NCBI RefSeq assembly: GCF_000024845.1
Contig: NC_013501.1
Span: 562,001-626,000 of the forward strand
Length of the DNA: 64,000 bases
From: Rhodothermus marinus DSM 4252
Lineage (GTDB): Bacteria; Bacteroidota; Rhodothermia; Rhodothermales; Rhodothermaceae
Direction of reading: 5' to 3'
Of the stretch, positions 1 to 64,000 are shown one piece after another. Position numbers and translations under genes: made by a program. Numbering within the stretch: position 1 is the stretch's first letter; each line of letters opens with the position of its first letter. A model generated the notes under the pieces. That model made no database searches and was not told the DNA's origin. It saw only the letters and a list, made by a program, of their open reading frames with translations.

Positions 1-790
1 TCGCCAGTTCCATGGTCATGGCGTGCTCGCCCGCGTTACCCGTGCGAATCACCTCGGTTTCGAAGCCCGTGTAGTAGCTGATGAGCTGGTTCAGGAAGCG
101 GTTGGTCACCACCGACGTGCGACCGTACTTGGCAAAGAAAAGCTGCGACTGGACCACCTTGGGCTTGCTGTGCCAGGCGATGCGAACCATCGTGTAGGGC
201 GACTTGCTCAGCGCAAAGCCGGCCGCGTACTCGTGCACGTACTCGTAGACCGCGCCCGGGAAGTAGTTGTCCGCGTCGATGAACCCGATGTAACGCTTGC
301 CCAGAATGCGCGCCAGGAGCGTGGCCATGATCATGCCCTCGGCCTTGCCGTTGGCCACCAGGTCGTTTTCGTCCAGGATGTACGGATAGCCGGCTTCGGC
401 CAGCGCGCGGGCGATGAAAGGATCTTTCTGATGGACGAGCAGCAGCTGCTTCTGGGTGAAGCGCGACCAGGTCTCGACGGCGTCCTGCTCCATCTTGAAG
501 CGATCGACCGGCGCGCGACGGCTGTTCGACACGATGATCACCGTGCACTGATGGGGAATGCCGAACAGCACGCCTTCCAGCAGTTTGAGCCGTTCGTCCC
601 GGATGGGGACGACGATGGCCATGTCGCGTTCGATTTCGTAAAGCGTCTCGTAGGGAAGGTTCTGAATCACACTGTTTTCCGAAGCCGGCGCATCCTGGCG
701 CAGACCGGAGTCCAGTTCATAGACCTTCTGCACGCCGTAGATGTGATTGGCGCCGAACCGTTCGGCTTCTCGTGGTATTTCGATGCGCAT
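1..790 (-). CDS. mpgS: Mannosyl-3-phosphoglycerate synthase (GT55), 3' end cut by window edge
   Basis: Transfers mannose from GDP-mannose to 3-phosphoglycerate, the first step of the two-step route to the compatible solute mannosylglycerate. 263 complete codons are visible from the ATG at 790; the C-terminus lies outside the window. The frame carries the family block VPIRDERLKLLEGVLFGIPH (about residues 61-80) followed by the VSNS segment, and the DxD-type metal/nucleotide motif FIDADNY near residues 170-176. An AGGAAAA ribosome site precedes the ATG. It is divergent from a mannosylglycerate hydrolase gene, so synthesis and breakdown of the solute sit side by side. The usual partner phosphatase mpgP would be expected just beyond the left edge (inference). 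The single-step enzyme known from R. marinus is a different protein and is not seen here. Confidence 0.93.
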   Translation of the reverse strand, partial: MRIEIPREAERFGANHIYGVQKVYELDSGLRQDAPASENSVIQNLPYETLYEIERDMAIVVPIRDERLKLLEGVLFGIPHQCTVIIVSNSRRAPVDRFKMEQDAVETWSRFTQKQLLLVHQKDPFIARALAEAGYPYILDENDLVANGKAEGMIMATLLARILGKRYIGFIDADNYFPGAVYEYVHEYAAGFALSKSPYTMVRIAWHSKPKVVQSQLFFAKYGRTSVVTNRFLNQLISYYTGFETEVIRTGNAGEHAMTMELA

Positions 791-1039
791 GGTGATTTTC
801 CTGTTTGGTGGTCGCCTGAAAAGAACGAGCGGATCGCGGTATGCTCTGCCCGATCAGAAAAACGGCGGAGCCTACCGCTCAGGTTCCAGAATCGGATGCG
901 CCGGAGCCGTAAGAGGCCTTGCGCCAGAAATACCCTTTTTTTCGAACCGATGGTGAAGTTGTTTTGCGCCTTGTTAAGCTTTGGTGAAAGCGACCGATAA
1001 TCTATCCTGCACGTACCAGAGTGGTTCAACGCCGTATCT
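791..1039. promoter_or_regulatory. Divergent promoter region between mpgS and mgh
   Basis: 249 bases separate the two divergent start codons and hold no gene I can support. A weak sigma-70-like pair toward mgh is TTGTTA at 971-976 and GATAAT at 996-1001, with a long 19-base spacer. Osmotic or heat control of both genes from here is plausible, but no operator is recognisable. Confidence 0.35.
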
Positions 1040-2398
1040 ATGCGTACAACGACAGCGTTACGGGAACAGGCGTGTCAGGTGCTGGAGGCTAACTGGACGG
1101 GGCGCTTCACGAAGCCGGCGCCGCGCCTGTATCCGCATCAGTGGTCCTGGGATGCCGCCTTCATTGCGCTGGGGTGGATGCACGAGAATCAGGAACGGGC
1201 ACAGCAGGAACTGCGGCATCTGTTCCGGGCACAGTGGAAAAACGGGCTGGTACCGCACATCGTGTTCCATCGACGGGCACGCGGGTATTTCCCGGGGCCC
1301 GGTGTCTGGGAGACGCACCGGAGCCCGGACGCACCGGCCCGGATCGCCACGTCCGGGATCGTGCAGCCGCCCGTGCATGCCACGGCCGCCTGGGCCATGT
1401 ACCGACAGGCGCGCGATCGGAGGGCGACCCGTGCCTTTCTGGAGGAGCTGTTCCCGAAGCTGATGGCCTGGCACGACTACCTGTTCCGGGAGCGGGACTA
1501 CCACAGCGAGGGGCTGGTCTACATCCGGCACCCCTGGGAGTCGGGCATGGACAACGCGCCGCTGTGGGATGGGATCGAACAACGCATGCATCTGAACCCG
1601 GGCGACCGGCCACGCTATCGCCGCGTCGATACGACGCTGGTAGCCGAGGCCGACCGTCCGACGGGAGCCGAGTACGACCGTTACCTGTACCTGGTGCGGC
1701 TGTTTGCCGAGGCCGGCTACGACGAGGCGCGCCTCCGGGAAAGCTGTCCGTTTCTGGTCGAGGACGTGCTATTCAACACGCTGATCTGTCAGGCCGAGCA
1801 GGATCTGGCCGAAATCGCCGCGGAGCTGGGCGACGACCCCGAGCCGTTCCGGCAGCGGGCCCGTCGCGTGGCCGAGGCCGTCAACCGGAAGCTCTGGGAC
1901 GATCGGCGGGCGCTGTATTTCGACTACGATCTGGTGCTGGATCGGCCGATCTGGGTGCGCATGGCCGCCTGTTTTACGCCGCTGTTCGCCGGCATCCCGG
2001 ACGGGTTGCAGGCCGCGCGGCTGGTCAGCCACCTGGAAGCGTCGGGCTTTTTCAACTGGGACGGTTCCTGTTACTCCGTGCCGAGCTACGATCCCAACGG
2101 ACTGGGTTTTTCGCCGGTGCAGTACTGGCGGGGACCGGTCTGGATTAACATCAACTGGTTGCTGATCGAAGGACTGGCCCGCTACGGCTATACCGAGCAC
2201 GCCGCGCATCTCGGCCGTACTGTTCGGCTGCTCGTCGAACGCAACGGCTTTTACGAGTACTACCATCCGTACACGGGCGAAGGGCACGGCTCGGAGCAGT
2301 TTTCCTGGACGGCCGCGCTGGTGCTGGATCTGCTGGCACGCCGGCCCGAATGGATGCAGTGGGGTGTGCGCTCGACGCGTCGGCGCGCCGTGGCCTGA
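1040..2398 (+). CDS. mgh: GH63-family mannosylglycerate hydrolase
   Basis: Predicted to hydrolyse mannosylglycerate (and probably glucosylglycerate) to the sugar and glycerate, recycling the compatible solute in the cytoplasm. The 452-residue protein has no signal peptide and is about the length of characterised bacterial mannosylglycerate hydrolases. It reads as one (alpha/alpha)6 barrel of the GH63 type: the WESGMDNAP block puts the likely general acid at D171, and GEGHGSEQFSW near the C-terminus supplies the likely base (E419). Residue assignment is by family analogy. The ATG at 1040 is the first in frame. Placement beside mpgS strongly supports this role over trehalase or glucosidase, which share the fold. 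Confidence 0.88.
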   Translation: MRTTTALREQACQVLEANWTGRFTKPAPRLYPHQWSWDAAFIALGWMHENQERAQQELRHLFRAQWKNGLVPHIVFHRRARGYFPGPGVWETHRSPDAPARIATSGIVQPPVHATAAWAMYRQARDRRATRAFLEELFPKLMAWHDYLFRERDYHSEGLVYIRHPWESGMDNAPLWDGIEQRMHLNPGDRPRYRRVDTTLVAEADRPTGAEYDRYLYLVRLFAEAGYDEARLRESCPFLVEDVLFNTLICQAEQDLAEIAAELGDDPEPFRQRARRVAEAVNRKLWDDRRALYFDYDLVLDRPIWVRMAACFTPLFAGIPDGLQAARLVSHLEASGFFNWDGSCYSVPSYDPNGLGFSPVQYWRGPVWININWLLIEGLARYGYTEHAAHLGRTVRLLVERNGFYEYYHPYTGEGHGSEQFSWTAALVLDLLARRPEWMQWGVRSTRRRAVA

Positions 2399-2461
2399 AC
2401 GGAATCTCTGCCTGGCTGTTAAAAAGGGACGTGTCCCCGATCTTTCGAATGGAAAACGGCC

Positions 2462-5428
2462 ATGGCGGAATTGCGCTTTGTCAAGATCCACGACTATCTC
2501 TGGGAGATTCCCAGGACGGGCGGCATGCGGGTGCCCGCCCGCATCTACGCCAGCGAAAAGATCCTGCGCGAACTGAAGGAGGATCAGGCGCCCCAGCAGG
2601 CCGTCAACGTGGCGCATCTGCCGGGCATCGTCAAGTACTCGCTGGCCATGCCCGACATCCACTGGGGCTACGGCTTTCCCATCGGCGGGGTGGCCGCGTT
2701 CGATCTGGACGAAGGCGTGATCTCGCCCGGCGGTGTTGGCTACGATATTAATTGCCTTACCGGCGAGGCACGGGTGCTTCATGCCCATGGCTACTATCGC
2801 ACGATCGCCGAAATCGTCGAGGCCGGTACGAACGATCCGCTCTGCAGCTATCGGTTTGCGGTGCGTCGGCCCGAGTCGGCCCGGATCATTTATCGTTTCG
2901 GGGAAACGCCGCGTACGCGCGTCTGGCGCGTCTGGACCCGGGGCGGCGACACCGTGGAGGCTACCGAAGACCATCCGTTCTGGACGCCGCAGGGGATGGT
3001 GCCGCTGCGGGAGCTGCGTCCCGGCGATCGGGTAGCGTTCTGTCCCTTCGAAGGCGTGCCCTACGAGGCCCCGTCATCCGAGACCATCCTGAGCCCCGAG
3101 GCTTTCTGGGAAGCGCTGCGGCAACTGGGCATTCCTGATCGCGGTCGGCGTTACCGGCAGCTTGTGCGCTATCTGACGCGCCGTGGTCTATTGCCGCTGC
3201 GCTACGATTCGCCTGCGTTGCCGCTCCTCTGCAAGCTGCTGGGCTATCTTCTGGGCGATGGCACCTGCTACCGGGAGCGCAACGGCCGTATCCGACTGGT
3301 CGCCTACGGTCGCGCGGAAGATCTGGAAGCGATGCGGCATGATCTGGAGGCGCTGGGAGTCCGTGCGGCCCGACTGCGTCGGCGTCGCCGTCGGCATCGG
3401 GTGCAGACGGTTTACCGCCCCTATGCCTTCGAGCGCGAAGAGGTCAGCCTGCACATCACCAGCCGGGCGTTTGCGCTCCTGCTGGTCGCGCTGGGCATGC
3501 CGATCGGCGATCGGACGGCCCAGGACTTCGAAGCACCGGCCTGGCTGGAGCGAGCGCCCCGCTGGCAGAAACGGCTGTTTCTGGCCGGGTTGTTCGGGGC
3601 CGAGCTGTCGGCCCCGCGGCTCATGAGCGGGCATGCGCGTACGTTTGCGACCCCGGTGCTGACGCTGACCAAACGGGCACCGTTTGCCGAAAGCGGCCGC
3701 CGTTTCCTGGAGACGCTGGCGCGCTGGGCAGCCGAACTGGGCGTACGCACGCAGGCCATCGAAGCCCGCCGGGAGCTGCTCGCTACCGGCGAACGCGTGC
3801 GCTGGCAGTGGCGGATGGCATCCGATCCGGCCAGCCTGCGGGCGCTCTGGGGACGCATCGGTTACGAGTACAACTTCCGACGGCAGCACGAGGCCGCCTG
3901 CGCGCTGCAGTACGTCAAGTACAAGGAGCAGGTGGTGCGGCAGCGCCAGGAGGCGGTGCGGCTGCTGCGTCGCTGGAGGGCGGCCGGCGTGTCGGTCGGG
4001 GAAGCGACGAGGCGGCTGGCCGATCAGGACATCAACCGGCGCTTTGTCGAACGCACCTATTACGAGCAGCGCGGTGACACGCCTCGCATTGGCGATGCGG
4101 TGTGCAGCTATGCGGCATTTCGCCGGGAACGGCAGAACGGACAGGAGCCTCTGGGCTGCGTCTGGGAAGAGATCGTGCGTATCGAGCCGGTGGAACGGCC
4201 CGAACTTCGGGTGTACGACCTGACCGTCGATCATCCCGATCACAACTTCATCGCCAACGGCTTTGTGGTCTCCAACTGCGGCGTGCGGCTGCTGGCCAGC
4301 CGGCTGACCTACGAGGAGGTCGAGCCGCATCTGGAGCGTCTCGTTGAGATGCTCTTCCGGCGCGTGCCCACCGGCGTAGGCGCCTCGGGCGCGCTCAGGG
4401 TCTCGAAACAGGAGCTGCGGCGCGTGGCCGTCGAGGGCGCGCACTGGGCCGTGCGCCATGGATTCGGTTCGGAAGTCGATCTGGAATTCATTGAAGAAAA
4501 CGGCCGTATTGAAGGGGCCGATCCTGCAGCCGTCTCGGAGCGCGCCTATGAGCGGGGCGCGGACCAGCTCGGCACGCTGGGTTCGGGCAACCACTTCCTG
4601 GAGGTCGGCTACGTGGCGCAGATCTTCGACGACGAGGCGGCGCGGGTCATGGGGCTGTTCCCGGGGCAGGTGACCGTCATCATTCACACCGGATCGCGCG
4701 GCTTCGGCTACCAGATCTGCGACGATTATCTGGCCGTCATGGACCGCGCGTTGGCCAGGTACCATATCCGGTTGCCGGATCGCCAGCTCGCCTGCGCACC
4801 GCTGCGCTCACCGGAAGGCCAGCAGTATCTGGCCGCCATGCGCTGCGGGATCAACTTCGCCTTCGCCAACCGCCAGATCATCGCGCACAACACGCGCAAG
4901 GCGTTCGCCGAGGCGCTGGGCATGCGCGAAGAGGACATCGGGCTGCGGACGGTCTATGAAGTGGCACACAACATCGCCAAGATCGAAGAGCACACGATCG
5001 ACGGCGAGCGGCGGCGCGTGTGCGTCCACCGCAAAGGTGCAACGCGGGCTTTCCCGCCGGGCCATTCCCAGATTCCGGCGGCCTACCGGAGTATCGGCCA
5101 GCCCGTGCTGATTCCGGGCGACATGGGACGCTACTCCTACGTGCTGGTCGGCACCGAGCAGGCCATGCAGGAGACGTTCGGCAGCACGTGCCACGGGGCC
5201 GGTCGCCAGCTCAGCCGGACGAAGGCCAAGAAGGTAGCCAGTGGCCGCCACGTGGCCGAGGAGTTGCGCGCCCGGGGTATCATCGTGCGGGGCGCTAGCA
5301 TCCGCACGATCAACGAGGAGATTCCCGAAGCCTATAAAGACGTGGCCGAGGTGGTCGAGGTGTGCCATCGGGCGGGCATCTCCCGCAAGGTGGCGCAGCT
5401 CCGGCCGATCGGCTGTATCAAAGGATAA
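2462..5428 (+). CDS. rtcB: RNA-splicing ligase RtcB, intein-containing precursor
   Basis: GTP- and Mn-dependent ligase joining RNA 2',3'-cyclic phosphate (or 3'-phosphate) ends to 5'-OH ends, used in RNA repair and, in archaea, tRNA splicing. The 988-residue precursor contains a 508-residue intein; the spliced ligase would be 480 residues. Extein landmarks: GYDIN before and CGVRLL after the intein, so D95 and C98 match the archaeal metal ligands in number; GSGNHF and HTGSRGFGYQ carry further metal-ligand histidines; CHGAGR near the C-terminus carries the guanylylated histidine. Function should depend on protein splicing because C98 is the junction residue. It follows mgh by 63 bases on the same strand. 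Confidence 0.95.
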   Translation: MAELRFVKIHDYLWEIPRTGGMRVPARIYASEKILRELKEDQAPQQAVNVAHLPGIVKYSLAMPDIHWGYGFPIGGVAAFDLDEGVISPGGVGYDINCLTGEARVLHAHGYYRTIAEIVEAGTNDPLCSYRFAVRRPESARIIYRFGETPRTRVWRVWTRGGDTVEATEDHPFWTPQGMVPLRELRPGDRVAFCPFEGVPYEAPSSETILSPEAFWEALRQLGIPDRGRRYRQLVRYLTRRGLLPLRYDSPALPLLCKLLGYLLGDGTCYRERNGRIRLVAYGRAEDLEAMRHDLEALGVRAARLRRRRRRHRVQTVYRPYAFEREEVSLHITSRAFALLLVALGMPIGDRTAQDFEAPAWLERAPRWQKRLFLAGLFGAELSAPRLMSGHARTFATPVLTLTKRAPFAESGRRFLETLARWAAELGVRTQAIEARRELLATGERVRWQWRMASDPASLRALWGRIGYEYNFRRQHEAACALQYVKYKEQVVRQRQEAVRLLRRWRAAGVSVGEATRRLADQDINRRFVERTYYEQRGDTPRIGDAVCSYAAFRRERQNGQEPLGCVWEEIVRIEPVERPELRVYDLTVDHPDHNFIANGFVVSNCGVRLLASRLTYEEVEPHLERLVEMLFRRVPTGVGASGALRVSKQELRRVAVEGAHWAVRHGFGSEVDLEFIEENGRIEGADPAAVSERAYERGADQLGTLGSGNHFLEVGYVAQIFDDEAARVMGLFPGQVTVIIHTGSRGFGYQICDDYLAVMDRALARYHIRLPDRQLACAPLRSPEGQQYLAAMRCGINFAFANRQIIAHNTRKAFAEALGMREEDIGLRTVYEVAHNIAKIEEHTIDGERRRVCVHRKGATRAFPPGHSQIPAAYRSIGQPVLIPGDMGRYSYVLVGTEQAMQETFGSTCHGAGRQLSRTKAKKVASGRHVAEELRARGIIVRGASIRTINEEIPEAYKDVAEVVEVCHRAGISRKVAQLRPIGCIKG
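2753..4276 (+). other. LAGLIDADG intein inside RtcB
   Basis: In-frame intervening protein element, precursor residues 98-605. Block A is CLTGEARVLHAHG at the N-terminus, with Cys as first residue. Block B is the ATEDHPFW segment with its TxxH. Two LAGLIDADG-type helices are visible: KLLGYLLGDGT (about 3232-3264) with an acidic residue, and LFLAGLFGAEL (about 3575-3607) with Glu in the catalytic position. Block F/G is VYDLTVDHPDHNFIANG then FVVSN, followed by the +1 Cys of the extein. The penultimate residue is Ser, not the usual His. The homing nuclease may still be active, because both motifs keep an acidic residue. Confidence 0.94.
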
Positions 5429-5435
5429 AAATTCG

Positions 5436-5464
5436 AAAGGGGATCCCGGCGCGGGATCCCCTTT
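5436..5464 (+). terminator. Stem-loop after rtcB, likely terminator
   Basis: A perfect 12-bp inverted repeat, AAAGGGGATCCC (5436-5447) and GGGATCCCCTTT (5453-5464), with a GGCGC loop, starts 7 bases after the rtcB stop. There is no long U-tract after the right arm, so termination may be weak or the hairpin may mainly protect the mRNA end. Confidence 0.55.
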
Positions 5465-5578
5465 CGCGTGCTCCCTCATCCCGGCTTCCGGCGCGGGACG
5501 GGTCGATCACCCCCCTTGCTCTATGGAGATACAAAGAACATGCCGGCCTGCACACGGAGAGAAATGCCCGGTAATATG

Positions 5579-5735
5579 GGATCGCTGATTTACCGGTGCA
5601 CGAGGGGGCCACACCCCGTGTGGCGGACGTGATCCGGCGGGTATGATCGGGCGGACACAGGGGTCCGCCCCTACGGGACAGGGAAAACGTCAAGGATCTG
5701 GTAGCGCGTTGCCGTGTGCGCCCGTGCTTTCTCAC
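5579..5735 (+). repeat. Dispersed repeat, copy 1
   Basis: About 157 bases nearly colinear with 38073-38233, and related to the shorter copy at 55215-55286. All begin with GGATCGCTGAT; copies 1 and 2 run straight on into TTACCGGTGCA and end with GTGTGCGCCCGTGCTTTCTC. Two hairpins lie inside copy 1: CCACAC/GTGTGG (5609-5623) and GGGCGGAC/GTCCGCCC (5649-5670). No coding capacity is credible. It looks like a small non-autonomous palindromic element of the REP or MITE kind, in an intergenic gap like the others. Confidence 0.8.
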
Positions 5736-5818
5736 ATGCCCTGTGATTTCCCGGAAATCGGTGTAACTCGGGGGCGGTGTGCATGTCGCGGACCGCTTTT
5801 GTGCAAAATGTGCACGCC

Positions 5819-6628
5819 TCAGAAGTGCCAGCGCATTTCCAGCCCGGCTCCGGTGCCCGACACGTAGGGGCGCACGACCGGCGAGGCGGACGGGGCAACG
5901 GGTTGCAACAGGGCGTCCAGGTAGCTGTAGGCCCACACGGCCGCCAGGCCCATAAGCAACCCGTTGCGGGCTTTGAACCAGCGGTTGGCCGTACGGTAGC
6001 GGCGCTCGATGCGGGCGGGGTCGGTCTCGCGACGGTAGCGGTCGTAGGCGCGTGTGTATTGCAGATGGGCGGCCAGGCTCGCGCCAAGCAGCAGGCCCCA
6101 GCTTCCGGTCAGGATCCAGCCCTTCAGGTGCTGGCCTTTGTAATGCTGGCCCCAGCCGGGCAGCAGCAGCGAGCGCAGCGCCGCTTCCGGACGCGGATCG
6201 GGCTGCACCACGTAGCGAATGGTGGCCTCGGAGGAGGCCGTGACCGGAGGCGCTGATTGCATTTCCTGACGAATCTGTTCGAAGAACTCCCGGACTTTGG
6301 GCGAGGCCAGCACCGGGTCGAGCTGAAGCTCGGGATTCAGCGAAAGAGCGGCCTTGAAGTGGCGTCGGGCTTCGGTGGTTTCGTTGCGCGACATGGCCAC
6401 CAGCGCCAGCACCGTATGCAGTTCGACGAGCTGGTCCGGCGTGAAGCGCTGGTAATCGTTCAGCGCATTCCGGGCCAGGCTGTCGGCCTGCTCGTAATCC
6501 AGCGCCTGGTAGGCCCGCCAGACGGCCTGCAGGAGCGGCTCCGGCGCACGGACGGGCTGGGCCAGGGCGGTTATCCCGAGCAGGATCCCCGGCAGGATCG
6601 GCAGGCAGCGGCGTACGACCCGGCGCAT
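5819..6628 (-). CDS. DUF5683-like membrane protein with N-terminal helical repeat region
   Basis: 269 residues. An N-terminal signal sequence (about 1-25) is followed by a TPR-like helical part (about 30-120) that reads as an accounting of chain growth typical of envelope proteins. The middle carries SLLLPGWGQHYKGQHLKGW (about 151-170), the hallmark of the DUF5683 family, followed by hydrophobic segments. No enzyme motif is seen. It is the last gene of the compact minus-strand run starting at 12849, 4 bases after the Kelch gene. The function is unknown; the inner membrane facing the periplasm is the likely location. Confidence 0.75.
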   Translation of the reverse strand: MRRVVRRCLPILPGILLGITALAQPVRAPEPLLQAVWRAYQALDYEQADSLARNALNDYQRFTPDQLVELHTVLALVAMSRNETTEARRHFKAALSLNPELQLDPVLASPKVREFFEQIRQEMQSAPPVTASSEATIRYVVQPDPRPEAALRSLLLPGWGQHYKGQHLKGWILTGSWGLLLGASLAAHLQYTRAYDRYRRETDPARIERRYRTANRWFKARNGLLMGLAAVWAYSYLDALLQPVAPSASPVVRPYVSGTGAGLEMRWHF

Positions 6629-6632
6629 GCGC

Positions 6633-7925
6633 TCAGCGAATCCGAATCAACAGGTGTTCCCGGTGGTAGGGCCCCTGCGTGAGGCGTACCAGGTAAACGC
6701 CGGCCGGCACCGGATGTCCCACCGCATCGGTGCCGTTCCAGGAAAGCACGTGGCGGCCGGGCGGTAGCGGCCGATCCAGCAGCCGCGCGATCGGGCGTCC
6801 CAGCAGATCGTACACGACAAGCTGCACCGGGGCGTCGGACCGTCGGGCGCTGACGCTCAGCGTGAAGGTGACCTGCTCACGGAAAGGATGGGGCGTGGGC
6901 GGTGCCAGATCGAAGTCGGCGGGCAGCTCTGGAGATTCGCGGGGCGTCAGGATGGAAGCGGAGGCCGCCTCGGCCGAGTCCAGCGGGTGGCCTTCGGGTT
7001 GATCCAGCCCCCCGAAGACAAAAACTGTGTCGTTGTACGAGGCGGCCGCAAAGCTGAAGCGCGCCTGTTGCAGGCCGGGCAGGTCACGAAATTCCAGGCG
7101 TCCGGAGGTGAACGTCAGGGCATAGACGTTCGCCAGCGGAGTGCCCCGGGCGCCGCCCAGTCCCCCGAGCAGGAGGATTCGGTCACGATAGGTCAGGGCC
7201 GTCCCGGCCCACCACTCCTGCGGCAGCGCGGTCGTCAGGGGGATCACCTCGTTGGTGGCCGGGCGGTAGCGTTGAATCAGCGTGACCGGAATGTTGCTGC
7301 TGAGCCCGCCGATCACATAGACGTCCTCTCCAAGAAGCGCGGCGGCGGCAAAGGCAACAGCCTGAGGTAGCCGGGCCACCGTCTCCCAGCGGTCCTGCTG
7401 CGGGTCATATACTTCGATCGTGCTGAGCGGCGCAGGCTGGCGGTTCAGCCGATCGTTGAAAAACTGCGCTTCGCGCGATAGCCCCCCGATCGCGTAAATC
7501 TGGCCTTTGAATACGACGGCCGCCAGCCCATAGCGCTCTTCTTCGAGCGAAGCCACTTCTTTCCAGCCGCCCTCCGGATCGAAGACGAGCACGTCGTCGG
7601 TCGCCTCGGCGTTTGCCAGCGTGTCGCCTTCCAGCCCACCGATCAGGTAGAGGTGATTTTCCAGCACGACGGCGGTGGCGTACGCGCGGGGTTCGTCCAA
7701 CTGGGGCACCTCATGGATCCAGACGCCCTGCACCGGGTCGTAGACTTCGACGGTGGTCAGCAGGGCGTCGTTTTCACCGATGCCACCGATGACGTAGAGG
7801 TAGCCGTTCAACTCGGCGGCCGCGGCCGCATAACGTGGCGTGGGCATGGGGGGCAGTTCGTGCCAGACCTGCGCGCGCAGCGGCAGGGCGATCAACAGCA
7901 GACTGCAAAATGCCAGGATGCGCAT
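6633..7925 (-). CDS. Exported Kelch-repeat protein with C-terminal sorting domain
   Basis: 430 residues from the ATG at 7925, chosen because it opens directly with a signal peptide (MRILAFCSLLLIALPLRAQ) and has AGGA about nine bases upstream; an in-frame ATG at 8012 would add 29 unlikely residues. At least five Kelch blades follow, each with a YVIGG- or YLIGG-like strand and paired Gly-Gly. The C-terminal 80 or so residues (VYDLLGRPIARLL, then PAGVYLVRL, ending LLIRIR) form a FlgD-like beta sandwich typical of type IX secretion cargo in Bacteroidota and Rhodothermota. It is probably surface-anchored or secreted. Ligand and role are unknown. Confidence 0.82.
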   Translation of the reverse strand: MRILAFCSLLLIALPLRAQVWHELPPMPTPRYAAAAAELNGYLYVIGGIGENDALLTTVEVYDPVQGVWIHEVPQLDEPRAYATAVVLENHLYLIGGLEGDTLANAEATDDVLVFDPEGGWKEVASLEEERYGLAAVVFKGQIYAIGGLSREAQFFNDRLNRQPAPLSTIEVYDPQQDRWETVARLPQAVAFAAAALLGEDVYVIGGLSSNIPVTLIQRYRPATNEVIPLTTALPQEWWAGTALTYRDRILLLGGLGGARGTPLANVYALTFTSGRLEFRDLPGLQQARFSFAAASYNDTVFVFGGLDQPEGHPLDSAEAASASILTPRESPELPADFDLAPPTPHPFREQVTFTLSVSARRSDAPVQLVVYDLLGRPIARLLDRPLPPGRHVLSWNGTDAVGHPVPAGVYLVRLTQGPYHREHLLIRIR

Positions 7926-8032
7926 GGTACGACGACGTCCTGCGCAGTCCGGTGGCAGCGACTGCGCAGATTTTGCACGACGGTTGCGACAATTTTTTAG
8001 CAGATCCAGCATGTAGATAATTGGTCAAACAA

Positions 8033-9742
8033 TTAGCGTTCCGGTGGTCGTCGCCGCAGCAGGTCGATCCGAAGCGTCTGCTCCGTGCCGGCCTGCAACT
8101 GGATCAACGTATCGCGGGCACCCAGCTCCGGATGCACCAGCCGGAGACGGTGCAGGCCCGGCGTCAGAATGAACGGCCGCTGCTGGGGCGGGACGACGTC
8201 GTGGTAGCGGTTGTCGATGTACACGTGCGCCCAGGGATGAACCTCCAGCCACAGACGGGCCACCTGCATCCAGAGCGAGACGACCACCAGCGTGTCCTGC
8301 CCGGGACGGAGCGTCAGCCTCAGTCGGTAGGGCGGAAACTCCGGGTTGTGCATGTGCAGCGTGTAGCTTCCGGGCGGCAGCGTCAGTGGGGCTTCCAGCG
8401 GGGTGGCGCCCAGCGAGTCGTGGCCGTCCGGGCGCTCCAGCACCACGTACGCCCAGGGTGTGACTTCCAGACGCAGCCGGGCCGGGCGGGGAGGCGTCCG
8501 GGAGGGAGGAGCGGCGGCCGAGGCAGGGGTGCGGGAGGTGCCCGCAGGCGTCTGAGCAGGCTCGGAGGACCGATCCGGAGTGGAACCGGAGGCTGCAGGC
8601 TGCGGGCGCGAGGCGAGGGTGTCCGTCGCCGTGAATGATCCGGCAGCCGGGGGTGGTTGCTCCGGCGGTGTGGTCAGCGATTCGCTTTCCGGCGTGGTGC
8701 GGGCGGAAGCGGTCAGCGAGGGAGGCGACCCATGTTCCGGCCGGACGGACAGGCGCTCCCGGAGCAGCAGTCCCAGCCCGAGCAGCAGGGCAACGGCGGT
8801 GGCCGGCAACCACCGACGACGACGCCGCGCAGGAGGTGGAGCGGGCGGTTCGGGTTGCGCCGTCGGGACCGGAGTGCGCGGAAAGGCCGTTGGATCTTCC
8901 ACATAGGCCGCCAGGTCTTCGGCCGTGGCGTGCAGTTCGGGCCGACGACGCAGTTCCTCCAGGTCCTGCAGCAGCGCGGCGGCGTCGGGATAGCGCTGCT
9001 CCGGACGTTTGGCCAGCAGTCGGGCGCACAGGGCCACCACGTCGTCCGGTACGGCCGCCAGGTTGCGCAGGCGTGGGATGGGATCGTGATGCAGCACCGC
9101 GTCGAAGATTTCACCGGGCGTCTCGCCTGGAAAAGCCGGGGTGCCCGTCAGCATTTCGAAGAGCGTGGCCCCCAGGGCGAACAGGTCGGTGGCCGGCCCG
9201 GGCGCCTCGCCCAGCACCTGCTCGGGTGCCAGGTAGCCGGGCGTGCCGCGTATTTCGCCGTCGCCGCACGCAAGCAGCGAAGCCATGCCGAAGTCGGTCA
9301 ACTTGACCTGGCCTTCGAGCGAGATCAGGATGTTGGCAGGCTTGAGATCGCGGTGCAGCACGCCCTTCTCGTGGGCAGCCTTCAGGCCGCGGGCCACCTC
9401 GGCCACGATGTACAGCGCCAGCGCCGGAGGCAGCGGCCCGTGCGCCAGCAGCTCGCGCAGCGAAACACCCTCGACAAATTCCGTGGCGAAGTAGACGTGC
9501 GGTCCCTCGCGGCCGAAGGCATAGACGGCCACCACGTTCGGATGCTGGACGCGCGCCGCCAGCCGGGCTTCTTCCTCGAAGCGCTGCACGAAGGCCTCGT
9601 CTTCGGCCAGCTCCGGCCGGAGAATCTTCAGCAGCACGAAACGGTCCAGCGACGCCTGATAGGCTTTGTAGACGGTGGCCGTGGGGCCCGAGGCCAGCTC
9701 CGCAAAGGGCTGCAGGTCGCCTATGCGTTCTGGACGTCCCAT
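8033..9742 (-). CDS. Membrane Ser/Thr protein kinase with two extracytoplasmic PEGA-like domains
   Basis: 569 residues. The cytoplasmic Hanks-type kinase spans about 7-265: lysine in VLLKILRPE (K39), catalytic loop HRDLKPAN (D132), DFG at 150-152 and an APE segment. The glycine loop is degenerate (ASGPTATV). A basic RRRRRW patch leads into one transmembrane helix near 312-330, then a Pro/Ser/Thr-rich linker and two PEGA-like repeats, one opening RLRLEVTPWAYV and the other RLWLEVHPWAHVYIDN. The start overlaps the sigma-54 activator gene by 22 bases, implying coupled translation. It is likely to sense the envelope outside and phosphorylate a cytoplasmic partner, possibly the neighbouring activator (inference). 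Confidence 0.92.
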   Translation of the reverse strand: MGRPERIGDLQPFAELASGPTATVYKAYQASLDRFVLLKILRPELAEDEAFVQRFEEEARLAARVQHPNVVAVYAFGREGPHVYFATEFVEGVSLRELLAHGPLPPALALYIVAEVARGLKAAHEKGVLHRDLKPANILISLEGQVKLTDFGMASLLACGDGEIRGTPGYLAPEQVLGEAPGPATDLFALGATLFEMLTGTPAFPGETPGEIFDAVLHHDPIPRLRNLAAVPDDVVALCARLLAKRPEQRYPDAAALLQDLEELRRRPELHATAEDLAAYVEDPTAFPRTPVPTAQPEPPAPPPARRRRRWLPATAVALLLGLGLLLRERLSVRPEHGSPPSLTASARTTPESESLTTPPEQPPPAAGSFTATDTLASRPQPAASGSTPDRSSEPAQTPAGTSRTPASAAAPPSRTPPRPARLRLEVTPWAYVVLERPDGHDSLGATPLEAPLTLPPGSYTLHMHNPEFPPYRLRLTLRPGQDTLVVVSLWMQVARLWLEVHPWAHVYIDNRYHDVVPPQQRPFILTPGLHRLRLVHPELGARDTLIQLQAGTEQTLRIDLLRRRPPER

Positions 9743-11208
9743 TCTTTCAGTTTATAGTGCAGCCAGCGACGCGATACGCCCAGCACGCGCGCCGTCTCCG
9801 AAATGTTGCCGCCGTGTCGTTTCAACGTGCGCAGCACCACGCGGCGCTCGACTTCCTTCAGCGGCAGATCGGGTTCGAAGGGATCGGCCCCGTCCGTGTC
9901 GGGCAGGCGCAGGTCTTCCGGCGTGATCAGTTCGCCCCGCGCCAGCACGACGGCCCGCTCGATCGTGTTTTCCAGTTCGCGGACGTTGCCCGGCCAGTGG
10001 TAGCGCTCCAGCAGCTCGAGTGCTTCCGGCGTGAAGCCCTTGATGTGCGCGCGTTTTTTGACGGCGTATTTGTCCAGAAAGTGATGGGCCAGCAGCGGGA
10101 TGTCGCCACGCCGATGCCGCAGCGGCGGTACCGTGATCTGAATCGTATTGAGGCGGTAGTAGAGGTCTTCGCGGAACTTGCCCTGCTGGACCAGCTCGCG
10201 CAGCGGTTTGTTTGTGGCCGAGATGACCCGGACGTCCACCTTGCGCACCTGGGTGTCGCCTACACGTCGAATCTCGCCTTCCTGCAGCACGCGCAGCAGG
10301 GCCGTCTGCATGCGCGGGCTCAGGTCGCCGACTTCGTCCAGGAAGACCGTGCCGCCGTCGGCCACCTCGAAAAGGCCTTTTTTGTCGGACAGGGCTCCGG
10401 TGAAGGCACCCTTCTTGTAGCCAAAGAGTTCGCTTTCCAGGAGTTCATCGGGCAGCGAACCGCAGAAGACCACCACGAACGGTTTGTCTTTCCGCTCGCT
10501 GTTGTAGTGGATGGCGCGGGCGATGAGTTCTTTGCCGGTGCCGCTTTCGCCCTCGATGAGCACGGTGGCGTCGGTGTCGAGCACGCGGGCCATCGTATCG
10601 AACACCTCGCGCATGGCCGGGCTCTGGCCGACGATTTCGTCGAAGCCGTGCAGGCGCTGGATTTCGCTGCGCAGCCGCCGGTTTTCCTCGCGCAGGGCCT
10701 GGTAGAGCTGGGCGTTTTCGATGGCGATGGCCGCCTGGTGGGCGAAGGCTTCCAGAAACGGCAGATTGTCGCGCGTGAAGCGACCACGCTGGGAAAGGCT
10801 GTCGAGGTAGATGGCGCCGATCAGTCGTTCCTTGATGCGCAGCGGCACGCAGGCGATCGACTGGATGCGTTGCAGCACGATGCTTTCGGCCTTCCCGTAG
10901 CGTTCGTCCTGTTGCGCTTCATAGACAAGCACGGGCTCGCCCCGGCGCAGCACTTCGTGCACGACGCTGGTCGAAATGCGGACCAGTTCGCCCAGTTGCT
11001 GATCGGTAAAGTTGCGCTGGCTCCGGATGGCGAACCCTTCCGGGTGCTGCGGTGCCTTCAGCAGAATGAAGCCGCGCTCGGCTTCGAGCGTCTCCATGGC
11101 GATCTCCAGCACCTTTTCCAGCACGGCTTCCGGATCCCGGAGCGTATTGATCGTCTGGGCGATTTCGACGAGCGCATCCAGCGAGGTCCGCGTGGGCGAA
11201 GCACTCAT
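9721..11208 (-). CDS. Sigma-54-dependent transcriptional activator with GAF domain
   Basis: 495 residues. An N-terminal GAF sensor domain (about 8-165) is followed by a coiled linker, an AAA+ domain with Walker A GESGTGKE (about 220-227), the sigma-54 contact loop GAFTGA (about 267-272) and Walker B TVFLDEVGDL, and a C-terminal Fis-type helix-turn-helix (NISETARVLGVSRRWLHYKL). All motifs needed to activate RpoN promoters are present. There is no receiver domain, so control is by a GAF ligand or by the kinase next door. Its ATG overlaps the stop of the upstream lipoprotein gene in an ATGA, and its end overlaps the kinase start. Confidence 0.93.
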   Translation of the reverse strand: MSASPTRTSLDALVEIAQTINTLRDPEAVLEKVLEIAMETLEAERGFILLKAPQHPEGFAIRSQRNFTDQQLGELVRISTSVVHEVLRRGEPVLVYEAQQDERYGKAESIVLQRIQSIACVPLRIKERLIGAIYLDSLSQRGRFTRDNLPFLEAFAHQAAIAIENAQLYQALREENRRLRSEIQRLHGFDEIVGQSPAMREVFDTMARVLDTDATVLIEGESGTGKELIARAIHYNSERKDKPFVVVFCGSLPDELLESELFGYKKGAFTGALSDKKGLFEVADGGTVFLDEVGDLSPRMQTALLRVLQEGEIRRVGDTQVRKVDVRVISATNKPLRELVQQGKFREDLYYRLNTIQITVPPLRHRRGDIPLLAHHFLDKYAVKKRAHIKGFTPEALELLERYHWPGNVRELENTIERAVVLARGELITPEDLRLPDTDGADPFEPDLPLKEVERRVVLRTLKRHGGNISETARVLGVSRRWLHYKLKEWDVQNA

Positions 11209-12224
11209 GGCACCTGAAATCCTGCTTCTTTGGAGCGACTGCGGTTTCCGAAAATATCGACCACCGAAACCATCCAGTAATATACGCCGGACGTCAGCGG
11301 TTGCGGCACGCGTACCGAATCGAGCGTAGAGGCCAGTCCTTCGAGCGTCAGGATCGGGATGTCCAGGTCGGCTTCGCGCCGCACCAGGTCGATGCGGTAG
11401 GTGAAGGTGAAGGGCAGATTCATCGGCTCCCAGCGCAGCACGGGGCGGGTGGTATCGACGGCGGCCAGTCCGCGTGGATCGAGCGCGACGGGCACGGCCT
11501 CGATCACGCGGGCAAGCTGAAAGGCCGGCGTGTAGACCGTATCGCCCGTGCGGTCGCGCGCGCCCAGGTACAGTGCGTAGCCCAGCAGGTTGTGCAGCGA
11601 GCCGCCCGGCAGCTCCTGCTGGAGCAGCGCTTTGAAAAAGCGACCGGCCGGCTGCGTGGCCTCGAGCGTGTCGGCAAAGCCCAGTGCGGGAATCTTCAGC
11701 CACACGCGCACGACGTCGCGCACGTCGTCGGGGTCGGTGACGGTGGCCTCGATTTCGAGGCGGTACAGGTCGGTGGCCGGCCACCAGCGGCTGATGTGCA
11801 CGGTGACGGCCGTATAGTCGGTGAAGCGGGGCAGGGCGTTCATGCGCACGGTAACCGACTGCGTCTGGCCGGCGGTGATCGAGACCGTCAGCGTGTCCTC
11901 CAGCGCCCGGAAGCCCGCGGCCTGTGCTACCAGGCGGTAGTCGCCGGGCGGCAGTTCGTCGAAGGCGAAGCGTCCGTTCGGGCCGGTGTAGACCAGGCGC
12001 CCGCCCTGCAGCGAATCGGCGGCGGGCAGGAGGCGTACGGCCACGCCCGCCAGCGGCGGGTAGGGTGGATACAGCCGGGTAACCACCCCTTCCAGGCGTC
12101 CCTGCGGCTTGTAGCGATCCGACCGTGGGTCCAGTGGGTTGTCCCGGGGCAGATCGCCCAGGCAACCGGCCCACAGCAGCGGACCGAGTAGCACGATCAG
12201 CCAGCGTTTCCAGAGCTCCGACAT
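11205..12224 (-). CDS. Lipoprotein with carboxypeptidase-regulatory-like domain
   Basis: 339 residues from the ATG at 12224, which opens directly on a lipoprotein signal (SELWKRWLIVLLGPLLWAGC, lipobox LWAGC). An earlier in-frame start would put nine extra residues before it and overlap the previous gene. Residues 40-120 resemble the CarboxypepD_reg fold: GVVTRLYPPYPPLAGVAVRL, then FDELPPGDYRLVAQAAGF. The rest is beta-rich and ends in an Ig-like strand set (SGVYYWMVSVVDIFGNRS). It is probably an envelope lipoprotein on the periplasmic or outer face. It lies between the LEA-like gene (4-base gap) and the activator (ATGA overlap). No specific function is recognised. Confidence 0.8.
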   Translation of the reverse strand: MSELWKRWLIVLLGPLLWAGCLGDLPRDNPLDPRSDRYKPQGRLEGVVTRLYPPYPPLAGVAVRLLPAADSLQGGRLVYTGPNGRFAFDELPPGDYRLVAQAAGFRALEDTLTVSITAGQTQSVTVRMNALPRFTDYTAVTVHISRWWPATDLYRLEIEATVTDPDDVRDVVRVWLKIPALGFADTLEATQPAGRFFKALLQQELPGGSLHNLLGYALYLGARDRTGDTVYTPAFQLARVIEAVPVALDPRGLAAVDTTRPVLRWEPMNLPFTFTYRIDLVRREADLDIPILTLEGLASTLDSVRVPQPLTSGVYYWMVSVVDIFGNRSRSKEAGFQVP

Positions 12225-12228
12225 CGCT

Positions 12229-12849
12229 TCAGGACGTGCGCCCGACTTCACGCGTCAGGATACGAATCGGGCGAGGATAGGACAAGGGACCCAGCGGCGT
12301 TTCGATGAACGGCCGCGCTTCGAGGCCGACGCGCTTCGTAACCCCTTCGGCACCGGCCAGCGCCAGGGTCAGTTCGACAAGATCCTGCAGGTTCTTTTCG
12401 AAAAAGTCCAGCAGATCCAGTTCGAAATCCAGCGGAATCTCCTGCGGAACGCCCGGCCGCAGGCGGTAGACCTGGTTCAGCGTGCCGCTGAGCGTGGGAT
12501 GGTCGTCCAGCAGCAGCGTCCATTCCAATCGCTCCAGGCGGGCGGTTACCGGGTTGTCGGCCGGATTTTCGGCGACAAGGTGCAGCCGGAAGCGCAGCGG
12601 CAGGGTGCCCCGGGCCAGTGCCTGGCTTATTCGGAGCGTCTGCTCCAGCGTCAGGTCTTCGTAGCTGCGCACATGGTCCAGCTCGACGCCGGCCAGGTTG
12701 ACGCCCGAGACGCGATCGATGTAGAAATCGACCTGACGCAGCGCCTGCCACGCGCGCAGCGTGCGGCATTGCCAGTTCAACACGACGACGGCCGCCAGGA
12801 GCGCGATCTTCAGGACCGTTTTGTATATTGGAGCACGTCGAATGGACAT
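12229..12849 (-). CDS. LEA type 2-like envelope protein
   Basis: 206 residues. A hydrophobic N-terminus (KTVLKIALLAAVVVLNWQC) looks like a lipoprotein or membrane anchor, though NWQC is not a canonical lipobox. The rest resembles the LEA-2/WHy beta sandwich: VDFYIDRVSGVNLAGVELDH early, then repeated strand pairs, with PLDFELDLLDFFEKNL near the end. It is the first gene of the six-gene minus-strand run. Its start lies only 18 bases from the start of the divergent gene at 12868. The role is unknown; desiccation or osmotic protection is suggested only by the family name. Confidence 0.7.
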   Translation of the reverse strand: MSIRRAPIYKTVLKIALLAAVVVLNWQCRTLRAWQALRQVDFYIDRVSGVNLAGVELDHVRSYEDLTLEQTLRISQALARGTLPLRFRLHLVAENPADNPVTARLERLEWTLLLDDHPTLSGTLNQVYRLRPGVPQEIPLDFELDLLDFFEKNLQDLVELTLALAGAEGVTKRVGLEARPFIETPLGPLSYPRPIRILTREVGRTS

Positions 12850-12867
12850 AAGCCGAACGGTTTGGAA
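12824..12867 (+). promoter_or_regulatory. Possible promoter embedded in the LEA-like gene start
   Basis: The two divergent ATGs (12849 minus, 12868 plus) leave only 18 bases, so at least one promoter must overlap coding sequence. TATATTGG at 12824-12831, about 37 bases before the plus-strand ATG, resembles the TAnnTTTG element of Bacteroidota promoters. This is a weak match. Confidence 0.25.
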
Positions 12868-14160
12868 ATGAAAAGCAATCGAAAGATCGTTGCGCAATGG
12901 CTCCTGGTATTGCTGCTGGCCGGATGTAACGGCATAAACAGCCGGCCGGTTCAGCAAAGTCTGGCCTGCGACCCGGACAACGGCGGCATCACGCTCCCTG
13001 AAGGCTTCTGTGCGCTGGTGGTGGCCGACAACGTCGGCCGCGCCCGCCACATCGTGGTGCGCGACAACGGCGACATCTACGTGGCGCTGATGCGCCTGCA
13101 GAACGGCCACGGTATCGCCGCGCTGCGCGACACGAGCGGCGACGGCCGGGCCGACCTCATCGCCTACTTCGGCGACGTGCCCGGTACCGGCATCGACATC
13201 CGGGACGGCTACCTGTACTTTGCGCCCGATACGGCCCTGCTGCGCTATCGGCTTGTCGAGGGCGAGCTGCTTCCGCAGGAGCCGCCCGAACTGGTAGCAG
13301 GCGGGCTCCCCGAGCGCGGCCAGCATGCGGCCAAGACGTTCGCCTTCGACGAGGCCGGCTACGTGTACATCAACATCGGGGCGCCGTCGAACGCCTGTCA
13401 GTCGCGCGACCGTCAGCGGGGCGTGCCGGGCATGGATCCGTGTCCGCTGCTGGAGCGCTACGGCGGCATCTGGCGCTTCCGGGCCGACGTGCTCGGCCAG
13501 CGGCAGGACGACGGCCTGCGCTACGCCACGGGCATCCGCAACGCGGTGGCCATCGCCTGGAATCCGTTCGCCGACGCGCTCTACGTCGTGCAGCACGGCC
13601 GCGACCAGCTCGATACGCTCTGGCCCGAGTACTTCGACGCCGAGGACAACGCCAACCTGCCGGCCGAGGAGTTCTTCCGCGTGGATGAGGGGGACGACTT
13701 CGGCTGGCCCTACTGCTACTACGACCCGATTCAGAACAAAAAGGTGCTGGCGCCCGAGTATGGCGGCGACGGCCAGACCGTCGGGCGCTGCGATCAGTTT
13801 GAGGATCCGATCGTGGCCTATCCGGCCCACTGGGCCCCCAACGACCTGATCTTCTACGACGGCACGCAGTTTCCCGAGCGCTACCGGGGCGGCGCCTTCA
13901 TTGCCTTCCATGGCTCCTGGAACCGCGCGCCGCTCCCGCAGGCCGGCTACAACGTGGTTTTCCAGCCCATGAATGCGGACGGCACGCCGGCCGGCGATTG
14001 GGAGGTGTTTGCCGACGGCTTTGCCGGTACCGACCAGATCCGGAGCACGGGCGACGCCAAGCACCGGCCGATGGGACTGGCCGTGGGGCCTGACGGTTCG
14101 CTCTACATCTCCGATTCGGTCCGCGGCCGCATCTGGCGGGTGATCTATCGGGGAAGCTGA
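12868..14160 (+). CDS. PQQ-dependent sugar/sorbosone dehydrogenase-like lipoprotein
   Basis: 430 residues from the ATG at 12868, selected because a lipoprotein signal follows at once (WLLVLLLAGC). The body is a six-bladed beta-propeller of the soluble glucose/L-sorbosone dehydrogenase family: LPEGFCALVVADNVGRARHI at the start, GQHAAKTFAFDEAGYVYI and GIRNAVAIAWNP in the middle, and HRPMGLAVGPDGSLYISD at the end. Family members oxidise sugars in the periplasm with PQQ; which substrate is used here cannot be told. Paired cysteines (for example CQSRD and DPCP) suggest disulfides. The 3' end overlaps the convergent histidine kinase gene by 16 bases. Confidence 0.82.
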   Translation: MKSNRKIVAQWLLVLLLAGCNGINSRPVQQSLACDPDNGGITLPEGFCALVVADNVGRARHIVVRDNGDIYVALMRLQNGHGIAALRDTSGDGRADLIAYFGDVPGTGIDIRDGYLYFAPDTALLRYRLVEGELLPQEPPELVAGGLPERGQHAAKTFAFDEAGYVYINIGAPSNACQSRDRQRGVPGMDPCPLLERYGGIWRFRADVLGQRQDDGLRYATGIRNAVAIAWNPFADALYVVQHGRDQLDTLWPEYFDAEDNANLPAEEFFRVDEGDDFGWPYCYYDPIQNKKVLAPEYGGDGQTVGRCDQFEDPIVAYPAHWAPNDLIFYDGTQFPERYRGGAFIAFHGSWNRAPLPQAGYNVVFQPMNADGTPAGDWEVFADGFAGTDQIRSTGDAKHRPMGLAVGPDGSLYISDSVRGRIWRVIYRGS

Positions 14161-15614
14161 GCCATTGGTGTGGGTTCGGAAGCCGTTACCGACAGCGCAG
14201 GTAGCGTAATGCGCACCGTGGTGCCCTGGCCGGGGTCGGAGGTGATTTCCAGAGTGCCCTGGTGGAGGGCCACGATGCGGGCTACAAGGGCCAGGCCCAG
14301 ACCGTGTCCTTCGATGTCGGGAGCTGTCTGGGGGGCACGGTAGAATCGTTCGGTGACGTGTGGCAACGCCTCGCGCGGGATCCCGATGCCCGTGTCGCGG
14401 ACTTCGAAAAGCACATGGGCATTCGCGGTGTGCACCACCACGTCAATTTGTCCCTGCGTGGTGTATTTGACCGCATTGTCCAGCACGTTTCGGACAACCT
14501 CCTGCAGAAGGGTTTCGACGCCATAAAGCCGGGCGTCTGGTGCCAGCGATGCCGTCAGCGTAACACCGCGGGTGCGGGCGCGCGTTGCAAAAAGCTCCTG
14601 TTCGCGGGCGGCCAGCTCGGAGAAGTCCACCGGGGCAAATGGAAAGGCCGCCTCAGGCTGGTCCAGACGACTCAGCAGCAGCAGGTGCTGGACCAGTCTC
14701 GTCATCTGCTCGGTCTGATCGAGGATCTGGCGCAGGGTGGTGCGGTAGCTATCCGTCGAGCGTGGGCGTCGCAGGGCCAGCTCCGCCTGACCGTGGAGGA
14801 TGGCCAGTGGCGTTTTCAGCTCGTGGGCTGCGTTGGCCGTAAAGCGCCGGAGTTCATCGAAAGCCCGGTGCAGACGATGGAGCAGCGCGTTCAGCGTGGC
14901 CAGCAGCTGGGCGGTCTCCCGGTCCAGCGGAGACGTCAGGCGGATGGGTTCGTGGAGGCTTTCAGGCGAAAGGGCGGCCGTCGCCCGGGTCAGTTCGTGC
15001 AAAGGACGCAGCACGCGTCGGCCACTGACGGCCAGCAGCGTCAGAATCAATCCCGAAAGCAGCACCCAGCTTACAAAAAGGCCAAGGGCAAGCTGACGAT
15101 AAAGCGCCACAAAGCCGGGTTCGAAGCGGGCCAGTTGAATAGCGCCCAGATAGCGTCCGGCTGGATCGTGTAAGGGAAACACCAGATAATAGAGGCGATA
15201 TTCGCCCACCTGAAACGTCTGGAGCGGCTTCCAGAACGGTTCATGCTGCACCGGTGCGTGCAGGAGCACTTCGGGATAGCGGTCCGAGAGGAGTCGTATG
15301 TTGGCCGACTGGCGGATCAGGTGTCCTCTGGCATCGAAGACCTGCAGAAAATAAGGATCCACGTGCCGTTCCAGCAGCCGATGGTGCGGTTCGTCCCAGT
15401 AATAGGCGTCGACGTCCAGATGGTCGTCGCGGACAATGCGGCTGGCGACCAGTTGGATTTCGTTGCGTAGCGGGAGCCGTGCCAGTTCGTTGATCCACCC
15501 GTAGGCCGCCAGCCAGGCCAGCAGACCCAGCAGGGCCAGAGCGGCGATCAGGGTACCACCGCTCTGCACAAGCAGCCTGTTCAGAAAGGATGGATGGCGG
15601 GAAGATGGAGGCAT
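14145..15614 (-). CDS. Sensor histidine kinase of a metal-efflux two-component system
   Basis: 489 residues. Two transmembrane helices (about 16-40 and 175-198) flank a periplasmic sensor domain of about 135 residues rich in His and Asp (YYWDEPHHRLLERHVD). A HAMP segment follows, then HisKA with FTANAAHELKTPL (phosphoacceptor H264) and an HATPase domain with NVLDNAVKYT, DTGIGIP and GHGLGLAL. It lies 3 bases after its response regulator, and the pair is divergent from the CusBA-TolC operon, so it most likely senses periplasmic metal, like CusS. The His-rich sensor loop is consistent with this. Confidence 0.9.
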   Translation of the reverse strand: MPPSSRHPSFLNRLLVQSGGTLIAALALLGLLAWLAAYGWINELARLPLRNEIQLVASRIVRDDHLDVDAYYWDEPHHRLLERHVDPYFLQVFDARGHLIRQSANIRLLSDRYPEVLLHAPVQHEPFWKPLQTFQVGEYRLYYLVFPLHDPAGRYLGAIQLARFEPGFVALYRQLALGLFVSWVLLSGLILTLLAVSGRRVLRPLHELTRATAALSPESLHEPIRLTSPLDRETAQLLATLNALLHRLHRAFDELRRFTANAAHELKTPLAILHGQAELALRRPRSTDSYRTTLRQILDQTEQMTRLVQHLLLLSRLDQPEAAFPFAPVDFSELAAREQELFATRARTRGVTLTASLAPDARLYGVETLLQEVVRNVLDNAVKYTTQGQIDVVVHTANAHVLFEVRDTGIGIPREALPHVTERFYRAPQTAPDIEGHGLGLALVARIVALHQGTLEITSDPGQGTTVRITLPALSVTASEPTPMAQLPR

Positions 15615-15617
15615 GGT

Positions 15618-16325
15618 TCACCCTTCGGCCGGTTCATAGCGGTAACCGACGCCCCGGACCGTTGCAATGTAGCCCGGGCAGCCTGCTTCCTGCAATTTGC
15701 GGCGCAAGTAGCTGATATACACTTCGAGCAGGCTGGTGCCGTGGTCGAAGTCGTGGCCCCACACTTCGCGGTAGATCTGCAGCCGCGAAATCGCCCGACG
15801 GGGGTGTTGCATCAGGTAGGCCAGCAGATCGAATTCGCGCGGCGTAAGGGAAAGCGTGCGCTCGCCACAGGTGGCGGTGCGGGCGTTCAGGTCGAGCGTG
15901 AGCGGACCATTGCGCAGCAGGTGGCGGGTGGGCTGGCGCTTGCTTCGGCGCAGCAGGGCTTCGATCCGGGCCAGCAGTTCTTCAAAGGCGAACGGTTTGG
16001 GCAGATAGTCGTCGGCACCGGCTCGTAGCCCGCGCACGCGATTTTCGACATCGTCGAGGGCCGTCAGCATCAGAACAGGTAGATCCGGCCAGCGCTGGCG
16101 TACCTGGCGGCACACTTCCACGCCATCCATGCCCGGCAGTCGTACGTCCAGCACCAGCAGGGCCGGCTCCAGATGCTCCAGGCGCGCCAGGGCTTCTTCG
16201 CCGGTGAGCACCCATTCGACCGCGTAGCCCTCTTCCTCCAACCCCTGACGCAACAGGGCCGCCATGGCGATCTCGTCTTCCACCAGTAAAATCGGACGAG
16301 GCATTGCGTCCGGGTTTTTTGGCAT
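15618..16325 (-). CDS. OmpR-family response regulator
   Basis: 235 residues from the ATG at 16325; an in-frame ATG at 16304 (MPRPILLVEDE) is an equally good start, and neither has a clear ribosome site. Receiver domain: acidic pocket VEDE, phosphoacceptor D60 in LLVLDVRLPGMDG, Thr in MLTAL and Lys in LPKPF. The C-terminal winged helix has LTPREFDLLAYLMQHP and ends GVGYRYEP. It probably activates the divergent efflux operon and its own operon from the shared upstream region. Confidence 0.92.
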   Translation of the reverse strand: MPKNPDAMPRPILLVEDEIAMAALLRQGLEEEGYAVEWVLTGEEALARLEHLEPALLVLDVRLPGMDGVEVCRQVRQRWPDLPVLMLTALDDVENRVRGLRAGADDYLPKPFAFEELLARIEALLRRSKRQPTRHLLRNGPLTLDLNARTATCGERTLSLTPREFDLLAYLMQHPRRAISRLQIYREVWGHDFDHGTSLLEVYISYLRRKLQEAGCPGYIATVRGVGYRYEPAEG

Positions 16326-16468
16326 TTATACGCCGAGAACCGACGCCGGACCTGTTCCGCTCGAAACTTTTAAAGGAAGACTCAGCAGGCTTTAAGCCTT
16401 TTCTAAGAACTACAACGGGCGCTTCGGCGATGGTGCAGCAAAGAGACCCGGAGAGGACTTCGAGACCC
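16326..16468. promoter_or_regulatory. Shared regulatory region of the two-component system and efflux operon
   Basis: 143 bases between divergent genes. They contain AT-rich, similar short blocks (CTTTTAAAGG, GGCTTTAAGCC, CTTTTCTAAG within about 16367-16409); GGCTTTAAGCC is nearly palindromic. These are candidate binding sites for the OmpR-type regulator, but no established consensus was matched. Confidence 0.4.
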
Positions 16469-17650
16469 ATGCGCCGTATTACGCTGACAATCCTGGTGCT
16501 GATGAGCCTGAGCGCCTGTCGCAGGGCGCCGATCGAAGCGCTGCTTCCGGAAGCGATCGGCGTCCCTCCTTCCCTACAGGCGGATTCCGCTTCGGCAAGT
16601 TATCGGGTGGTGCGCCTGGACACGGCCCAGCAGCGCAGGTTGCAGGTACAGGTGGCTCCGGTGCGCTACGAGCGCGCCACGTACACCGTCAGCATTCCCG
16701 GCGAAGTCTATCCGGCGCCGGGCCTGATGGCCCAGGTTTCCACGCCGATTGATGGCCGGGTAGCCCGGCTGTACGTTCCCGAAGGAGAAGCTGTGCAGCG
16801 GGGGCAGGTGCTGTTGGAACTGGAGAGTCTGGCGTTTGCCGAGCTGGTCTCGGCCTTTTTGCAGGCGCAGGCCGAGGAGGCCTATCTGGCGCGGCAGGTG
16901 GCCCGCCTCCGGCAGCTGGTGACCGAGCAGCTCACGCCGCAGAGCACGCTTGACCAGACCGAGGCCGATTATCTGCGCGCGCAGGCGCGCCGTCAGGCGG
17001 CTGAAGTACGTCTGCGTGCGCTCGGGGTTACGCCCGAAGTCGCACAGGCGCTGGGGCAACAGGAACGCCCCCTGCTTCCTCTGCGGGCGCCCATCGACGG
17101 GTACGTGGACCAGCATCAGGTAGAGCTGGGCCAGGCCGTTAGCGCCAATCAGACGCTGATGACGATTGTCGATCCATCGCGGGTGCACATCCGGGGATTT
17201 CTGGCCCCCGACGATGCGCTGGGTCTGCAACCGGGCGATTCCGTTCGGCTGGTGCTTCAGGTCCCCGATTCGCTGACGCTGGGTGCCCGGGTCCACACGA
17301 TTAATCCGGCGCTCGACCCGGAAAACCGGGCCGTGGTCGTCAACATCCTGGCCGATACCCGTCAGGGCTGGCCGCGACCCGGGCAAAACGTCCGGCTATG
17401 GATCCGATTGCGGACGCCCCGACCGGTCTATGTCGTACCCCTGGCAGCCCTCACCTACGACGGCCAGCAGGCCATCGTCTTTGTGCAACAGGCTCCCGAT
17501 ACCTACGAGGTGCGTCCCGTGACCGTCTGGCGCACCGATGCCGCTCAGGCGCTTCTGCTCGAGGGCGTTCGTGAAGGCGAACGCGTGGTCGTTCATCCGG
17601 TCTTCAGCCTGAAGGCCCTGATGCGTTACAGCGAATTTGCCGAAGAGTAA
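16469..17650 (+). CDS. RND efflux periplasmic adaptor (CusB-like lipoprotein)
   Basis: 393 residues from the ATG at 16469, which opens on a lipoprotein signal (LTILVLMSLSAC). It is the membrane fusion protein linking the inner-membrane pump to the outer-membrane channel. Visible parts are a barrel-sandwich/lipoyl half (STPIDGRVARLYVPEGEAVQ), an alpha-helical hairpin (about 140-210), the second lipoyl half (LRAPIDGYVDQHQVELGQAV) and a beta-barrel. The operon order (adaptor, pump, channel) and adjacent two-component genes point to heavy-metal rather than drug export. No N-terminal Met-rich metal site like that of E. coli CusB is obvious. Confidence 0.88.
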   Translation: MRRITLTILVLMSLSACRRAPIEALLPEAIGVPPSLQADSASASYRVVRLDTAQQRRLQVQVAPVRYERATYTVSIPGEVYPAPGLMAQVSTPIDGRVARLYVPEGEAVQRGQVLLELESLAFAELVSAFLQAQAEEAYLARQVARLRQLVTEQLTPQSTLDQTEADYLRAQARRQAAEVRLRALGVTPEVAQALGQQERPLLPLRAPIDGYVDQHQVELGQAVSANQTLMTIVDPSRVHIRGFLAPDDALGLQPGDSVRLVLQVPDSLTLGARVHTINPALDPENRAVVVNILADTRQGWPRPGQNVRLWIRLRTPRPVYVVPLAALTYDGQQAIVFVQQAPDTYEVRPVTVWRTDAAQALLLEGVREGERVVVHPVFSLKALMRYSEFAEE

Positions 17651-17653
17651 GCC

Positions 17654-20600
17654 ATGCTGCATCGCCTGATTGACTTCAGCCTCCGGCAACGCTTTGTCGC
17701 GCTGAGCCTGGTGGCCCTGATGGCCTTCGGCGGGATCGTGGCCCTTGAGCGCATCCCGATCAACTCGCTTCCCGATGTTACGCCCGTTCAGGTGCTCATC
17801 ATCACCAAGGCCGGTCGCTATTCGCCGTACGATGTCGAACAACTGGTCAGTTTCCCGATCGAAACGGCCATGACCGGCCTGCCGCGGGTCAGAGAAGTGC
17901 GCTCGATCAGCCAGTTCGGTCTGTCGGCCGTCACGGTCGAGTTCGAAGAAGGCACCGACATCTACTTTGCCCGGCAGCTCGTGGCCCAGCGTCTGCAGGA
18001 CGTGCGTGAACAGCTCCCGCCTGACGTTTCATCCCCGCAACTGGGGCCGATCTCGACGGCACTCGGCGAAATCTACCAGTATGTGGTGCGGGGCGATGGC
18101 TATTCGCTCACCGAACTGCGCGAAATTCAGGACTGGATCATCGCGCCGCAGCTCCGCGCGGTACCCGGCGTGACCGAGGTCAACAGCTTTGGTGGGTTCG
18201 TCAAACAGTACGAAGTGATTGTCGATCCGGAGCAGCTCCGGGCGCTGCGGTTGAGCCTGCGCGACATCATCGACGCCATCGAACGCAACAACAGCGTCTC
18301 GGGCGGCAATTACCTGGAGCACAACCAGGAACAGTACATCATTCGCGGGTTCGGACAGATCCGCACCACGGACGACCTGGAGCGCATCGTCGTGGCACGT
18401 CGGGGCGAGCGTCCCATCTATCTGCGCGACGTGGCCACCGTACGCCTGGGACGGCAGATCCGACAGGGGGCCGTCACGCAGGACGGAAAGGGCGAGGTCG
18501 TCACCGGTATCGTCATGATGCTTCGAGGTGAGAACGGCCGCGAAGTCATCCGTCGCGTCGAAGAGAAAATTGAGGAAATCAATCCGCGTCTGCCGCCCGG
18601 GGTCCGCATCGAGAAATTCTACGACCAGTCGGACCTGATCGCGCGCACCACGGGCACAATCAAAGAAAACCTGCTGGAAGGCGGTTTTCTGGTGATTGCC
18701 GTGCTGCTGCTGTTGCTGGGCGAGATCAAGGGGGCCCTGATCGTCGCCTCGGTCATTCCGCTTTCGATGCTGTTTGCTTTTATCGGCATGCGCGCCTTCG
18801 GGCTGGCGGCCAACTTGATGAGCCTGGGGGCCATCGACTTCGGGATGATCGTGGACGGTTCGGTTGTGATGGTCGAGCATATGGTGCATCGGCTTGAAAC
18901 AGACCGAAGCGGACGCAGCCGACTGGCGCTGTTGCGTCAGGCCGCGCACGAAGTCGCCCGCCCCATGTTTTTCGGCGTGCTCATCATCCTGATGGTGTAT
19001 GTGCCGATCGCCACGTTTCGGGGTATGGAGGGCATTCTCTATCGCCCGATGGCGATTACCGTGGCGTCGGCCGTGTTCGGTTCATTGCTGCTGGCGCTGG
19101 TCTATGTGCCGGCCATCGCTACCCTGGTTTTTCGCCGGGGCGTTCGGGTGCGCCGTAACTATCTGATGGACTGGCTGCGGCCGCGTTATCGGCGCTTTCT
19201 GGAGAAAAGCCTGAATCGGCGCAAGACGACCCTGGCCGTTGCGCTCCTGGTGTTCGGCGCGGCGCTGGCGCTCTTGCCGTTTCTGGGCACGGAGTTTCTG
19301 CCGGAACTGGACGAAGGATCCATCCTGATCGAAGAAGTACGGATGCCGAGCGTCACGCTGGAGACGTCGGTGGAAAATGCCAACTGGCTGGCCGGACAGC
19401 TCATCCGCCACATCCCGGAAATTCAGACCGTCGTGCCCAAAACAGGCCGTAGCGATCTGGCCAACGACTGGATGGGCGTGCATCAGACGGACGTCTGGAT
19501 CATCCTCAAGCCACGCGATCAGTGGCGGCCAGGTATGACCAAAGAGAAAATCATCGAGCAGATCCGGCCTTTTCTCGAAACCGAGCCCGGCCTGGCTTAC
19601 AACTTCACGCAGCCCATTGCAATGCGCGTCGACGAGCTGACCTCGGGGGTCAAAAGCGATATTGCGGTCAAACTCTACGGCGAAAACCTCGACACGCTGG
19701 CGGCTGTGGCGGCGCGCATCGCCCGGTTTCTGCCCGATCTGCCCGGCACCGATAACTTCTACGTGGAAAAATTCGCCGGTCAGCCGTATCTGAACATCGA
19801 AATCGATCGCGAAGCCATTGCAGCCTTCGGCCTGAACGTCGAGGACGTGCAGCAGGTGATCGAAGCCGGATTGGGCGGCGCACCGGCCGGACAGGTCTTC
19901 GAAGGCCAGCGGCGGTTCGATATCGTCGTGCGCTTTCCCGAAGCGTACCGAAATAACTTCGAGGCCATCATGGAGGCCCCGGTTGCGTTGCCGGGGGGCG
20001 GCACCATTCCGCTACGCCGGGTGGCGCACATCCGGGCCGAAGAGGGCCCCCGCGAGATTGCTCGCGAAAACGGCTGGCGTCGGCTCGTGGTGGGCATCAA
20101 CATCAAGGACATAGACATCGGGACCTATGTGTCGAACCTGCAGCGGGCCATTGCAACGCAGGTCAAGCTGCCGCCCGGCGTCTTTCTGGAGTATGGCGGC
20201 ACGTTCGAAAATCAGCAACGCGCCATGCGCCACCTGTATGTGGCGGTTCCGCTGGCTTTGCTCATCATTATCGGGTTGCTCTATCTGATGTTCGGAGAGA
20301 TGCGCTATCCGCTGATGATTCTTTCGGTGTTGCCGCTGGCGCTGGCCGGCGGGGTGTTTGCGCTGTGGTTGCGCGGCATGTACCTGTCGATCTCGGCGGC
20401 GGTCGGTTTCATAGCCCTCTTCGGGGTGGCGGTGCTTAACGGTGTGGTGATGATCGCGCACTTGAACGCGCTGCGGCGTCAGGGGCTGTCGGTGCGTGAG
20501 GCGGTGTTGCAGGGGGCCACCGACCGGCTACGTCCGGTGTTGATGACCGCGCTGGTGGCCAGCCTGGGCTTTGTGCCCATGGCCTTCAATACAGGGCCGG

Positions 20601-20797
20601 GCTCCGAAGTGCAGCGTCCGCTGGCTACCGTGGTGATCGGTGGGCTCATTACGGCCACGCTGCTCACGCTGCGCGTGCTGCCCACCATCTACGACTGGCT
20701 CGAGCGGGACGACCGGCCCCCACGTGGCCCTGAACCGGAGTGGGAGGAAGATGGACAGATGGCGGCCCCTGTGTCGGCTGCAAATACTCGGACGTAA
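17654..20797 (+). CDS. Heavy-metal RND efflux pump (CusA/CzcA family)
   Basis: 1047 residues, the normal size of HME-type RND pumps. Twelve transmembrane segments are expected: one at the N-terminus, five in the middle (about 340-480), one near 525, and five near the C-terminus. The proton-relay helix has DFGMIVDGSVVMVEH (about 394-408), with the Asp/Asp/Glu set typical of CzcA/CusA pumps and not of drug pumps. INSLPDVTPVQV near residue 35-47 is also typical of the family. Whether it exports Cu/Ag or Zn/Co/Ni cannot be settled by eye. It starts 3 bases after the adaptor stop. Confidence 0.93.
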   Translation: MLHRLIDFSLRQRFVALSLVALMAFGGIVALERIPINSLPDVTPVQVLIITKAGRYSPYDVEQLVSFPIETAMTGLPRVREVRSISQFGLSAVTVEFEEGTDIYFARQLVAQRLQDVREQLPPDVSSPQLGPISTALGEIYQYVVRGDGYSLTELREIQDWIIAPQLRAVPGVTEVNSFGGFVKQYEVIVDPEQLRALRLSLRDIIDAIERNNSVSGGNYLEHNQEQYIIRGFGQIRTTDDLERIVVARRGERPIYLRDVATVRLGRQIRQGAVTQDGKGEVVTGIVMMLRGENGREVIRRVEEKIEEINPRLPPGVRIEKFYDQSDLIARTTGTIKENLLEGGFLVIAVLLLLLGEIKGALIVASVIPLSMLFAFIGMRAFGLAANLMSLGAIDFGMIVDGSVVMVEHMVHRLETDRSGRSRLALLRQAAHEVARPMFFGVLIILMVYVPIATFRGMEGILYRPMAITVASAVFGSLLLALVYVPAIATLVFRRGVRVRRNYLMDWLRPRYRRFLEKSLNRRKTTLAVALLVFGAALALLPFLGTEFLPELDEGSILIEEVRMPSVTLETSVENANWLAGQLIRHIPEIQTVVPKTGRSDLANDWMGVHQTDVWIILKPRDQWRPGMTKEKIIEQIRPFLETEPGLAYNFTQPIAMRVDELTSGVKSDIAVKLYGENLDTLAAVAARIARFLPDLPGTDNFYVEKFAGQPYLNIEIDREAIAAFGLNVEDVQQVIEAGLGGAPAGQVFEGQRRFDIVVRFPEAYRNNFEAIMEAPVALPGGGTIPLRRVAHIRAEEGPREIARENGWRRLVVGINIKDIDIGTYVSNLQRAIATQVKLPPGVFLEYGGTFENQQRAMRHLYVAVPLALLIIIGLLYLMFGEMRYPLMILSVLPLALAGGVFALWLRGMYLSISAAVGFIALFGVAVLNGVVMIAHLNALRRQGLSVREAVLQGATDRLRPVLMTALVASLGFVPMAFNTGPGSEVQRPLATVVIGGLITATLLTLRVLPTIYDWLERDDRPPRGPEPEWEEDGQMAAPVSAANTRT

Positions 20798-20809
20798 CCG
20801 GAACAAGTC

Positions 20810-22051
20810 ATGCTGGGTTTGCTGCTGGGATTGAGTCTGCTGCTGGGCAACCCCGACGTCGCCCCCGCCCCGGATACGCTGGGCATTCGGGAGGCACTGG
20901 CCCTGGCCTTGAGCCACCATCCACAATTGCAGGCGCTGCGCGCCCGGCGGGAAGCGCTGCAGGGACGACGGCTTCAGGCCTATGGGATCGAAACGCCACA
21001 GCTCTACTTTTTTCGCGAAGGCATCGGAAGCGGTCAGGCGTTCGCCGAGCAGGGCTGGACGCTGGTCGAGCGCATCGACTTCCCGCTGGTTACTTATTAT
21101 CGCCTGCAAGCCAACGGCCTGGAATCCCGGGCGCTGACGGCCGAACTGGAAGCCACGACCGCGCGCATCCGCGCCGACGTGAAACGCGCCTATACCGACG
21201 TGCTCTACGCGCAGGAACTGGTGCATCTCCGACAGGAAGAGGTCGCACTGCTCGAGCAACTCCGGGAGGCAGTGCGTGCGCGCGTGGCGGCCGGACTGGC
21301 AACCGATCTGGAGGTGACGCGCACCGAAATCCAGCTGGCCGACGCGCAGTCGCGGCTGGAAACCGCACGTCGCGACTTCATGCAGGCACGCTACGAACTG
21401 TTTCGGGTCGTCGGACTTGATCCGGAAGCTCAGCGCTACGACATAGTCTTTCCGGATACCCTCACCTATGTGGCCGTCGAGATTCCCCAGGAGGCGGTGC
21501 TGGCACGCCTCGACCAGTTGCCCGAACTGCACAGCCAGCAGGCGCAGCTTCAGGCAGCCCGGGCAACTGTCCGGCAGGCACGGGCTTCGTTGCTCCCTCA
21601 GCTGCAACTGGACGTCTATCCCCAGGATTACGGAAATGGGTATCGATTTGTGGGCTTTCAGATCGGGATTTCACTTCCGCTGGGGTTTTTGCCGGGATAT
21701 CGGGGACGTGTACGCGAAGCCCGCGCCCTTTATGAAAGGCGACGATGGGAGCTGGAAGACCTGCGCCTTCAACTCAAAAAACAGGCCGAGCAGGCTTGGC
21801 ATGGCTACGAGACCGCCCGCATCGTCGTCGAACGCTACGCTCGCCAGATCCGCGACCGTTCACGTGAGCTGCTGCACCGTCTGCAACGCGGCTACCGCCT
21901 GGGCGAAGTCAGCTTGATCGAGTTGCTCGACGCGCAGCGGCTTGTTCTGGAAAGCGAGCAGCGTTATTATGAGGCGCTTCGGGACTATTATCACCAGCTG
22001 ATCGAACTGGAGCGATTTCTTGGACATGAACTGACCTTCACCAACCCCTGA
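20810..22051 (+). CDS. TolC-family outer membrane efflux channel
   Basis: 413 residues with a short N-terminal signal peptide. It contains the two related alpha-helical halves of TolC/CusC proteins, with LGIREALALALSHHPQLQALRA at the beginning of the first and PELHSQQAQLQAARATVRQA opening the second. It completes the three-part efflux system, 12 bases after the pump gene, and forms the channel across the outer membrane. At about 410 residues it lacks a long C-terminal extension. Confidence 0.88.
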   Translation: MLGLLLGLSLLLGNPDVAPAPDTLGIREALALALSHHPQLQALRARREALQGRRLQAYGIETPQLYFFREGIGSGQAFAEQGWTLVERIDFPLVTYYRLQANGLESRALTAELEATTARIRADVKRAYTDVLYAQELVHLRQEEVALLEQLREAVRARVAAGLATDLEVTRTEIQLADAQSRLETARRDFMQARYELFRVVGLDPEAQRYDIVFPDTLTYVAVEIPQEAVLARLDQLPELHSQQAQLQAARATVRQARASLLPQLQLDVYPQDYGNGYRFVGFQIGISLPLGFLPGYRGRVREARALYERRRWELEDLRLQLKKQAEQAWHGYETARIVVERYARQIRDRSRELLHRLQRGYRLGEVSLIELLDAQRLVLESEQRYYEALRDYYHQLIELERFLGHELTFTNP

Positions 22052-22057
22052 GATCAC

Positions 22058-22564
22058 ATGAACGCTGCACACCTGCACCTGCTGGCGAATCATCTGCCGC
22101 TGTTTGCGGTGCTGCTGGGTCTGCTGGTCGGGCTCTACGGCGCCTGGCGGCGCGAGGAAAGCGTCGTGCGCGTGGCGCTGATGCTGTTCGTGCTGGCCGC
22201 ACTGGGCGCGGTGGCCGCGTACTTCAGCGGGCACGGCGCCGAAGAGATCGTCGAGGAGCTGGGGCGTTCGCACGATGCCATCGAGGCGCACGAAGAGACG
22301 GGCAACCTGGCCGCTTATCTGACAATCGCCCTGGGTGTGCTGTCGCTGGTGACGCTGATCCGGCGGGGACCTGTGGCGCCGGCCTGGCGCACGGCGCTGT
22401 TCGTGCTGGCGCTGGTCGTGCTGGGTGTGGTGGGCTACGCGGCCAACCTGGGCGGCCGCATCAGCCACCCGGAAATCACCGGCGCTGCGCTGCAGGAAAC
22501 GACGCGCTCCCCGGTGCCCGGACCGGAAGCGGCCGAAGAAGCTGAAGAACCCCACGAAGACTGA
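22058..22564 (+). CDS. Four-helix membrane protein of the efflux operon, function unknown
   Basis: 168 residues. Four hydrophobic helices (about 13-30, 37-56, 85-103 and 113-130) and an acidic C-terminal tail rich in Glu/Ala/Pro. Histidines cluster at the N-terminus (HLHLLANH) and in the loop with GHGAEEIVEELGRSHDAIEAHEE, a plausible metal- or haem-binding arrangement (inference). It resembles the DUF2231-like membrane proteins seen next to metal efflux systems. It begins 6 bases after the channel gene and is the last gene of the operon. Confidence 0.7.
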   Translation: MNAAHLHLLANHLPLFAVLLGLLVGLYGAWRREESVVRVALMLFVLAALGAVAAYFSGHGAEEIVEELGRSHDAIEAHEETGNLAAYLTIALGVLSLVTLIRRGPVAPAWRTALFVLALVVLGVVGYAANLGGRISHPEITGAALQETTRSPVPGPEAAEEAEEPHED

Positions 22565-22574
22565 GCGTCTGCGT

Positions 22575-23321
22575 TCATCCCTCCCGAAGCCAGTGCAGGT
22601 AGGCGGTTTCCAGAGACTCGGCGGCGGGCAGGTGGTCGCGGAAGTCGGCGAGCGATCCGGCAAAGCGCACGCGTCCCCGGTGCAGCACGACGAGGTGATC
22701 GCAGAGGCGTTCGAGTTTGTCGAGGCGGTGGGAGCTGATCAGAAGCGTGGCACCCTGGCGGTGGTGCGCATGGAGCAAGGTGATGGCTGCTTCAAGTGCC
22801 TGTGCGTCCATGGCTTCGAAGGGTTCGTCGAGCACGAGCAGCCGCGGCCGGTGCAGCAGCGCCAGCAGGAAGGCAAGCTGGCGGCGCATGCCGTGCGAAT
22901 AGGTTTCGATCCAGCGGTCGAGTGCCGTGGCGACTTCGAAAGGCGCCACCAGCGCTTCGATCGTGGCCGTCGCCTGTTCCGGTGATAGGCCGTAGAGCCG
23001 GGCGGCCAGTTCGAGCTGTTCGCGACCGGTGAGCCGCTCCATCAGCGCCAGATCTTCGAGCATGAAGCCCACCTGCTGCTTGTAGGCGTGCTTTCCCCAC
23101 CGGAGCGGTTCGCCCAGCACTGAGATCCGCCCCGCATCGGGTTTCAGCACGTTGGCCAGGATGCGAATGAGCGTGCTTTTGCCGGCGCCGTTGGGTCCCA
23201 GCAGACCACAGCATGCCCCCTCGGGCACCTGAAAGGTCACATCCTGCAGGGCCTGCACGGTACCTTTCCGGCTACGGAAGCGTCTGGAGCAGCCCTGAAC
23301 TTCCAGTGCGATCGTGCTCAT
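22575..23321 (-). CDS. ABC transporter ATP-binding protein
   Basis: 248 residues with a complete ATPase set: Walker A GPNGAGKST, Q-loop VGFMLED, signature YSHGMRRQ (a relaxed form of LSGGQ), Walker B LLVLDEPFEAMD and the switch His in SSHRLDKLE. It belongs to the ABC-2 type, as in antibiotic, bacteriocin-immunity and gliding exporters. Its ATG overlaps the stop of the upstream permease gene (ATGA), so the two are translationally coupled. It is the last gene of a four-gene cassette with two membrane proteins and a small secreted peptide. Confidence 0.92.
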   Translation of the reverse strand: MSTIALEVQGCSRRFRSRKGTVQALQDVTFQVPEGACCGLLGPNGAGKSTLIRILANVLKPDAGRISVLGEPLRWGKHAYKQQVGFMLEDLALMERLTGREQLELAARLYGLSPEQATATIEALVAPFEVATALDRWIETYSHGMRRQLAFLLALLHRPRLLVLDEPFEAMDAQALEAAITLLHAHHRQGATLLISSHRLDKLERLCDHLVVLHRGRVRFAGSLADFRDHLPAAESLETAYLHWLREG

Positions 23322-23959
23322 GAGCGCTCAACAGGCAGTTCCATCTGATCCAGCGCATGGGCTGATCGGGTAAACTTCTGACAGCCGTAGTACCAGCAGA
23401 GCACCAGCAACAACGGGGCAAGCAGGGGCTGCAGGTAGCTCAGCAGCGCAAGACCCAGCGCAAGCAACTGCGCACCGCCCCCGATGAAGCCGGCAATCAT
23501 CGGCGCCTGCATCAGCCAGCGACGGACGCCGGGGTAAACGGCGAGCCCAATGACCGGGCCACTACCAAGCGCGGTGAGCGCAAGGGCCGCCAGCCGGAGC
23601 AGATCGGCATGCCGGGATGCCGGGTGCAGGGCCGTCCAACATCCCAGCACGGCCAGTGCCAGCAGCCCCTGCTGATGCAACAGCACACGACTTTTACGGC
23701 GAAGCACTTCGGCCAGGTCGACGCCCCAGAGCCGGTAGCAGAGCCACTCCCGATCGTCGATGAACCATTCGAAAAACGGCGCAATCAGCATCATGCCGCT
23801 CCCGATGGCATACAGCAGCCGGAGCGTGCCGTGCGCTTCCAGCGCGTGGCGCCCGAGCTGTCGAAGCAGCAGCGCCATCAGAGCCAAGGCAAGAAAAGCA
23901 GCCCACCAGAACCGATGGCGGCGGTGCAGACGAAACAGCAGGCGGTGCACCGAATGCAT
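23318..23959 (-). CDS. ABC cassette membrane protein B
   Basis: 213 residues, with five or six hydrophobic helices and no enzyme motif. The N-terminus is basic (RLLFRLHRRHRFWW) before the first helix. It starts 3 bases downstream of membrane protein A and overlaps the ATPase gene by 4 bases. It is probably one half of the ABC-2 permease or an accessory membrane subunit. I do not recognise a named family. Confidence 0.75.
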   Translation of the reverse strand: MHSVHRLLFRLHRRHRFWWAAFLALALMALLLRQLGRHALEAHGTLRLLYAIGSGMMLIAPFFEWFIDDREWLCYRLWGVDLAEVLRRKSRVLLHQQGLLALAVLGCWTALHPASRHADLLRLAALALTALGSGPVIGLAVYPGVRRWLMQAPMIAGFIGGGAQLLALGLALLSYLQPLLAPLLLVLCWYYGCQKFTRSAHALDQMELPVERS

Positions 23960-23962
23960 GGC

Positions 23963-24721
23963 TCATCCCCGACTGGCCCACCAGCCGATCAGCAGCGCGG
24001 CGGCCGTGTGCCCCAGCAGCCACAGCGTCGGCGCAAGCGCAGGCGCTCCACTCAGCACGGCCGCCATGGCTTCGCCGTAAGGTCCCAGCAACGGCACGTA
24101 GCGATACAGTGCGAGCAGCCAGGCCACAAACGCCCGAACGGCCGGGATCAGGTTGGCCGCGATGTTCGGCAGCACAAGCAACCAGACCATGACAGGAATG
24201 AGTGCAACCAGCTCGCGACGTCCCTGAAGACGGGGACTCCATCGGTACCATGCGGCAAAAAGCAACGCCAGCAGCCCTGCCACCGCCGGTAGCGTCAGTC
24301 CCACCGCGGCCAGTGCTTGCATCGGCGGGAAGAATGCCAGCAACCCGACGGCCAGCCCCAGCAGATAGAGGCCGGAGAGCATCAGCAAGCCGGGCTCCAG
24401 GGCAAAAAAGGCCAGCGCATGAGCCGACATGCGGGGCGAGCGAAACAGCACGTTCGGGTGCCAGTCGGTTCGCCGTGAAAGCCGCACCACAGGATATAAA
24501 AGCAGCAGGAAACCGTACAGCAGAATGGAAAACGTGTAGGTGGCCGCATTGCCGGTGTTCCGAGGGTTCAGGTGCTGAAACAGCGGCAGCATGAAGCCCT
24601 GCAGCCAGCAAACGATCCCCAGCGACGCGACAAGCGCCCAGAACCCAAGCAGCGACCAGCCTCGACCGATCAGCCGGTAATTGAGCCGGAGCCAGAAACC
24701 TGAGGAATTTAAACGATACAC
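23963..24721 (-). CDS. ABC cassette membrane protein A (probable permease)
   Basis: About 252 residues from a GTG at 24721. The start is uncertain: the frame is open to an ATG at 24787, but that would run through most of the end of the small peptide gene, which has better coding character. Six hydrophobic segments are visible (for example GFWALVASLGIVCWL and LVALIPVMVWLLVLPNIAANL). The chosen start overlaps the peptide stop by 13 bases, suggesting translational coupling. It is probably the permease paired with the ATPase encoded at the end of the cassette. Confidence 0.7.
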   Translation of the reverse strand: MYRLNSSGFWLRLNYRLIGRGWSLLGFWALVASLGIVCWLQGFMLPLFQHLNPRNTGNAATYTFSILLYGFLLLLYPVVRLSRRTDWHPNVLFRSPRMSAHALAFFALEPGLLMLSGLYLLGLAVGLLAFFPPMQALAAVGLTLPAVAGLLALLFAAWYRWSPRLQGRRELVALIPVMVWLLVLPNIAANLIPAVRAFVAWLLALYRYVPLLGPYGEAMAAVLSGAPALAPTLWLLGHTAAALLIGWWASRG

Positions 24722-24990
24722 CCTAATGCAAGAGATACGCCAACCGCGGTGGGACCAAAAATAGCATTGCTCAAATATAGTGTCCATCCTACGAATCCCG
24801 CAGGTGTAGCAAAAAGTCCTAAGAGGAAAGTAGCCGTACCAAGGATTGCTATACCACATTCCAGCCAGGACAAGTCTGGGTCCTGTGGTTCCGGCATGTC
24901 CTGAGCCCATGCAGTTAAAGGACTTAGCAGTAAATATAACGTAACGTAGCTCAGCGTGGCTCGAAGAAAAATATGTATCCGGTTCATCAT
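24709..24990 (-). CDS. Small secreted hydrophobic peptide precursor, candidate bacteriocin-like product
   Basis: 93 residues from tandem ATGs at 24990/24987. A Sec-type signal (about 1-29) ends in LTAWA before QDMPEP. The predicted mature part of some 63 residues has an acidic, proline-containing head (DMPEPQDPDLSWLE) and two hydrophobic Gly-rich stretches bounded by two cysteines, one at the start (CGIAILGTATFLLGLF) and one two residues before the end (ALGCIV). The DNA is clearly less GC-rich than its neighbours. It heads a cassette of two membrane proteins and an ABC ATPase. No family is recognised; a membrane-active peptide with a dedicated exporter or immunity pump is inference. A small anchored membrane protein is the main alternative. 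Confidence 0.55.
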   Translation of the reverse strand: MMNRIHIFLRATLSYVTLYLLLSPLTAWAQDMPEPQDPDLSWLECGIAILGTATFLLGLFATPAGFVGWTLYLSNAIFGPTAVGVSLALGCIV

Positions 24991-25159
24991 TTTGTTATGA
25001 GCAACTGAATTCGGATCGCTTCTAAATCTGGCCTTTATGGCATCCTGAAACGTTTCCCGGCATTGGAGCATTCCAGAAGTTATAGAGGGCGCATTGGACG
25101 AGGCGCGTGGTGGAACTTTACGGCACGGCGTCCGGAGTTTCTGACAGAAAAGCAGGTCT

Positions 25160-25699
25160 ATGGCGATCGTCACTGTTCCCAGGGTGTTGCGTGAGAAGCT
25201 TGGCGAGGAAGGGGCCGAAGCGCTTGTCGTGCTCCTCAACGAAGCGCTCCATCACGAACGCAATAACCTGTTGGGCATCCTGGAAGAGCGCTTTGAGCGA
25301 CGCGTGACAGACGAAGGTAAACGTCTGGACAACCTGATCACCGAGGTGGAGGCCCGGTTGAACGAGCGGATTACCGAGGTAGAGGCCCGGTTGAACGAAC
25401 GGATCACCGAGGTGGAGGCCCGGTTGAACGAGCGGATTACCGAGGTAGAGGCCCGGTTGAACGAACGGATCACCGAGGTGGAGGCCCGGTTGAACGAGCG
25501 GATCACCGAGGTAGAGGCCAGACTGAATGAGAGAATCACCTCGGTCGAAGCAAAGCTTGAAAAGCAAATCGCTGAGGTTGAGGCGCGTCTCGGGGAGCGG
25601 TTGGCAGGTGTTCGGGCCGATCTGATCCGGTGGATGTTTCTGTTCTGGGTGGGACAGATCGGCACGTTCGTCGCTCTGTTGTTTGCGTTTCTCAGGTAA
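25160..25699 (+). CDS. Coiled-coil membrane-anchored protein with hendecad repeats
   Basis: 179 residues. The N-terminal 45 residues are globular (VTVPRVLREKLGEEGAEALV), followed by about 90 residues of an 11-residue repeat with consensus ITEVEARLNER, which should form a continuous hendecad coiled coil. It ends in one transmembrane helix (WMFLFWVGQIGTFVALLFAF). This is the layout of the LA_3696/DUF1640-like family, small coiled-coil proteins anchored by their C-terminus and related in shape to the mitochondrial CCDC90 proteins. The function is unknown. The repeats are nearly identical at DNA level. The next gene is the metal ATPase, 21 bases on. Confidence 0.8.
   Translation: MAIVTVPRVLREKLGEEGAEALVVLLNEALHHERNNLLGILEERFERRVTDEGKRLDNLITEVEARLNERITEVEARLNERITEVEARLNERITEVEARLNERITEVEARLNERITEVEARLNERITSVEAKLEKQIAEVEARLGERLAGVRADLIRWMFLFWVGQIGTFVALLFAFLR
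25337..25600 (+). repeat. 33-bp in-frame tandem repeat, about eight units
   Basis: Units start at 25337 and every 33 bases after. The first five are nearly identical; units 6 to 8 are degenerate. Units 1, 3 and 5 share ATCACCGAGGTGG, while 2 and 4 share ATTACCGAGGTAG, so the array has a 66-bp higher-order period. Each unit encodes 11 residues. Confidence 0.9.
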
Positions 25700-25720
25700 A
25701 AAATAGGCAGTGTTTTTTTG

Positions 25721-28057
<2,337 letters not shown>

Positions 28058-29047
28058 TCATCTGTGGGCAAGTGCAGCGGGAGGGAGCAGCCGGCGAAAC
28101 AGGCCGGAAGGGCCGGCCAGGTAGAGCCAGTTTCCCCGGCGATCCAGGCGTGTGATCGGCTCGTCGGGCAGAGCGAGGCTGGCTGGCGAAAGCGGCCGGG
28201 CCAGGTCGTATTCCATCACGCGCAGCTCCCGGAGACCCCCGTGCGTATCGAAATGCGGCAGTTCGCGTAGCCAGACGAGTCCATCGTCCGTGGCCAGCAG
28301 GTAGCCGGACTCCGGCAGGTCCACCACGTCGTGGATGCGGTTGCCCGGGTGGCCGAGGTAGGCAAATTCGACGGGGTGATCTACTTCGTCGACCGGAAAG
28401 AAGCTCACGGCCTCGCTCATGATCACCCAGAGCCCCTCAGGCAATGCAACGAGCCGTTCGACGATGTTGTCGGGCAAACCGTGGTTGGCCGTGCCTTCTT
28501 CCGAATAGACCAGCCAGCCGTCGGATGTCTGTCGGAACAGGCCGATACCGGTTCCCACCCATACGGTGCCGTCGGTCGTGGTGGCCAGCGCGTACACCGG
28601 CGCAGCGGCCAGCACCGGTCGCCAGCTCGTGTCGGCGCGCAGGAAGACGCCATGCTGCGCGGTACCAACCCAGAGACGCTGCTGTGCGTCCAGTGTCAGG
28701 GTGGTCACCGAAGGGAAACGATTCAGCGCCGGAAGCGGAACGCGTTCAGGTTGGGCCGTCGGTGCCGTTAGCCGCACCAGACCCGCCCCGGTGCCCAGCC
28801 AGAGGACGCCTTCCGGATCGACGACCCCGCCCTGCACAGCCGCGGGCAGTATCCAGCGATGGATCGGGCGCTTGTCGCGCAGCCACCATAGCACCTTGCC
28901 TCCGCCCAGCAGCCAGCCGTCGTACCAGGGGAGCAGTACGGTGGGCGGCTCGGGAAGCGATGCGGGCAGCGTGACCGTGACGGGTTGCGTCGTGCGGCAC
29001 CCGGCCACCACCAGCAGCACCATCCAGAGGAGCGCGCGGGGCGTCAT
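28058..29047 (-). CDS. Beta-propeller lipoprotein
   Basis: 329 residues. Lipobox VVAGC in MTPRALLWMVLLVVAGC. Repeated blades of the two-component-regulator-propeller kind are visible: GVLWLGTGAGLVRL, QRLWVGTAQHGVFL, GTVWVGTGIGLFRQ and GLWVIMSEAVSFF. It is probably an envelope protein sensing or binding a ligand. It stands alone, with no kinase fused or adjacent. Its stop abuts the stop of the P-type ATPase gene. Confidence 0.8.
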   Translation of the reverse strand: MTPRALLWMVLLVVAGCRTTQPVTVTLPASLPEPPTVLLPWYDGWLLGGGKVLWWLRDKRPIHRWILPAAVQGGVVDPEGVLWLGTGAGLVRLTAPTAQPERVPLPALNRFPSVTTLTLDAQQRLWVGTAQHGVFLRADTSWRPVLAAAPVYALATTTDGTVWVGTGIGLFRQTSDGWLVYSEEGTANHGLPDNIVERLVALPEGLWVIMSEAVSFFPVDEVDHPVEFAYLGHPGNRIHDVVDLPESGYLLATDDGLVWLRELPHFDTHGGLRELRVMEYDLARPLSPASLALPDEPITRLDRRGNWLYLAGPSGLFRRLLPPAALAHR

Positions 29048-29174
29048 AGCAGCTCGGTTTTTTTCTCACGGGGAAGTACGGATGGCTTGAAGCGTCCTGA
29101 AACATGCAGCGTGCAGTTTCCGGTGCTGCGAGTTTAGCATGCACAGACCGATCGGACAAGCCGCTGCCATCGGT

Positions 29175-29225
29175 TTAACGATTTGACTACCGTCTGCTAA
29201 CGGATCGCTAACGGCCTCCTAACAC
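29175..29225 (+). promoter_or_regulatory. Five 11-bp-spaced direct repeats, Pho-box-like array
   Basis: Heptamers recur every 11 bases: TTAACGA (29175), ACTACCG (29186), CTAACGG (29197), CTAACGG (29208) and CTAACAC (29219), each followed by a four-base spacer. PhoB/PhoP-type winged-helix regulators bind direct repeats with this 11-base period. The array ends 68 bases before the alkaline phosphatase ATG. A weak TAGGTTGC element (29245-29252) could be the promoter core. The heptamer differs from the E. coli CTGTCAT but resembles the TTAACA of Bacillus. Confidence 0.6.
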
Positions 29226-29293
29226 CCGTTTTGCAGCAGTGCTGTAGGTTGCGGGCACCGGAAACACCGTTCACCCAACCTTCCACAAGCCCT

Positions 29294-31324
29294 ATGAGAC
29301 GCACGTTACAATGGGCCCTGATGCTGTTGCTCTGCCTGCCGGCGAGCCTGACGGCCCAGACCCGCAAGCATGTGATCCTGTACATCGGCGACGGCCACGG
29401 CATTGCGCCGCGCACGGCCACGCGGATGGCGCTCGGACAGGGACGGCCCGGTAGTCGCTTCAGCGACGAACCCAACTTTCATCTACTGGCGCAGGACCGC
29501 CTGCGCTACAACGCCATGGTGACCACCCACTCGCTCAACTCGTGGATTACCGACTCGGCGCCGGGCGCCTCGGTCTATGCCGTGGGCAAGCGCGGTAAGA
29601 TCGACAACGAGTTTATTTCGCTCGATCCGGAGACGTTTGAGCCGCTGGAAACCATCCTGGAGGCGGCCAAAAAGGCCGGTTATGCGGTGGGCCTGGTGAC
29701 CACGACGCGCGTAACGCACGCCACGCCGGCCGCCTTCGCCGCGCACATCTGGAATCGGGATCTGGAAGACTATATTGCCGCGCAGTACCTGTCTTCCAGC
29801 CAGGAAGAATACGAGGCCATTTTCAACGCCGGCCCCGGCTACGATCCGGCCCGCGACTGGGTGCTGCCCGAGCCCAAAGTGGGGGTGGAGATCGACGTGA
29901 TTCTGGGCGGTGGCGCCCGCCACTTTCTGCCGCGTAACAATCCCGACGTGAACGGCAACGCCACGGTGCGCGACCGCAACGGCCAGCCCATCACCGATGG
30001 CAACGGCCAGCCGGTGGTGCTGAGCGGCCGCCGCAGCGACAACGTGGATCTGATCGAGATCGCGAAGGATCGGGGCTACGTGTACGTCAACAGCCGTGAT
30101 GCGCTGCTGGGCATTCTGGACCGCCTGGACGAGTTCTCTCCGGAGAACGACGCCAAACTGCTGGGCCTCTTCAGCAGCTCGCACCGCAGCTACGAGGCCG
30201 AGCGCCAGCAGCTCTATCCGTGGGAGCCGGCCCTCTGGGAGATGACCATGGTGGCCATCGAAGTGCTCAAACGCAAAAGCGACAAAGGCTTCTTCCTGGT
30301 GGTCGAGGGCGGTCGCATCGATCATCTGGAGCACGCCAACGCAGGCGGCATCGGCTACGAGGGCGATCGGTACACTGTCGTGGCCGATGTCGAGGCGATC
30401 ATTGCCGACGACGTCTACGGGGGCGGAACGGATCGACTGGCCGGCGTCTATGGCTCGGATTATATGATCAAAGAAGTGCTGGACTTCGACTATGCCATCG
30501 AAGAGGGGTTGAACTTCATGAACGACGCCACCGCAGGGCAGACCCTGATCCTGAGCACCTCCGACCATGAATGTGGCGGCTTTACGGTGGTCGGGTTGCA
30601 CGATGCCGAAGACGCGCAGGGGAACGGCACGTTGATTCGCACCTATGCCCGCCAGCCCGAAAAGACCGACGGCCAGTTTACGCCCGTTCCGGAAAACATC
30701 GACCGTGGCGATGATGAAATCGGTGGCTGGTTTCCGGAGTACGAACTGGTGGAGTTTCAGGGCAAATTGTGGCCCGAGCCGGCCGGACCGAACGCCCGGC
30801 GTATCGTGATCGCCTATGGCTCGAACCCGCTCGTCAACGGCAACGGCGGTACGATCGGCACCACGCCGGGCAACCACACGCCGCAGGACGTGTGGGTCGG
30901 CGCCGACGACAACGTGGACGGGGCGTTTGCCAGCCGTATCACCGGCCGCGGGCTGCTCGACAATACGGACCTGTTCCCGATTATGCGGGACTTTCTGGGC
31001 GTGACCACCACCAGCAACGAGCGGCTGCCGGACGAGAAGCGGTCCGGGCTGGGTGCCGTGGAGGCTTATCCGAATCCGTTTGGTGAAAAGCTGGCCGTGA
31101 CGCTGGCGATCGATCGGCCGCAGACGGTCAGCCTCGAGGTGTACAATGCGCTCGGCCAGCGCGTGCGCGTGCTGCAGCCGTCGGCGCAGCTGACGCCGGG
31201 CACGCATACGATTGCCTGGGACGGACGGGACGACACGGGTGCCAGCGTCGCGTCGGGACTCTATCTGGTGGTGGCCCGTAGCGGCGAACAGGTCGTCTCG
31301 CGTCAGGTCGTACGTATTCGCTGA
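29294..31324 (+). CDS. Secreted alkaline phosphatase with C-terminal sorting domain
   Basis: 676 residues from the ATG at 29294, opening on a signal peptide ending LTAQ. Releases phosphate from organic phosphomonoesters outside the inner membrane. The alkaline phosphatase superfamily is shown by ILYIGDGHG (metal Asp at 33), the nucleophile region WITDSAPGAS (Ser 88), VEGGRIDHLEHAN and STSDHECGG. About 150 residues between these hold a family-specific insert. The last 85 residues (AYPNPFGEKL, then VYNALGQRVRVL, ending VVRIR) are a type A sorting domain of type IX secretion. The Pho-box-like array upstream fits phosphate-starvation control. Confidence 0.9.
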   Translation: MRRTLQWALMLLLCLPASLTAQTRKHVILYIGDGHGIAPRTATRMALGQGRPGSRFSDEPNFHLLAQDRLRYNAMVTTHSLNSWITDSAPGASVYAVGKRGKIDNEFISLDPETFEPLETILEAAKKAGYAVGLVTTTRVTHATPAAFAAHIWNRDLEDYIAAQYLSSSQEEYEAIFNAGPGYDPARDWVLPEPKVGVEIDVILGGGARHFLPRNNPDVNGNATVRDRNGQPITDGNGQPVVLSGRRSDNVDLIEIAKDRGYVYVNSRDALLGILDRLDEFSPENDAKLLGLFSSSHRSYEAERQQLYPWEPALWEMTMVAIEVLKRKSDKGFFLVVEGGRIDHLEHANAGGIGYEGDRYTVVADVEAIIADDVYGGGTDRLAGVYGSDYMIKEVLDFDYAIEEGLNFMNDATAGQTLILSTSDHECGGFTVVGLHDAEDAQGNGTLIRTYARQPEKTDGQFTPVPENIDRGDDEIGGWFPEYELVEFQGKLWPEPAGPNARRIVIAYGSNPLVNGNGGTIGTTPGNHTPQDVWVGADDNVDGAFASRITGRGLLDNTDLFPIMRDFLGVTTTSNERLPDEKRSGLGAVEAYPNPFGEKLAVTLAIDRPQTVSLEVYNALGQRVRVLQPSAQLTPGTHTIAWDGRDDTGASVASGLYLVVARSGEQVVSRQVVRIR

Positions 31325-31344
31325 GCTTTGCCGGTTTGACGAAC

Positions 31345-31384
31345 AAAGGGGACGGCTCATGCCGAGCCGTCCCCTTTCTTTTTT
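31345..31384. terminator. Strong terminator between convergent genes
   Basis: A perfect 14-bp stem, AAAGGGGACGGCTC (31345-31358) and GAGCCGTCCCCTTT (31364-31377), with a five-base loop, followed by CTTTTTT on the plus strand. It lies between the convergent phosphatase and GH9 genes. The A-rich flank on the other side is short, so it is stronger in the plus direction. Confidence 0.9.
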
Positions 31385-31397
31385 GCAGCGCTTCGGA

Positions 31398-33227
31398 CTA
31401 CCATGCGTGCGGCAGGGCGATGGCATACAGGTACCAGGCGGCGTGCGGCAGCCACTGTTCGGTCCAGCGCCAGTCGGTGTCCTGCCCCGTGACGGCATAG
31501 CCCAGATTGTAGGCGATGCCGCCCGGTCCTTCCAGGCCGCCCGTGATGCCGTTGCTGATGCCGCCGGGGGCGTTCGTGTAGGCGTAGCTGTTGAAGAACA
31601 GGTACTCCGGGTTGTTGCGTCCCACGCCCTTGAGCATGCACACGTCGTACGGATTGCGGCCGAGAATCCAGTGCAACTGATCCCATGCGTACTGTTGAAG
31701 CGCCCGGTAAAAAGCCGTGTCGGCGGCAAAATAGGGGGCGGCCATGCGTGCGGCGGCCGCCAGTGAAGCCAGCCGGGCATTTTCGCCCTGCCACCAGGGG
31801 GCGGCTTCCGTGTTGTGGGGGAAGAAGAAGGCGCTGTAGCGGCGGCCGGTGGTGTCCTGCACGAGCTGGCGGGCGTAGCCGAAAGGATTGACGACTTCGC
31901 GGGTGATCGCCAGTTCGAAGCGCAGGGAGCGCCGGACCACCTCCAGCACGGCTGCATGCCGACTCGAATCGGCCACGGTCAGGTAGTTGAGCAGGCTGAC
32001 CACGGGCAGCCCGGCATCGGAGGGATGAAAGAACGGTCGGTCGGTGTCGTCGGCCCGCCAGTAATCCGAATAGGATTCCCATGCCGTGAGGCGCGCCATC
32101 AGGCGGTCGGCCCGACGATCGGCGGCCTCGCGGTAGTGCGGGTTGCCGGTGGCCCGGTACAGCTCGGTGGCGGCCAGCAGTGCGCTGTAGTCGTCGAGAA
32201 TGTTCTCTCGTCCGTCGTTGGTGAGCTGCCGGTTGTGCTGCTCCAGAAAGGCAAAGGCTGCCTCAGCCGCCTGCAGGTAGGTAGCCTGGTCGAAGTCGCC
32301 ATGCACGGGCAGCGTGCTCGCCCGCGCCAGTGCGGCGATGGCCAGTCCGCCCCCGGCCCGGTAGCTGACGTCGTACAGGGCGATCGAGTCGTTCACGGCC
32401 AGCACCTGCTCCTGCTTGGTGCGGGTGGTCGCATCGGCCAGCGCATAGGCAGCCCGGGTGGCCGCAATCACACGATCTTCCGGACGCTTTTCCGGGCCGG
32501 GTGCCGCCACCGACCGGAAGAACGAGCCATACGGATCGCGCATGCGCACAAGGAAGTCCGCTCCATAGAGGGCTTCGTCAAGCGCTCGGATGCGGTACTG
32601 GTGAAAGTTGGGGTCGTTGCGCTCGGTAAGCAGCCGGTACGTTTCCAGCAGAGCCCAGACGACCAGCGGGGTCTGCTGTGGATTGAAGTAGGTGGAAAAA
32701 GACAGATGCGAGAGGTGTTTGCCGTAGTCGCCCGTGGCGTCGTACCAGCCGCCGTGGACATCCACGCACCCTTTCCGGAAGCCCCCTTCGAAGGGCCGGC
32801 AGCGATCGGCCCGGTCGTAGCGTCCCGAGCTTCGCTGGCTTTTGAAGTAGAAGAGCACGTCCGAGAGCGTCCGGCGCTCCAGCAGGTTTTCGCGCAGCTC
32901 GAAGGGGAAAGAGGTCACCGGGCCCTGCTTCGTCTCGCAGCGCAGCCGGTAGAAACCCGGCGCGGTCACGTCCGAAAAGTCCAGCCGCCAGAAATACCAG
33001 GCCGGCCAGTCGGCCACGCGCCCGAGCGGCTCCGGCATGAGGGAAGCCACCGGCTCCGGGGCGTTTTCTCGATAGAGCGCACAGGTGGTCGGCTGCAGTG
33101 AGGCCGGCCCCTGCAACAGTGCCTGCTTGGGGCCGTGGATTTCGTAGCCCACATGGTCGGTCAGAATGCGCGGCGTGAAGGTGGTATCGAGGACAATTCC
33201 GAAAATCAGGAGCAGGGCAAGCAGCAT
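31398..33227 (-). CDS. Glycoside hydrolase family 9 (endoglucanase-type)
   Basis: 609 residues. Inverting hydrolysis of beta-1,4-glucan. A signal peptide (MLLALLLIFGIVLDTTF) is followed by an N-terminal Ig-like CelD_N domain (about 20-110) and the (alpha/alpha)6 GH9 catalytic domain. GGWYDATGDYGKH holds the two catalytic aspartates (D163, D167), and E590 in TEQWLPHAAW is the likely proton donor. LGRNPYDVCMLKGVG and NNPEYLFFNSYAYTNAPGG fit the typical GH9 end section. It is probably periplasmic or secreted, since no sorting domain follows. GH115 and GH3 genes nearby point to plant polysaccharide use. Confidence 0.88.
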   Translation of the reverse strand: MLLALLLIFGIVLDTTFTPRILTDHVGYEIHGPKQALLQGPASLQPTTCALYRENAPEPVASLMPEPLGRVADWPAWYFWRLDFSDVTAPGFYRLRCETKQGPVTSFPFELRENLLERRTLSDVLFYFKSQRSSGRYDRADRCRPFEGGFRKGCVDVHGGWYDATGDYGKHLSHLSFSTYFNPQQTPLVVWALLETYRLLTERNDPNFHQYRIRALDEALYGADFLVRMRDPYGSFFRSVAAPGPEKRPEDRVIAATRAAYALADATTRTKQEQVLAVNDSIALYDVSYRAGGGLAIAALARASTLPVHGDFDQATYLQAAEAAFAFLEQHNRQLTNDGRENILDDYSALLAATELYRATGNPHYREAADRRADRLMARLTAWESYSDYWRADDTDRPFFHPSDAGLPVVSLLNYLTVADSSRHAAVLEVVRRSLRFELAITREVVNPFGYARQLVQDTTGRRYSAFFFPHNTEAAPWWQGENARLASLAAAARMAAPYFAADTAFYRALQQYAWDQLHWILGRNPYDVCMLKGVGRNNPEYLFFNSYAYTNAPGGISNGITGGLEGPGGIAYNLGYAVTGQDTDWRWTEQWLPHAAWYLYAIALPHAW

Positions 33228-33364
33228 GGTTCTCTGAGGGTTTGATTGGCTACCGGGAAAGAATAGGGCCGTTCGGGGTGCGGTGCAATGCGACAGGACT
33301 GTGGGAGCGGTCTCAATTTTAGCCCGTGAGTTCGTGGCCGGGTTGTCCGGATGGATGTACGGGC

Positions 33365-34996
33365 TCAGTCCCGGCGCGGTGCCGTTTGCTCAGAACGCGA
33401 TGTGTCGTTCGGGTCGTGGGTGTGAAGGTCGGGCACGTAGCGGCGAACCAGTGCGACGAAGTCCCGAAGCTGCGCGTTTACCCAGGCGCTGTCGCGTCCC
33501 AGTTCGGCGGCGAGCCGACGGGCCACGGCCGGCGCCGCTTCGAGCGCGGCGGCTGCGTCCAGAAACAGCGCCCGCGTGCGCCGGGCCAGCACGTCTTCGA
33601 CAGTGCGGGCCATTTCGTAGCGCGCAGCCCAGACGACTTCGACCATGCGATAGGGCAGCCGGGGATGCAGCGGAGCCGCCAGTTCGGGTTCGGCTTCCAT
33701 GAGTCGGCGCAGGTGCCGGGCGTCGGTGCCGTAGACGTGCCATGGATCGGCCACATTGACGTGCCGCGTGGCACCGTGCAGGCGTAGCGTGGCGGTGGGC
33801 GAAGTGCGGTGCGGCAGACCGCCCACCTCCAGCGCCCGGTCCACCGTCTCCTCGGCCATGAGCCGGTAGGTGGTCCACTTCCCACCCGTGACGGTCACCA
33901 GCCCTCGGCGGGAGACCAGAAGCACATGTTCACGCGATAGATGGGCCGTGTCTTCCTGCATCCCGCCGCGCTGTACCAGCGGCCGGAGTCCGGCAAAGAC
34001 GGCGCGGATGTCGGCTCGGGTGGGAGCCGGCTCCAGGTAGCGGCCGGCGTGCGTCAGCAGGTAGGTGATTTCCTCCTCGGTGGGCAGGGGCTCCAGCTCG
34101 GGATTCGGCACCGGCTCGTCGGTGGTGCCCAGCAGCACCTGTCCGTGCCAGGGGATCACGAACAGCACGCGGCCGTCGTCGGTGCGGGGAATGAGCAGGG
34201 CCGCTTCGCCCGGCAGAAAGCGTCGGGGCAGGACCAGATGTACGCCCTGGCTGGGTACGATGAGCGGGGTGGCGTTCGGGTTGTCCATACGGCGCACGGT
34301 GTCGGCGAAGACGCCCGTTGCGTTGACGATCACACGTCCCCGCACTTCGAAGCGCTCGCCCGAATCCAGATCGCGCACGACGACGCCTTCCAGGTGCGAC
34401 CGCGTGCCCATCAGCGCCTCGACGGGCATGTAGTTGAGCACGACGGCACCGTGCTCGGCGGCCGTCCAGGCCAGATGCACTAGCAGCCGGGCGTCGTCGA
34501 ACTGACCGTCGGGGTAGGCCAGGCCGCCCCGCAGATGATTTTGCCGAAGCGTTGGCAGCAGGGCATGCGTCTCGACGGCGTCGAGGCGGCGAGTCAGCCC
34601 CAGTCGGCCTTTGCCGGCCAGACGATCGTAGAGCCAGAGTCCGATGCCGTAGAAGGGCCGCTCCCACCAGCGGTAGCAGGGCACCACGAACAGGCGCGGC
34701 CAGACCAGGTGCGGCGCATTGTGGCGGAGCCGGGCACGTTCACGGAGCGCCTCGCGCACCAGCCCCAGATCGCCCTCACGCAGGTAGCGCACGCCGCCGT
34801 GGATGAGCTTCGTGCTCCGGCTCGAAGTGCCTTTGCCGAAGTCGTGTTGCTCGAAAAGCACCGTACGAAAGCCTCGGGCGGCTGCATCCAGCGCCACTCC
34901 CAGCCCCGTAGCCCCTCCTCCAATAATGAGCACATCCCACTGTTCTTGCTTGCGCAGGCGCTCCAGAAAAGCTTCTCGATGCAGAAGAGGTTGCAT
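33365..34996 (-). CDS. glpD: FAD-dependent glycerol-3-phosphate dehydrogenase
   Basis: 543 residues from the ATG at 34996; a GTG at 35050 would add 18 residues. Oxidises sn-glycerol 3-phosphate to dihydroxyacetone phosphate and passes electrons to quinone at the inner membrane. FAD-binding DVLIIGGGATGLG is at about 21-33, and TSSRSTKLIHGGVRYL and VTGGKWTTYR are hallmark GlpD segments. The C-terminal DAO_C domain is present. No glpF or glpK lies next to it. The start is divergent from the GH115 gene, with about 96 bases between. Confidence 0.93.
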   Translation of the reverse strand: MQPLLHREAFLERLRKQEQWDVLIIGGGATGLGVALDAAARGFRTVLFEQHDFGKGTSSRSTKLIHGGVRYLREGDLGLVREALRERARLRHNAPHLVWPRLFVVPCYRWWERPFYGIGLWLYDRLAGKGRLGLTRRLDAVETHALLPTLRQNHLRGGLAYPDGQFDDARLLVHLAWTAAEHGAVVLNYMPVEALMGTRSHLEGVVVRDLDSGERFEVRGRVIVNATGVFADTVRRMDNPNATPLIVPSQGVHLVLPRRFLPGEAALLIPRTDDGRVLFVIPWHGQVLLGTTDEPVPNPELEPLPTEEEITYLLTHAGRYLEPAPTRADIRAVFAGLRPLVQRGGMQEDTAHLSREHVLLVSRRGLVTVTGGKWTTYRLMAEETVDRALEVGGLPHRTSPTATLRLHGATRHVNVADPWHVYGTDARHLRRLMEAEPELAAPLHPRLPYRMVEVVWAARYEMARTVEDVLARRTRALFLDAAAALEAAPAVARRLAAELGRDSAWVNAQLRDFVALVRRYVPDLHTHDPNDTSRSEQTAPRRD

Positions 34997-35092
34997 GCAG
35001 TCAGGGTAGAGCCGACTCGCAGGGATCCCTTTTTCAGAAAGATCTTCCACCGGTAGGGAATTACCCGGTTCCGCAGGTCTCTATCTAAAAAC

Positions 35093-38038
35093 ATGCTTTC
35101 GCAGATGCGCGCGTTGCTTTTGCTGTTGACGGGCCTGCTGCTGATCGAATCGGCACCGGCGCAGCCCCTGTCGTCGTACGTGCAGGACACCTGTCCGGAC
35201 GACTGCTTTGCTCTGGCCGAAAACGGCCGTGTCGTGTCGATCGTGGCGAGCCGGGCCGACGATCCGGTGGTGCTCCGGGCCATCGAGGATCTGGCGGCCG
35301 ACCTGGAGCGCGTGACGGGGCGGCGTCCCGTCGTGCACTACGACACGTGGCCCGCCGAACCGTCCCTCGTCGTGGGCAGCCTGGCGCACAGCCCCCTGAT
35401 TCGGGAACTGGTGGAGACCGGACAGCTCGCTCCAGGCGAAATCGAAGGACGCTGGGAGGCGTTTTTGCTGCAGGTCGTACCCGACGTCCGGGGAGCCGAC
35501 CGCCTGGTCATCGCCGGCAGCGATCCGCGCGGTACGGTTTTCGGCATCTACGACCTGTCGCGGGCGATGGGCGTTTCGCCCTGGTACTGGTGGGCCGACG
35601 TGCCTGTACCGCACCGGCCCGCGCTTTACGTGGCGCGTACGCTTCGCCGCACGGACTACCCGCGCGTGCGCTATCGGGGCCTCTTCATCAACGACGAAGC
35701 GCCCGCGCTTTCGGGCTGGGCCTATGAAAAATTCGGCGGCTTCAACCACCGTTTCTACGCGCGCGTTTTCGAGCTGATCTTACGCCTGAAGGGCAATTTC
35801 CTCTGGCCGGCCATGTGGGGGCGCTCGCTTTTCGAGGAGGACAGTCTGAACATCCCCACGGCCGCCCGCTACGGTATCGTGATCGGCACCTCGCACCACG
35901 AGCCCATGCTCCGGGCGCACGTCGAATGGCAATGGCACGGTAAAGGTCCCTGGGATTACACGAAAAACGCCGCGACGCTGCAGGCTTTCTGGCGGGAGGG
36001 GATTCGACGCATGAAGCACAACGAGGCGATCGTGACGGTGGGCATGCGGGGCGACGGCGACGAGCCCATGAGCGAGGAGACGGCCATCGAACTGCTGGAG
36101 CGCATCATCCGCGACCAGCGGCGGATTCTGGCCGAAGAAACCGGCCGCGATCCCTCCGAAATCCCCCAGGCCTGGACCATCTACAAAGAGGTGCAGGACT
36201 ACTACGAAAAGGGAATGCGCGTCCCCGAAGACATTACGATCGTGTTCACCGACGACAACTGGGGCAACGTACGCCTGTTGCCGCCGCCCGGTAGTCCGCC
36301 GCGAAAGGGCGGCTACGGCATGTACTACCATTTCGATTATGTGGGGGCGCCGCGCAGCTACAAATGGATCAACACGGTGCAGATTGAGCGCACCTGGGAG
36401 CAGATGCGCCTCACCTACCGGCACGGCGTCGATCGGATCTGGGTCGTGAACGTGGGCGACATCAAGCCCATGGAGCTGCCCCTTACGTTTTTCATGGACA
36501 TGGCCTGGGATCCGGAGCGCTTCACGGCCGCCGACCTGCCCCGCTACTACGAACGCTGGGCCGCCGAACAGTTTGGGCCCCGGTATGCCGCCGAGATCGC
36601 GACGCTGCTGGCCACCTACACGAAGTACAACGCCCGTCGCAAGCCGGAGCTGCTCGACGCCGACACCTACAGCCTGCACCACTACCGGGAGTTCGCGCGC
36701 GTCGTCGCGGACTACCGGGCACTGGCCGCCCGTGCGCAGGCCCTTTTCTCGCGTATGCCCGCCGCCTACCGCGATGCGTTCTATCAGCTTGTGGCCTATC
36801 CGGTGATGGCCAGCGCCAACCTGTACGAGATGTACCATGCGCTGGCGCTGAACCGCCTCTATGCGCGCCAGCGGCGCGCCGCCACCAACCGGATGGCCGA
36901 AAAAGTGCGGCGTCTGTTCGCGCGCGACGCCGAACTGGCCGCCTACTACAACCACGTGATGGGCGCCGGTCGCTGGAACCACATGATGGACCAGCCGCGC
37001 ATCGGCTACACGAGCTGGGACGACCCGGACGAGAACATCATGCCGGAGATCGAAACGATCGCCGTGCCCGACACGGCCCTGCCGGCCGTGGCCGTCGAGG
37101 GACAGCCCGACACCTGGCCCGGACCCGACGTACCGGCCGCGCTGCCCGTCTTCGACGATCTGACCCGCCCGGTGCATTACCTCGAAGTGTTCAACCGGGG
37201 ACGGCAACCGTTCCGCTTTCGTATTCAGACCGAATCGCCCGGCCTGGCTTTCTCCGCGACCGAGGGCGAGGTGACCGAGCAGCAGCGCATCCAGGTGACT
37301 GTCGACTGGGCGCAGGTGCCGCCCGGAGCAGCGCAGCTCGTCTTCTACGTGGAAGGGCCGGGCATGCGCGTGCCCGTCGTAGCCCCGCTGGAACGGATCG
37401 TGGACCGCATACCGCCGGACTTCGAGGGCTTCGTGGCGCGTGACGGACACCTGGCCATCGAGGCCCACCATTTCAGCCGACAGGTGTCGGCTGGCGAAGC
37501 CCGCTGGGAAGTGATCCCCAACCTGGGACGAACGGCCTCGGCCGTCACTCCGCTGCCCGTGACGATGCGGGCGCAAGCGCCCGGCGCCGACAGCCCGCGT
37601 CTGGAATACGACGTGCTGCTGCCCGCGCCCGGACGCATTCGCGTGCACCTTTACCTGGCGCCTACCTACAACTTCGTCAACCGTCCCGGTGGACTCCGGC
37701 TAGCCGTCTCGCTGGACGACGCGCCGCCACAGCTCCTCGAGGTACACGCCGCCGACACGATCCCCGACTGGCGCTACGGCCGCGTGTGGATGGACGCCGT
37801 CGCCAGCAACGTGCGCATCGTCACGTCCGAACACGAAATCACCCGACCCGGCCCCCACACACTCAAGCTCTGGGCGGTGGACGGCGGCGTCGTGGTGGAA
37901 CGGATCGTCATCGACACGGGCGGGCTGCGCCCGAGTTACCTGGGCCCGCCCGAAAGTCCCTTCGTGCGCAATCGCCGCACCCACTGGCCTCCGGAACCCG
38001 AAGCGGGTTCGGCATACCCCGCCCGAGATACCCGATAG
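35093..38038 (+). CDS. Glycoside hydrolase family 115 (xylan alpha-1,2-glucuronidase)
   Basis: 981 residues. Removes (4-O-methyl)glucuronic acid side chains from xylan. A signal peptide ends near SAPAQ. The N-terminal domain (about 25-190) resembles the hexosaminidase-like domain of GH115. The catalytic TIM barrel carries YRGLFINDEAPALSGW, LILRLKGNFLWPAMWG and GIVIGTSHHEPMLRAH, which are family hallmarks. A helical domain (about 505-625) and C-terminal beta domains with WEVIPNLGRTASAV and the conserved end section follow. The length matches full-size family members. An alternative ATG at 35105 would also leave a good signal peptide. Confidence 0.92.
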   Translation: MLSQMRALLLLLTGLLLIESAPAQPLSSYVQDTCPDDCFALAENGRVVSIVASRADDPVVLRAIEDLAADLERVTGRRPVVHYDTWPAEPSLVVGSLAHSPLIRELVETGQLAPGEIEGRWEAFLLQVVPDVRGADRLVIAGSDPRGTVFGIYDLSRAMGVSPWYWWADVPVPHRPALYVARTLRRTDYPRVRYRGLFINDEAPALSGWAYEKFGGFNHRFYARVFELILRLKGNFLWPAMWGRSLFEEDSLNIPTAARYGIVIGTSHHEPMLRAHVEWQWHGKGPWDYTKNAATLQAFWREGIRRMKHNEAIVTVGMRGDGDEPMSEETAIELLERIIRDQRRILAEETGRDPSEIPQAWTIYKEVQDYYEKGMRVPEDITIVFTDDNWGNVRLLPPPGSPPRKGGYGMYYHFDYVGAPRSYKWINTVQIERTWEQMRLTYRHGVDRIWVVNVGDIKPMELPLTFFMDMAWDPERFTAADLPRYYERWAAEQFGPRYAAEIATLLATYTKYNARRKPELLDADTYSLHHYREFARVVADYRALAARAQALFSRMPAAYRDAFYQLVAYPVMASANLYEMYHALALNRLYARQRRAATNRMAEKVRRLFARDAELAAYYNHVMGAGRWNHMMDQPRIGYTSWDDPDENIMPEIETIAVPDTALPAVAVEGQPDTWPGPDVPAALPVFDDLTRPVHYLEVFNRGRQPFRFRIQTESPGLAFSATEGEVTEQQRIQVTVDWAQVPPGAAQLVFYVEGPGMRVPVVAPLERIVDRIPPDFEGFVARDGHLAIEAHHFSRQVSAGEARWEVIPNLGRTASAVTPLPVTMRAQAPGADSPRLEYDVLLPAPGRIRVHLYLAPTYNFVNRPGGLRLAVSLDDAPPQLLEVHAADTIPDWRYGRVWMDAVASNVRIVTSEHEITRPGPHTLKLWAVDGGVVVERIVIDTGGLRPSYLGPPESPFVRNRRTHWPPEPEAGSAYPARDTR

Positions 38039-38072
38039 TCATCGGAGTGTGTGGGCAGGCGGTGATCCTATA

Positions 38073-38233
38073 GGATCGCTGATTTACCGGTGCATGAGGG
38101 TGACACATCCCTGGGTGCCGGACATAATCCGGCGGGTATGACCGGGCAGACACAGGGGGTCGCCCCTACAGGATGGGGAAAACGTCAGGGATCTGGCAGG
38201 GGCGTACCGCCGTGTGCGCCCGTGCTTTCTCAC
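38073..38233 (+). repeat. Dispersed repeat, copy 2
   Basis: 161 bases nearly colinear with copy 1 at 5579-5735, sharing GGATCGCTGATTTACCGG, ATCCGGCGGGTATGA, CGCCCCTAC, GGGAAAACGTCA and GTGTGCGCCCGTGCTTTCTC. The second hairpin is damaged here (GGGCAGAC against GTCGCCC), as expected for a decaying copy. Confidence 0.8.
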
Positions 38234-38250
38234 CTCCTTTCTTGTTCACA

Positions 38251-38275
38251 TTGCAACATTCCGGAATTGTTACAA
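38251..38275. promoter_or_regulatory. Imperfect palindrome upstream of coxSLM, possible operator
   Basis: The arms TTGCAAC (38251-38257) and GTTACAA (38269-38275) are inverted copies with one mismatch, and the centre TTCCGGAA is itself palindromic. It lies about 35 bases ahead of the promoter hexamer, as for an activator of the CRP/FNR/CooA fold. The regulator is unknown. Confidence 0.4.
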
Positions 38276-38308
38276 ACCGGTAACGCCCCGAAAGGCAAGG
38301 CCCATCTC

Positions 38309-38337
38309 TTGACTGAGCGACGGAAAATTTTTAATTA
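38309..38337 (+). promoter_or_regulatory. Sigma-70-like promoter of coxSLM
   Basis: TTGACT (38309-38314) and TAATTA (38332-38337) are separated by 17 bases in an AT-rich patch of an otherwise GC-rich sequence. The start of coxS is about 85 bases downstream. Confidence 0.5.
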
Positions 38338-38421
38338 ACCAGAAGTGAAGTTGTGGTGAACAGCAGTGGTTGTGGCTTTCTGGAAGCGCTTTTAATCGGG
38401 CGAATAAAAACAGGGGGCGTC

Positions 38422-38937
38422 ATGCGGCACACGATTCAGGTCACGGTCAACGGGCAGACGCACCGGGTGGAGGTCGAGCCCCGCCTGCTGCTGGTCGAAC
38501 TGATCCGCGACGTACTGGGGCTGACGGGCACGCACGTCGGCTGCGACACGAGCCAGTGCGGCGCCTGCACGGTGCACGTCAACGGCGAGGCCGTCAAGTC
38601 CTGCACCATGTTCGCCGTGCAGGCCGACGGCTGCGAGATCACCACGATCGAGGGACTGGCTCGAGATGGCGCGTTGCATCCGCTGCAGGAGGGCTTCTGG
38701 CAGGAGCACGGCCTGCAGTGCGGTTTCTGCACGCCGGGCATCATCATGGCGGCGGCCGACCTGCTGCGGCGCAACCCGGATCCGTCGGAGGAAGAAATCC
38801 GGCACGCGCTGGAAGGGAATTTCTGCCGGTGCACGGGCTACCACAACATTGTGCGGGCCATTCAGTACGCGGCCGCCCGCATGCGCGGCGAGGCCGTCGT
38901 CCCGCGGGGCGAAGCCGCGTCCACGGGGGCATCCTGA
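38422..38937 (+). CDS. coxS: Form II CO dehydrogenase-like, small [2Fe-2S] subunit
   Basis: 171 residues from the ATG at 38422, chosen for the AGGGGG ribosome site just upstream; the frame stays open to an earlier start at 38353 with no family similarity. It carries electrons between the molybdenum centre and FAD. The N-terminal plant-type [2Fe-2S] cluster has [12 protein letters not shown] plus a later Cys. The C-terminal cluster has QCGFCTPG and FCRCTGYH. It is the first gene of coxS-coxL-coxM, 39 bases before coxL. Confidence 0.92.
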
Positions 38938-38976
38938 TCGGCGCATATCCACGAACCGGAAAACCTGTCTGGAGCC

Positions 38977-41349
38977 ATGGAAGCCAGAGGCTATATCGGC
39001 GCGCCCATTCGCCGGGTCGAAGACCGGCGTTTCGTGACAGGACGAGGGCGCTACACCGACGACATCGTCCTGCCGGGCATGCTCTACGCCTGGATTGTGC
39101 GCAGTCCCCATGCGCATGCCCGGATCCGTGCCATTCGCACCGAGAAAGCCCGGCAGCATCCGGGCGTGGTGGCCGTCTTTACGGGCAAAGACCTGCTCGA
39201 CGACGGCGTGGGATCGCTGCCCACGGGCTGGCAGATCGGTCCCGACATGAAGGAGCCGCCGCATTACGCGCTGGCCGTCGACAAGGTGCGCTACGTGGGC
39301 GACGGGGTGGCCGTGGTGATCGCCGAAACGAAGGCGGCCGCCCGCGACGCCGCCGAGCTGGTGGAGGTGGACTACGAGGAGCTGCCAGCCGTGGTGGATG
39401 CGGCCGAGGCGCTCAAGGAGGGGGCGCCGCTCGTGCACGACGACGCGCCCGGCAACCTGTGCTACGTCTGGGAACTGGGCGATCGGGAAGCCACCGACCG
39501 CGCGTTGGCCGCAGCGCACCACGTCACGAAGCTGGAGTTCGTCAACCAGCGGCTCATTCCGAACGCCATCGAACCCCGCTCGGCCATCGGTCATTACGAT
39601 CCGGGACGCGACGAGCTGACGCTCTACACATCGTCCCAGAATCCGCATCTGATCCGGCTGCTGCTGAGCGCCTTCGTACTGAAGATCCCCGAACACAAGG
39701 TGCGCGTGATTTCGCCGGACGTGGGGGGTGGCTTCGGCTCGAAGATCTTCCACTATCCGGAAGAGGTCATCTGCGCCTGGAGTAGCCGCAAGCTGGGCCG
39801 ACCCGTAAAGTGGACGGCCGTCCGCAGCGAGAGCTTCATGAGCGACGCGCACGGCCGCGACCACGTCACCACGGCCGAAATGGGCTTCGACCGCGACGGT
39901 CGTATCGTGGGGCTGCGCGTGCGCACGATCGCCAATCTGGGCGCCTACCTTTCGACGTTCGCACCGGGCGTGCCTACCTGGCTCTACGGCACGCTTCTGG
40001 CCGGTCAGTACAAGACGCCGCACATTCACGTCGAGGTCAAGGGTGTCTTCACGAACACGACCCCGGTCGATGCCTACCGCGGGGCCGGACGGCCCGAGGC
40101 GACCTACGTGGTCGAACGCCTGGTGGAACTGGGGGCCCATGAGCTGGGCATCGACCCGGCCGAACTCCGGCGGCGCAATTTCATCCAGCCGGACGAATTC
40201 CCCTACCAGACGCCCGTCGTGCTCCAGTACGACAGCGGCAACTACGAGGGCGCGCTGAACAAGGCGCTGGAGATGGCCGACTACTGGAAGCTCCGCGAGG
40301 AGCAGAAGCGGGCACGTGAGCAGGGACGGCTCATCGGCATCGGACTTTCCTGCTACATCGAAGCGTGCGGCCTGGCGCCCTCGAAGGTGGCCGGCGCCAT
40401 CGGCGTGCGGGCCGGCCTGTACGAAAGCGCGGCCATCCGGGTGATGCCCACCGGCAAGGTGCAGGTCTTCACCGGCACGCACTCGCACGGTCAGGGGCAC
40501 GAGACCACCTTCGCCCAGATCGTGGCGCACGAGCTGGGTATCCCGCTCGAAGACGTAGAGGTCATCCACGGCGACACGGCCGAGATCCCCTTCGGGATGG
40601 GCACCTACGGTTCGCGCAGCCTGGCCACGGGTGGTAGTGCCATCTATCGCGCGCTCGAAAAGATCAAGGCCAAAGCCCGGAAGATCGCCGCGCACAAGCT
40701 CGAAGTGGCCGAAGAGGACCTGGAGTTCCGCAACGGTCAGTTCATCGTGAAGGGCACCGACCGGGCCATTGGCTTTGGCGACATTGCGCTGACGGCCTAC
40801 GTGCCGCACGACTATCCGGAAGGGCTGGAGCCCGGCCTGGAAGAGAACGCCTTCTACGATCCGGCCAACTTCACCTTCCCCTTCGGGACGCACCTGTCGG
40901 TGGTGGAGGTCGATCCGGAGACCGGCAGGGTGAAGCTGCTCCGCTACATTGCCGTGGACGACGTGGGACGCATCATCAACCCGATGATCGTTGAGGGCCA
41001 GATCCACGGCGGCGTGGCGCAGGGCGTCGGCCAGGCGCTGCTCGAAGGGGCGGTGTACGATCGCTCCAGCGGCCAGCTCCTGACCGGCTCGCTGCTGGAC
41101 TATGCGCTGCCGCGGGCCGACGACCTGCCGTCGTTCGAGGTCGGGCACCAGGAGACGCCCTGTCCGCACAACCCGCTGGGCGCGAAGGGCGCCGGGGAGG
41201 CCGGCACGATCGCGGCCACGGCCTGCGTGGTCAACGCCGTCGTGGACGCGCTCTACCATCTGGGCGTGCGCGACATCCGCATGCCGCTGACGCCCGAGCG
41301 CGTCTGGCGCGCCATGCGCGGGCTCCCAACCGACGGACACGCTTCCTGA
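38977..41349 (+). CDS. coxL: Form II CO dehydrogenase-like large molybdopterin subunit
   Basis: 790 residues. It binds the molybdenum cofactor and the substrate. Family features: [17 protein letters not shown] at the N-terminus, [12 protein letters not shown]-like [12 protein letters not shown] (about 248-257), and GAKGAGEAG near 730-740 with the conserved Glu. The active-site loop reads AYRGAGR (about 367-373), the signature of form II, not the AYxCSFR loop of true aerobic CO dehydrogenase. The substrate is therefore uncertain: CO, an aldehyde or an aromatic/heterocyclic compound. Gene order S-L-M is also that of form II operons. No accessory coxDEFG genes are seen nearby. Confidence 0.92.
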
Positions 41350-41373
41350 CCAACGAAAACGACCGGAACGGCC

Positions 41374-42243
41374 ATGATTCCGCAGACCTTCGCATACAGA
41401 AAGGCGCACACGATCGACGAAGCGCTCGCGCTGCTCCGGGAGCACGGCGACGAAGCCAAGGTGCTGGCCGGCGGCCACAGCCTGATTCCGCTCATGAAAC
41501 TGCGGCTGAGCACGCCGGAGCTGCTCGTCGACATCGGCGGCATCCGGGAACTGACGGAGATCCGCGAACGGGACGGTCGCCTCGAGCTGGGAGCGCTCGT
41601 CACGCACCGGACGATCGAATTTTCCGAGCTGCTCCGGCAGAAATGCCCGGTGCTGCCCGAAGCGGCCGCGCAGATCGGCGATCCGCAGGTGCGCAACAAA
41701 GGGACGATCGGGGGCAGCCTGGCCCATGCCGATCCGGCCGCCGACTACCCGGCCGTCGTGCTGGCACTGGATGCCGAAATCGAGGCGACCGGGCCGGACG
41801 GCCGCCGCACCATTCCGGCGCGCGACTTTTTCCAGGGGCTTTTCACCACGGCGCTCCGGCCCGGCGAGCTGCTCACGCGCGTGCGCGTGCCGGTGATGCC
41901 GCCGCGCAGCGGCGCCGCCTATCTCAAATTTCCAAATCCGGCCTCGCGCTACGCCGTGGTGGGCGTGGCGGCTTTCGTCAAGCTGGCACCCGACGACACG
42001 TGCGCCGAGGTGCGCATCGGGATCACGGGTGCCGCGGCGGCCGCCTTCCGGGCCACCGAGGCCGAAAAGCGGCTCGTCGGGAAGACGATCGACGAACGGA
42101 CGCTGGCCGCCTCGCTCGAAGACATGGTCGATCCCGACGACCTGCTCAGCGATCTGGCCGCCAGTGCCGAATACCGGGCGCACCTGTGCCACGTGCTTGC
42201 GCGGCGGGCGCTCCGGCAGGCCTTCGAGCGGGCGCGCGGCTGA
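41374..42243 (+). CDS. coxM: Form II CO dehydrogenase-like FAD subunit
   Basis: 289 residues, 24 bases after coxL. It receives electrons from the iron-sulfur subunit and passes them to an acceptor. FAD-binding segments are KVLAGGHSLIPLMKLRLS (about 29-46) and RNKGTIGGSLAHADPAADYP (about 107-126). A C-terminal CO_deh_flav_C domain follows. It ends 63 bases from the convergent KaiC-associated gene. Confidence 0.92.
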   Translation: MIPQTFAYRKAHTIDEALALLREHGDEAKVLAGGHSLIPLMKLRLSTPELLVDIGGIRELTEIRERDGRLELGALVTHRTIEFSELLRQKCPVLPEAAAQIGDPQVRNKGTIGGSLAHADPAADYPAVVLALDAEIEATGPDGRRTIPARDFFQGLFTTALRPGELLTRVRVPVMPPRSGAAYLKFPNPASRYAVVGVAAFVKLAPDDTCAEVRIGITGAAAAAFRATEAEKRLVGKTIDERTLAASLEDMVDPDDLLSDLAASAEYRAHLCHVLARRALRQAFERARG

Positions 42244-42306
42244 CCCTCGTTCCGGCCCGGTGAACCGGCTCCCGTAGCCTGGCCTCAGGTGGAAAATACC
42301 CGCCCT

Positions 42307-42678
42307 TCAACCAGCCCGGGCCGCCTCGCGCTGAAGCGCCTCGTAGGCCAGGCGGGCCAGGCCGCCGGCGATGTGCACGTTGCGTTCCGAGGGCTCTTCC
42401 TGCTCCAGCCGCTCTCGGACGGCCTCGGTCGAGGCCCGGAGCAGGTTGCGCGTGGCGGCCGTCGAAAGCCCCAGAAAACGGGCGATTTCATCCACCGAGC
42501 GATGATGCTCGGCTTCGAGCACGACGGCATAGGCGGCCTCCATCAGGCTGGGCAGCCAGGTCAGGCGTTTCCGCTCGAGCAGACCGCGTGGGCCGCCCGC
42601 CAGTTCAATGGCTTTCAGAAACACCTGCAGCGCGCGCTGGTCCAGATCGACCGGTTGCGGAGTGACTTCGACCGGCAT
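42307..42678 (-). CDS. Small HTH protein associated with a KaiC-like ATPase
   Basis: 123 residues from the ATG at 42678. A central helix-turn-helix-like stretch (HRSVDEIARFLGLSTAATRN, then LLRASTEAVRERL) is preceded by a helical region. It resembles the small probable-regulatory domain found next to KaiC-family ATPases in archaea and some thermophilic bacteria. It starts 2 bases after the KaiC-like gene, so the two are surely cotranscribed. It is probably a DNA-binding partner or output of the ATPase (inference). Confidence 0.65.
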   Translation of the reverse strand: MPVEVTPQPVDLDQRALQVFLKAIELAGGPRGLLERKRLTWLPSLMEAAYAVVLEAEHHRSVDEIARFLGLSTAATRNLLRASTEAVRERLEQEEPSERNVHIAGGLARLAYEALQREAARAG

Positions 42679-42680
42679 GG

Positions 42681-43586
42681 CTACGTCTGGTAGTTGGGTT
42701 CGACGGATGCTTCCTGATGGAATGTCTGCAGGCTGGGGCCGATGCGGACCAGCCCCGTCGGGGTGATTTCCAGCAGGTGCGTGCTGGTGTCGTGCCCGCA
42801 CAGCCGGCAGCCGTCGATCCGAAAGAGCCGGACCGTCTCGCCGATGGGCACGCGGTAGAGCCGGGCCTGCTGGGCGCTGGTGATGGGTTGCTTGGCCAGC
42901 ACCAGCGTACCGTCGAGAATATGGCCTACCGCATAGCCGCCGGCCGCTTCGGCCGTGAGCAGTTCGTGACCGCTGCGCTTCTGCGAGACGAGCAGCGCCG
43001 TCTGGTGCCATTTTTTGAGGAACGTGAAGATCGGCCGCACCACGTCGCGGGCCAGCATCTCGCGGGCTTCGTAAAGGCCTGTGATCGAGTCGATCACCAC
43101 GGCCCGCACGTGGTAGGTTTTGATGGCGTGCGCCAGCGTGTTGAACAGCGTGGGCAGGTCCTGCGTCAGGATCGTGTGCGTGGCCGCATCGACCAGCACG
43201 ATCCGGTCTTCGATGGCGTTCCAGTCGGCGCCCATGGCGGCGGCCCGCGTGCGCAGACCCATCGCCACGAACGGCGCCGGGCTCTCGGTGGTCAGAAACA
43301 GGCACACCTGCCCGTGCCGTGCCTGCGCGACGGCGAACTGCTCCACGAGCAGGCTCTTGCCGGTGTCGGCCACGCCGGTTACCTGCAAAACGGCATAGCG
43401 AGGAATGCCCCCCAGGGGCTTGCGCACCGGACGGCCCTCCCGCCACTCCGTCGTGAAAAACAGTTCGTCCAGGCCCTCGACGCCCGTCGGGACGCCTTCC
43501 AGAGGCGGCGCGGCGGCGGCCGCATGCCGCAGCGATACGATCGCTTCGACCAGCGGTCCGGCCTCGCGCGAAACAGCTCCGGCCAT
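42681..43586 (-). CDS. KaiC/RecA-superfamily ATPase
   Basis: 301 residues from the ATG at 43586; a GTG at 43610 would add eight. One RecA-like domain with Walker A GVADTGKSLL, the catalytic-Glu region LTTESPAP and Walker B AVVIDSITGLY. A C-terminal pair of cysteines (CRLCGH) may bind metal. Single-domain KaiC relatives act as ATP-dependent switches in signalling; clock function is not implied. The ATG follows a hairpin with a T-run and has no ribosome site, which is unusual. A small HTH protein is encoded right after it. Confidence 0.82.
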   Translation of the reverse strand: MAGAVSREAGPLVEAIVSLRHAAAAAPPLEGVPTGVEGLDELFFTTEWREGRPVRKPLGGIPRYAVLQVTGVADTGKSLLVEQFAVAQARHGQVCLFLTTESPAPFVAMGLRTRAAAMGADWNAIEDRIVLVDAATHTILTQDLPTLFNTLAHAIKTYHVRAVVIDSITGLYEAREMLARDVVRPIFTFLKKWHQTALLVSQKRSGHELLTAEAAGGYAVGHILDGTLVLAKQPITSAQQARLYRVPIGETVRLFRIDGCRLCGHDTSTHLLEITPTGLVRIGPSLQTFHQEASVEPNYQT

Positions 43587-43621
43587 AAAAAAGCTACCGG
43601 CTGTTTGCACAACCGGTAGCT
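43587..43621 (-). terminator. Terminator or attenuator hairpin directly before the KaiC-like gene
   Basis: Read on the minus strand: stem AGCTACCGG and CCGGTAGCT with a 12-base loop (43592-43621), then TTTTTT, then the ATG of the KaiC-like gene. It is a classical intrinsic terminator for bpsA, 55 bases upstream, yet leaves no leader for the next gene. Confidence 0.75.
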
Positions 43622-43676
43622 CGAACGTTGCCGCGCAAAAATCGCTTCAGTGCTTATGTAATGGCTTTGTAATACG

Positions 43677-44771
43677 TTAGGTGGTGGCGGCTTCTTCGTC
43701 GGTGAAGATGTCGCCCTCGACAGCCGCGTTTTCCAGGGCGGGCGTGCGCAGCAGCTCGATGCGGTGCAGCGCCGAGTAGTACCAGGGCCGTTCGGGGAGG
43801 CGGTGGGTGGGCAGCCATTCCCAGGAGCGCATCGATTCGATGTAGCCCCAGTTGACGTAGGCGCTGAAATCATCGATCAGATCGGTGAGCACGACGCCGC
43901 TGTCGAGCAAGAAGCGCTGGATCTGCGCCCATTTCTCGTAGCTCGACTCCACGTGCGTCAGCCCGAAGTAGCCCGCGCATCCCGGGCCGCGCAGTGCCAG
44001 CAGCCCGCGCTCGATCGTCGTTTTGAAGCCCAGAAAACTTTCGGTCGGGTCGGTCATGAACGTGTCGAACTTCCGAAGCCACGAAGTGGGAAGTGGTTCG
44101 CGCAGATCGTAGCGAACGGCTTCGAGACGGTCGAGCCCCTCGCGCCGGGCCACGTCGTTGATGAACTGAATCAGCCGGTCGTCGATGTCAACGGCCAGTA
44201 CGTAGGCCGGTGCGCCGGTCAGCGCCGCAGCGATGCTCATCAGGTCGTCGTCGCCCAGTACGAGAAGTTGCTTGCCCTCCAGATCGCCCCGGTGCCAGGC
44301 GAACGCAATGCGTGCAAGGGTGGTCGCTTCAGTGACGAAGCCCTGGTCGTAGTCCTGAATGGCCTCGGGGCGGTGCCGACAAATTTCCGCAAAGCGCTCG
44401 ACCACGTCCTCGGGGAGCGTGCGGTAATCGACGCTCCGGCCCTCGCAATGCACACAGGTGGCCTCGCGGACGGGGGCCACGCCCAGTGCCTGGGCCAGCG
44501 CCTGGCCGCTTTCGGTCAGGCGCAGCGCGCCATCATGCGCCTCCAGCAGACCCTCGGCAATCAGCCGATGCCAGAAGGCACTGAGCACCCGCAACGGCAC
44601 GCGGCTCAGTCGGATCGCTTCCCACAGGTTGTCGGTGGTCAGCAGTGCCGCCAGTGCCCGTTCGGCGTCGCGCTCGGTGAAGGGCACCGGCATCTGCTGA
44701 CGGACCGTTTCCAGCAGACGATCCCGCAGTTCGACCGCTGAGGTTTCCGGGAAGGTTTTCGTATGTGGCAT
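43677..44771 (-). CDS. bpsA: Branched-chain polyamine synthase, N4-bis(aminopropyl)spermidine synthase
   Basis: 364 residues. Adds aminopropyl groups from decarboxylated S-adenosylmethionine to spermidine, making quaternary branched polyamines that stabilise nucleic acids at high temperature. An N-terminal winged-helix-like region (about 10-100) is followed by a CxxC (CVHC) and a Rossmann-type domain with the family motif LVLGDDDLMSIAAALTG (about 169-185), then AVDIDDRLIQFIND and TDPTESFLGFKT. The arrangement is that of the DUF43/BpsA family of Thermococcus and Thermus. It is followed by a terminator-like hairpin and the KaiC-like gene. Confidence 0.92.
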   Translation of the reverse strand: MPHTKTFPETSAVELRDRLLETVRQQMPVPFTERDAERALAALLTTDNLWEAIRLSRVPLRVLSAFWHRLIAEGLLEAHDGALRLTESGQALAQALGVAPVREATCVHCEGRSVDYRTLPEDVVERFAEICRHRPEAIQDYDQGFVTEATTLARIAFAWHRGDLEGKQLLVLGDDDLMSIAAALTGAPAYVLAVDIDDRLIQFINDVARREGLDRLEAVRYDLREPLPTSWLRKFDTFMTDPTESFLGFKTTIERGLLALRGPGCAGYFGLTHVESSYEKWAQIQRFLLDSGVVLTDLIDDFSAYVNWGYIESMRSWEWLPTHRLPERPWYYSALHRIELLRTPALENAAVEGDIFTDEEAATT

Positions 44772-44954
44772 AACGCAGACCGGTTGTTTCGAGGGTACGC
44801 GAAAACGAATGTCTTAAAGTAAGGATGGCAAGAAAGCCATGATCGACAGGAGAACTTGTAACTTACGGACCTTCAGCGCCTGAAACAACCGACTGTATGA
44901 CCATATTTTGCATACGAGGCGAATTTTTCCGAAAAAGTGGATTGCGGACAGACT

Positions 44955-45479
44955 TTTCCGGGCGCGCCCGATTCACGAGATATGGTCGTCGGCATCGATA
45001 GCCGCCGGTACACCTCCGACCAGGCCACCATCTGGCGATGGCGCTGGGCATTTCAGCACGATTTCGCCGCCCGTATGGACTGGACGATCAAAAGCTTCGA
45101 GGAGGCCAACCACAACCCGATCGTGGTGGTGAACGGCCGGGAAGGAAAAGCGCCGCTCTGGATGAAGGCACGGGTGGGGCAGCCGCTTGTGCTGGACGCC
45201 ACCGGCACGCGCGATCCGGACGGCGATGCGCTGACCTACACCTGGTTCGTGTACCCCGAAGCGCAGACGGGGCGGGCATTTCGACCGGCCGCCCGGCTCG
45301 AAGGCGATCGTATCGTGCCGCTTCCGCCGCGGGCCACGCTGATCGGGGAGCATTCGCCCCGCGTGACCGTCATCCCGAATCTTCCCGGCGAGACGCACCT
45401 CATCCTGGCCGTCGAGGACGACGGCACGCCAGGCCTGACCGCCTATCGCCGGGTGATTCTGGACGTGCAACCGGAGTAG
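44955..45479 (+). pseudogene. C-terminal remnant of a DUF1593 (Sde182-type) protein
   Basis: The readable part is about 165 residues starting near DMVVGIDSRRYTSDQATIWR, then FAARMDWTIKSFEEANHNP and a C-terminal Ig-like domain (LDATGTRDPDGDALTYTWF). Full-length family members are about 450-500 residues, with an N-terminal nucleoside-hydrolase-like domain. Nothing of that domain is found upstream, where bpsA begins on the other strand. I see no start codon with a ribosome site or signal peptide. It looks like the surviving tail of a deleted gene that probably encoded a secreted carbohydrate-binding or -acting protein. Confidence 0.75.
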
Positions 45480-45495
45480 GCGCCGAATCCTGGTA

Positions 45496-45891
45496 TCATC
45501 CACCCCAGGCCATCTTAATGCGAAACCGCACGCGCTCCCAGGGCGGCGCTTCGCAGGCGACGTCGGTGATGACGGCCTTCAGGGGCACGCCCTGATCCAG
45601 CATGGTAGCCAGCACGGAATTGTCCACGCGCGGCACATAGCCCAGCTTTACCCCGTCGCCGGTGTACAGTGCGATGGCGCGGTCGTCGTACGGATTGGCC
45701 GGCTCGCGACGGAGCACCAGCGGCTGGCCGACCCGGAGTCGGTGCTGCACCCGGGGACCCTGATGGTAGCGGAAGCCCGCTACCCAGGTCTCCAGCAACA
45801 CCACCGATCGCGCGCGCCGTCCGCTATCGGTCACGCCCGGCCAAAGCCCCAGCGCCACCAGCGTTTTCAGGAAAGCCCGTCGGGTAAACAT
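45496..45891 (-). CDS. Tat-exported HIRAN-domain protein
   Basis: 131 residues from the ATG at 45891, which gives a twin-arginine signal, MFTRRAFLKTLVALGLWPG. The remaining 100 residues match a HIRAN domain: FRYHQGPRVQHRLRVGQPL, LRREPANPYDDRAIALY, GVKLGYVPRVDNSVLATML. In eukaryotes and most bacteria, HIRAN is attached to DNA helicases or nucleases and binds 3' DNA ends. Here it stands alone and appears exported, so a DNA-repair role is doubtful. It converges on the DUF1593 remnant. Confidence 0.78.
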   Translation of the reverse strand: MFTRRAFLKTLVALGLWPGVTDSGRRARSVVLLETWVAGFRYHQGPRVQHRLRVGQPLVLRREPANPYDDRAIALYTGDGVKLGYVPRVDNSVLATMLDQGVPLKAVITDVACEAPPWERVRFRIKMAWGG

Positions 45892-46003
45892 CTCCAGGCA
45901 ACTGGTTGACAGAGGATTTTGGGAAAAATACACCCGGCCTCCTGAAGTTTAGCTGCAGCAGATAGGGAGAACGGCAACGTGGCCTGTCTCCTGAAAAAAG
46001 GAC

Positions 46004-46032
46004 TTGCCGGAGTGAGCGTGGGGCGTTAACCT
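46004..46032 (+). promoter_or_regulatory. Possible promoter of the GH3 gene
   Basis: TTGCCG (46004-46009) and TAACCT (46027-46032) with a 17-base spacer, about 35 bases before the ATG. Only a moderate match to the sigma-70 consensus. Confidence 0.3.
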
Positions 46033-46067
46033 TTCCGATAGCCATCTGGACAGTCCATCAGCATGCC

Positions 46068-48332
46068 ATGCGGACGTTGCGACTGCTTACCCTGAGCCTG
46101 CTCTGGAGCGGCTGGTTGCTTCCCGCCATAGCGCAGGTGGATCGGGCCCGCGAGGACTCGCTCATCGAGGCGCTGCTGGCTCGCATGACGCTTGAAGAAA
46201 AGCTCGGCCAGCTCACGCTCTACAACGGGGGCATGGCCGAAACCGGCCCGGTCGTGCGCGAGGGCGAGCCCGACGCCATACGTCGCGGCCGCGTGGGCGC
46301 CGTGATGAATTTCTTCGGGGCCGAGGCCGTCTGCGCCATGCAGCGCCAGGCCGTCGAGGAAAGTCGGCTGGGCATTCCGCTGCTGTTTGCGCTGGACGTG
46401 ATCCATGGTTTTCGGACGATTTTTCCGGTGCCGCTGGCCGAGGCGGCCACGTTCGACCCGGCGCTGGTCGAGCAGGCGGCGCGTGTGGCGGCCGGGGAGG
46501 CTTCGGCGGTGGGGCTCAACTGGACGTTTGCGCCGATGGTCGACATTGCGCGCGATGCCCGCTGGGGTCGGATCGTCGAGGGTAGCGGTGAGGATCCGTA
46601 TCTGGGCGCGGTGATGGCGGCGGCGCGCGTGCGGGGTTTTCAGGGGCGTGATCTTCGGGATCCGACCACGATTCTGGCCACGGCGAAGCACTTTGCGGCC
46701 TACGGGGCGGCCGAGGCCGGGCGCGACTACAACACGGTGGACGTTTCGGAGCGGACGCTTCGGGAGGTGTATCTGCCGCCGTTCGAGGCGGCGGTGCGCG
46801 CCGGGGCGCTGTCGATCATGTCGGCCTTCAACGAGATCGGGGGCGTGCCGGCCACGGCCGATCGCTGGCTGCTGACCGACGTGCTCCGCCACGAATGGGG
46901 CTTCGAAGGACTGGTGGTGAGTGATTACACCTCGGTCTGGGAGCTGCTTTTCCACGGGATTGCGGCCGACAGTGCCGAGGTGGGGCGCAAGGCGCTGGAG
47001 GCGGGGGTGGACATGGACATGGTCAGCGGGATTTATGTGCGGAAGCTGGCCGAGGAGGTGCGTGCCGGACGGCTTTCGGAGGCGGTGGTGGACGAGGCGG
47101 TGCGGCGCGTGCTGCGCGTGAAGTATCGGCTGGGGTTGTTCGAGGATCCCTACCGCTACTGTCGGGATGCCAGCCGCGAGCAGGTGTTGCTGTCGCCGGC
47201 GCACCGGCGGCTGGCGCGGGAGGTGGCGCGTAAGGCGATCGTGTTGCTGAAGAACGAGGGAGAGCTGTTGCCGCTGGCGGACACGTTGCAGCGGGTGGCG
47301 GTCATCGGGGCGCTGGCCAACGATTCGGCGAGTGTGCTGGGGCCGTGGGCGGCGGCGGGTCGTCCGGAGGATGCCGTGACGATTCTGGAGGGGATCCGGG
47401 CGGCGCTTCCCGGAGCGACGGTGCGCTACGCGCCGGGCTATGCGGAGGTGCCTTCAGGGAGTTTTCAGGAGATGGTGGCGGCGGCGTTGAGCCCGGACAC
47501 GAGCGGTTTTGCCGAGGCGGAGGCGGTGGCGCGCTGGGCGGAGGTGGTGATTCTGGTGCTGGGGGAGCACCGGGAGTTGAGCGGGGAGGCGGCCAGTCGG
47601 GCGTCGGTGGAGCTTCCGGGGGTGCAGCTGGCGCTGGCGTGGCGCCTGCTGGCGCTGGGTCGGCCGGTGGTGGTGGTGTTGATGAACGGGCGGCCGCTGG
47701 CAATTCCGGAGCTGGCCGCTTCGGCACCGGCGATCGTGGAGGCGTGGTTTCTGGGGACGGAGATGGGGCACGCGGTGGCGGACGTGCTGCTGGGGAAGGC
47801 GAGTCCGGGGGGGCGGCTTCCGGTGTCGTTTCCGCGGGCGACGGGTCAGGAGCCGCTCTATTACAATCATAAACCGACGGGGCGGCCGCCGCGGGCCGAG
47901 GAGAAGTACACGTCGAAGTACGTGGACGTGCCCTGGACGCCGCTGTACCCGTTTGGTTACGGGTTGACCTACACGACGTTTGCGTACGACAGTCTTCGGT
48001 TGAGCCGGAGGCGGCTGGGGTTGGACGACACGCTGGAGGTGGTGGTGTCGGTGACGAATACGGGTCGGCGTCGGGGGGAGGAGGTGGTGCAGCTATACGT
48101 GCGGGACGAGGTGGCGTCGGTGACGCGCCCGGTGAAGGAGCTGAAAGGCTTTGCGCGGGTGGAGCTGGCGCCGGGCGAGACGAAGGCGGTGCAGTTTCGG
48201 TTGCCGGTGCGTGCGCTTCGGTTCTGGGGTTTGGAAGGGGGCTGGGTGGTGGAGCCGGGCTGGTTCACGCTGTGGGTGGGGCCCTCGTCGGCCGAAGGGC
48301 TGCAGGCACGGTTCGAGGTGGTCAGTCCGTAG
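46068..48332 (+). CDS. bglX: Glycoside hydrolase family 3 beta-glucosidase (BglX-type)
   Basis: 754 residues. Releases glucose or xylose from beta-linked oligosaccharides, probably in the periplasm. A signal peptide ends near LPAIAQ. The GH3 N-terminal barrel carries LFALDVIHGFRTIFPVPLAE, KHFAAYGAAEAGRDYN and the nucleophile in VVSDYTSVWEL (Asp). The C-terminal alpha/beta domain with RKAIVLLKNEG and ILVLGEHRELSGEAASRA follows, and a fibronectin-like domain ends the protein. The second half of the gene uses G-ending codons far more than the first. Its stop overlaps the convergent msrQ gene by 11 bases. Confidence 0.93.
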   Translation: MRTLRLLTLSLLWSGWLLPAIAQVDRAREDSLIEALLARMTLEEKLGQLTLYNGGMAETGPVVREGEPDAIRRGRVGAVMNFFGAEAVCAMQRQAVEESRLGIPLLFALDVIHGFRTIFPVPLAEAATFDPALVEQAARVAAGEASAVGLNWTFAPMVDIARDARWGRIVEGSGEDPYLGAVMAAARVRGFQGRDLRDPTTILATAKHFAAYGAAEAGRDYNTVDVSERTLREVYLPPFEAAVRAGALSIMSAFNEIGGVPATADRWLLTDVLRHEWGFEGLVVSDYTSVWELLFHGIAADSAEVGRKALEAGVDMDMVSGIYVRKLAEEVRAGRLSEAVVDEAVRRVLRVKYRLGLFEDPYRYCRDASREQVLLSPAHRRLAREVARKAIVLLKNEGELLPLADTLQRVAVIGALANDSASVLGPWAAAGRPEDAVTILEGIRAALPGATVRYAPGYAEVPSGSFQEMVAAALSPDTSGFAEAEAVARWAEVVILVLGEHRELSGEAASRASVELPGVQLALAWRLLALGRPVVVVLMNGRPLAIPELAASAPAIVEAWFLGTEMGHAVADVLLGKASPGGRLPVSFPRATGQEPLYYNHKPTGRPPRAEEKYTSKYVDVPWTPLYPFGYGLTYTTFAYDSLRLSRRRLGLDDTLEVVVSVTNTGRRRGEEVVQLYVRDEVASVTRPVKELKGFARVELAPGETKAVQFRLPVRALRFWGLEGGWVVEPGWFTLWVGPSSAEGLQARFEVVSP

Positions 48333-48966
48333 GATCACCGACGGGAGCGGCTGTCCGACGGGGCAGTGCGGTCGCGTCGATACGTCCGACCCGGGGGCGG
48401 CGCAGGCGCAGTAGAAACAGCGCAAGCAGAATGAGGCCGTAGGCCAGCGGCGGGCGCCAGTCGAACTTGACGGCCCACCAGTAGTGCAACACGCCCAGCA
48501 CGGCAATGGCATAGACCAGCCGGTGCAGGCGGCGCCAGGTGCGGCCGCCCAGGCGGCGGATCCAGCCGGCCGTCGAGGTCATGGCCAGCGGCACCATCAG
48601 GCCGTAGGCCAGCAGCCCCACGGTGATGAACCGGCGCTTGAGAATGTCCCGGCCGATCTCGCCCCAGTCGAAGAACTGATCCAGCCAGAGGTAGAGCAGC
48701 AGGTGGATCGAGGCGTAGAAGAAGGCGGCCAGTCCCAGGCGGCGTCGCCAGCGGATCCAGCCGTTCCAGCCGGTCAGGCGACGCAGCGGCGTAATGGCCA
48801 GCGTCGCCAGCAGGAAGCGAAGCGTCCAGCGGCCGGTCTGGTGTGTGATCTCCTGAATGGGGTTGGCGCCGAGCCGGTCCGTCCACAGCCCCCAGCTCAG
48901 GTAGAGCAGCGGCGCGGCCACGCCCAGCCAGACCAGCACGTTGAGCCAGGGAGAGAGCCGGCGCAT
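48322..48966 (-). CDS. msrQ: Haem-binding membrane subunit MsrQ
   Basis: 214 residues with six hydrophobic helices of the ferric-reductase-like fold. It delivers electrons from the respiratory quinone pool to the periplasmic methionine sulfoxide reductase MsrP. Conserved features: GANPIQEITHQTGRWTLRFL near the N-terminus, RRRLGLAAFFYASIHLLLY and WRRLHRLVYAIAVLGVLHYWW, with the haem-ligand histidines. The ATG overlaps the msrP stop by one base. Confidence 0.92.
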   Translation of the reverse strand: MRRLSPWLNVLVWLGVAAPLLYLSWGLWTDRLGANPIQEITHQTGRWTLRFLLATLAITPLRRLTGWNGWIRWRRRLGLAAFFYASIHLLLYLWLDQFFDWGEIGRDILKRRFITVGLLAYGLMVPLAMTSTAGWIRRLGGRTWRRLHRLVYAIAVLGVLHYWWAVKFDWRPPLAYGLILLALFLLRLRRPRVGRIDATALPRRTAAPVGDPTD

Positions 48967-49913
48967 CAGAAATACTTCCGCAGGTCCATGCCTTCGTACA
49001 GGTGCGCCACCTGCTCGGCGTAGCCGTTGAACAGCAGCGTCTTGCGCTTGCGAAATTCGCCGATGCGGCGCTCGGTCTTCTGGCTCCAGCGCGGGTGGTC
49101 CACGTTCGGATTGACGTTCGAATAAAAGCCGTACTCGTGGGGCGCCGCCTTCATCCAGGTGGTGATCGGCTGCTTTTCCACGAAGCGGATGCGCACGATC
49201 GATTTGATCGACTTGAACCCGTACTTCCAGGGCACCACCAGCCGGATCGGAGCGCCGTTCTGGTTGGGCAGCATTTTACCGTAAAGCCCGACGGCCAGGA
49301 TCGTCAGCGGATGCAGCGCCTCGTCCAGTCGCAGCCCTTCGACGTAGGGCCCGTCGAGAATGGGCGCCTTCTGGCCGGGCATCTGCTCCGGATCGTACAG
49401 CGTGGTGAACTCGACGAACTTCGCGCTGGACATGGGTTCGGCCCTTCGAAGCACCTCGGCCAGCGGAAAGCCCAGCCAGGGGATCACCATGGACCAGCCC
49501 TCGACGCAGCGAAGCCGATAGACGCGCTCTTCGAGCGTGTAGGGCTTGATGAAATCCTCCAGTTCGTAGGTGGCCGGTCGGTGGCAGAGCCCCTCGACGC
49601 GGATCGTCCAGGGGCGTGTGCGCAAACGGTGGGCGTTGCGGGCCGGATCGCGTTTGCCCGTACCGAACTCGTAGAAGTTGTTGTAGGTGGTAATGTCTTC
49701 GTAGGAGGTCCAGGGCTCGTCGGTGTCGTAGGGGCCGGGGTTCGATTTGCGGCGCACCTGCTTACCTTCGGCCCGGCAGCCCGGCGTCAGCAATCCGGCG
49801 ACGGCCGCTCCGGCTAGCAGACCGGCCTGACGCAGCCATTCCCGGCGGTTCCAGTACAGGCGCTCGTCGGTGATCTCGGACGAAGGAATCGGCGTTTCGG
49901 TGCGAATCAGCAT
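48966..49913 (-). CDS. msrP: Periplasmic methionine sulfoxide reductase, molybdopterin subunit MsrP
   Basis: 315 residues. Repairs oxidised methionines in envelope proteins. A Tat-type leader has [20 protein letters not shown]; the following LLTPGC might also act as a lipobox. The sulfite-oxidase fold carries the molybdenum-ligand Cys136 in [34 protein letters not shown] and [18 protein letters not shown] are hallmark MsrP segments. It forms an operon with msrQ. Confidence 0.94.
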
Positions 49914-50004
49914 AGCGGCGCGCTTTTTACGGGCAAAGCCCGGCTGGCCTCGGAGTTCCTGACCGGGTTAGGTGACCGGCCGGGCCTTTTTGTTACAGGA
50001 CCAT

Positions 50005-51186
50005 TCAATCGACGAAGCGCGGTCGTGAAGCGGCCACGCCAAAGCCCAGCATCAGGAGGGTAATGCCCAGCAGCATCCACAGAGACGTGGCAAATCGATG
50101 CGTCTGGTCATAAAGGAAGCCAAAGGCCGTCGGTCCGACAGCGGCCAGCAGGTATCCGATTGCCTGGGCCATGGCGGAAAGATCCGCCGCGCGCAGCGGA
50201 GTACGTGTGCGCAGAGGAAAGAGCGTCATGGCCAGCGAAAAACCCATGCCCGCTCCGGCTCCGGCCAGGATGGCGGCGCTCCAGAGCACCACCCCCTTGC
50301 CGATCATAAAGCCGACCACACCGGCTATGGTCAGCAGACCTGCTGCGAGGGCCAGGGATTGTTGATGCGGCCGTCGCTCGGCCAGCACGGGCGTGATGAA
50401 CAGCAGGGGAAGCTGCGCCAGCAGAAAGACAAACAGGATCCAGCCAGCTGTCGTGGCAGAAAAACCACGATCTTGCGCCAGGGCAGGGATCCAGGTGATC
50501 ATGCAGTAGAAAAAGAAGGACTGCAGGCCCATGAACAGCGTAACCTGCCAGGCCAGCGCAGAGCGCCAGGGGAGGGTGCGCCGCGTTGATTCTGGAGACG
50601 TTGTGATGGGGGCGCGACGTGCCGGCGGTATCCAGAGCAGGGCCGCCACGAAAGCCAGCAGGGCCCAGCAGCGCAGCGCACCTTCCCAGCCCAACCCCCA
50701 GCTTTCGGCCATCGGGACACTGAGTCCCGAGGCCAGCGAAGCCATCAGGTGCATGGTGGCTAGATAAAGGCCAGTCAATACGCCCAGGCGGGCCGGGAAC
50801 GATTCTTTGACCACGGCGGGCAAGAGCACGTTGTTGACGGCAATAGCAGCACCGACCAGCAACGTTCCGGTAAACAGGTAGAAAGGGGCGGGAAAGGGCC
50901 GGACCAGCTCCCCTACGGTCAGCAGTACCATCGAGAGCAGCAGCACGCGCGCCATTCCAAACCGTGCAGCCAGTCGGGAAGCCCCGAACGAGCCCAGTCC
51001 GAAAGCCAGCAACGGTAACGTCGTCAGAAGACCTACGGCCGCATGAGAAAGCGAAAGGTCGTGTTGCAGGTGCGGAATGAGGGGACCCACCGCCGTAAGC
51101 GGGGCGCGTAGATTAGCCGCAGCCGCCAGAACACCTGCAACGATCCATCCATTCTGGATCTGAACATCAGATTCTACAGATCGCAT
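50005..51186 (-). CDS. MFS transporter of the CynX/NimT family
   Basis: 393 residues with twelve predicted helices. It opens with VAGVLAAAANLRAPLTAVGP, the CynX/NimT signature, and carries RLAARFGMARVLLLSM as the loop 2-3 motif. Relatives export or import small anions or drugs (cyanate, 2-nitroimidazole), but the substrate here is unknown. It stands alone, 91 bases upstream of msrP on the same strand; a GC-rich inverted repeat (GCCCGGC/GCCGGGC) in that gap may end its transcript. Confidence 0.82.
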   Translation of the reverse strand: MRSVESDVQIQNGWIVAGVLAAAANLRAPLTAVGPLIPHLQHDLSLSHAAVGLLTTLPLLAFGLGSFGASRLAARFGMARVLLLSMVLLTVGELVRPFPAPFYLFTGTLLVGAAIAVNNVLLPAVVKESFPARLGVLTGLYLATMHLMASLASGLSVPMAESWGLGWEGALRCWALLAFVAALLWIPPARRAPITTSPESTRRTLPWRSALAWQVTLFMGLQSFFFYCMITWIPALAQDRGFSATTAGWILFVFLLAQLPLLFITPVLAERRPHQQSLALAAGLLTIAGVVGFMIGKGVVLWSAAILAGAGAGMGFSLAMTLFPLRTRTPLRAADLSAMAQAIGYLLAAVGPTAFGFLYDQTHRFATSLWMLLGITLLMLGFGVAASRPRFVD

Positions 51187-51208
51187 GGCGGGTACAGACC
51201 TGTTCTGT

Positions 51209-51967
51209 TCACGATGCGTTTCGAGTCGGCCGCGAAAGCTGTCGCTCCAGCACGGGGCGCAGCACGCGCCAGACGTTTTCGGCCACGATGCGCTGACCTT
51301 CGGCCGTGGGATGAATGCCGTCGGCCTGGTTGAGCTCGGGCACGCCTCCGACGCCTTCGAGCAGGAAGGGAATCAGATGGGCGTCGTTGGCGCGGGCCAG
51401 TTCAGGATAGATGGCGCGGAAGGCGGCCGTGTAGTCGGGGCCCAGGTTCGGGGGCAGTTGCATGCCGGCCAGGATGATGTCGGCGTCCGGATAGCGGGCG
51501 CGCACTTTGTCGATGATGCCCTGCAGGTTGCGGCGCGTCACTTCGGGGTCGATGCCGCGCAGCCCGTCGTTGGCGCCCAGTTCCAGAATGAGCACGTCGA
51601 TGCGTTCGCGGAGCAGCCACTCGATGCGGCGCAGGCCACCGGCCGAGGTCTCGCCGCTCAGCCCGGCGTTGATGATGCGCACGGGCCATCCCAGCGAATC
51701 CACTTTGCGCTGCAACACGGCCGGAAAGGCTTCGTCAGGCGACAGACCGTAGCCGGCGGCCAGACTGTTGCCCAGCACGAGCACGTTGATCGTGCGCTCC
51801 GCGCGGGCGGTGTTGCGGACGGCCGGGGCCGTCGTATCAGGCGAAGCTTCAGATCGGGGCGGTTCAGGCGCGCCGCCGCAGGCGGCCAGCAGCATGAGCA
51901 GCGGCAAAAGGAGCAGTTTCAGAACCGAATCGGTCAGACCGGTTATAAGGAGGTCGAATCTGTACAT
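51209..51967 (-). CDS. tesA: SGNH/GDSL arylesterase-lysophospholipase (TesA-like lipoprotein)
   Basis: 252 residues. Hydrolyses short acyl esters or lysophospholipids in the envelope. Lipobox LLAAC at Cys30, then a Ser/Thr/Ala-rich linker. The SGNH hydrolase blocks are LGNSLAAGYG (nucleophile Ser68, GNSL in place of GDSL), AGLSGETSAGG (Gly), LELGANDGLRG (Asn) and DGIHPTAEGQ (Asp/His). It is divergent from ybbA-ybbP, the same arrangement as E. coli tesA-ybbA-ybbP. Confidence 0.9.
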   Translation of the reverse strand: MYRFDLLITGLTDSVLKLLLLPLLMLLAACGGAPEPPRSEASPDTTAPAVRNTARAERTINVLVLGNSLAAGYGLSPDEAFPAVLQRKVDSLGWPVRIINAGLSGETSAGGLRRIEWLLRERIDVLILELGANDGLRGIDPEVTRRNLQGIIDKVRARYPDADIILAGMQLPPNLGPDYTAAFRAIYPELARANDAHLIPFLLEGVGGVPELNQADGIHPTAEGQRIVAENVWRVLRPVLERQLSRPTRNAS

Positions 51968-51982
51968 CAGCCCGATGTTTGC

Positions 51983-52684
51983 ATGTTACAGGTTGCGCAT
52001 CTGACGAAGACGTACCGGAGCGGCACCCGGACGCTGACGGTACTCCAGGATGTCTCGTTTTCGGTGGCCGAAGGGGAAATCTGTGCGGTGGTCGGCCCTT
52101 CGGGCAGCGGTAAAACGACGCTGCTGGGGTTGTGTGCCGGACTGGATCTGCCCACGGCGGGCAAGGTGTGGCTGGACGGCCAGGACCTGACCGTACTCGA
52201 CGAAGACGCCCGCGCGGCGCTTCGCAACCGTTTGGTGGGCTTCGTTTTCCAGACTTTTCAGCTATTGCCGACGCTGACCGCGCTGGAGAACGTCATGGTA
52301 CCGGCCGAGCTGCGGGGCGACCGCACGGCTCGCCGACGGGCTATCGAACTGCTGGAGCGGGTGGGACTGGGCGACCGCCTGCATCACTATCCGCGCCAGC
52401 TCTCGGGCGGTGAGCAGCAACGGGTGGCGCTGGCACGGGCTTTCATCAACCGTCCCCGCATCCTGTTCGCCGACGAGCCGACCGGCAACCTGGACGCCGA
52501 GACCGGGGCGGTCGTCGAGGATCTGCTTTTCGAACTGAACGCGACGGCCGGCACCACGCTGGTCATCGTCACGCACAACCTGGAGCTGGCCCGACGCACC
52601 GGCCGCATCCTGCACCTGCGGGCCGGACGCATCGTGGCCGACGAGCCGGTCCACGCCACCACCAGTGCGACACGTCATGGCTGA
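51983..52684 (+). CDS. ybbA: ABC transporter ATP-binding protein (YbbA/LolD-like)
   Basis: 233 residues from the ATG at 51983. Walker A GPSGSGKTT, signature LSGGEQQR, Walker B ILFADEPTGNLD and VTHNLELA are all intact, as in the MacB/LolD/YbbA group that works mechanically with FtsX-like permeases. Its 3' end overlaps the permease gene by 8 bases. The start is 15 bases from the divergent tesA start. Confidence 0.92.
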   Translation: MLQVAHLTKTYRSGTRTLTVLQDVSFSVAEGEICAVVGPSGSGKTTLLGLCAGLDLPTAGKVWLDGQDLTVLDEDARAALRNRLVGFVFQTFQLLPTLTALENVMVPAELRGDRTARRRAIELLERVGLGDRLHHYPRQLSGGEQQRVALARAFINRPRILFADEPTGNLDAETGAVVEDLLFELNATAGTTLVIVTHNLELARRTGRILHLRAGRIVADEPVHATTSATRHG

Positions 52685-55208
52685 GCCGCGTACGGGGACG
52701 CTGCGCTGGGCCCTTCGCATGGCCTGGCGCGACAGCCGGGGCAGCCGCCGTCGGCTGCTGCTGTTTCTGTCGGCCATGGTGCTGGGGCTGGCCGCGCTGG
52801 TGGCCATCAGCGGCGTCGGGGGCAATCTGCGGCGGGCCGTGGACGAGCAGGCGCGCCAGCTACTGGGCGCCGATCTGCGCCTGGAGCGGGAAGCGCCGTT
52901 CGGCGAACTCGAAGCGCTCATCGACTCGATCGGCGGCCGCCAGACTCGCGTGGTCTCGTTCCCTTCGATGGTCTATTTCCCGCGGACCAGCCGGGTGCGA
53001 CTGGCGTCGGTGCGGGCCGTTGCCGGCACCTGGCCCCTGTACGGACGACTCCAGACCGATCCGCCGGAGGCGGCCGCGCGCTACCTGCAGGAGGGCGGGG
53101 CGCTGGTCGACGGCACCCTGCTCGACGCCTACGGTGCCCGCGTGGGCGACTCGGTGCGTGTGGGGCGCCGGAGCTATCCGATCCTGGGACGGCTGCTCGC
53201 CACCCCGTCGGAGTCGGCCGCCATGGCACTGGCCGCGCCGCGCGTCTACATTCCGCTGGCCGGGATCGATACGCTGCTGCTCGGTTTCGGTAGCCGTGCC
53301 GAATATGCGGTTTACTTTCGCTTCGATGACGGCCGGGATGCCGAGGCACTGGGCGACCGGCTTCGGCAAGAGCTGCGGCCGCTGCGCGTGCGCGTCGATA
53401 CCGTCGAAGAAATCCGTGAGGACTGGGACGAAGCGCTGACGAACCTGTACCGCTTTCTCGGGCTGGTCGGCTTTATCGCCCTGATTCTGGGCGGGATCGG
53501 CATTGCCAGCGCCGTGCATGTGTACGTGCGCCAGCGCGTCGATGCGGTGGCCGTGCTCCGATGTCTGGGGGCGACGCCCGCGCAGACCGTGGCGGTCTAT
53601 CTGCTGCAGGCGCTGGCGATGGGACTGGTGGCCGGCGTGGCCGGTACGCTGCTGGGACTGGGACTGCAGGCGCTGTTGCCGCGGCTGCTGGCCGAATTCC
53701 TTCCGGTCGCGGTGCCACTGCACATCGAGCCGGCCGCCGTGGGGCTGGGACTGCTGAGCGGACCGGCCATCACGCTGCTGTTTGCCCTGCTTCCGCTGCT
53801 GCCCGTGCGTCGCGTGACGCCGCTGCGGGCGTTGCAGGCTTCGGTCGATCCCGTGCCCGCCGGACGCGATCCGCTGCGCTGGCTGGCCTGGCTGCTGCTG
53901 GCAGGCGGACTGACCGCGTTCGCCATGCTGCAGGCGCCTGCTCCGGCCATCGGGGCCGGCTATGCCGTCGGGCTGATGCTCGTCTTCGGTGCGCTGACGC
54001 TGCTGGCCCGCGGGCTGATGCGTCTGCTCCGGCGTGTCGTTCCGGACCGCTGGCCGTACGTCTTCCGCCAGGGCCTGGCCAACCTGTACCGCCCGCACAA
54101 CCAGACGCTTGTGCTGATGCTGGCGCTCGGGCTGGGGACGTTCCTGGTGGTGCTGGTGCTGCTCGTCGAGCGGACGCTGCTGGCCCAGGTCCGGCTGGCC
54201 GGAGGCGGCGAGCGGCCCGATCTGGTCTTTTTTGACGTGCAACCCGATCAGCGCGACAGCCTGATCGCGCTCGTCGAGGCGCACGGGGCACCGGTGCTCG
54301 AAACGGTCCCGATCGTCACGATGCGGCTGGCGGCCGTCAACGGACGCCGGATCGAGGCCCTTCGTGCCGATACCACCGTGCGGTTGAGCTGGGCCTTCCG
54401 GCGTGAGTACCGTTCGTCCTATCGCGATTATCTGACCGACACCGAAACGTTGCTGGCCGGCACCTTCACGCCTTCGGTGCCGCCCGGTACGGCCGTGCCG
54501 CCCGTGTCGCTCGAGGAGGAGATTGCGGCCGAGCTGGGCGTGACGCTCGGCGACACGCTCGTGTGGAACGTGCAGGGCGTCGAGATCCCCACGGTGGTGG
54601 GAAGCATCCGGCGTGTGGACTGGCGGCGCTTCCGGACGAACTTTTTCGTGCTGTTTCCGCGCGGCGTGCTGGAGGAAGCGCCCCAGATGTTCGTGCTGCT
54701 GGTGCGGGCCGGGGAGGCTTCGCCCCGCATTCAGCGGGCCGCCGTCGAGGCGTTTCCGAGCGTGTCGGCCATCGATCTGCAGCTCATTCTGAACGTGGCC
54801 GACGAAATCTTCGGGCGGGTGGGGCTGGTCCTGCAGTTCATGGCGCTGTTCAGCGTGCTGACGGGCGTAATCGTGCTGCTGGGAGCGATTGCCGTCACGC
54901 GCGTGGCCCGCGAGGAGGAAACCGTGCTGCTCAAGACGCTGGGAGCTTCGCGGCGCCAGGTGCTCCAGATCACGGCTGTGGAATACGGGCTCCTGGGGTT
55001 GCTGGCGGCGACGGTGGGACTGGTGCTGGCCGTGGGCGCGGCCGCATTGCTGGCCGGGCTCGTGTTCGAGGCGCCGCCCGTGTGGACGCCGGATGTGCTG
55101 GTGGCGGCGCTACTGAGCGCCGTGGTGCTGACGCTGGGCGTCGGGCTGCTCGGCAACCGCCGCGTCTATGGTCGTCCGCCGCTCGACGTGCTCCGCGCGG
55201 CGGGATAG
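52677..55208 (+). CDS. ybbP: ABC transporter permease with FtsX domains (YbbP-like)
   Basis: 843 residues from the ATG at 52677; an in-frame GTG at 52665 is less likely. Two FtsX modules: a first helix near 25-45, a large periplasmic domain with LGADLRLEREAPFGELEAL, four helices in the middle (about 260-470), a second periplasmic domain, and the last three helices (about 715-835) with TVLLKTLGASRRQVLQI, the conserved FtsX coupling segment. With YbbA it probably handles lipids or lipoproteins; TesA next door fits an envelope-lipid role. Confidence 0.9.
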   Translation: MAEPRTGTLRWALRMAWRDSRGSRRRLLLFLSAMVLGLAALVAISGVGGNLRRAVDEQARQLLGADLRLEREAPFGELEALIDSIGGRQTRVVSFPSMVYFPRTSRVRLASVRAVAGTWPLYGRLQTDPPEAAARYLQEGGALVDGTLLDAYGARVGDSVRVGRRSYPILGRLLATPSESAAMALAAPRVYIPLAGIDTLLLGFGSRAEYAVYFRFDDGRDAEALGDRLRQELRPLRVRVDTVEEIREDWDEALTNLYRFLGLVGFIALILGGIGIASAVHVYVRQRVDAVAVLRCLGATPAQTVAVYLLQALAMGLVAGVAGTLLGLGLQALLPRLLAEFLPVAVPLHIEPAAVGLGLLSGPAITLLFALLPLLPVRRVTPLRALQASVDPVPAGRDPLRWLAWLLLAGGLTAFAMLQAPAPAIGAGYAVGLMLVFGALTLLARGLMRLLRRVVPDRWPYVFRQGLANLYRPHNQTLVLMLALGLGTFLVVLVLLVERTLLAQVRLAGGGERPDLVFFDVQPDQRDSLIALVEAHGAPVLETVPIVTMRLAAVNGRRIEALRADTTVRLSWAFRREYRSSYRDYLTDTETLLAGTFTPSVPPGTAVPPVSLEEEIAAELGVTLGDTLVWNVQGVEIPTVVGSIRRVDWRRFRTNFFVLFPRGVLEEAPQMFVLLVRAGEASPRIQRAAVEAFPSVSAIDLQLILNVADEIFGRVGLVLQFMALFSVLTGVIVLLGAIAVTRVAREEETVLLKTLGASRRQVLQITAVEYGLLGLLAATVGLVLAVGAAALLAGLVFEAPPVWTPDVLVAALLSAVVLTLGVGLLGNRRVYGRPPLDVLRAAG

Positions 55209-55214
55209 GCGCAA

Positions 55215-55286
55215 CACGTCCGCCACACAGAAGGGCGCCATCATGCACCGGTAAATCAACGATTCCATATCAGCGATCCCATATTA
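55215..55286 (-). repeat. Dispersed repeat, copy 3 (short, inverted)
   Basis: Read on the minus strand it gives TAATATGGGATCGCTGAT, then a 14-base insertion ATGGAATCGTTGAT that partly repeats the preceding bases, then TTACCGGTGCATGATGG and TGTGTGGCGGACGTG, matching the left half of copy 1. The right half is missing. Its first bases supply the TAA stop of the lipoprotein gene at 55284. Confidence 0.75.
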
Positions 55287-55844
55287 ACGCACTTCGAGGT
55301 GCATCCGGGGCACGAAGCGCCAGCGGCAATCGGGCTCGGCCTGCAGCGAGCGTCGCAGCTCGAAAAGCAGTCGGTAAGAATGGGCACGATCCGGATCCAG
55401 TGTCAGCGTCACGGGCAGCGCCAGTGTGTCGGTTTCGACGGTCAGCGTGCCACCGGCGTTGGGACCGAAGCGCACCGACACATCGGATAGCCTGATCCAC
55501 AGCGTGTCGTAGCGGCCGGGTGGAACAGGGGCGGCTTCGAGCAGGGTCCAGGTGCGAGGGGTCGTGGCGGAGAACGTGAGCGTGCGTCGGGCAAAAGGTA
55601 GCGGCTGGCGGTGGCCGTCGGCACGGCGCAGCGCCAGCGGGTGCAGCGTCAGCGTGAGCGCCTGAAACGGCGGCGGCAACACGGAATCGGCCGCGACGGT
55701 CAGCGACAGGCGGGCCGGGACGGCGGTGGTGTCGGGCATGCCCGGTGCGGCCGGTCGGGGCGGTGCCATCACGATCTCGCGGGTGCCTCCGCATCCCGCC
55801 AGCAGGCCGGTCAGCAACGCGATCAGGTATCCGCAGCGTCCCAT
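55284..55844 (-). CDS. Hypothetical lipoprotein, DUF4382-like
   Basis: 186 residues with lipobox LLAGC in GYLIALLTGLLAGC. The body is beta-rich (RLSLTVAADSVLPPPFQALT, then PPGRYDTLWIRLSDVSVRF and LTLDPDRAHSYRLLFEL), similar in layout to DUF4382 domains of envelope lipoproteins. Its start overlaps the DUF2461 gene by 22 bases, making it the last gene of a small minus-strand operon. The stop codon falls in repeat copy 3, which may have altered the original C-terminus. Confidence 0.7.
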   Translation of the reverse strand: MGRCGYLIALLTGLLAGCGGTREIVMAPPRPAAPGMPDTTAVPARLSLTVAADSVLPPPFQALTLTLHPLALRRADGHRQPLPFARRTLTFSATTPRTWTLLEAAPVPPGRYDTLWIRLSDVSVRFGPNAGGTLTVETDTLALPVTLTLDPDRAHSYRLLFELRRSLQAEPDCRWRFVPRMHLEVR

Positions 55845-56518
55845 CCGAATTCCAGCAGTGGCAGCACGATTTCGGCAAAGCGGAGCACGGTCTGCGCAAA
55901 CTCGGGGTGCCGCACGGCTTCGTCCGGTACGTCCTGCGAGACCAGAAACGAATTCCAGCGCAGGTATTCGGCCACCGGACTATCGGCGGCCTCCTCGAAA
56001 CCCCGGGGCATGCGCTTGAGCGCCGTGTCGGTTTCGAGCGTCAGCCCGTGCGCCCGAAGCTGGTGGACGATTTCCAGAAACGCCTCGGACTCCTGCACCA
56101 TCTTGCGGCGCCAGCGCCGCAGGAAGGTCGCATCGGGCTTCCAGAAGCCGGCCCCCAGAAACGATTCGCCGGGCTCCACATGGATATAGACGACCCCCAG
56201 ATCCCGGCGGCTTCCCGTGCGCGAGAGCACGGCACCGATGTGCGTTTTGTAGGGGCGTTTGTCTTTCGAAAAGCGCGTGTCCCGGTAGATGCGGAACAGC
56301 CCCAGCTCCGGGTCGCCACGCAGCGGGAGGCCCCGCCGGGCCAGTTCGCGGCCCACGTCGGCCACCAGGCACTGCATGGGCCAGCGCACCTCGTCTTCGT
56401 AGATCGCCTTGCGTGGCTTGAACCATTCGCGGCGGTTGTGCTGCTTCAGCGCGCGCAGAAAGTCCAGCGCTTCAGGCCGAAAGCCCGGAAACGGCGGAAA
56501 ATCGTATGGAATCGTCAT
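55823..56518 (-). CDS. DUF2461 family protein
   Basis: 231 residues from the ATG at 56518, which overlaps the preceding stop in an ATGA. The DUF2461 (TIGR02453) family is shown by FPGFRPEALDFLRALKQHNR near the start, FRIYRDTRFSKDKRPYKTHI in the first half, and a FLGAGFWKPDATFLRRWR segment. The biochemical role of this cytoplasmic family is unknown. It lies between an amidohydrolase and a lipoprotein gene. Confidence 0.88.
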   Translation of the reverse strand: MTIPYDFPPFPGFRPEALDFLRALKQHNRREWFKPRKAIYEDEVRWPMQCLVADVGRELARRGLPLRGDPELGLFRIYRDTRFSKDKRPYKTHIGAVLSRTGSRRDLGVVYIHVEPGESFLGAGFWKPDATFLRRWRRKMVQESEAFLEIVHQLRAHGLTLETDTALKRMPRGFEEAADSPVAEYLRWNSFLVSQDVPDEAVRHPEFAQTVLRFAEIVLPLLEFGWDAADT

Positions 56519-57717
56519 GCCGCCGATTGCAGATAGCGCCAGGTCAGGTAGGCCATGAAGCCGGGCGCGATGCGCAGCGCCTCTTCGTCGATCGTAAAGC
56601 GCGGCGTGTGCAGGCCGTACACGATGCCCTTTTCCGGGTTGCCCGTGCCGATGCGGTAGAAGCAACCCGGCCGCTGCTGCAGGAAGTAGGCGAAGTCTTC
56701 GCTGGCGAACCAGGGTTCGAGTTCCACGACGCGCTCGGGTCCCACGTACTCGCGGGCGGCTTCGCGCACCAGCGCCGTGGGCTCCTCGTGGTTGTAGAGG
56801 GCCGGATAGCCCACGACGATCTCCACGTCGGCTTCGGCCCCGAAGGCACGGGCCGTCTGCTCGACCACGCGGCGGATGAGCGCGTGCGCCCGGAAGCGCC
56901 AGTCTTCATCCATGGCCCGGAACGTCCCTTCCATGCGCACGGTGGGTGGCAGCACGTTCGTGGCGCCTTCGGCCAGCACGCGCCCGATCGAGAGTACCGT
57001 GGGCACGTCGGGCGGCGCGTTGCGGCTGACCACGGACTGCAACGCCACGATGATATGGGCGGCCACCAGCACGCCGTCGGCTGCCAGACGATGCGGGGCG
57101 GCGGCATGGCCGCCTTCGGCCCGGACCGTGATGTAGAGTTCGTCGGCCGAGGCCATGTACATGCCGCTGCGCACGCCGATCGTGCCCACCGGTAGATCCG
57201 GCTGCACGTGCTGGGCGAAGACCACCGCGGGCGCCGGTATGCCGTCGGACGCCTCCAGCACCCCTTCGCGGATCATGGCCTGCGCGCCGCCGGGCAGCTT
57301 TTCCTCGCTGGGCTGAAAGACCATGCGCACCTGGCCGCGCAGTCGGTCGCGCAGGCGCGACAGGATCATGGCCGTGCCCAGCAGCGAGGCCGTGTGCGCG
57401 TCGTGGCCGCAGGCGTGCATCTTGCCCGGATTTCGGGAGCGAAAATCGAAATCGTTTTCTTCCGGAATGGGCAGCGCGTCCATGTCGGCCCGCAGCAGGA
57501 CGGTCGGACCTGACTCGGCACCGCGCAGCGTGGCCACCACGCCGGTGCGGGCCACGCCGGTCTGAAGTTCCAGGCCCAGCGGTTGCAGCGTTTCGACGAC
57601 CAGCCGGGCCGTCTCGTATTCCTCGAAGGCCAGCTCCGGATTCGCATGGATGGTCCGCCGCAGCCGGACCACTTCCGGAAAGATCTCCTCGCTCAGCGCC
57701 TGAATCTCGCGCAGCAT
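56515..57717 (-). CDS. M20D-family amidohydrolase (hippurate/N-acyl-amino-acid hydrolase type)
   Basis: 400 residues. A two-metal enzyme releasing amino acids from N-acyl or indole conjugates. Family features: RRTIHANPELAFEEYET (about 20-36), DMDALPIPEE, MHACGHDAHTASLLG (metal ligands), FQPSEEKLPGGAQ, and RAEGGHAAAPH in the lid domain. FASEDFAYFLQQRPGCFYRIG gives the C-terminal metal ligand region. The length is typical. The substrate cannot be inferred. It starts 10 bases after the M28 peptidase gene. Confidence 0.9.
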   Translation of the reverse strand: MLREIQALSEEIFPEVVRLRRTIHANPELAFEEYETARLVVETLQPLGLELQTGVARTGVVATLRGAESGPTVLLRADMDALPIPEENDFDFRSRNPGKMHACGHDAHTASLLGTAMILSRLRDRLRGQVRMVFQPSEEKLPGGAQAMIREGVLEASDGIPAPAVVFAQHVQPDLPVGTIGVRSGMYMASADELYITVRAEGGHAAAPHRLAADGVLVAAHIIVALQSVVSRNAPPDVPTVLSIGRVLAEGATNVLPPTVRMEGTFRAMDEDWRFRAHALIRRVVEQTARAFGAEADVEIVVGYPALYNHEEPTALVREAAREYVGPERVVELEPWFASEDFAYFLQQRPGCFYRIGTGNPEKGIVYGLHTPRFTIDEEALRIAPGFMAYLTWRYLQSAA

Positions 57718-57727
57718 GGTTGCTCGC

Positions 57728-59467
57728 TCAGTTGAAGCCGGTGCCCGTGACGGCCGGGCGGTTGTCCTGGTTGGCCACCTGCCAGGCCGTGCCGAAAATC
57801 AGGCGGACGATCCGCGCCATGCGGTCGTAGTCGATCTTGTGCGGCTCGTCGTCCACGCCGTGGTAGTCTTCGTGCGTACCTGTGAAGAAGAAAATGAACG
57901 GAATGCCGTGCTTGCCGAAGTTCCAGTGGTCGGAGCGGGCGTAGAACCGGTTCGGATCGTCCTTGCTGTTGAAGCGCTCGTCGAGCACGAGGCGCGTGCC
58001 GGTGATTTCGTTCACGCGCAGGTTGATCTCGTGCAGCTCCTGCGAAATCAGGTTCGAGCCGATGATGTACACGTAGTTGGAATCGCCTTCCCGGGTGGGG
58101 TCGTGGCGGCCGATCATGTCGATATTCAGATTCGTGACGGTCTGTTCGAGCGGGAAGACCGGCTCGTGATCGGTGTAGTAAGCCGAGCCAAGCAGGCCCT
58201 TTTCTTCGCCCGACACGTGCAGGAACAGAATGGAGCGGCGAGGCGGGTAGCCGTCGCGTGCGGCCTGCATGAAGGCTTCGGCGATTTCGAGCAGCGCGAC
58301 GGTGCCCGTGCCGTCGTCGTCGGCGCCGTTGTAGATGCCGTCGCCTTCGGCCGTCGGATCGACGCCCACGTGGTCGTAATGCGACGAGAGGACCACCACT
58401 TCGTGCTTCAGCAGCGAGTCGGCGCCTTCGATGTAGGCCAGCACGTTCTCGGTCTGCGCCTGGTAGGTTTCCTGCACGAGCCGGCCGTGGATGGTGACCG
58501 CAGGCACGGCAAAGACGACGGGCTGGCGGCTTTCGTCGAGCTGCTGCTGCAGCTCGGCGATGGTGCGGCCGCTCGGAGCCAGCAGCGCATCGGCCACCTG
58601 GCTGCTGACCACCCAGATCGGCGGTAGTTGAAAGCCGCCCTGTTGCGGCGGTGTGAGCGAAAGGCGCCCGACGCTGGTGCGTGCGCGCAGCGCGGCGCGG
58701 GCGGCGCGTTCGGCCAGAGGCTCGTCGGCCTGCGGGGAGCGGTCGCCTACCAGGATCACGCCGGCCACGCCGGCCTCCAGCGCCCGGCGCAGCTTGAGGA
58801 ACGGCTGGGTGGTCCACCGTGAGGGACGGCCGTCCGGCGTCAGCAGGCTGGTCGAGTCGTTGGCCAGCGGCTCGTCGGCCAGAATCAGCAGCCAGCGGCC
58901 TACCAGGTCGATGCTGTCGGCCGCCAGCGCGGCGTAGTCGTTGTAGCCCAGCTCGGGATCGGCAATGCCGTAGCCGCCGAAGACCAGCTCGCCGGTGCTT
59001 TCGGGCCGGACGCCCAACCACAGGTAGCCGTTCGGGTCGGCCTGCTCCGGACCGAACGCCAGCGCGGCCAGCGTGTCGGCGCCCTGCACGGCGATCAGGT
59101 GTGCTTCCTGCAGCCGCTGGCCATAGACGGTGAACGGCTGGAAGTAGGCTTCCGGCGCGTAGGGATGGTCCGGCTTCAGCGTGCCGGCGGGCTCGAGGCC
59201 CAGTTTGCGATACTGGGAGGCCAGATAGTAGGCGGCCAGTTTCTGTCCGCGCGTGGTGGTTTCGCGTCCCTCGAAGTAGTCAGAGGCCACGATGAACAGA
59301 TGCGCGGCCAGGTCTTCGGGCGTGATCGTCGTCTGGTAGCGCTGCACGAGCGCGGGTTGGTCGAACACGGTGGGGGTGGGGGCGGGACGCTGGCTCTGTG
59401 CCTGCGACAGCAGGGGCCAGCATGCCAGCAGGACGCCGAAAAATGTTCGTGCAATACGTTGCCGCAT
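57728..59467 (-). CDS. Secreted M28-family metallopeptidase
   Basis: 579 residues from the ATG at 59467, selected for the signal peptide (RTFFGVLLACWPLLSQAQ). Zinc aminopeptidase-type enzyme. A protease-associated (PA) insert domain lies at about 120-340. The catalytic domain has SSHYDHVG (His/Asp ligands), YNGADDDGTGTVALLEIAEA, HVSGEEKGLLGSAYY (catalytic Glu-Glu), NIDMIG (Asp) and HEDYHGVDDEP (His). All five zinc-ligand positions look present. It is probably periplasmic or secreted and feeds peptide breakdown with the M20 enzyme downstream. Confidence 0.92.
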   Translation of the reverse strand: MRQRIARTFFGVLLACWPLLSQAQSQRPAPTPTVFDQPALVQRYQTTITPEDLAAHLFIVASDYFEGRETTTRGQKLAAYYLASQYRKLGLEPAGTLKPDHPYAPEAYFQPFTVYGQRLQEAHLIAVQGADTLAALAFGPEQADPNGYLWLGVRPESTGELVFGGYGIADPELGYNDYAALAADSIDLVGRWLLILADEPLANDSTSLLTPDGRPSRWTTQPFLKLRRALEAGVAGVILVGDRSPQADEPLAERAARAALRARTSVGRLSLTPPQQGGFQLPPIWVVSSQVADALLAPSGRTIAELQQQLDESRQPVVFAVPAVTIHGRLVQETYQAQTENVLAYIEGADSLLKHEVVVLSSHYDHVGVDPTAEGDGIYNGADDDGTGTVALLEIAEAFMQAARDGYPPRRSILFLHVSGEEKGLLGSAYYTDHEPVFPLEQTVTNLNIDMIGRHDPTREGDSNYVYIIGSNLISQELHEINLRVNEITGTRLVLDERFNSKDDPNRFYARSDHWNFGKHGIPFIFFFTGTHEDYHGVDDEPHKIDYDRMARIVRLIFGTAWQVANQDNRPAVTGTGFN

Positions 59468-59667
59468 AGTTTGCTTCGCTATGGGTTCGAGATAGTCAGG
59501 TAGTCCGACTGTTGTTTGACGCCTTTTCGCTCCGCTCCGTGGCTCGCCTGTGTCTCTCGTCGGACGCGAAGCGCAAGCGGTAGGCACGACCCCGGGCGGG
59601 GGCGTAGCGCCTTGCTTCGATGGCGTGGAGGGAAGATAAGCACGGTGCGGATACCGATGCATGGGGT

Positions 59668-60600
59668 TCAGCGCAGCCGCTGGCGTTTGTTCAGATAGGC
59701 CAGCAGGGCGGTGTCGTAGGGCTGGCCGGTGTCGAGTTCGATGAAGTCGATCCGATGCTCCAGGCAGCGGCGGCGGAATTGCTCGGTGAACGCCTGCACG
59801 GCCTGCACATAGGCGTCACGGAACTGGGCCGGGTGCAGCGTCATCTCCTCGCCGGTCTCCACATCGAAAAGCCGCAGCGGGCGATCCGGTAGCTCGAAGC
59901 GTCGCTCGGTGGCGCCTTCCAGCACATGGAACACCAGCACTTCGTGTCCGCGATGCCGCAGGTGACGCAGGCCGCGCAGCAGCTCGTCGTGCGCCGCGCG
60001 GTTGTCGAACAGGTCCGTGATCAGCACCACGAGCGAGCGGCGGTGGATGCGCTCGGCCACTTCGTGCAGGACCGACGCCACGGCCGTGCGGCGCGTTTCG
60101 GCGTCTTCCAGACGCACCAGGCGCTCGAGATGGGCCAGCAGCGTGTGCAGGTAGCCCGGCTTGCTTTTAGGGGGGATCAGCGTATGCACCCGCTCGTCGA
60201 AGGCGATCAGTCCCGTGGCGTCCCGCTGGCGCAGCATCAGAAAGTGCAACGCGGCCGCCAGATAGGCGCCGTATTCCAGCTTGGTCAGGGGCGCCCGGTA
60301 GCGATAGCGCATCGAAGGAGACGTGTCGAGCACCACGTAGTGGCGCAGGTTCGTCTCCTCCTCGTACTGCTTGACGTAGAAACGATCCGTTTTGCCGTAG
60401 ACCTTCCAGTCGATGTGGCGCAGCTCGTCGCCCGGATTGTAGGGCCGGTGCTCGGCAAATTCCACCGAAAAGCCGTGGTACGGGCTGCGGTGCAGTCCCG
60501 TGATGAACCCCTCGACGATCAGCCGCGCCCGCAGCTCCATGTTTTTCAGGCGCGAGAGCACGGCCGGATCGAGGTACTGCAGTGCCGTCGGACGGGCCAC
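59668..60600 (-). CDS. DUF58 domain protein
   Basis: 310 residues from a GTG at 60600; the next ATG in frame (60540) would cut into conserved sequence. DUF58 proteins have a von Willebrand A-like fold and work with MoxR AAA ATPases. Signature: SVEFAEHRPYNPGDELRHID, WKVYGKTDR and VVLDTSPSMRYRY, where DTSPS is a MIDAS-like DxSxS motif. No moxR, batA or batB gene lies within the window next to it, so its usual operon is elsewhere or broken up. The 200 bases upstream of the peptidase gene separate the two. Confidence 0.88.
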   Translation of the reverse strand: MARPTALQYLDPAVLSRLKNMELRARLIVEGFITGLHRSPYHGFSVEFAEHRPYNPGDELRHIDWKVYGKTDRFYVKQYEEETNLRHYVVLDTSPSMRYRYRAPLTKLEYGAYLAAALHFLMLRQRDATGLIAFDERVHTLIPPKSKPGYLHTLLAHLERLVRLEDAETRRTAVASVLHEVAERIHRRSLVVLITDLFDNRAAHDELLRGLRHLRHRGHEVLVFHVLEGATERRFELPDRPLRLFDVETGEEMTLHPAQFRDAYVQAVQAFTEQFRRRCLEHRIDFIELDTGQPYDTALLAYLNKRQRLR

Positions 60601-60711
60601 GGGGAGCCTGAAGGTTGGTCGTGGGTATCAGAAACCGAGCCTGTTAGAACCGCCGAGGGTGTGGGAGTTCCAGCGTAGCCCGGTCGTTTTGCAAATAACT
60701 TCCGCCTGAAA

Positions 60712-61020
60712 ATGGAAGCCCGGATCCCTGAACTTGAAAAGTTACGGCAACAGCTTCGCGCATTGCTACCCGAATTGCGAGCGCGGTTCGGCGTTGTTTC
60801 GCTGGCGCTCTTCGGGTCGTATGTGCGAGGTCAGGCCGGGGCTGAAAGCGATCTGGACGTGTTGGTCGAACTGGACGACCGACCTTTCAGTCTGCTGCAA
60901 TTCGTCGAGCTTGAACAGTGGCTGAGCGATCGGCTGGGCGTACGTGTGGATCTGGTAGAGAAGCGTGCGCTCAAAGAAGAACTCAAAGCTTTCATTTTGC
61001 AGGAAGCTGTACCGATATGA
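60712..61020 (+). CDS. MNT-type nucleotidyltransferase (antitoxin-like), HEPN partner missing
   Basis: 102 residues. A minimal nucleotidyltransferase with ALFGSYVRGQAGAESDLDVL, containing GS and DxD, plus a later Asp in RVDLVEK. Such MntA proteins neutralise HEPN RNase toxins by AMPylation and normally sit beside a HEPN gene. The 206 bases downstream hold no HEPN reading frame; a short frame starts in an ATGA overlap with the stop (61017) but has no similarity I recognise. It appears to be an orphan. Confidence 0.85.
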   Translation: MEARIPELEKLRQQLRALLPELRARFGVVSLALFGSYVRGQAGAESDLDVLVELDDRPFSLLQFVELEQWLSDRLGVRVDLVEKRALKEELKAFILQEAVPI

Positions 61021-61175
61021 CTGGAAATTATCGGCGTAGAAGTGCACCGCCGTGTCCTTTGGGCTCAAAGAACGAGGCGTGGTTACGGGATTCCGTGCAC
61101 ATGCACCTTTAGTCTCGATCGGTGTGTCAGCTGCGCTATTGGGAAAGCTCAGGCGCAACACCGGGGAACCCGATG

Positions 61176-61186
61176 ACCCAATGGGT
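61176..61186. promoter_or_regulatory. Small palindrome upstream of vapBC
   Basis: ACCCAATGGGT has perfect five-base arms around one base, overlapping a TATAGC promoter-like element (61186-61191) about 40 bases before vapB. It is a plausible site for VapBC autorepression, but short. Confidence 0.3.
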
Positions 61187-61226
61187 ATAGCTCTCTTTCG
61201 CGTTACACATCAACCGACAGGGCGTG

Positions 61227-61439
61227 ATGCGAACAAGCATCGAAATTGATGACGAACTGATGCGGAAAGTCCTCCGCGTAACGGGCCTGAAGACGAAACG
61301 CGAGGCGATGGAGCTGGGGCTACGGACACTGCTGCGCCTCAAACAGCAGGAGCGCATTAAAGACTTCCGGGGTAAGCTGCGCTGGGAAGGCGATCTGGAT
61401 GTCCTGCGTACCGACCGGCCGGAGCATGATCGTGGTTGA
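61227..61439 (+). CDS. vapB: VapB-type antitoxin
   Basis: 70 residues from the ATG at 61227 (a GTG lies 3 bases earlier). The N-terminal ribbon-helix-helix RTSIEIDDELMRKVLRVTG is followed by TKREAMELGLRTLLRL and a C-terminal segment, KDFRGKLRWEGDLDVLR, that should wrap the toxin. It overlaps vapC by 14 bases, the normal translational coupling of the pair. Confidence 0.92.
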   Translation: MRTSIEIDDELMRKVLRVTGLKTKREAMELGLRTLLRLKQQERIKDFRGKLRWEGDLDVLRTDRPEHDRG

Positions 61440-61818
61440 CTCCAGCGTCTGGATTGATTACTTCAACGGTCGCGCCACCCCGCAAACCGACCGGCTGGAC
61501 GCGCTGCTGGGTGTCGAACCACTGGCCATCGGCGACGTCATGTTGGTCGAGGTGCTGCAGGGATTTTGTCGCGAGGCCGACTATCAGACAGCGCGGTCGT
61601 TACTGTTATCGCTGACGGTCTTCGAAATGCCGGGCGTATCGTATGCGCTGTGCAGTGCCGAAAATTATCGCCGGCTTCGTCGCCAGGGCATTCCGATTCG
61701 GAAGACCATCGACGTAATTATCGCCACGTATTGCATTGAAGAAGGGCACGCGCTGTTGTTTTCTAATCGGGATTTTCTTCCGTTGGTCGAGCATCTGTAC
61801 CTGCAGGCGGTCGTGTAA
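61426..61818 (+). CDS. vapC: VapC-type PIN-domain toxin RNase
   Basis: 130 residues from the ATG at 61426. A PIN-domain endoribonuclease, probably cutting tRNA or rRNA when free of VapB. Acidic active-site residues are D5 in VVDSSVWIDYF, E42 in LVEVLQGF, and the Asp residues in KTIDVIIATYC and FSNRDFLPL. The size is normal and the frame intact, so the pair is probably functional. Confidence 0.93.
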   Translation: MIVVDSSVWIDYFNGRATPQTDRLDALLGVEPLAIGDVMLVEVLQGFCREADYQTARSLLLSLTVFEMPGVSYALCSAENYRRLRRQGIPIRKTIDVIIATYCIEEGHALLFSNRDFLPLVEHLYLQAVV

Positions 61819-61869
61819 CGTCGACGTGTCGTCAGGCGGATCCGAACGTCGGGGGGTATCAGAAACGAT

Positions 61870-62190
61870 ATGAATGCTACCAGGTCAAAGCTTCCATTTC
61901 ATGCGGAGATCGATCTGGCCGAGGTCCGGCGCATCCTTCGAGAGCATCTGTCCGGGCTTCCGGTACGGATCTATCTCTTCGGCTCGTTTGCCCGGGGCAC
62001 GCCTCATCGTGGCTCCGATATTGACGTGGCCGTCTGGTCGGAACAGCCTATCGATCGGGAACGCTGGATTGCGCTGCGAGATGCGCTCGAGTCCGCGAAT
62101 ATACTTTTCAGGGTAGATCTGGTCGATCTGTCGGAAGTGGATCCTGTTTTTCGTGAACGGGTGTTTCGGGAAGGAATACCATGGAACTGA
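61870..62190 (+). CDS. MNT-type nucleotidyltransferase (MntA-like antitoxin)
   Basis: 106 residues. Active-site motif YLFGSFARGTPHRGSDIDVA, with GS and DxD, plus the later Asp in VDLVDLS. It belongs to the minimal nucleotidyltransferase half of the HEPN/MNT toxin-antitoxin systems. It overlaps the following HEPN reading frame by 10 bases, as intact pairs do, but that frame is interrupted by a stop. Confidence 0.9.
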   Translation: MNATRSKLPFHAEIDLAEVRRILREHLSGLPVRIYLFGSFARGTPHRGSDIDVAVWSEQPIDRERWIALRDALESANILFRVDLVDLSEVDPVFRERVFREGIPWN

Positions 62191-62594
62191 ATCGGGTACA
62201 GGAGCGCCCCGCCGTGGCGCGTCGTGCAGTGCGTACGCTTCAGGCGGTCCTTCAGGTGCAACCGGTCACCGACATTGTGCGCGATGCGGCTATTCAATGA
62301 TTCGAATATTCGTTTGAAACAACCTGGAAAGCGGCGCAACGCTTTCTTCGCGTCTTTGAAGCGATCGAAGCGGCCTCGCCACGACAGGTGATTCGAGCAG
62401 CTTTTCAGGCAGGATTGCTGGATGAACCGGAAGCGCGCCAGGCTCTTGCCATGTTGCAGGATCGTAATATGACCGTACACACCTATAACGAAGCGCTGGC
62501 CCGGACGTTATTTGCCCGTCTGCAGGATTATGCGGCGCTCATGGATCGCTGGCTTCAGCGCATGGAGACCCGGCTGAACACGTCGTTTCTCTAA
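62181..62594 (+). pseudogene. HEPN (HI0074-like) gene interrupted by an in-frame TGA
   Basis: The frame runs from the ATG at 62181, hits TGA at 62298-62300 (codon 40), and continues without any other stop to the TAA ending at 62594. Reading through gives 137 codons that match the HEPN substrate-binding partner of MNT enzymes: RDAAIQ before the stop and FEYSFETTWKAAQRFL after it, where relatives have IQRFE. A single C-to-T change in a CGA arginine codon would explain the stop. The R-x4-H motif (RNMTVHTYNE) is kept after it. The remaining 39-residue product cannot be an active toxin. Confidence 0.85.
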
Positions 62595-62668
62595 AGGGGC
62601 GGGATCCTTGGCACGGCTCCGGGCGTGTGGCCGACAGAACGGAGTAAGCGAGCTCAGTTATCGGACAC

Positions 62669-63247
62669 ATGGAAGCGCAGGATCGTATCAAGGCACAGCT
62701 CATGGACGCGGCCGACCTGGACCGCACGCTCGAACGCATGGCCCGCCAGATTATCGAACGGGCGGCGCTCGACGCGGGCGGCGAGGAAAAGCTGGCGCTG
62801 GTTGGCATGCAGACGCGCGGGGTGTATCTGGCGCGTCGTCTGCAGGAAAAGATCCGGAAGGCCGCCGGGCTGGAGGTGCCCGTCGGCATCCTCGACGTCA
62901 CCCTGTACCGCGACGACGTGCGGCTGCGGGCGCATCAGCCCGTGGTGCGCCCCACACACATTCCCTTCGATGTGACGGGCCGTCATCTGGTGCTCATCGA
63001 CGACGTGATCTACACGGGCCGCACGGCGCGGGCCGCGCTCGATGCGCTCATGGACCTGGGGCGCCCGGCCGCTGTCTACCTGCTGGTGATGATCGACCGG
63101 GGGCTGCGCGAGCTACCCCTCTGCCCGGACATCGTCGGGCGCCAGGTGCCCACGCTGCCCGGCGAGGAGGTGCGCGTGCGCCTGCGTGAAGTGGACGACC
63201 GCGAGGGCGTCTGGCTCGTGGAGACCGCCTCCACCCCGACCCCGTAA
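62669..63247 (+). CDS. pyrR: Bifunctional pyr operon regulator / uracil phosphoribosyltransferase PyrR
   Basis: 192 residues. In Firmicutes PyrR binds pyr mRNA and also makes UMP from uracil and PRPP. The PRPP loop is LVLIDDVIYTGRTARA (about 107-122), with VGMQTRGVYLARRL and LYRDDVRLR also conserved. No attenuator or PyrR-binding RNA is visible in the 74 bases upstream, and no pyrimidine gene is adjacent, so here it may act mostly as an enzyme. Confidence 0.92.
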   Translation: MEAQDRIKAQLMDAADLDRTLERMARQIIERAALDAGGEEKLALVGMQTRGVYLARRLQEKIRKAAGLEVPVGILDVTLYRDDVRLRAHQPVVRPTHIPFDVTGRHLVLIDDVIYTGRTARAALDALMDLGRPAAVYLLVMIDRGLRELPLCPDIVGRQVPTLPGEEVRVRLREVDDREGVWLVETASTPTP

Positions 63248-63366
63248 TTTTTGGCCGGAATCTCAAAGAAACGAAGCCGCGCGCTCTGGATCTTTACGCG
63301 CCCCGCCACGTGTCGCCGAGTCGGCGGCACGAACTGTATTTTTTGAAGAACGGAAGCGAAACGGGA

Positions 63367-63729
63367 ATGACACGCTGGCAAAGTCTGGCGCGATGGATCG
63401 GACGCCTCGGGCTGCTGCTGATGCTTGCGGTGGCCGGGTGCGGCAAGGATGAGCCTTCGGAAAGCCCGGTAAAAGTCGAAGACTTTCGCTATCAGGAGCT
63501 GCCCGGCGGCACACGGATCGTGACCGGCGTGGTGCGCAACCTGACCGACCAGCCCCTCGCGAACCTGCAGCTCGAAATTGGCCTCTACGACCGCCACAAT
63601 CGACTGATCGGTACGATGCAGGTGCCCGTGCAGGACGTTCCGCCGAAAGGACGCAAACGTTTCCGGCAGCCGCTCGACACCGATCAGGACGTGCACGGGG
63701 CCCGTGTGCGCAGCGTGCTGGTGCTCTGA
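63367..63729 (+). CDS. Small lipoprotein with FxLYD-like domain
   Basis: 120 residues from the ATG at 63367. Lipobox VAGC (GLLLMLAVAGC). The remaining 90 residues resemble the FxLYD domain: GTRIVTGVVRNLTDQPLANL, then LEIGLYDRHNRLIGT. Such domains occur in envelope lipoproteins of unknown function. It stops 3 bases before the gluconokinase start. Confidence 0.8.
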   Translation: MTRWQSLARWIGRLGLLLMLAVAGCGKDEPSESPVKVEDFRYQELPGGTRIVTGVVRNLTDQPLANLQLEIGLYDRHNRLIGTMQVPVQDVPPKGRKRFRQPLDTDQDVHGARVRSVLVL

Positions 63730-63732
63730 GTT

Positions 63733-64000
63733 ATGGTGATCGTGGTCATGGGCGTCTCCGGCGCGGGCAAGACGACCGTGGGCCGCGCCCTGGCCGAAAC
63801 GCTCGGCTGGCCGTTCTACGACGGCGACGACTTTCACCCGCCGGCCAACATCGAAAAGATGCGCCGCGGTGTGCCGCTTACCGACGCCGACCGCAGGCCC
63901 TGGCTGGAGGCGCTCCAGGCGCTGATCGCGCGGCACCTGCAGGAAGGACGTCCGGCCGTCGTGGCCTGCTCGGCGCTGAAGCGCAGCTACCGCGACGTGC
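63733..64000 (+). CDS. gntK: Gluconokinase, 5' part only
   Basis: 89 codons are in the window; the rest lies beyond the right edge. Phosphorylates D-gluconate to 6-phosphogluconate. The P-loop is VMGVSGAGKTTVGRALA (about 5-21), followed by YDGDDFHPPANIEKMRRGVPL and ACSALKRSYRD, hallmark segments of GntK-type gluconokinases. Confidence 0.92.
   Translation, partial: MVIVVMGVSGAGKTTVGRALAETLGWPFYDGDDFHPPANIEKMRRGVPLTDADRRPWLEALQALIARHLQEGRPAVVACSALKRSYRDV

Follow-up and report, generated by a model that had tools for sequence, protein, structure and literature searches.

Which function is served by a short gene for a secreted, hydrophobic peptide that lies directly before genes for two membrane proteins and an ABC-type ATPase in Rhodothermus marinus? 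The genome (G000) comprises 3,386,737 bases in 2 contigs, and the locus was analysed within a 64-kb stretch of the 3,261,604-base contig, referred to here as the window. Four minus-strand genes occupy positions 22575 to 24990, in the order peptide, membrane protein A, membrane protein B, and ABC ATPase. These genes and two associated features are as follows.

24709 to 24990, minus strand: peptide precursor gene, 93 aa, conserved in G003 and G004, frame broken in G001
23963 to 24721, minus strand: membrane protein A (P0002), 252 aa, GTG start, no Pfam or NCBIfam match, low-confidence all-helical model
23318 to 23959, minus strand: membrane protein B (P0003), 213 aa, multi-spanning
22575 to 23321, minus strand: ABC-type ATPase (P0004), 248 aa, Walker A GPNGAGKS, Walker B LLVLDEP, PF00005
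25006 to 25026, minus strand: conserved upstream element of 21 bases, TTTAGAAGCGATCCGAATTCA, upstream of the peptide gene
24653 to 25214, no strand: AT-rich valley spanning the peptide gene and the intergenic region

The coordinates confirmed the layout described in an earlier note on this DNA, in which the peptide is followed by two multi-spanning proteins and an ABC ATPase, with overlaps of 13 bases between the peptide gene and A (24709 to 24721) and of 4 bases between B and the ATPase gene (23318 to 23321); the gap between A and B is 3 bases. No gene for processing, modification, or outer-membrane export was found within the four-gene cassette, and no Rfam match was obtained at gathering scores between positions 22000 and 26000. 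The promoter scan returned a single promoter-like match, sited inside the peptide gene. Five terminator-like patterns were found (2.8 expected), all inside A and B and on the coding strand, and a single transcript of the cassette is therefore not assured. Our tentative reading, which we put somewhat short of an even chance, is that the cassette encodes a secreted membrane-active peptide and a self-protection exporter unit. The genes, their order and overlaps, their conservation, purifying selection, linkage, and one-sided loss form the observed base of this reading; the missing processing, modification, and export genes and the internal terminator-like patterns weigh against it.

The 93-residue precursor proved, as had been claimed, to be of the signal-peptide type, with two cysteines and a glycine-rich hydrophobic core. 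Residues 1 to approximately 29, as read by eye, form a signal peptide with a basic-hydrophobic N-terminus and an A-x-A cleavage-like site followed by Q, leaving a mature peptide of 64 residues in which a core of 47 residues (8 glycines; GRAVY, 1.45) is delimited by cysteines at positions 16 and 62 (Cys45 and Cys91 in precursor numbering). The precursor would be exported by Sec and cleaved after A-x-A, giving a peptide of 63 to 64 residues (6.5 to 6.6 kDa), and the cysteines, near both ends of a hydrophobic hairpin-like core, would probably form a periplasmic disulfide closing that core. Such a peptide may then partition into the membranes of competing close relatives and harm them.

The peptide gene is real and not a chance reading frame, since four of the seven Rhodothermus genomes sampled (G000 to G006) carry it in the same position and its three intact copies (G000, G003, and G004) gave pairwise dN/dS values of 0.28, 0.19, and 0.29 (rough in two pairs, with dS values of 1.5 and 2.1; dS was 0.45 for G003 and G004). 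Both cysteines are kept in all four peptide loci (G000, G001, G003, and G004), and the A-x-A motif, the Gln after it, and a GW..YL.NA...P block are retained even in G001, the frame of which breaks at a run of T. The inter-cysteine core is the most conserved segment in all three pairs; between G000 and G003 or G004, identity is 62 to 69% in the core, 41 to 52% in the signal, and 27 to 33% in the mature N-terminus. Wherever both genes are readable (four loci), A starts, with ATG or GTG, in overlap with the TGT that encodes the last cysteine of the peptide, and this fixed overlap is good evidence for one translated unit.

These properties also bear on two other readings of the peptide. It might be a two-span membrane subunit or activator, held in the inner membrane with both cysteines in the periplasm, of an ABC transporter that moves another substrate (a lipid, lipoprotein, or drug), which we consider unlikely. 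Such a role would suit the two hydrophobic maxima of the precursor (near residues 53 and 85), the anionic character of the peptide, the purifying selection, and the overlap with the A gene in all four readable loci, but the N-terminus of the precursor, by eye, resembles a cleavable signal and not a plain anchor. A secreted signal or surface (pheromone-like) peptide that the ABC unit senses or clears, with no killing, would accord with the Sec-type signal, the variable mature N-terminus, the conserved core, and the linked transporter. However, a diffusible signal would not usually be so hydrophobic, and no receptor, kinase, or regulator was found among the four cassette genes or the adjacent genes (a propeller-repeat protein at 28058 to 29047 is the closest that resembles a regulator). 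We regard this role as improbable.

The mature peptide has a net charge of about -5 in G000, with no Lys or Arg, and of about -3 in G003, and is near neutral in G004. Bacteriocins are described as typically cationic in the excerpted text of PMC7616364; the anionic peptides of G000 and G003 are unusual for a bacteriocin and speak against a toxin.

The ATPase matched PF00005 (ABC_tran; E = 2.3e-27; 96.7 bits against a cut-off of 25), and its Walker A, Walker B, and signature motifs are kept in all 6 aligned full-length ATPases; no peptidase domain was found in it with Pfam. A is probably a permease subunit and B probably the second one. ABC permease identity received no support from any profile or fold search for A (Pfam, NCBIfam, PDB sequence, and Foldseek) or from the Pfam and NCBIfam profile searches for B. 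In an alignment-based Pfam comparison, best E values were 0.3 for A (5 members) and 0.092 for B (6 members), and none of the matches was to an ABC permease; in Pfam, B had a DUF1516 row below the cut-off (E = 0.092), and in NCBIfam neither protein matched a family at E ≤ 1. No relatedness between A and B was detectable (hhalign probability, 0.6%). The peptide had one sub-threshold Pfam row, COX1 (E = 0.0027; 17.1 bits against a cut-off of 34.8), and no NCBIfam match. Searches of PDB sequences gave no match at E ≤ 1 for A or at E ≤ 10 for the peptide. Structure models were of low confidence for both the all-helical A (mean pLDDT, 49.3) and the peptide (mean pLDDT, 61.5), and neither gave a Foldseek match at E ≤ 0.001 (best E for A, 0.27); no fold is therefore claimed. 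The peptide, A, and B thus all stayed below every cut-off in Pfam, NCBIfam, PHROGs, and PADLOC, in agreement with the earlier note, which had recognised no named class among them. The ATPase, A, and B would assemble as a small exporter, which may pull the peptide from the inner membrane of the producer and so confer immunity, and which perhaps also helps peptide release. The solved structures closest to the ATPase by sequence are lipid-transporting ABCA proteins, which favours a transporter of another substrate with the peptide as its subunit, though the resemblance is generic.

Protein divergence was faster in the peptide, A, and B than in the flanking genes, the ATPase being the exception: between G000 and G004, dN was 0.41 for the peptide, 0.21 for A, 0.23 for B, and 0.11 for the ATPase, against 0.03 to 0.16 for flanking genes. 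Along the branch that leads to G005 after it parted from G000 (outgroup, G004), synonymous and non-synonymous changes numbered 5 and 1 in the ATPase, 7 and 8 in A, and 8 and 7 in B. The ATPase is constrained, whereas A and B are weakly so on both the G000 and the G005 branches. Counts on the G005 branch also take in time before the loss of its peptide, and the constraint is therefore no proof that the transporter works alone.

As far as the searched collections reach, the cassette is confined to Rhodothermus. The ATPase or a remnant of it is present at the same site in all 7 genomes of the genus, and the peptide is intact in 3 of them. Among 60 relatives, near-complete peptide copies were detected in G003 and G004 and a partial one in G001, each time directly before A. 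Peptide matches were obtained in 10 of 60 and 10 of 394 genomes, in each case 4 Rhodothermus and 6 others; the 12 matches outside the genus (E, 0.003 to 0.1; all in frames of at least 139 aa) were left out as chance by score and frame length. Matches to A (6 of 60, 5 of 394, and 7 of 244 genomes) were all in Rhodothermus apart from that in G358, which has 3 internal stops and was rejected as a relative, and a second weak match in G003 (E = 0.0024) was excluded; B matched in 4 of 394 genomes. No relatives outside the genus were found for the peptide, A, or B among 394 phylum genomes each, or for A among 244 class genomes; G005 and G006, missing from the matched rows for A and B, were apparently not drawn in the phylum searches. 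The ATPase matched in 7 of 238 genomes at E ≤ 1e-55 and in 15 of 78 order genomes at E ≤ 1e-40, with a gap in the latter set between E values of 3.8e-111 or better within the genus cassette and 8.9e-45 for the next match; at one of the 12 non-cassette ATPase places (L061), an unrelated ATPase occurs with a long permease. A search of genome contigs with A returned 2 loci, both Rhodothermus. A plasmid match (E = 0.8) in a beta-galactosidase was dismissed as chance, and no peptide relative was found in viral contigs.

The cassette is flanked on one side by a CusA/CzcA-type RND operon and on the other by a cadmium-family P-type ATPase gene, a position that would suit a part of the neighbouring heavy-metal efflux genes, handling metal or metal-damaged envelope parts. 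The P-type ATPase gene adjoins the cassette in all 5 genomes with that side on the same contig, and adjoins the remnant in G002, as this role would lead one to expect. However, the cassette is convergent to the RND operon and divergent from the P-type ATPase gene, genes for the RND, TolC-like, and DUF2231-like proteins were not found in the 5.7 kb downstream in G003, and G002 retains RND, TolC-like, and P-type ATPase genes despite the loss of most of the cassette. The peptide, moreover, has only two cysteines, 46 residues apart, and we hold a role in metal handling to be very improbable. The 21-base upstream element is kept in G000, G001, G003, G004, and G005, with a one-mismatch copy in G002, and has a single match in its own genome at ≤3 mismatches; its distance to the peptide start is 15 bases in G000 and 94 to 97 bases in G004 and G003. 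Since it is kept where the peptide is missing, the element may serve the transporter or the divergent genes.

The peptide gene has a G+C content of 46.5%, the window as a whole one of 65.3%, and 0.16% of all 282-base segments are as low as the gene; the lowest-G+C segments of 282, 300, and 500 bases in the 64 kb all begin at 24678 to 24757. The low G+C content that the earlier note had pointed out was thus verified, with a valley that also takes in the intergenic region, but the transfer that it had been taken to suggest was not: foreign import was rejected in view of the single syntenic site within the genus and the 56% G+C of the peptide genes of G003 and G004. Synonymous divergence suggests exchange of the cassette between Rhodothermus lineages. 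Between G000 and G005, dS (with 95% bootstrap ranges) was 0.13 (0.08 to 0.19) for A, 0.23 (0.16 to 0.32) for B, and 0.15 (0.10 to 0.21) for the ATPase, compared to 0.31 (0.26 to 0.36) for the P-type ATPase, 0.57 for the DUF2231-like protein, 0.80 for the TolC-like protein, and 0.56 for the RND protein, the ranges overlapping for B and the P-type ATPase only. The P-type ATPase is less diverged than the other flank, and the exchanged stretch may therefore extend past the cassette; codon-bias differences between genes could add to the contrast. Between G003 and G004, dS was 0.35 (0.27 to 0.46) for A, 0.77 (0.56 to 1.04) for B, 0.61 (0.48 to 0.80) for the ATPase, and 1.12 for the P-type ATPase, and DNA identity was 83 to 88% in segments centred in A and 72 to 80% in segments centred in B. 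The peptide dS for this pair (0.45; bootstrap range, 0.27 to 0.69) fits neither group distinctly, and joint movement of the peptide and A was dropped as an interpretation because this range is too wide.

The state of the cassette differs among the seven Rhodothermus genomes. Peptide and transporter are intact in G000, G003, and G004. In G001, the transporter is intact and the peptide frame is broken; in G005, the transporter is intact and the peptide absent, the upstream element being followed approximately 70 bases on by A with its own start. G002, the closest of the compared genomes to G000 (~94% DNA identity in the flanks), lacks the peptide, A, B, and the N-terminal part of the ATPase, of which query residues 69 to 247 remain, and has a ParE-type toxin gene and a small upstream gene between this remnant and the DUF2231-like gene. 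In G006, the contig stops inside A and the cassette is unreadable. A transporter without an intact peptide thus occurs twice (G005 and G001) and an intact peptide without a transporter never; in the gene-neighbourhood comparison that the earlier note had proposed, the intact peptide was always accompanied by the transporter genes (G000, G003, and G004).

One-sided loss of this kind would be expected of a toxin paired with an immunity function, and also of a dispensable accessory peptide of a transporter with another substrate. The peptide can hardly be a needed subunit, given that the transporter genes stay whole in G005, which has no peptide, and in G001, where the peptide frame is broken. 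The pattern comprises seven genomes, and the broken and missing peptides of G001 and G005 are in draft assemblies of 8 and 230 contigs, respectively, so that assembly errors are possible. The pairing of a peptide with a self-protection exporter proposed in the earlier note thus agrees with the linkage and with the loss pattern, the latter being expected of a dispensable accessory too. Going beyond a peptide with a self-protection exporter, one may ask whether the cassette represents a new class of peptide toxin of Gram-negative thermophiles: one that leaves the cytoplasm through Sec, ranges from anionic to neutral, has a hydrophobic hairpin whose two ends a disulfide joins into a ring, and is matched with a two-permease ABC immunity exporter, the whole being so far confined to Rhodothermus and exchanged among its lineages by homologous recombination. 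We consider this possible but doubtful.

Among the matches listed in a search of literature on Rhodothermus with bacteriocins, antimicrobial peptides, or gene clusters, no report of the locus was found. Rhodothermus appears as a structure template in the excerpt of PMC8657885, which contains no report of the cassette. An annotated bacteriocin cluster is on record for Salinibacter, a related genus (PMC6060240, in excerpt), so that antagonism in the wider lineage would not be new as such. Predicted class II bacteriocins occur in Gram-negative phyla including Bacteroidota, and the tool described handles Sec-dependent leaders, according to the excerpt of PMC12648078 (2025); proposing such a peptide in this lineage is thus not new in general terms, and the Rhodothermus peptide family may be among predictions of this type. 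If the self-protection reading is true, the cassette would be a peptide-antagonism system of Rhodothermus with no earlier report among the literature matches listed, and its product a membrane peptide of a thermophile, possibly closed by a terminal disulfide; if the peptide is a transporter accessory instead, it would still be a new small-protein partner of an ABC unit. Three of the proteins (the peptide, A, and B) fall below every family cut-off, and the cassette is small, comes from a type strain whose complete genome sequence is published, and can be tested directly.

LanFEG transporters consist of two unlike small membrane proteins and one short ATPase, and the cassette has the same make-up. 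LanFEG membership, as distinct from this likeness, did not hold up: the ATPase scored 127.8 bits against the lantibiotic-protection model TIGR03740 (cut-off, 309.75), A and B matched no NCBIfam family, and no lanthionine enzyme is present among the four genes. The peptide, A, and B were likewise unmatched in Pfam and NCBIfam with regard to the lactococcin 972 precursor family, of which these libraries presumably hold a model. Lactococcin 972 clusters (lclA, lclB, and an ABC gene), as described in the excerpt of PMC11161930, resemble the cassette in having a small precursor, a multi-span protein, and an ABC gene, whereas the cassette has two membrane proteins.

Circular bacteriocins had been named in the earlier note as another likeness. 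The as-48EFGH and cclEGHI operons resemble the cassette in that a hydrophobic peptide is accompanied by an ABC complex raising immunity, and these accessory ABC operons increase both the output of AS-48 or carnocyclin A and the immunity to it (PMC6131525, in excerpt). The cassette peptide differs in its Sec-type signal and two cysteines, and the counterpart here of the head-to-tail ring would be the disulfide-closed core. Membership was not borne out, as neither A nor B matched SpoIIM/DUF95 (PF01944), a marker of circular bacteriocins, and the peptide matched no family. Bacteroidetocins are peptide toxins of Bacteroidetes and, like the cassette peptide, bear cysteines; their leader is of the double-glycine type and 15 to 16 residues long, the founding members contain four cysteines, and the loci encode an ABC transporter/peptidase and, in most cases, a thiol oxidoreductase (PMC6671954, in excerpt). 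The cassette, in contrast, has no double-glycine leader, peptidase, or oxidoreductase, and its precursor has, by eye, a Sec-type A-x-A N-terminus.

Assignment to LanFEG, circular bacteriocins, lactococcin 972, or bacteroidetocins thus fails in each case on a defining feature that was tested. A further point of comparison is the SDP toxin, which contains a disulfide; no sequence relation was found between SDP/YknWXYZ and the cassette. In the excerpt of PMC4887032, YknWXYZ protects the Bacillus producer against SDP, a pairing of a peptide toxin with a protective ABC efflux unit that is like the self-protection reading of the cassette. YknZ is described there as bearing a MacB-like extracellular domain; judged by inspection, neither A nor B looks long enough to contain one. 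On the self-protection reading, the nearest published analogues of the cassette in function would be YknWXYZ and the accessory operons that serve AS-48 and carnocyclin A, a likeness of function and not of membership.

The metal-efflux neighborhood in which the cassette lies, comprising an RND operon and a P-type ATPase gene, is retained across most of Rhodothermus; in the window, this neighborhood spans 17654-28057, with an RND efflux operon of the CusA/CzcA type on one side of the cassette and a P-type ATPase of the cadmium family on the other. When the 64-kb window was scanned, the sole other stretch in which G+C over 282 bases was ≤50% was found at 44676-45002.

One intergenic element was identified:

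25006-25026, minus strand, 21-base intergenic element, conserved across Rhodothermus

This element has a single match in its own genome and may belong either to the cassette or to the divergent genes. Divergent from the cassette, on the plus strand, a gene at 25160-25699 encodes a 179-amino-acid coiled-coil protein with a hydrophobic stretch at its C-terminal end; at 25336-25540 the gene contains 6.2 tandem copies of a 33-base repeat. Among the loci compared, this gene was also present in G002 and G006, had a counterpart of 124 amino acids in G004, and was not found next to the cassette in G001, G003, and G005 (all Rhodothermus genomes).

In G002, two genes at 7286-7788 of L037 (the G002 locus) are located where most of the cassette has been lost, next to the truncated ATPase gene: one encodes a ParE-type toxin, and the other, a small gene upstream, has no family match.
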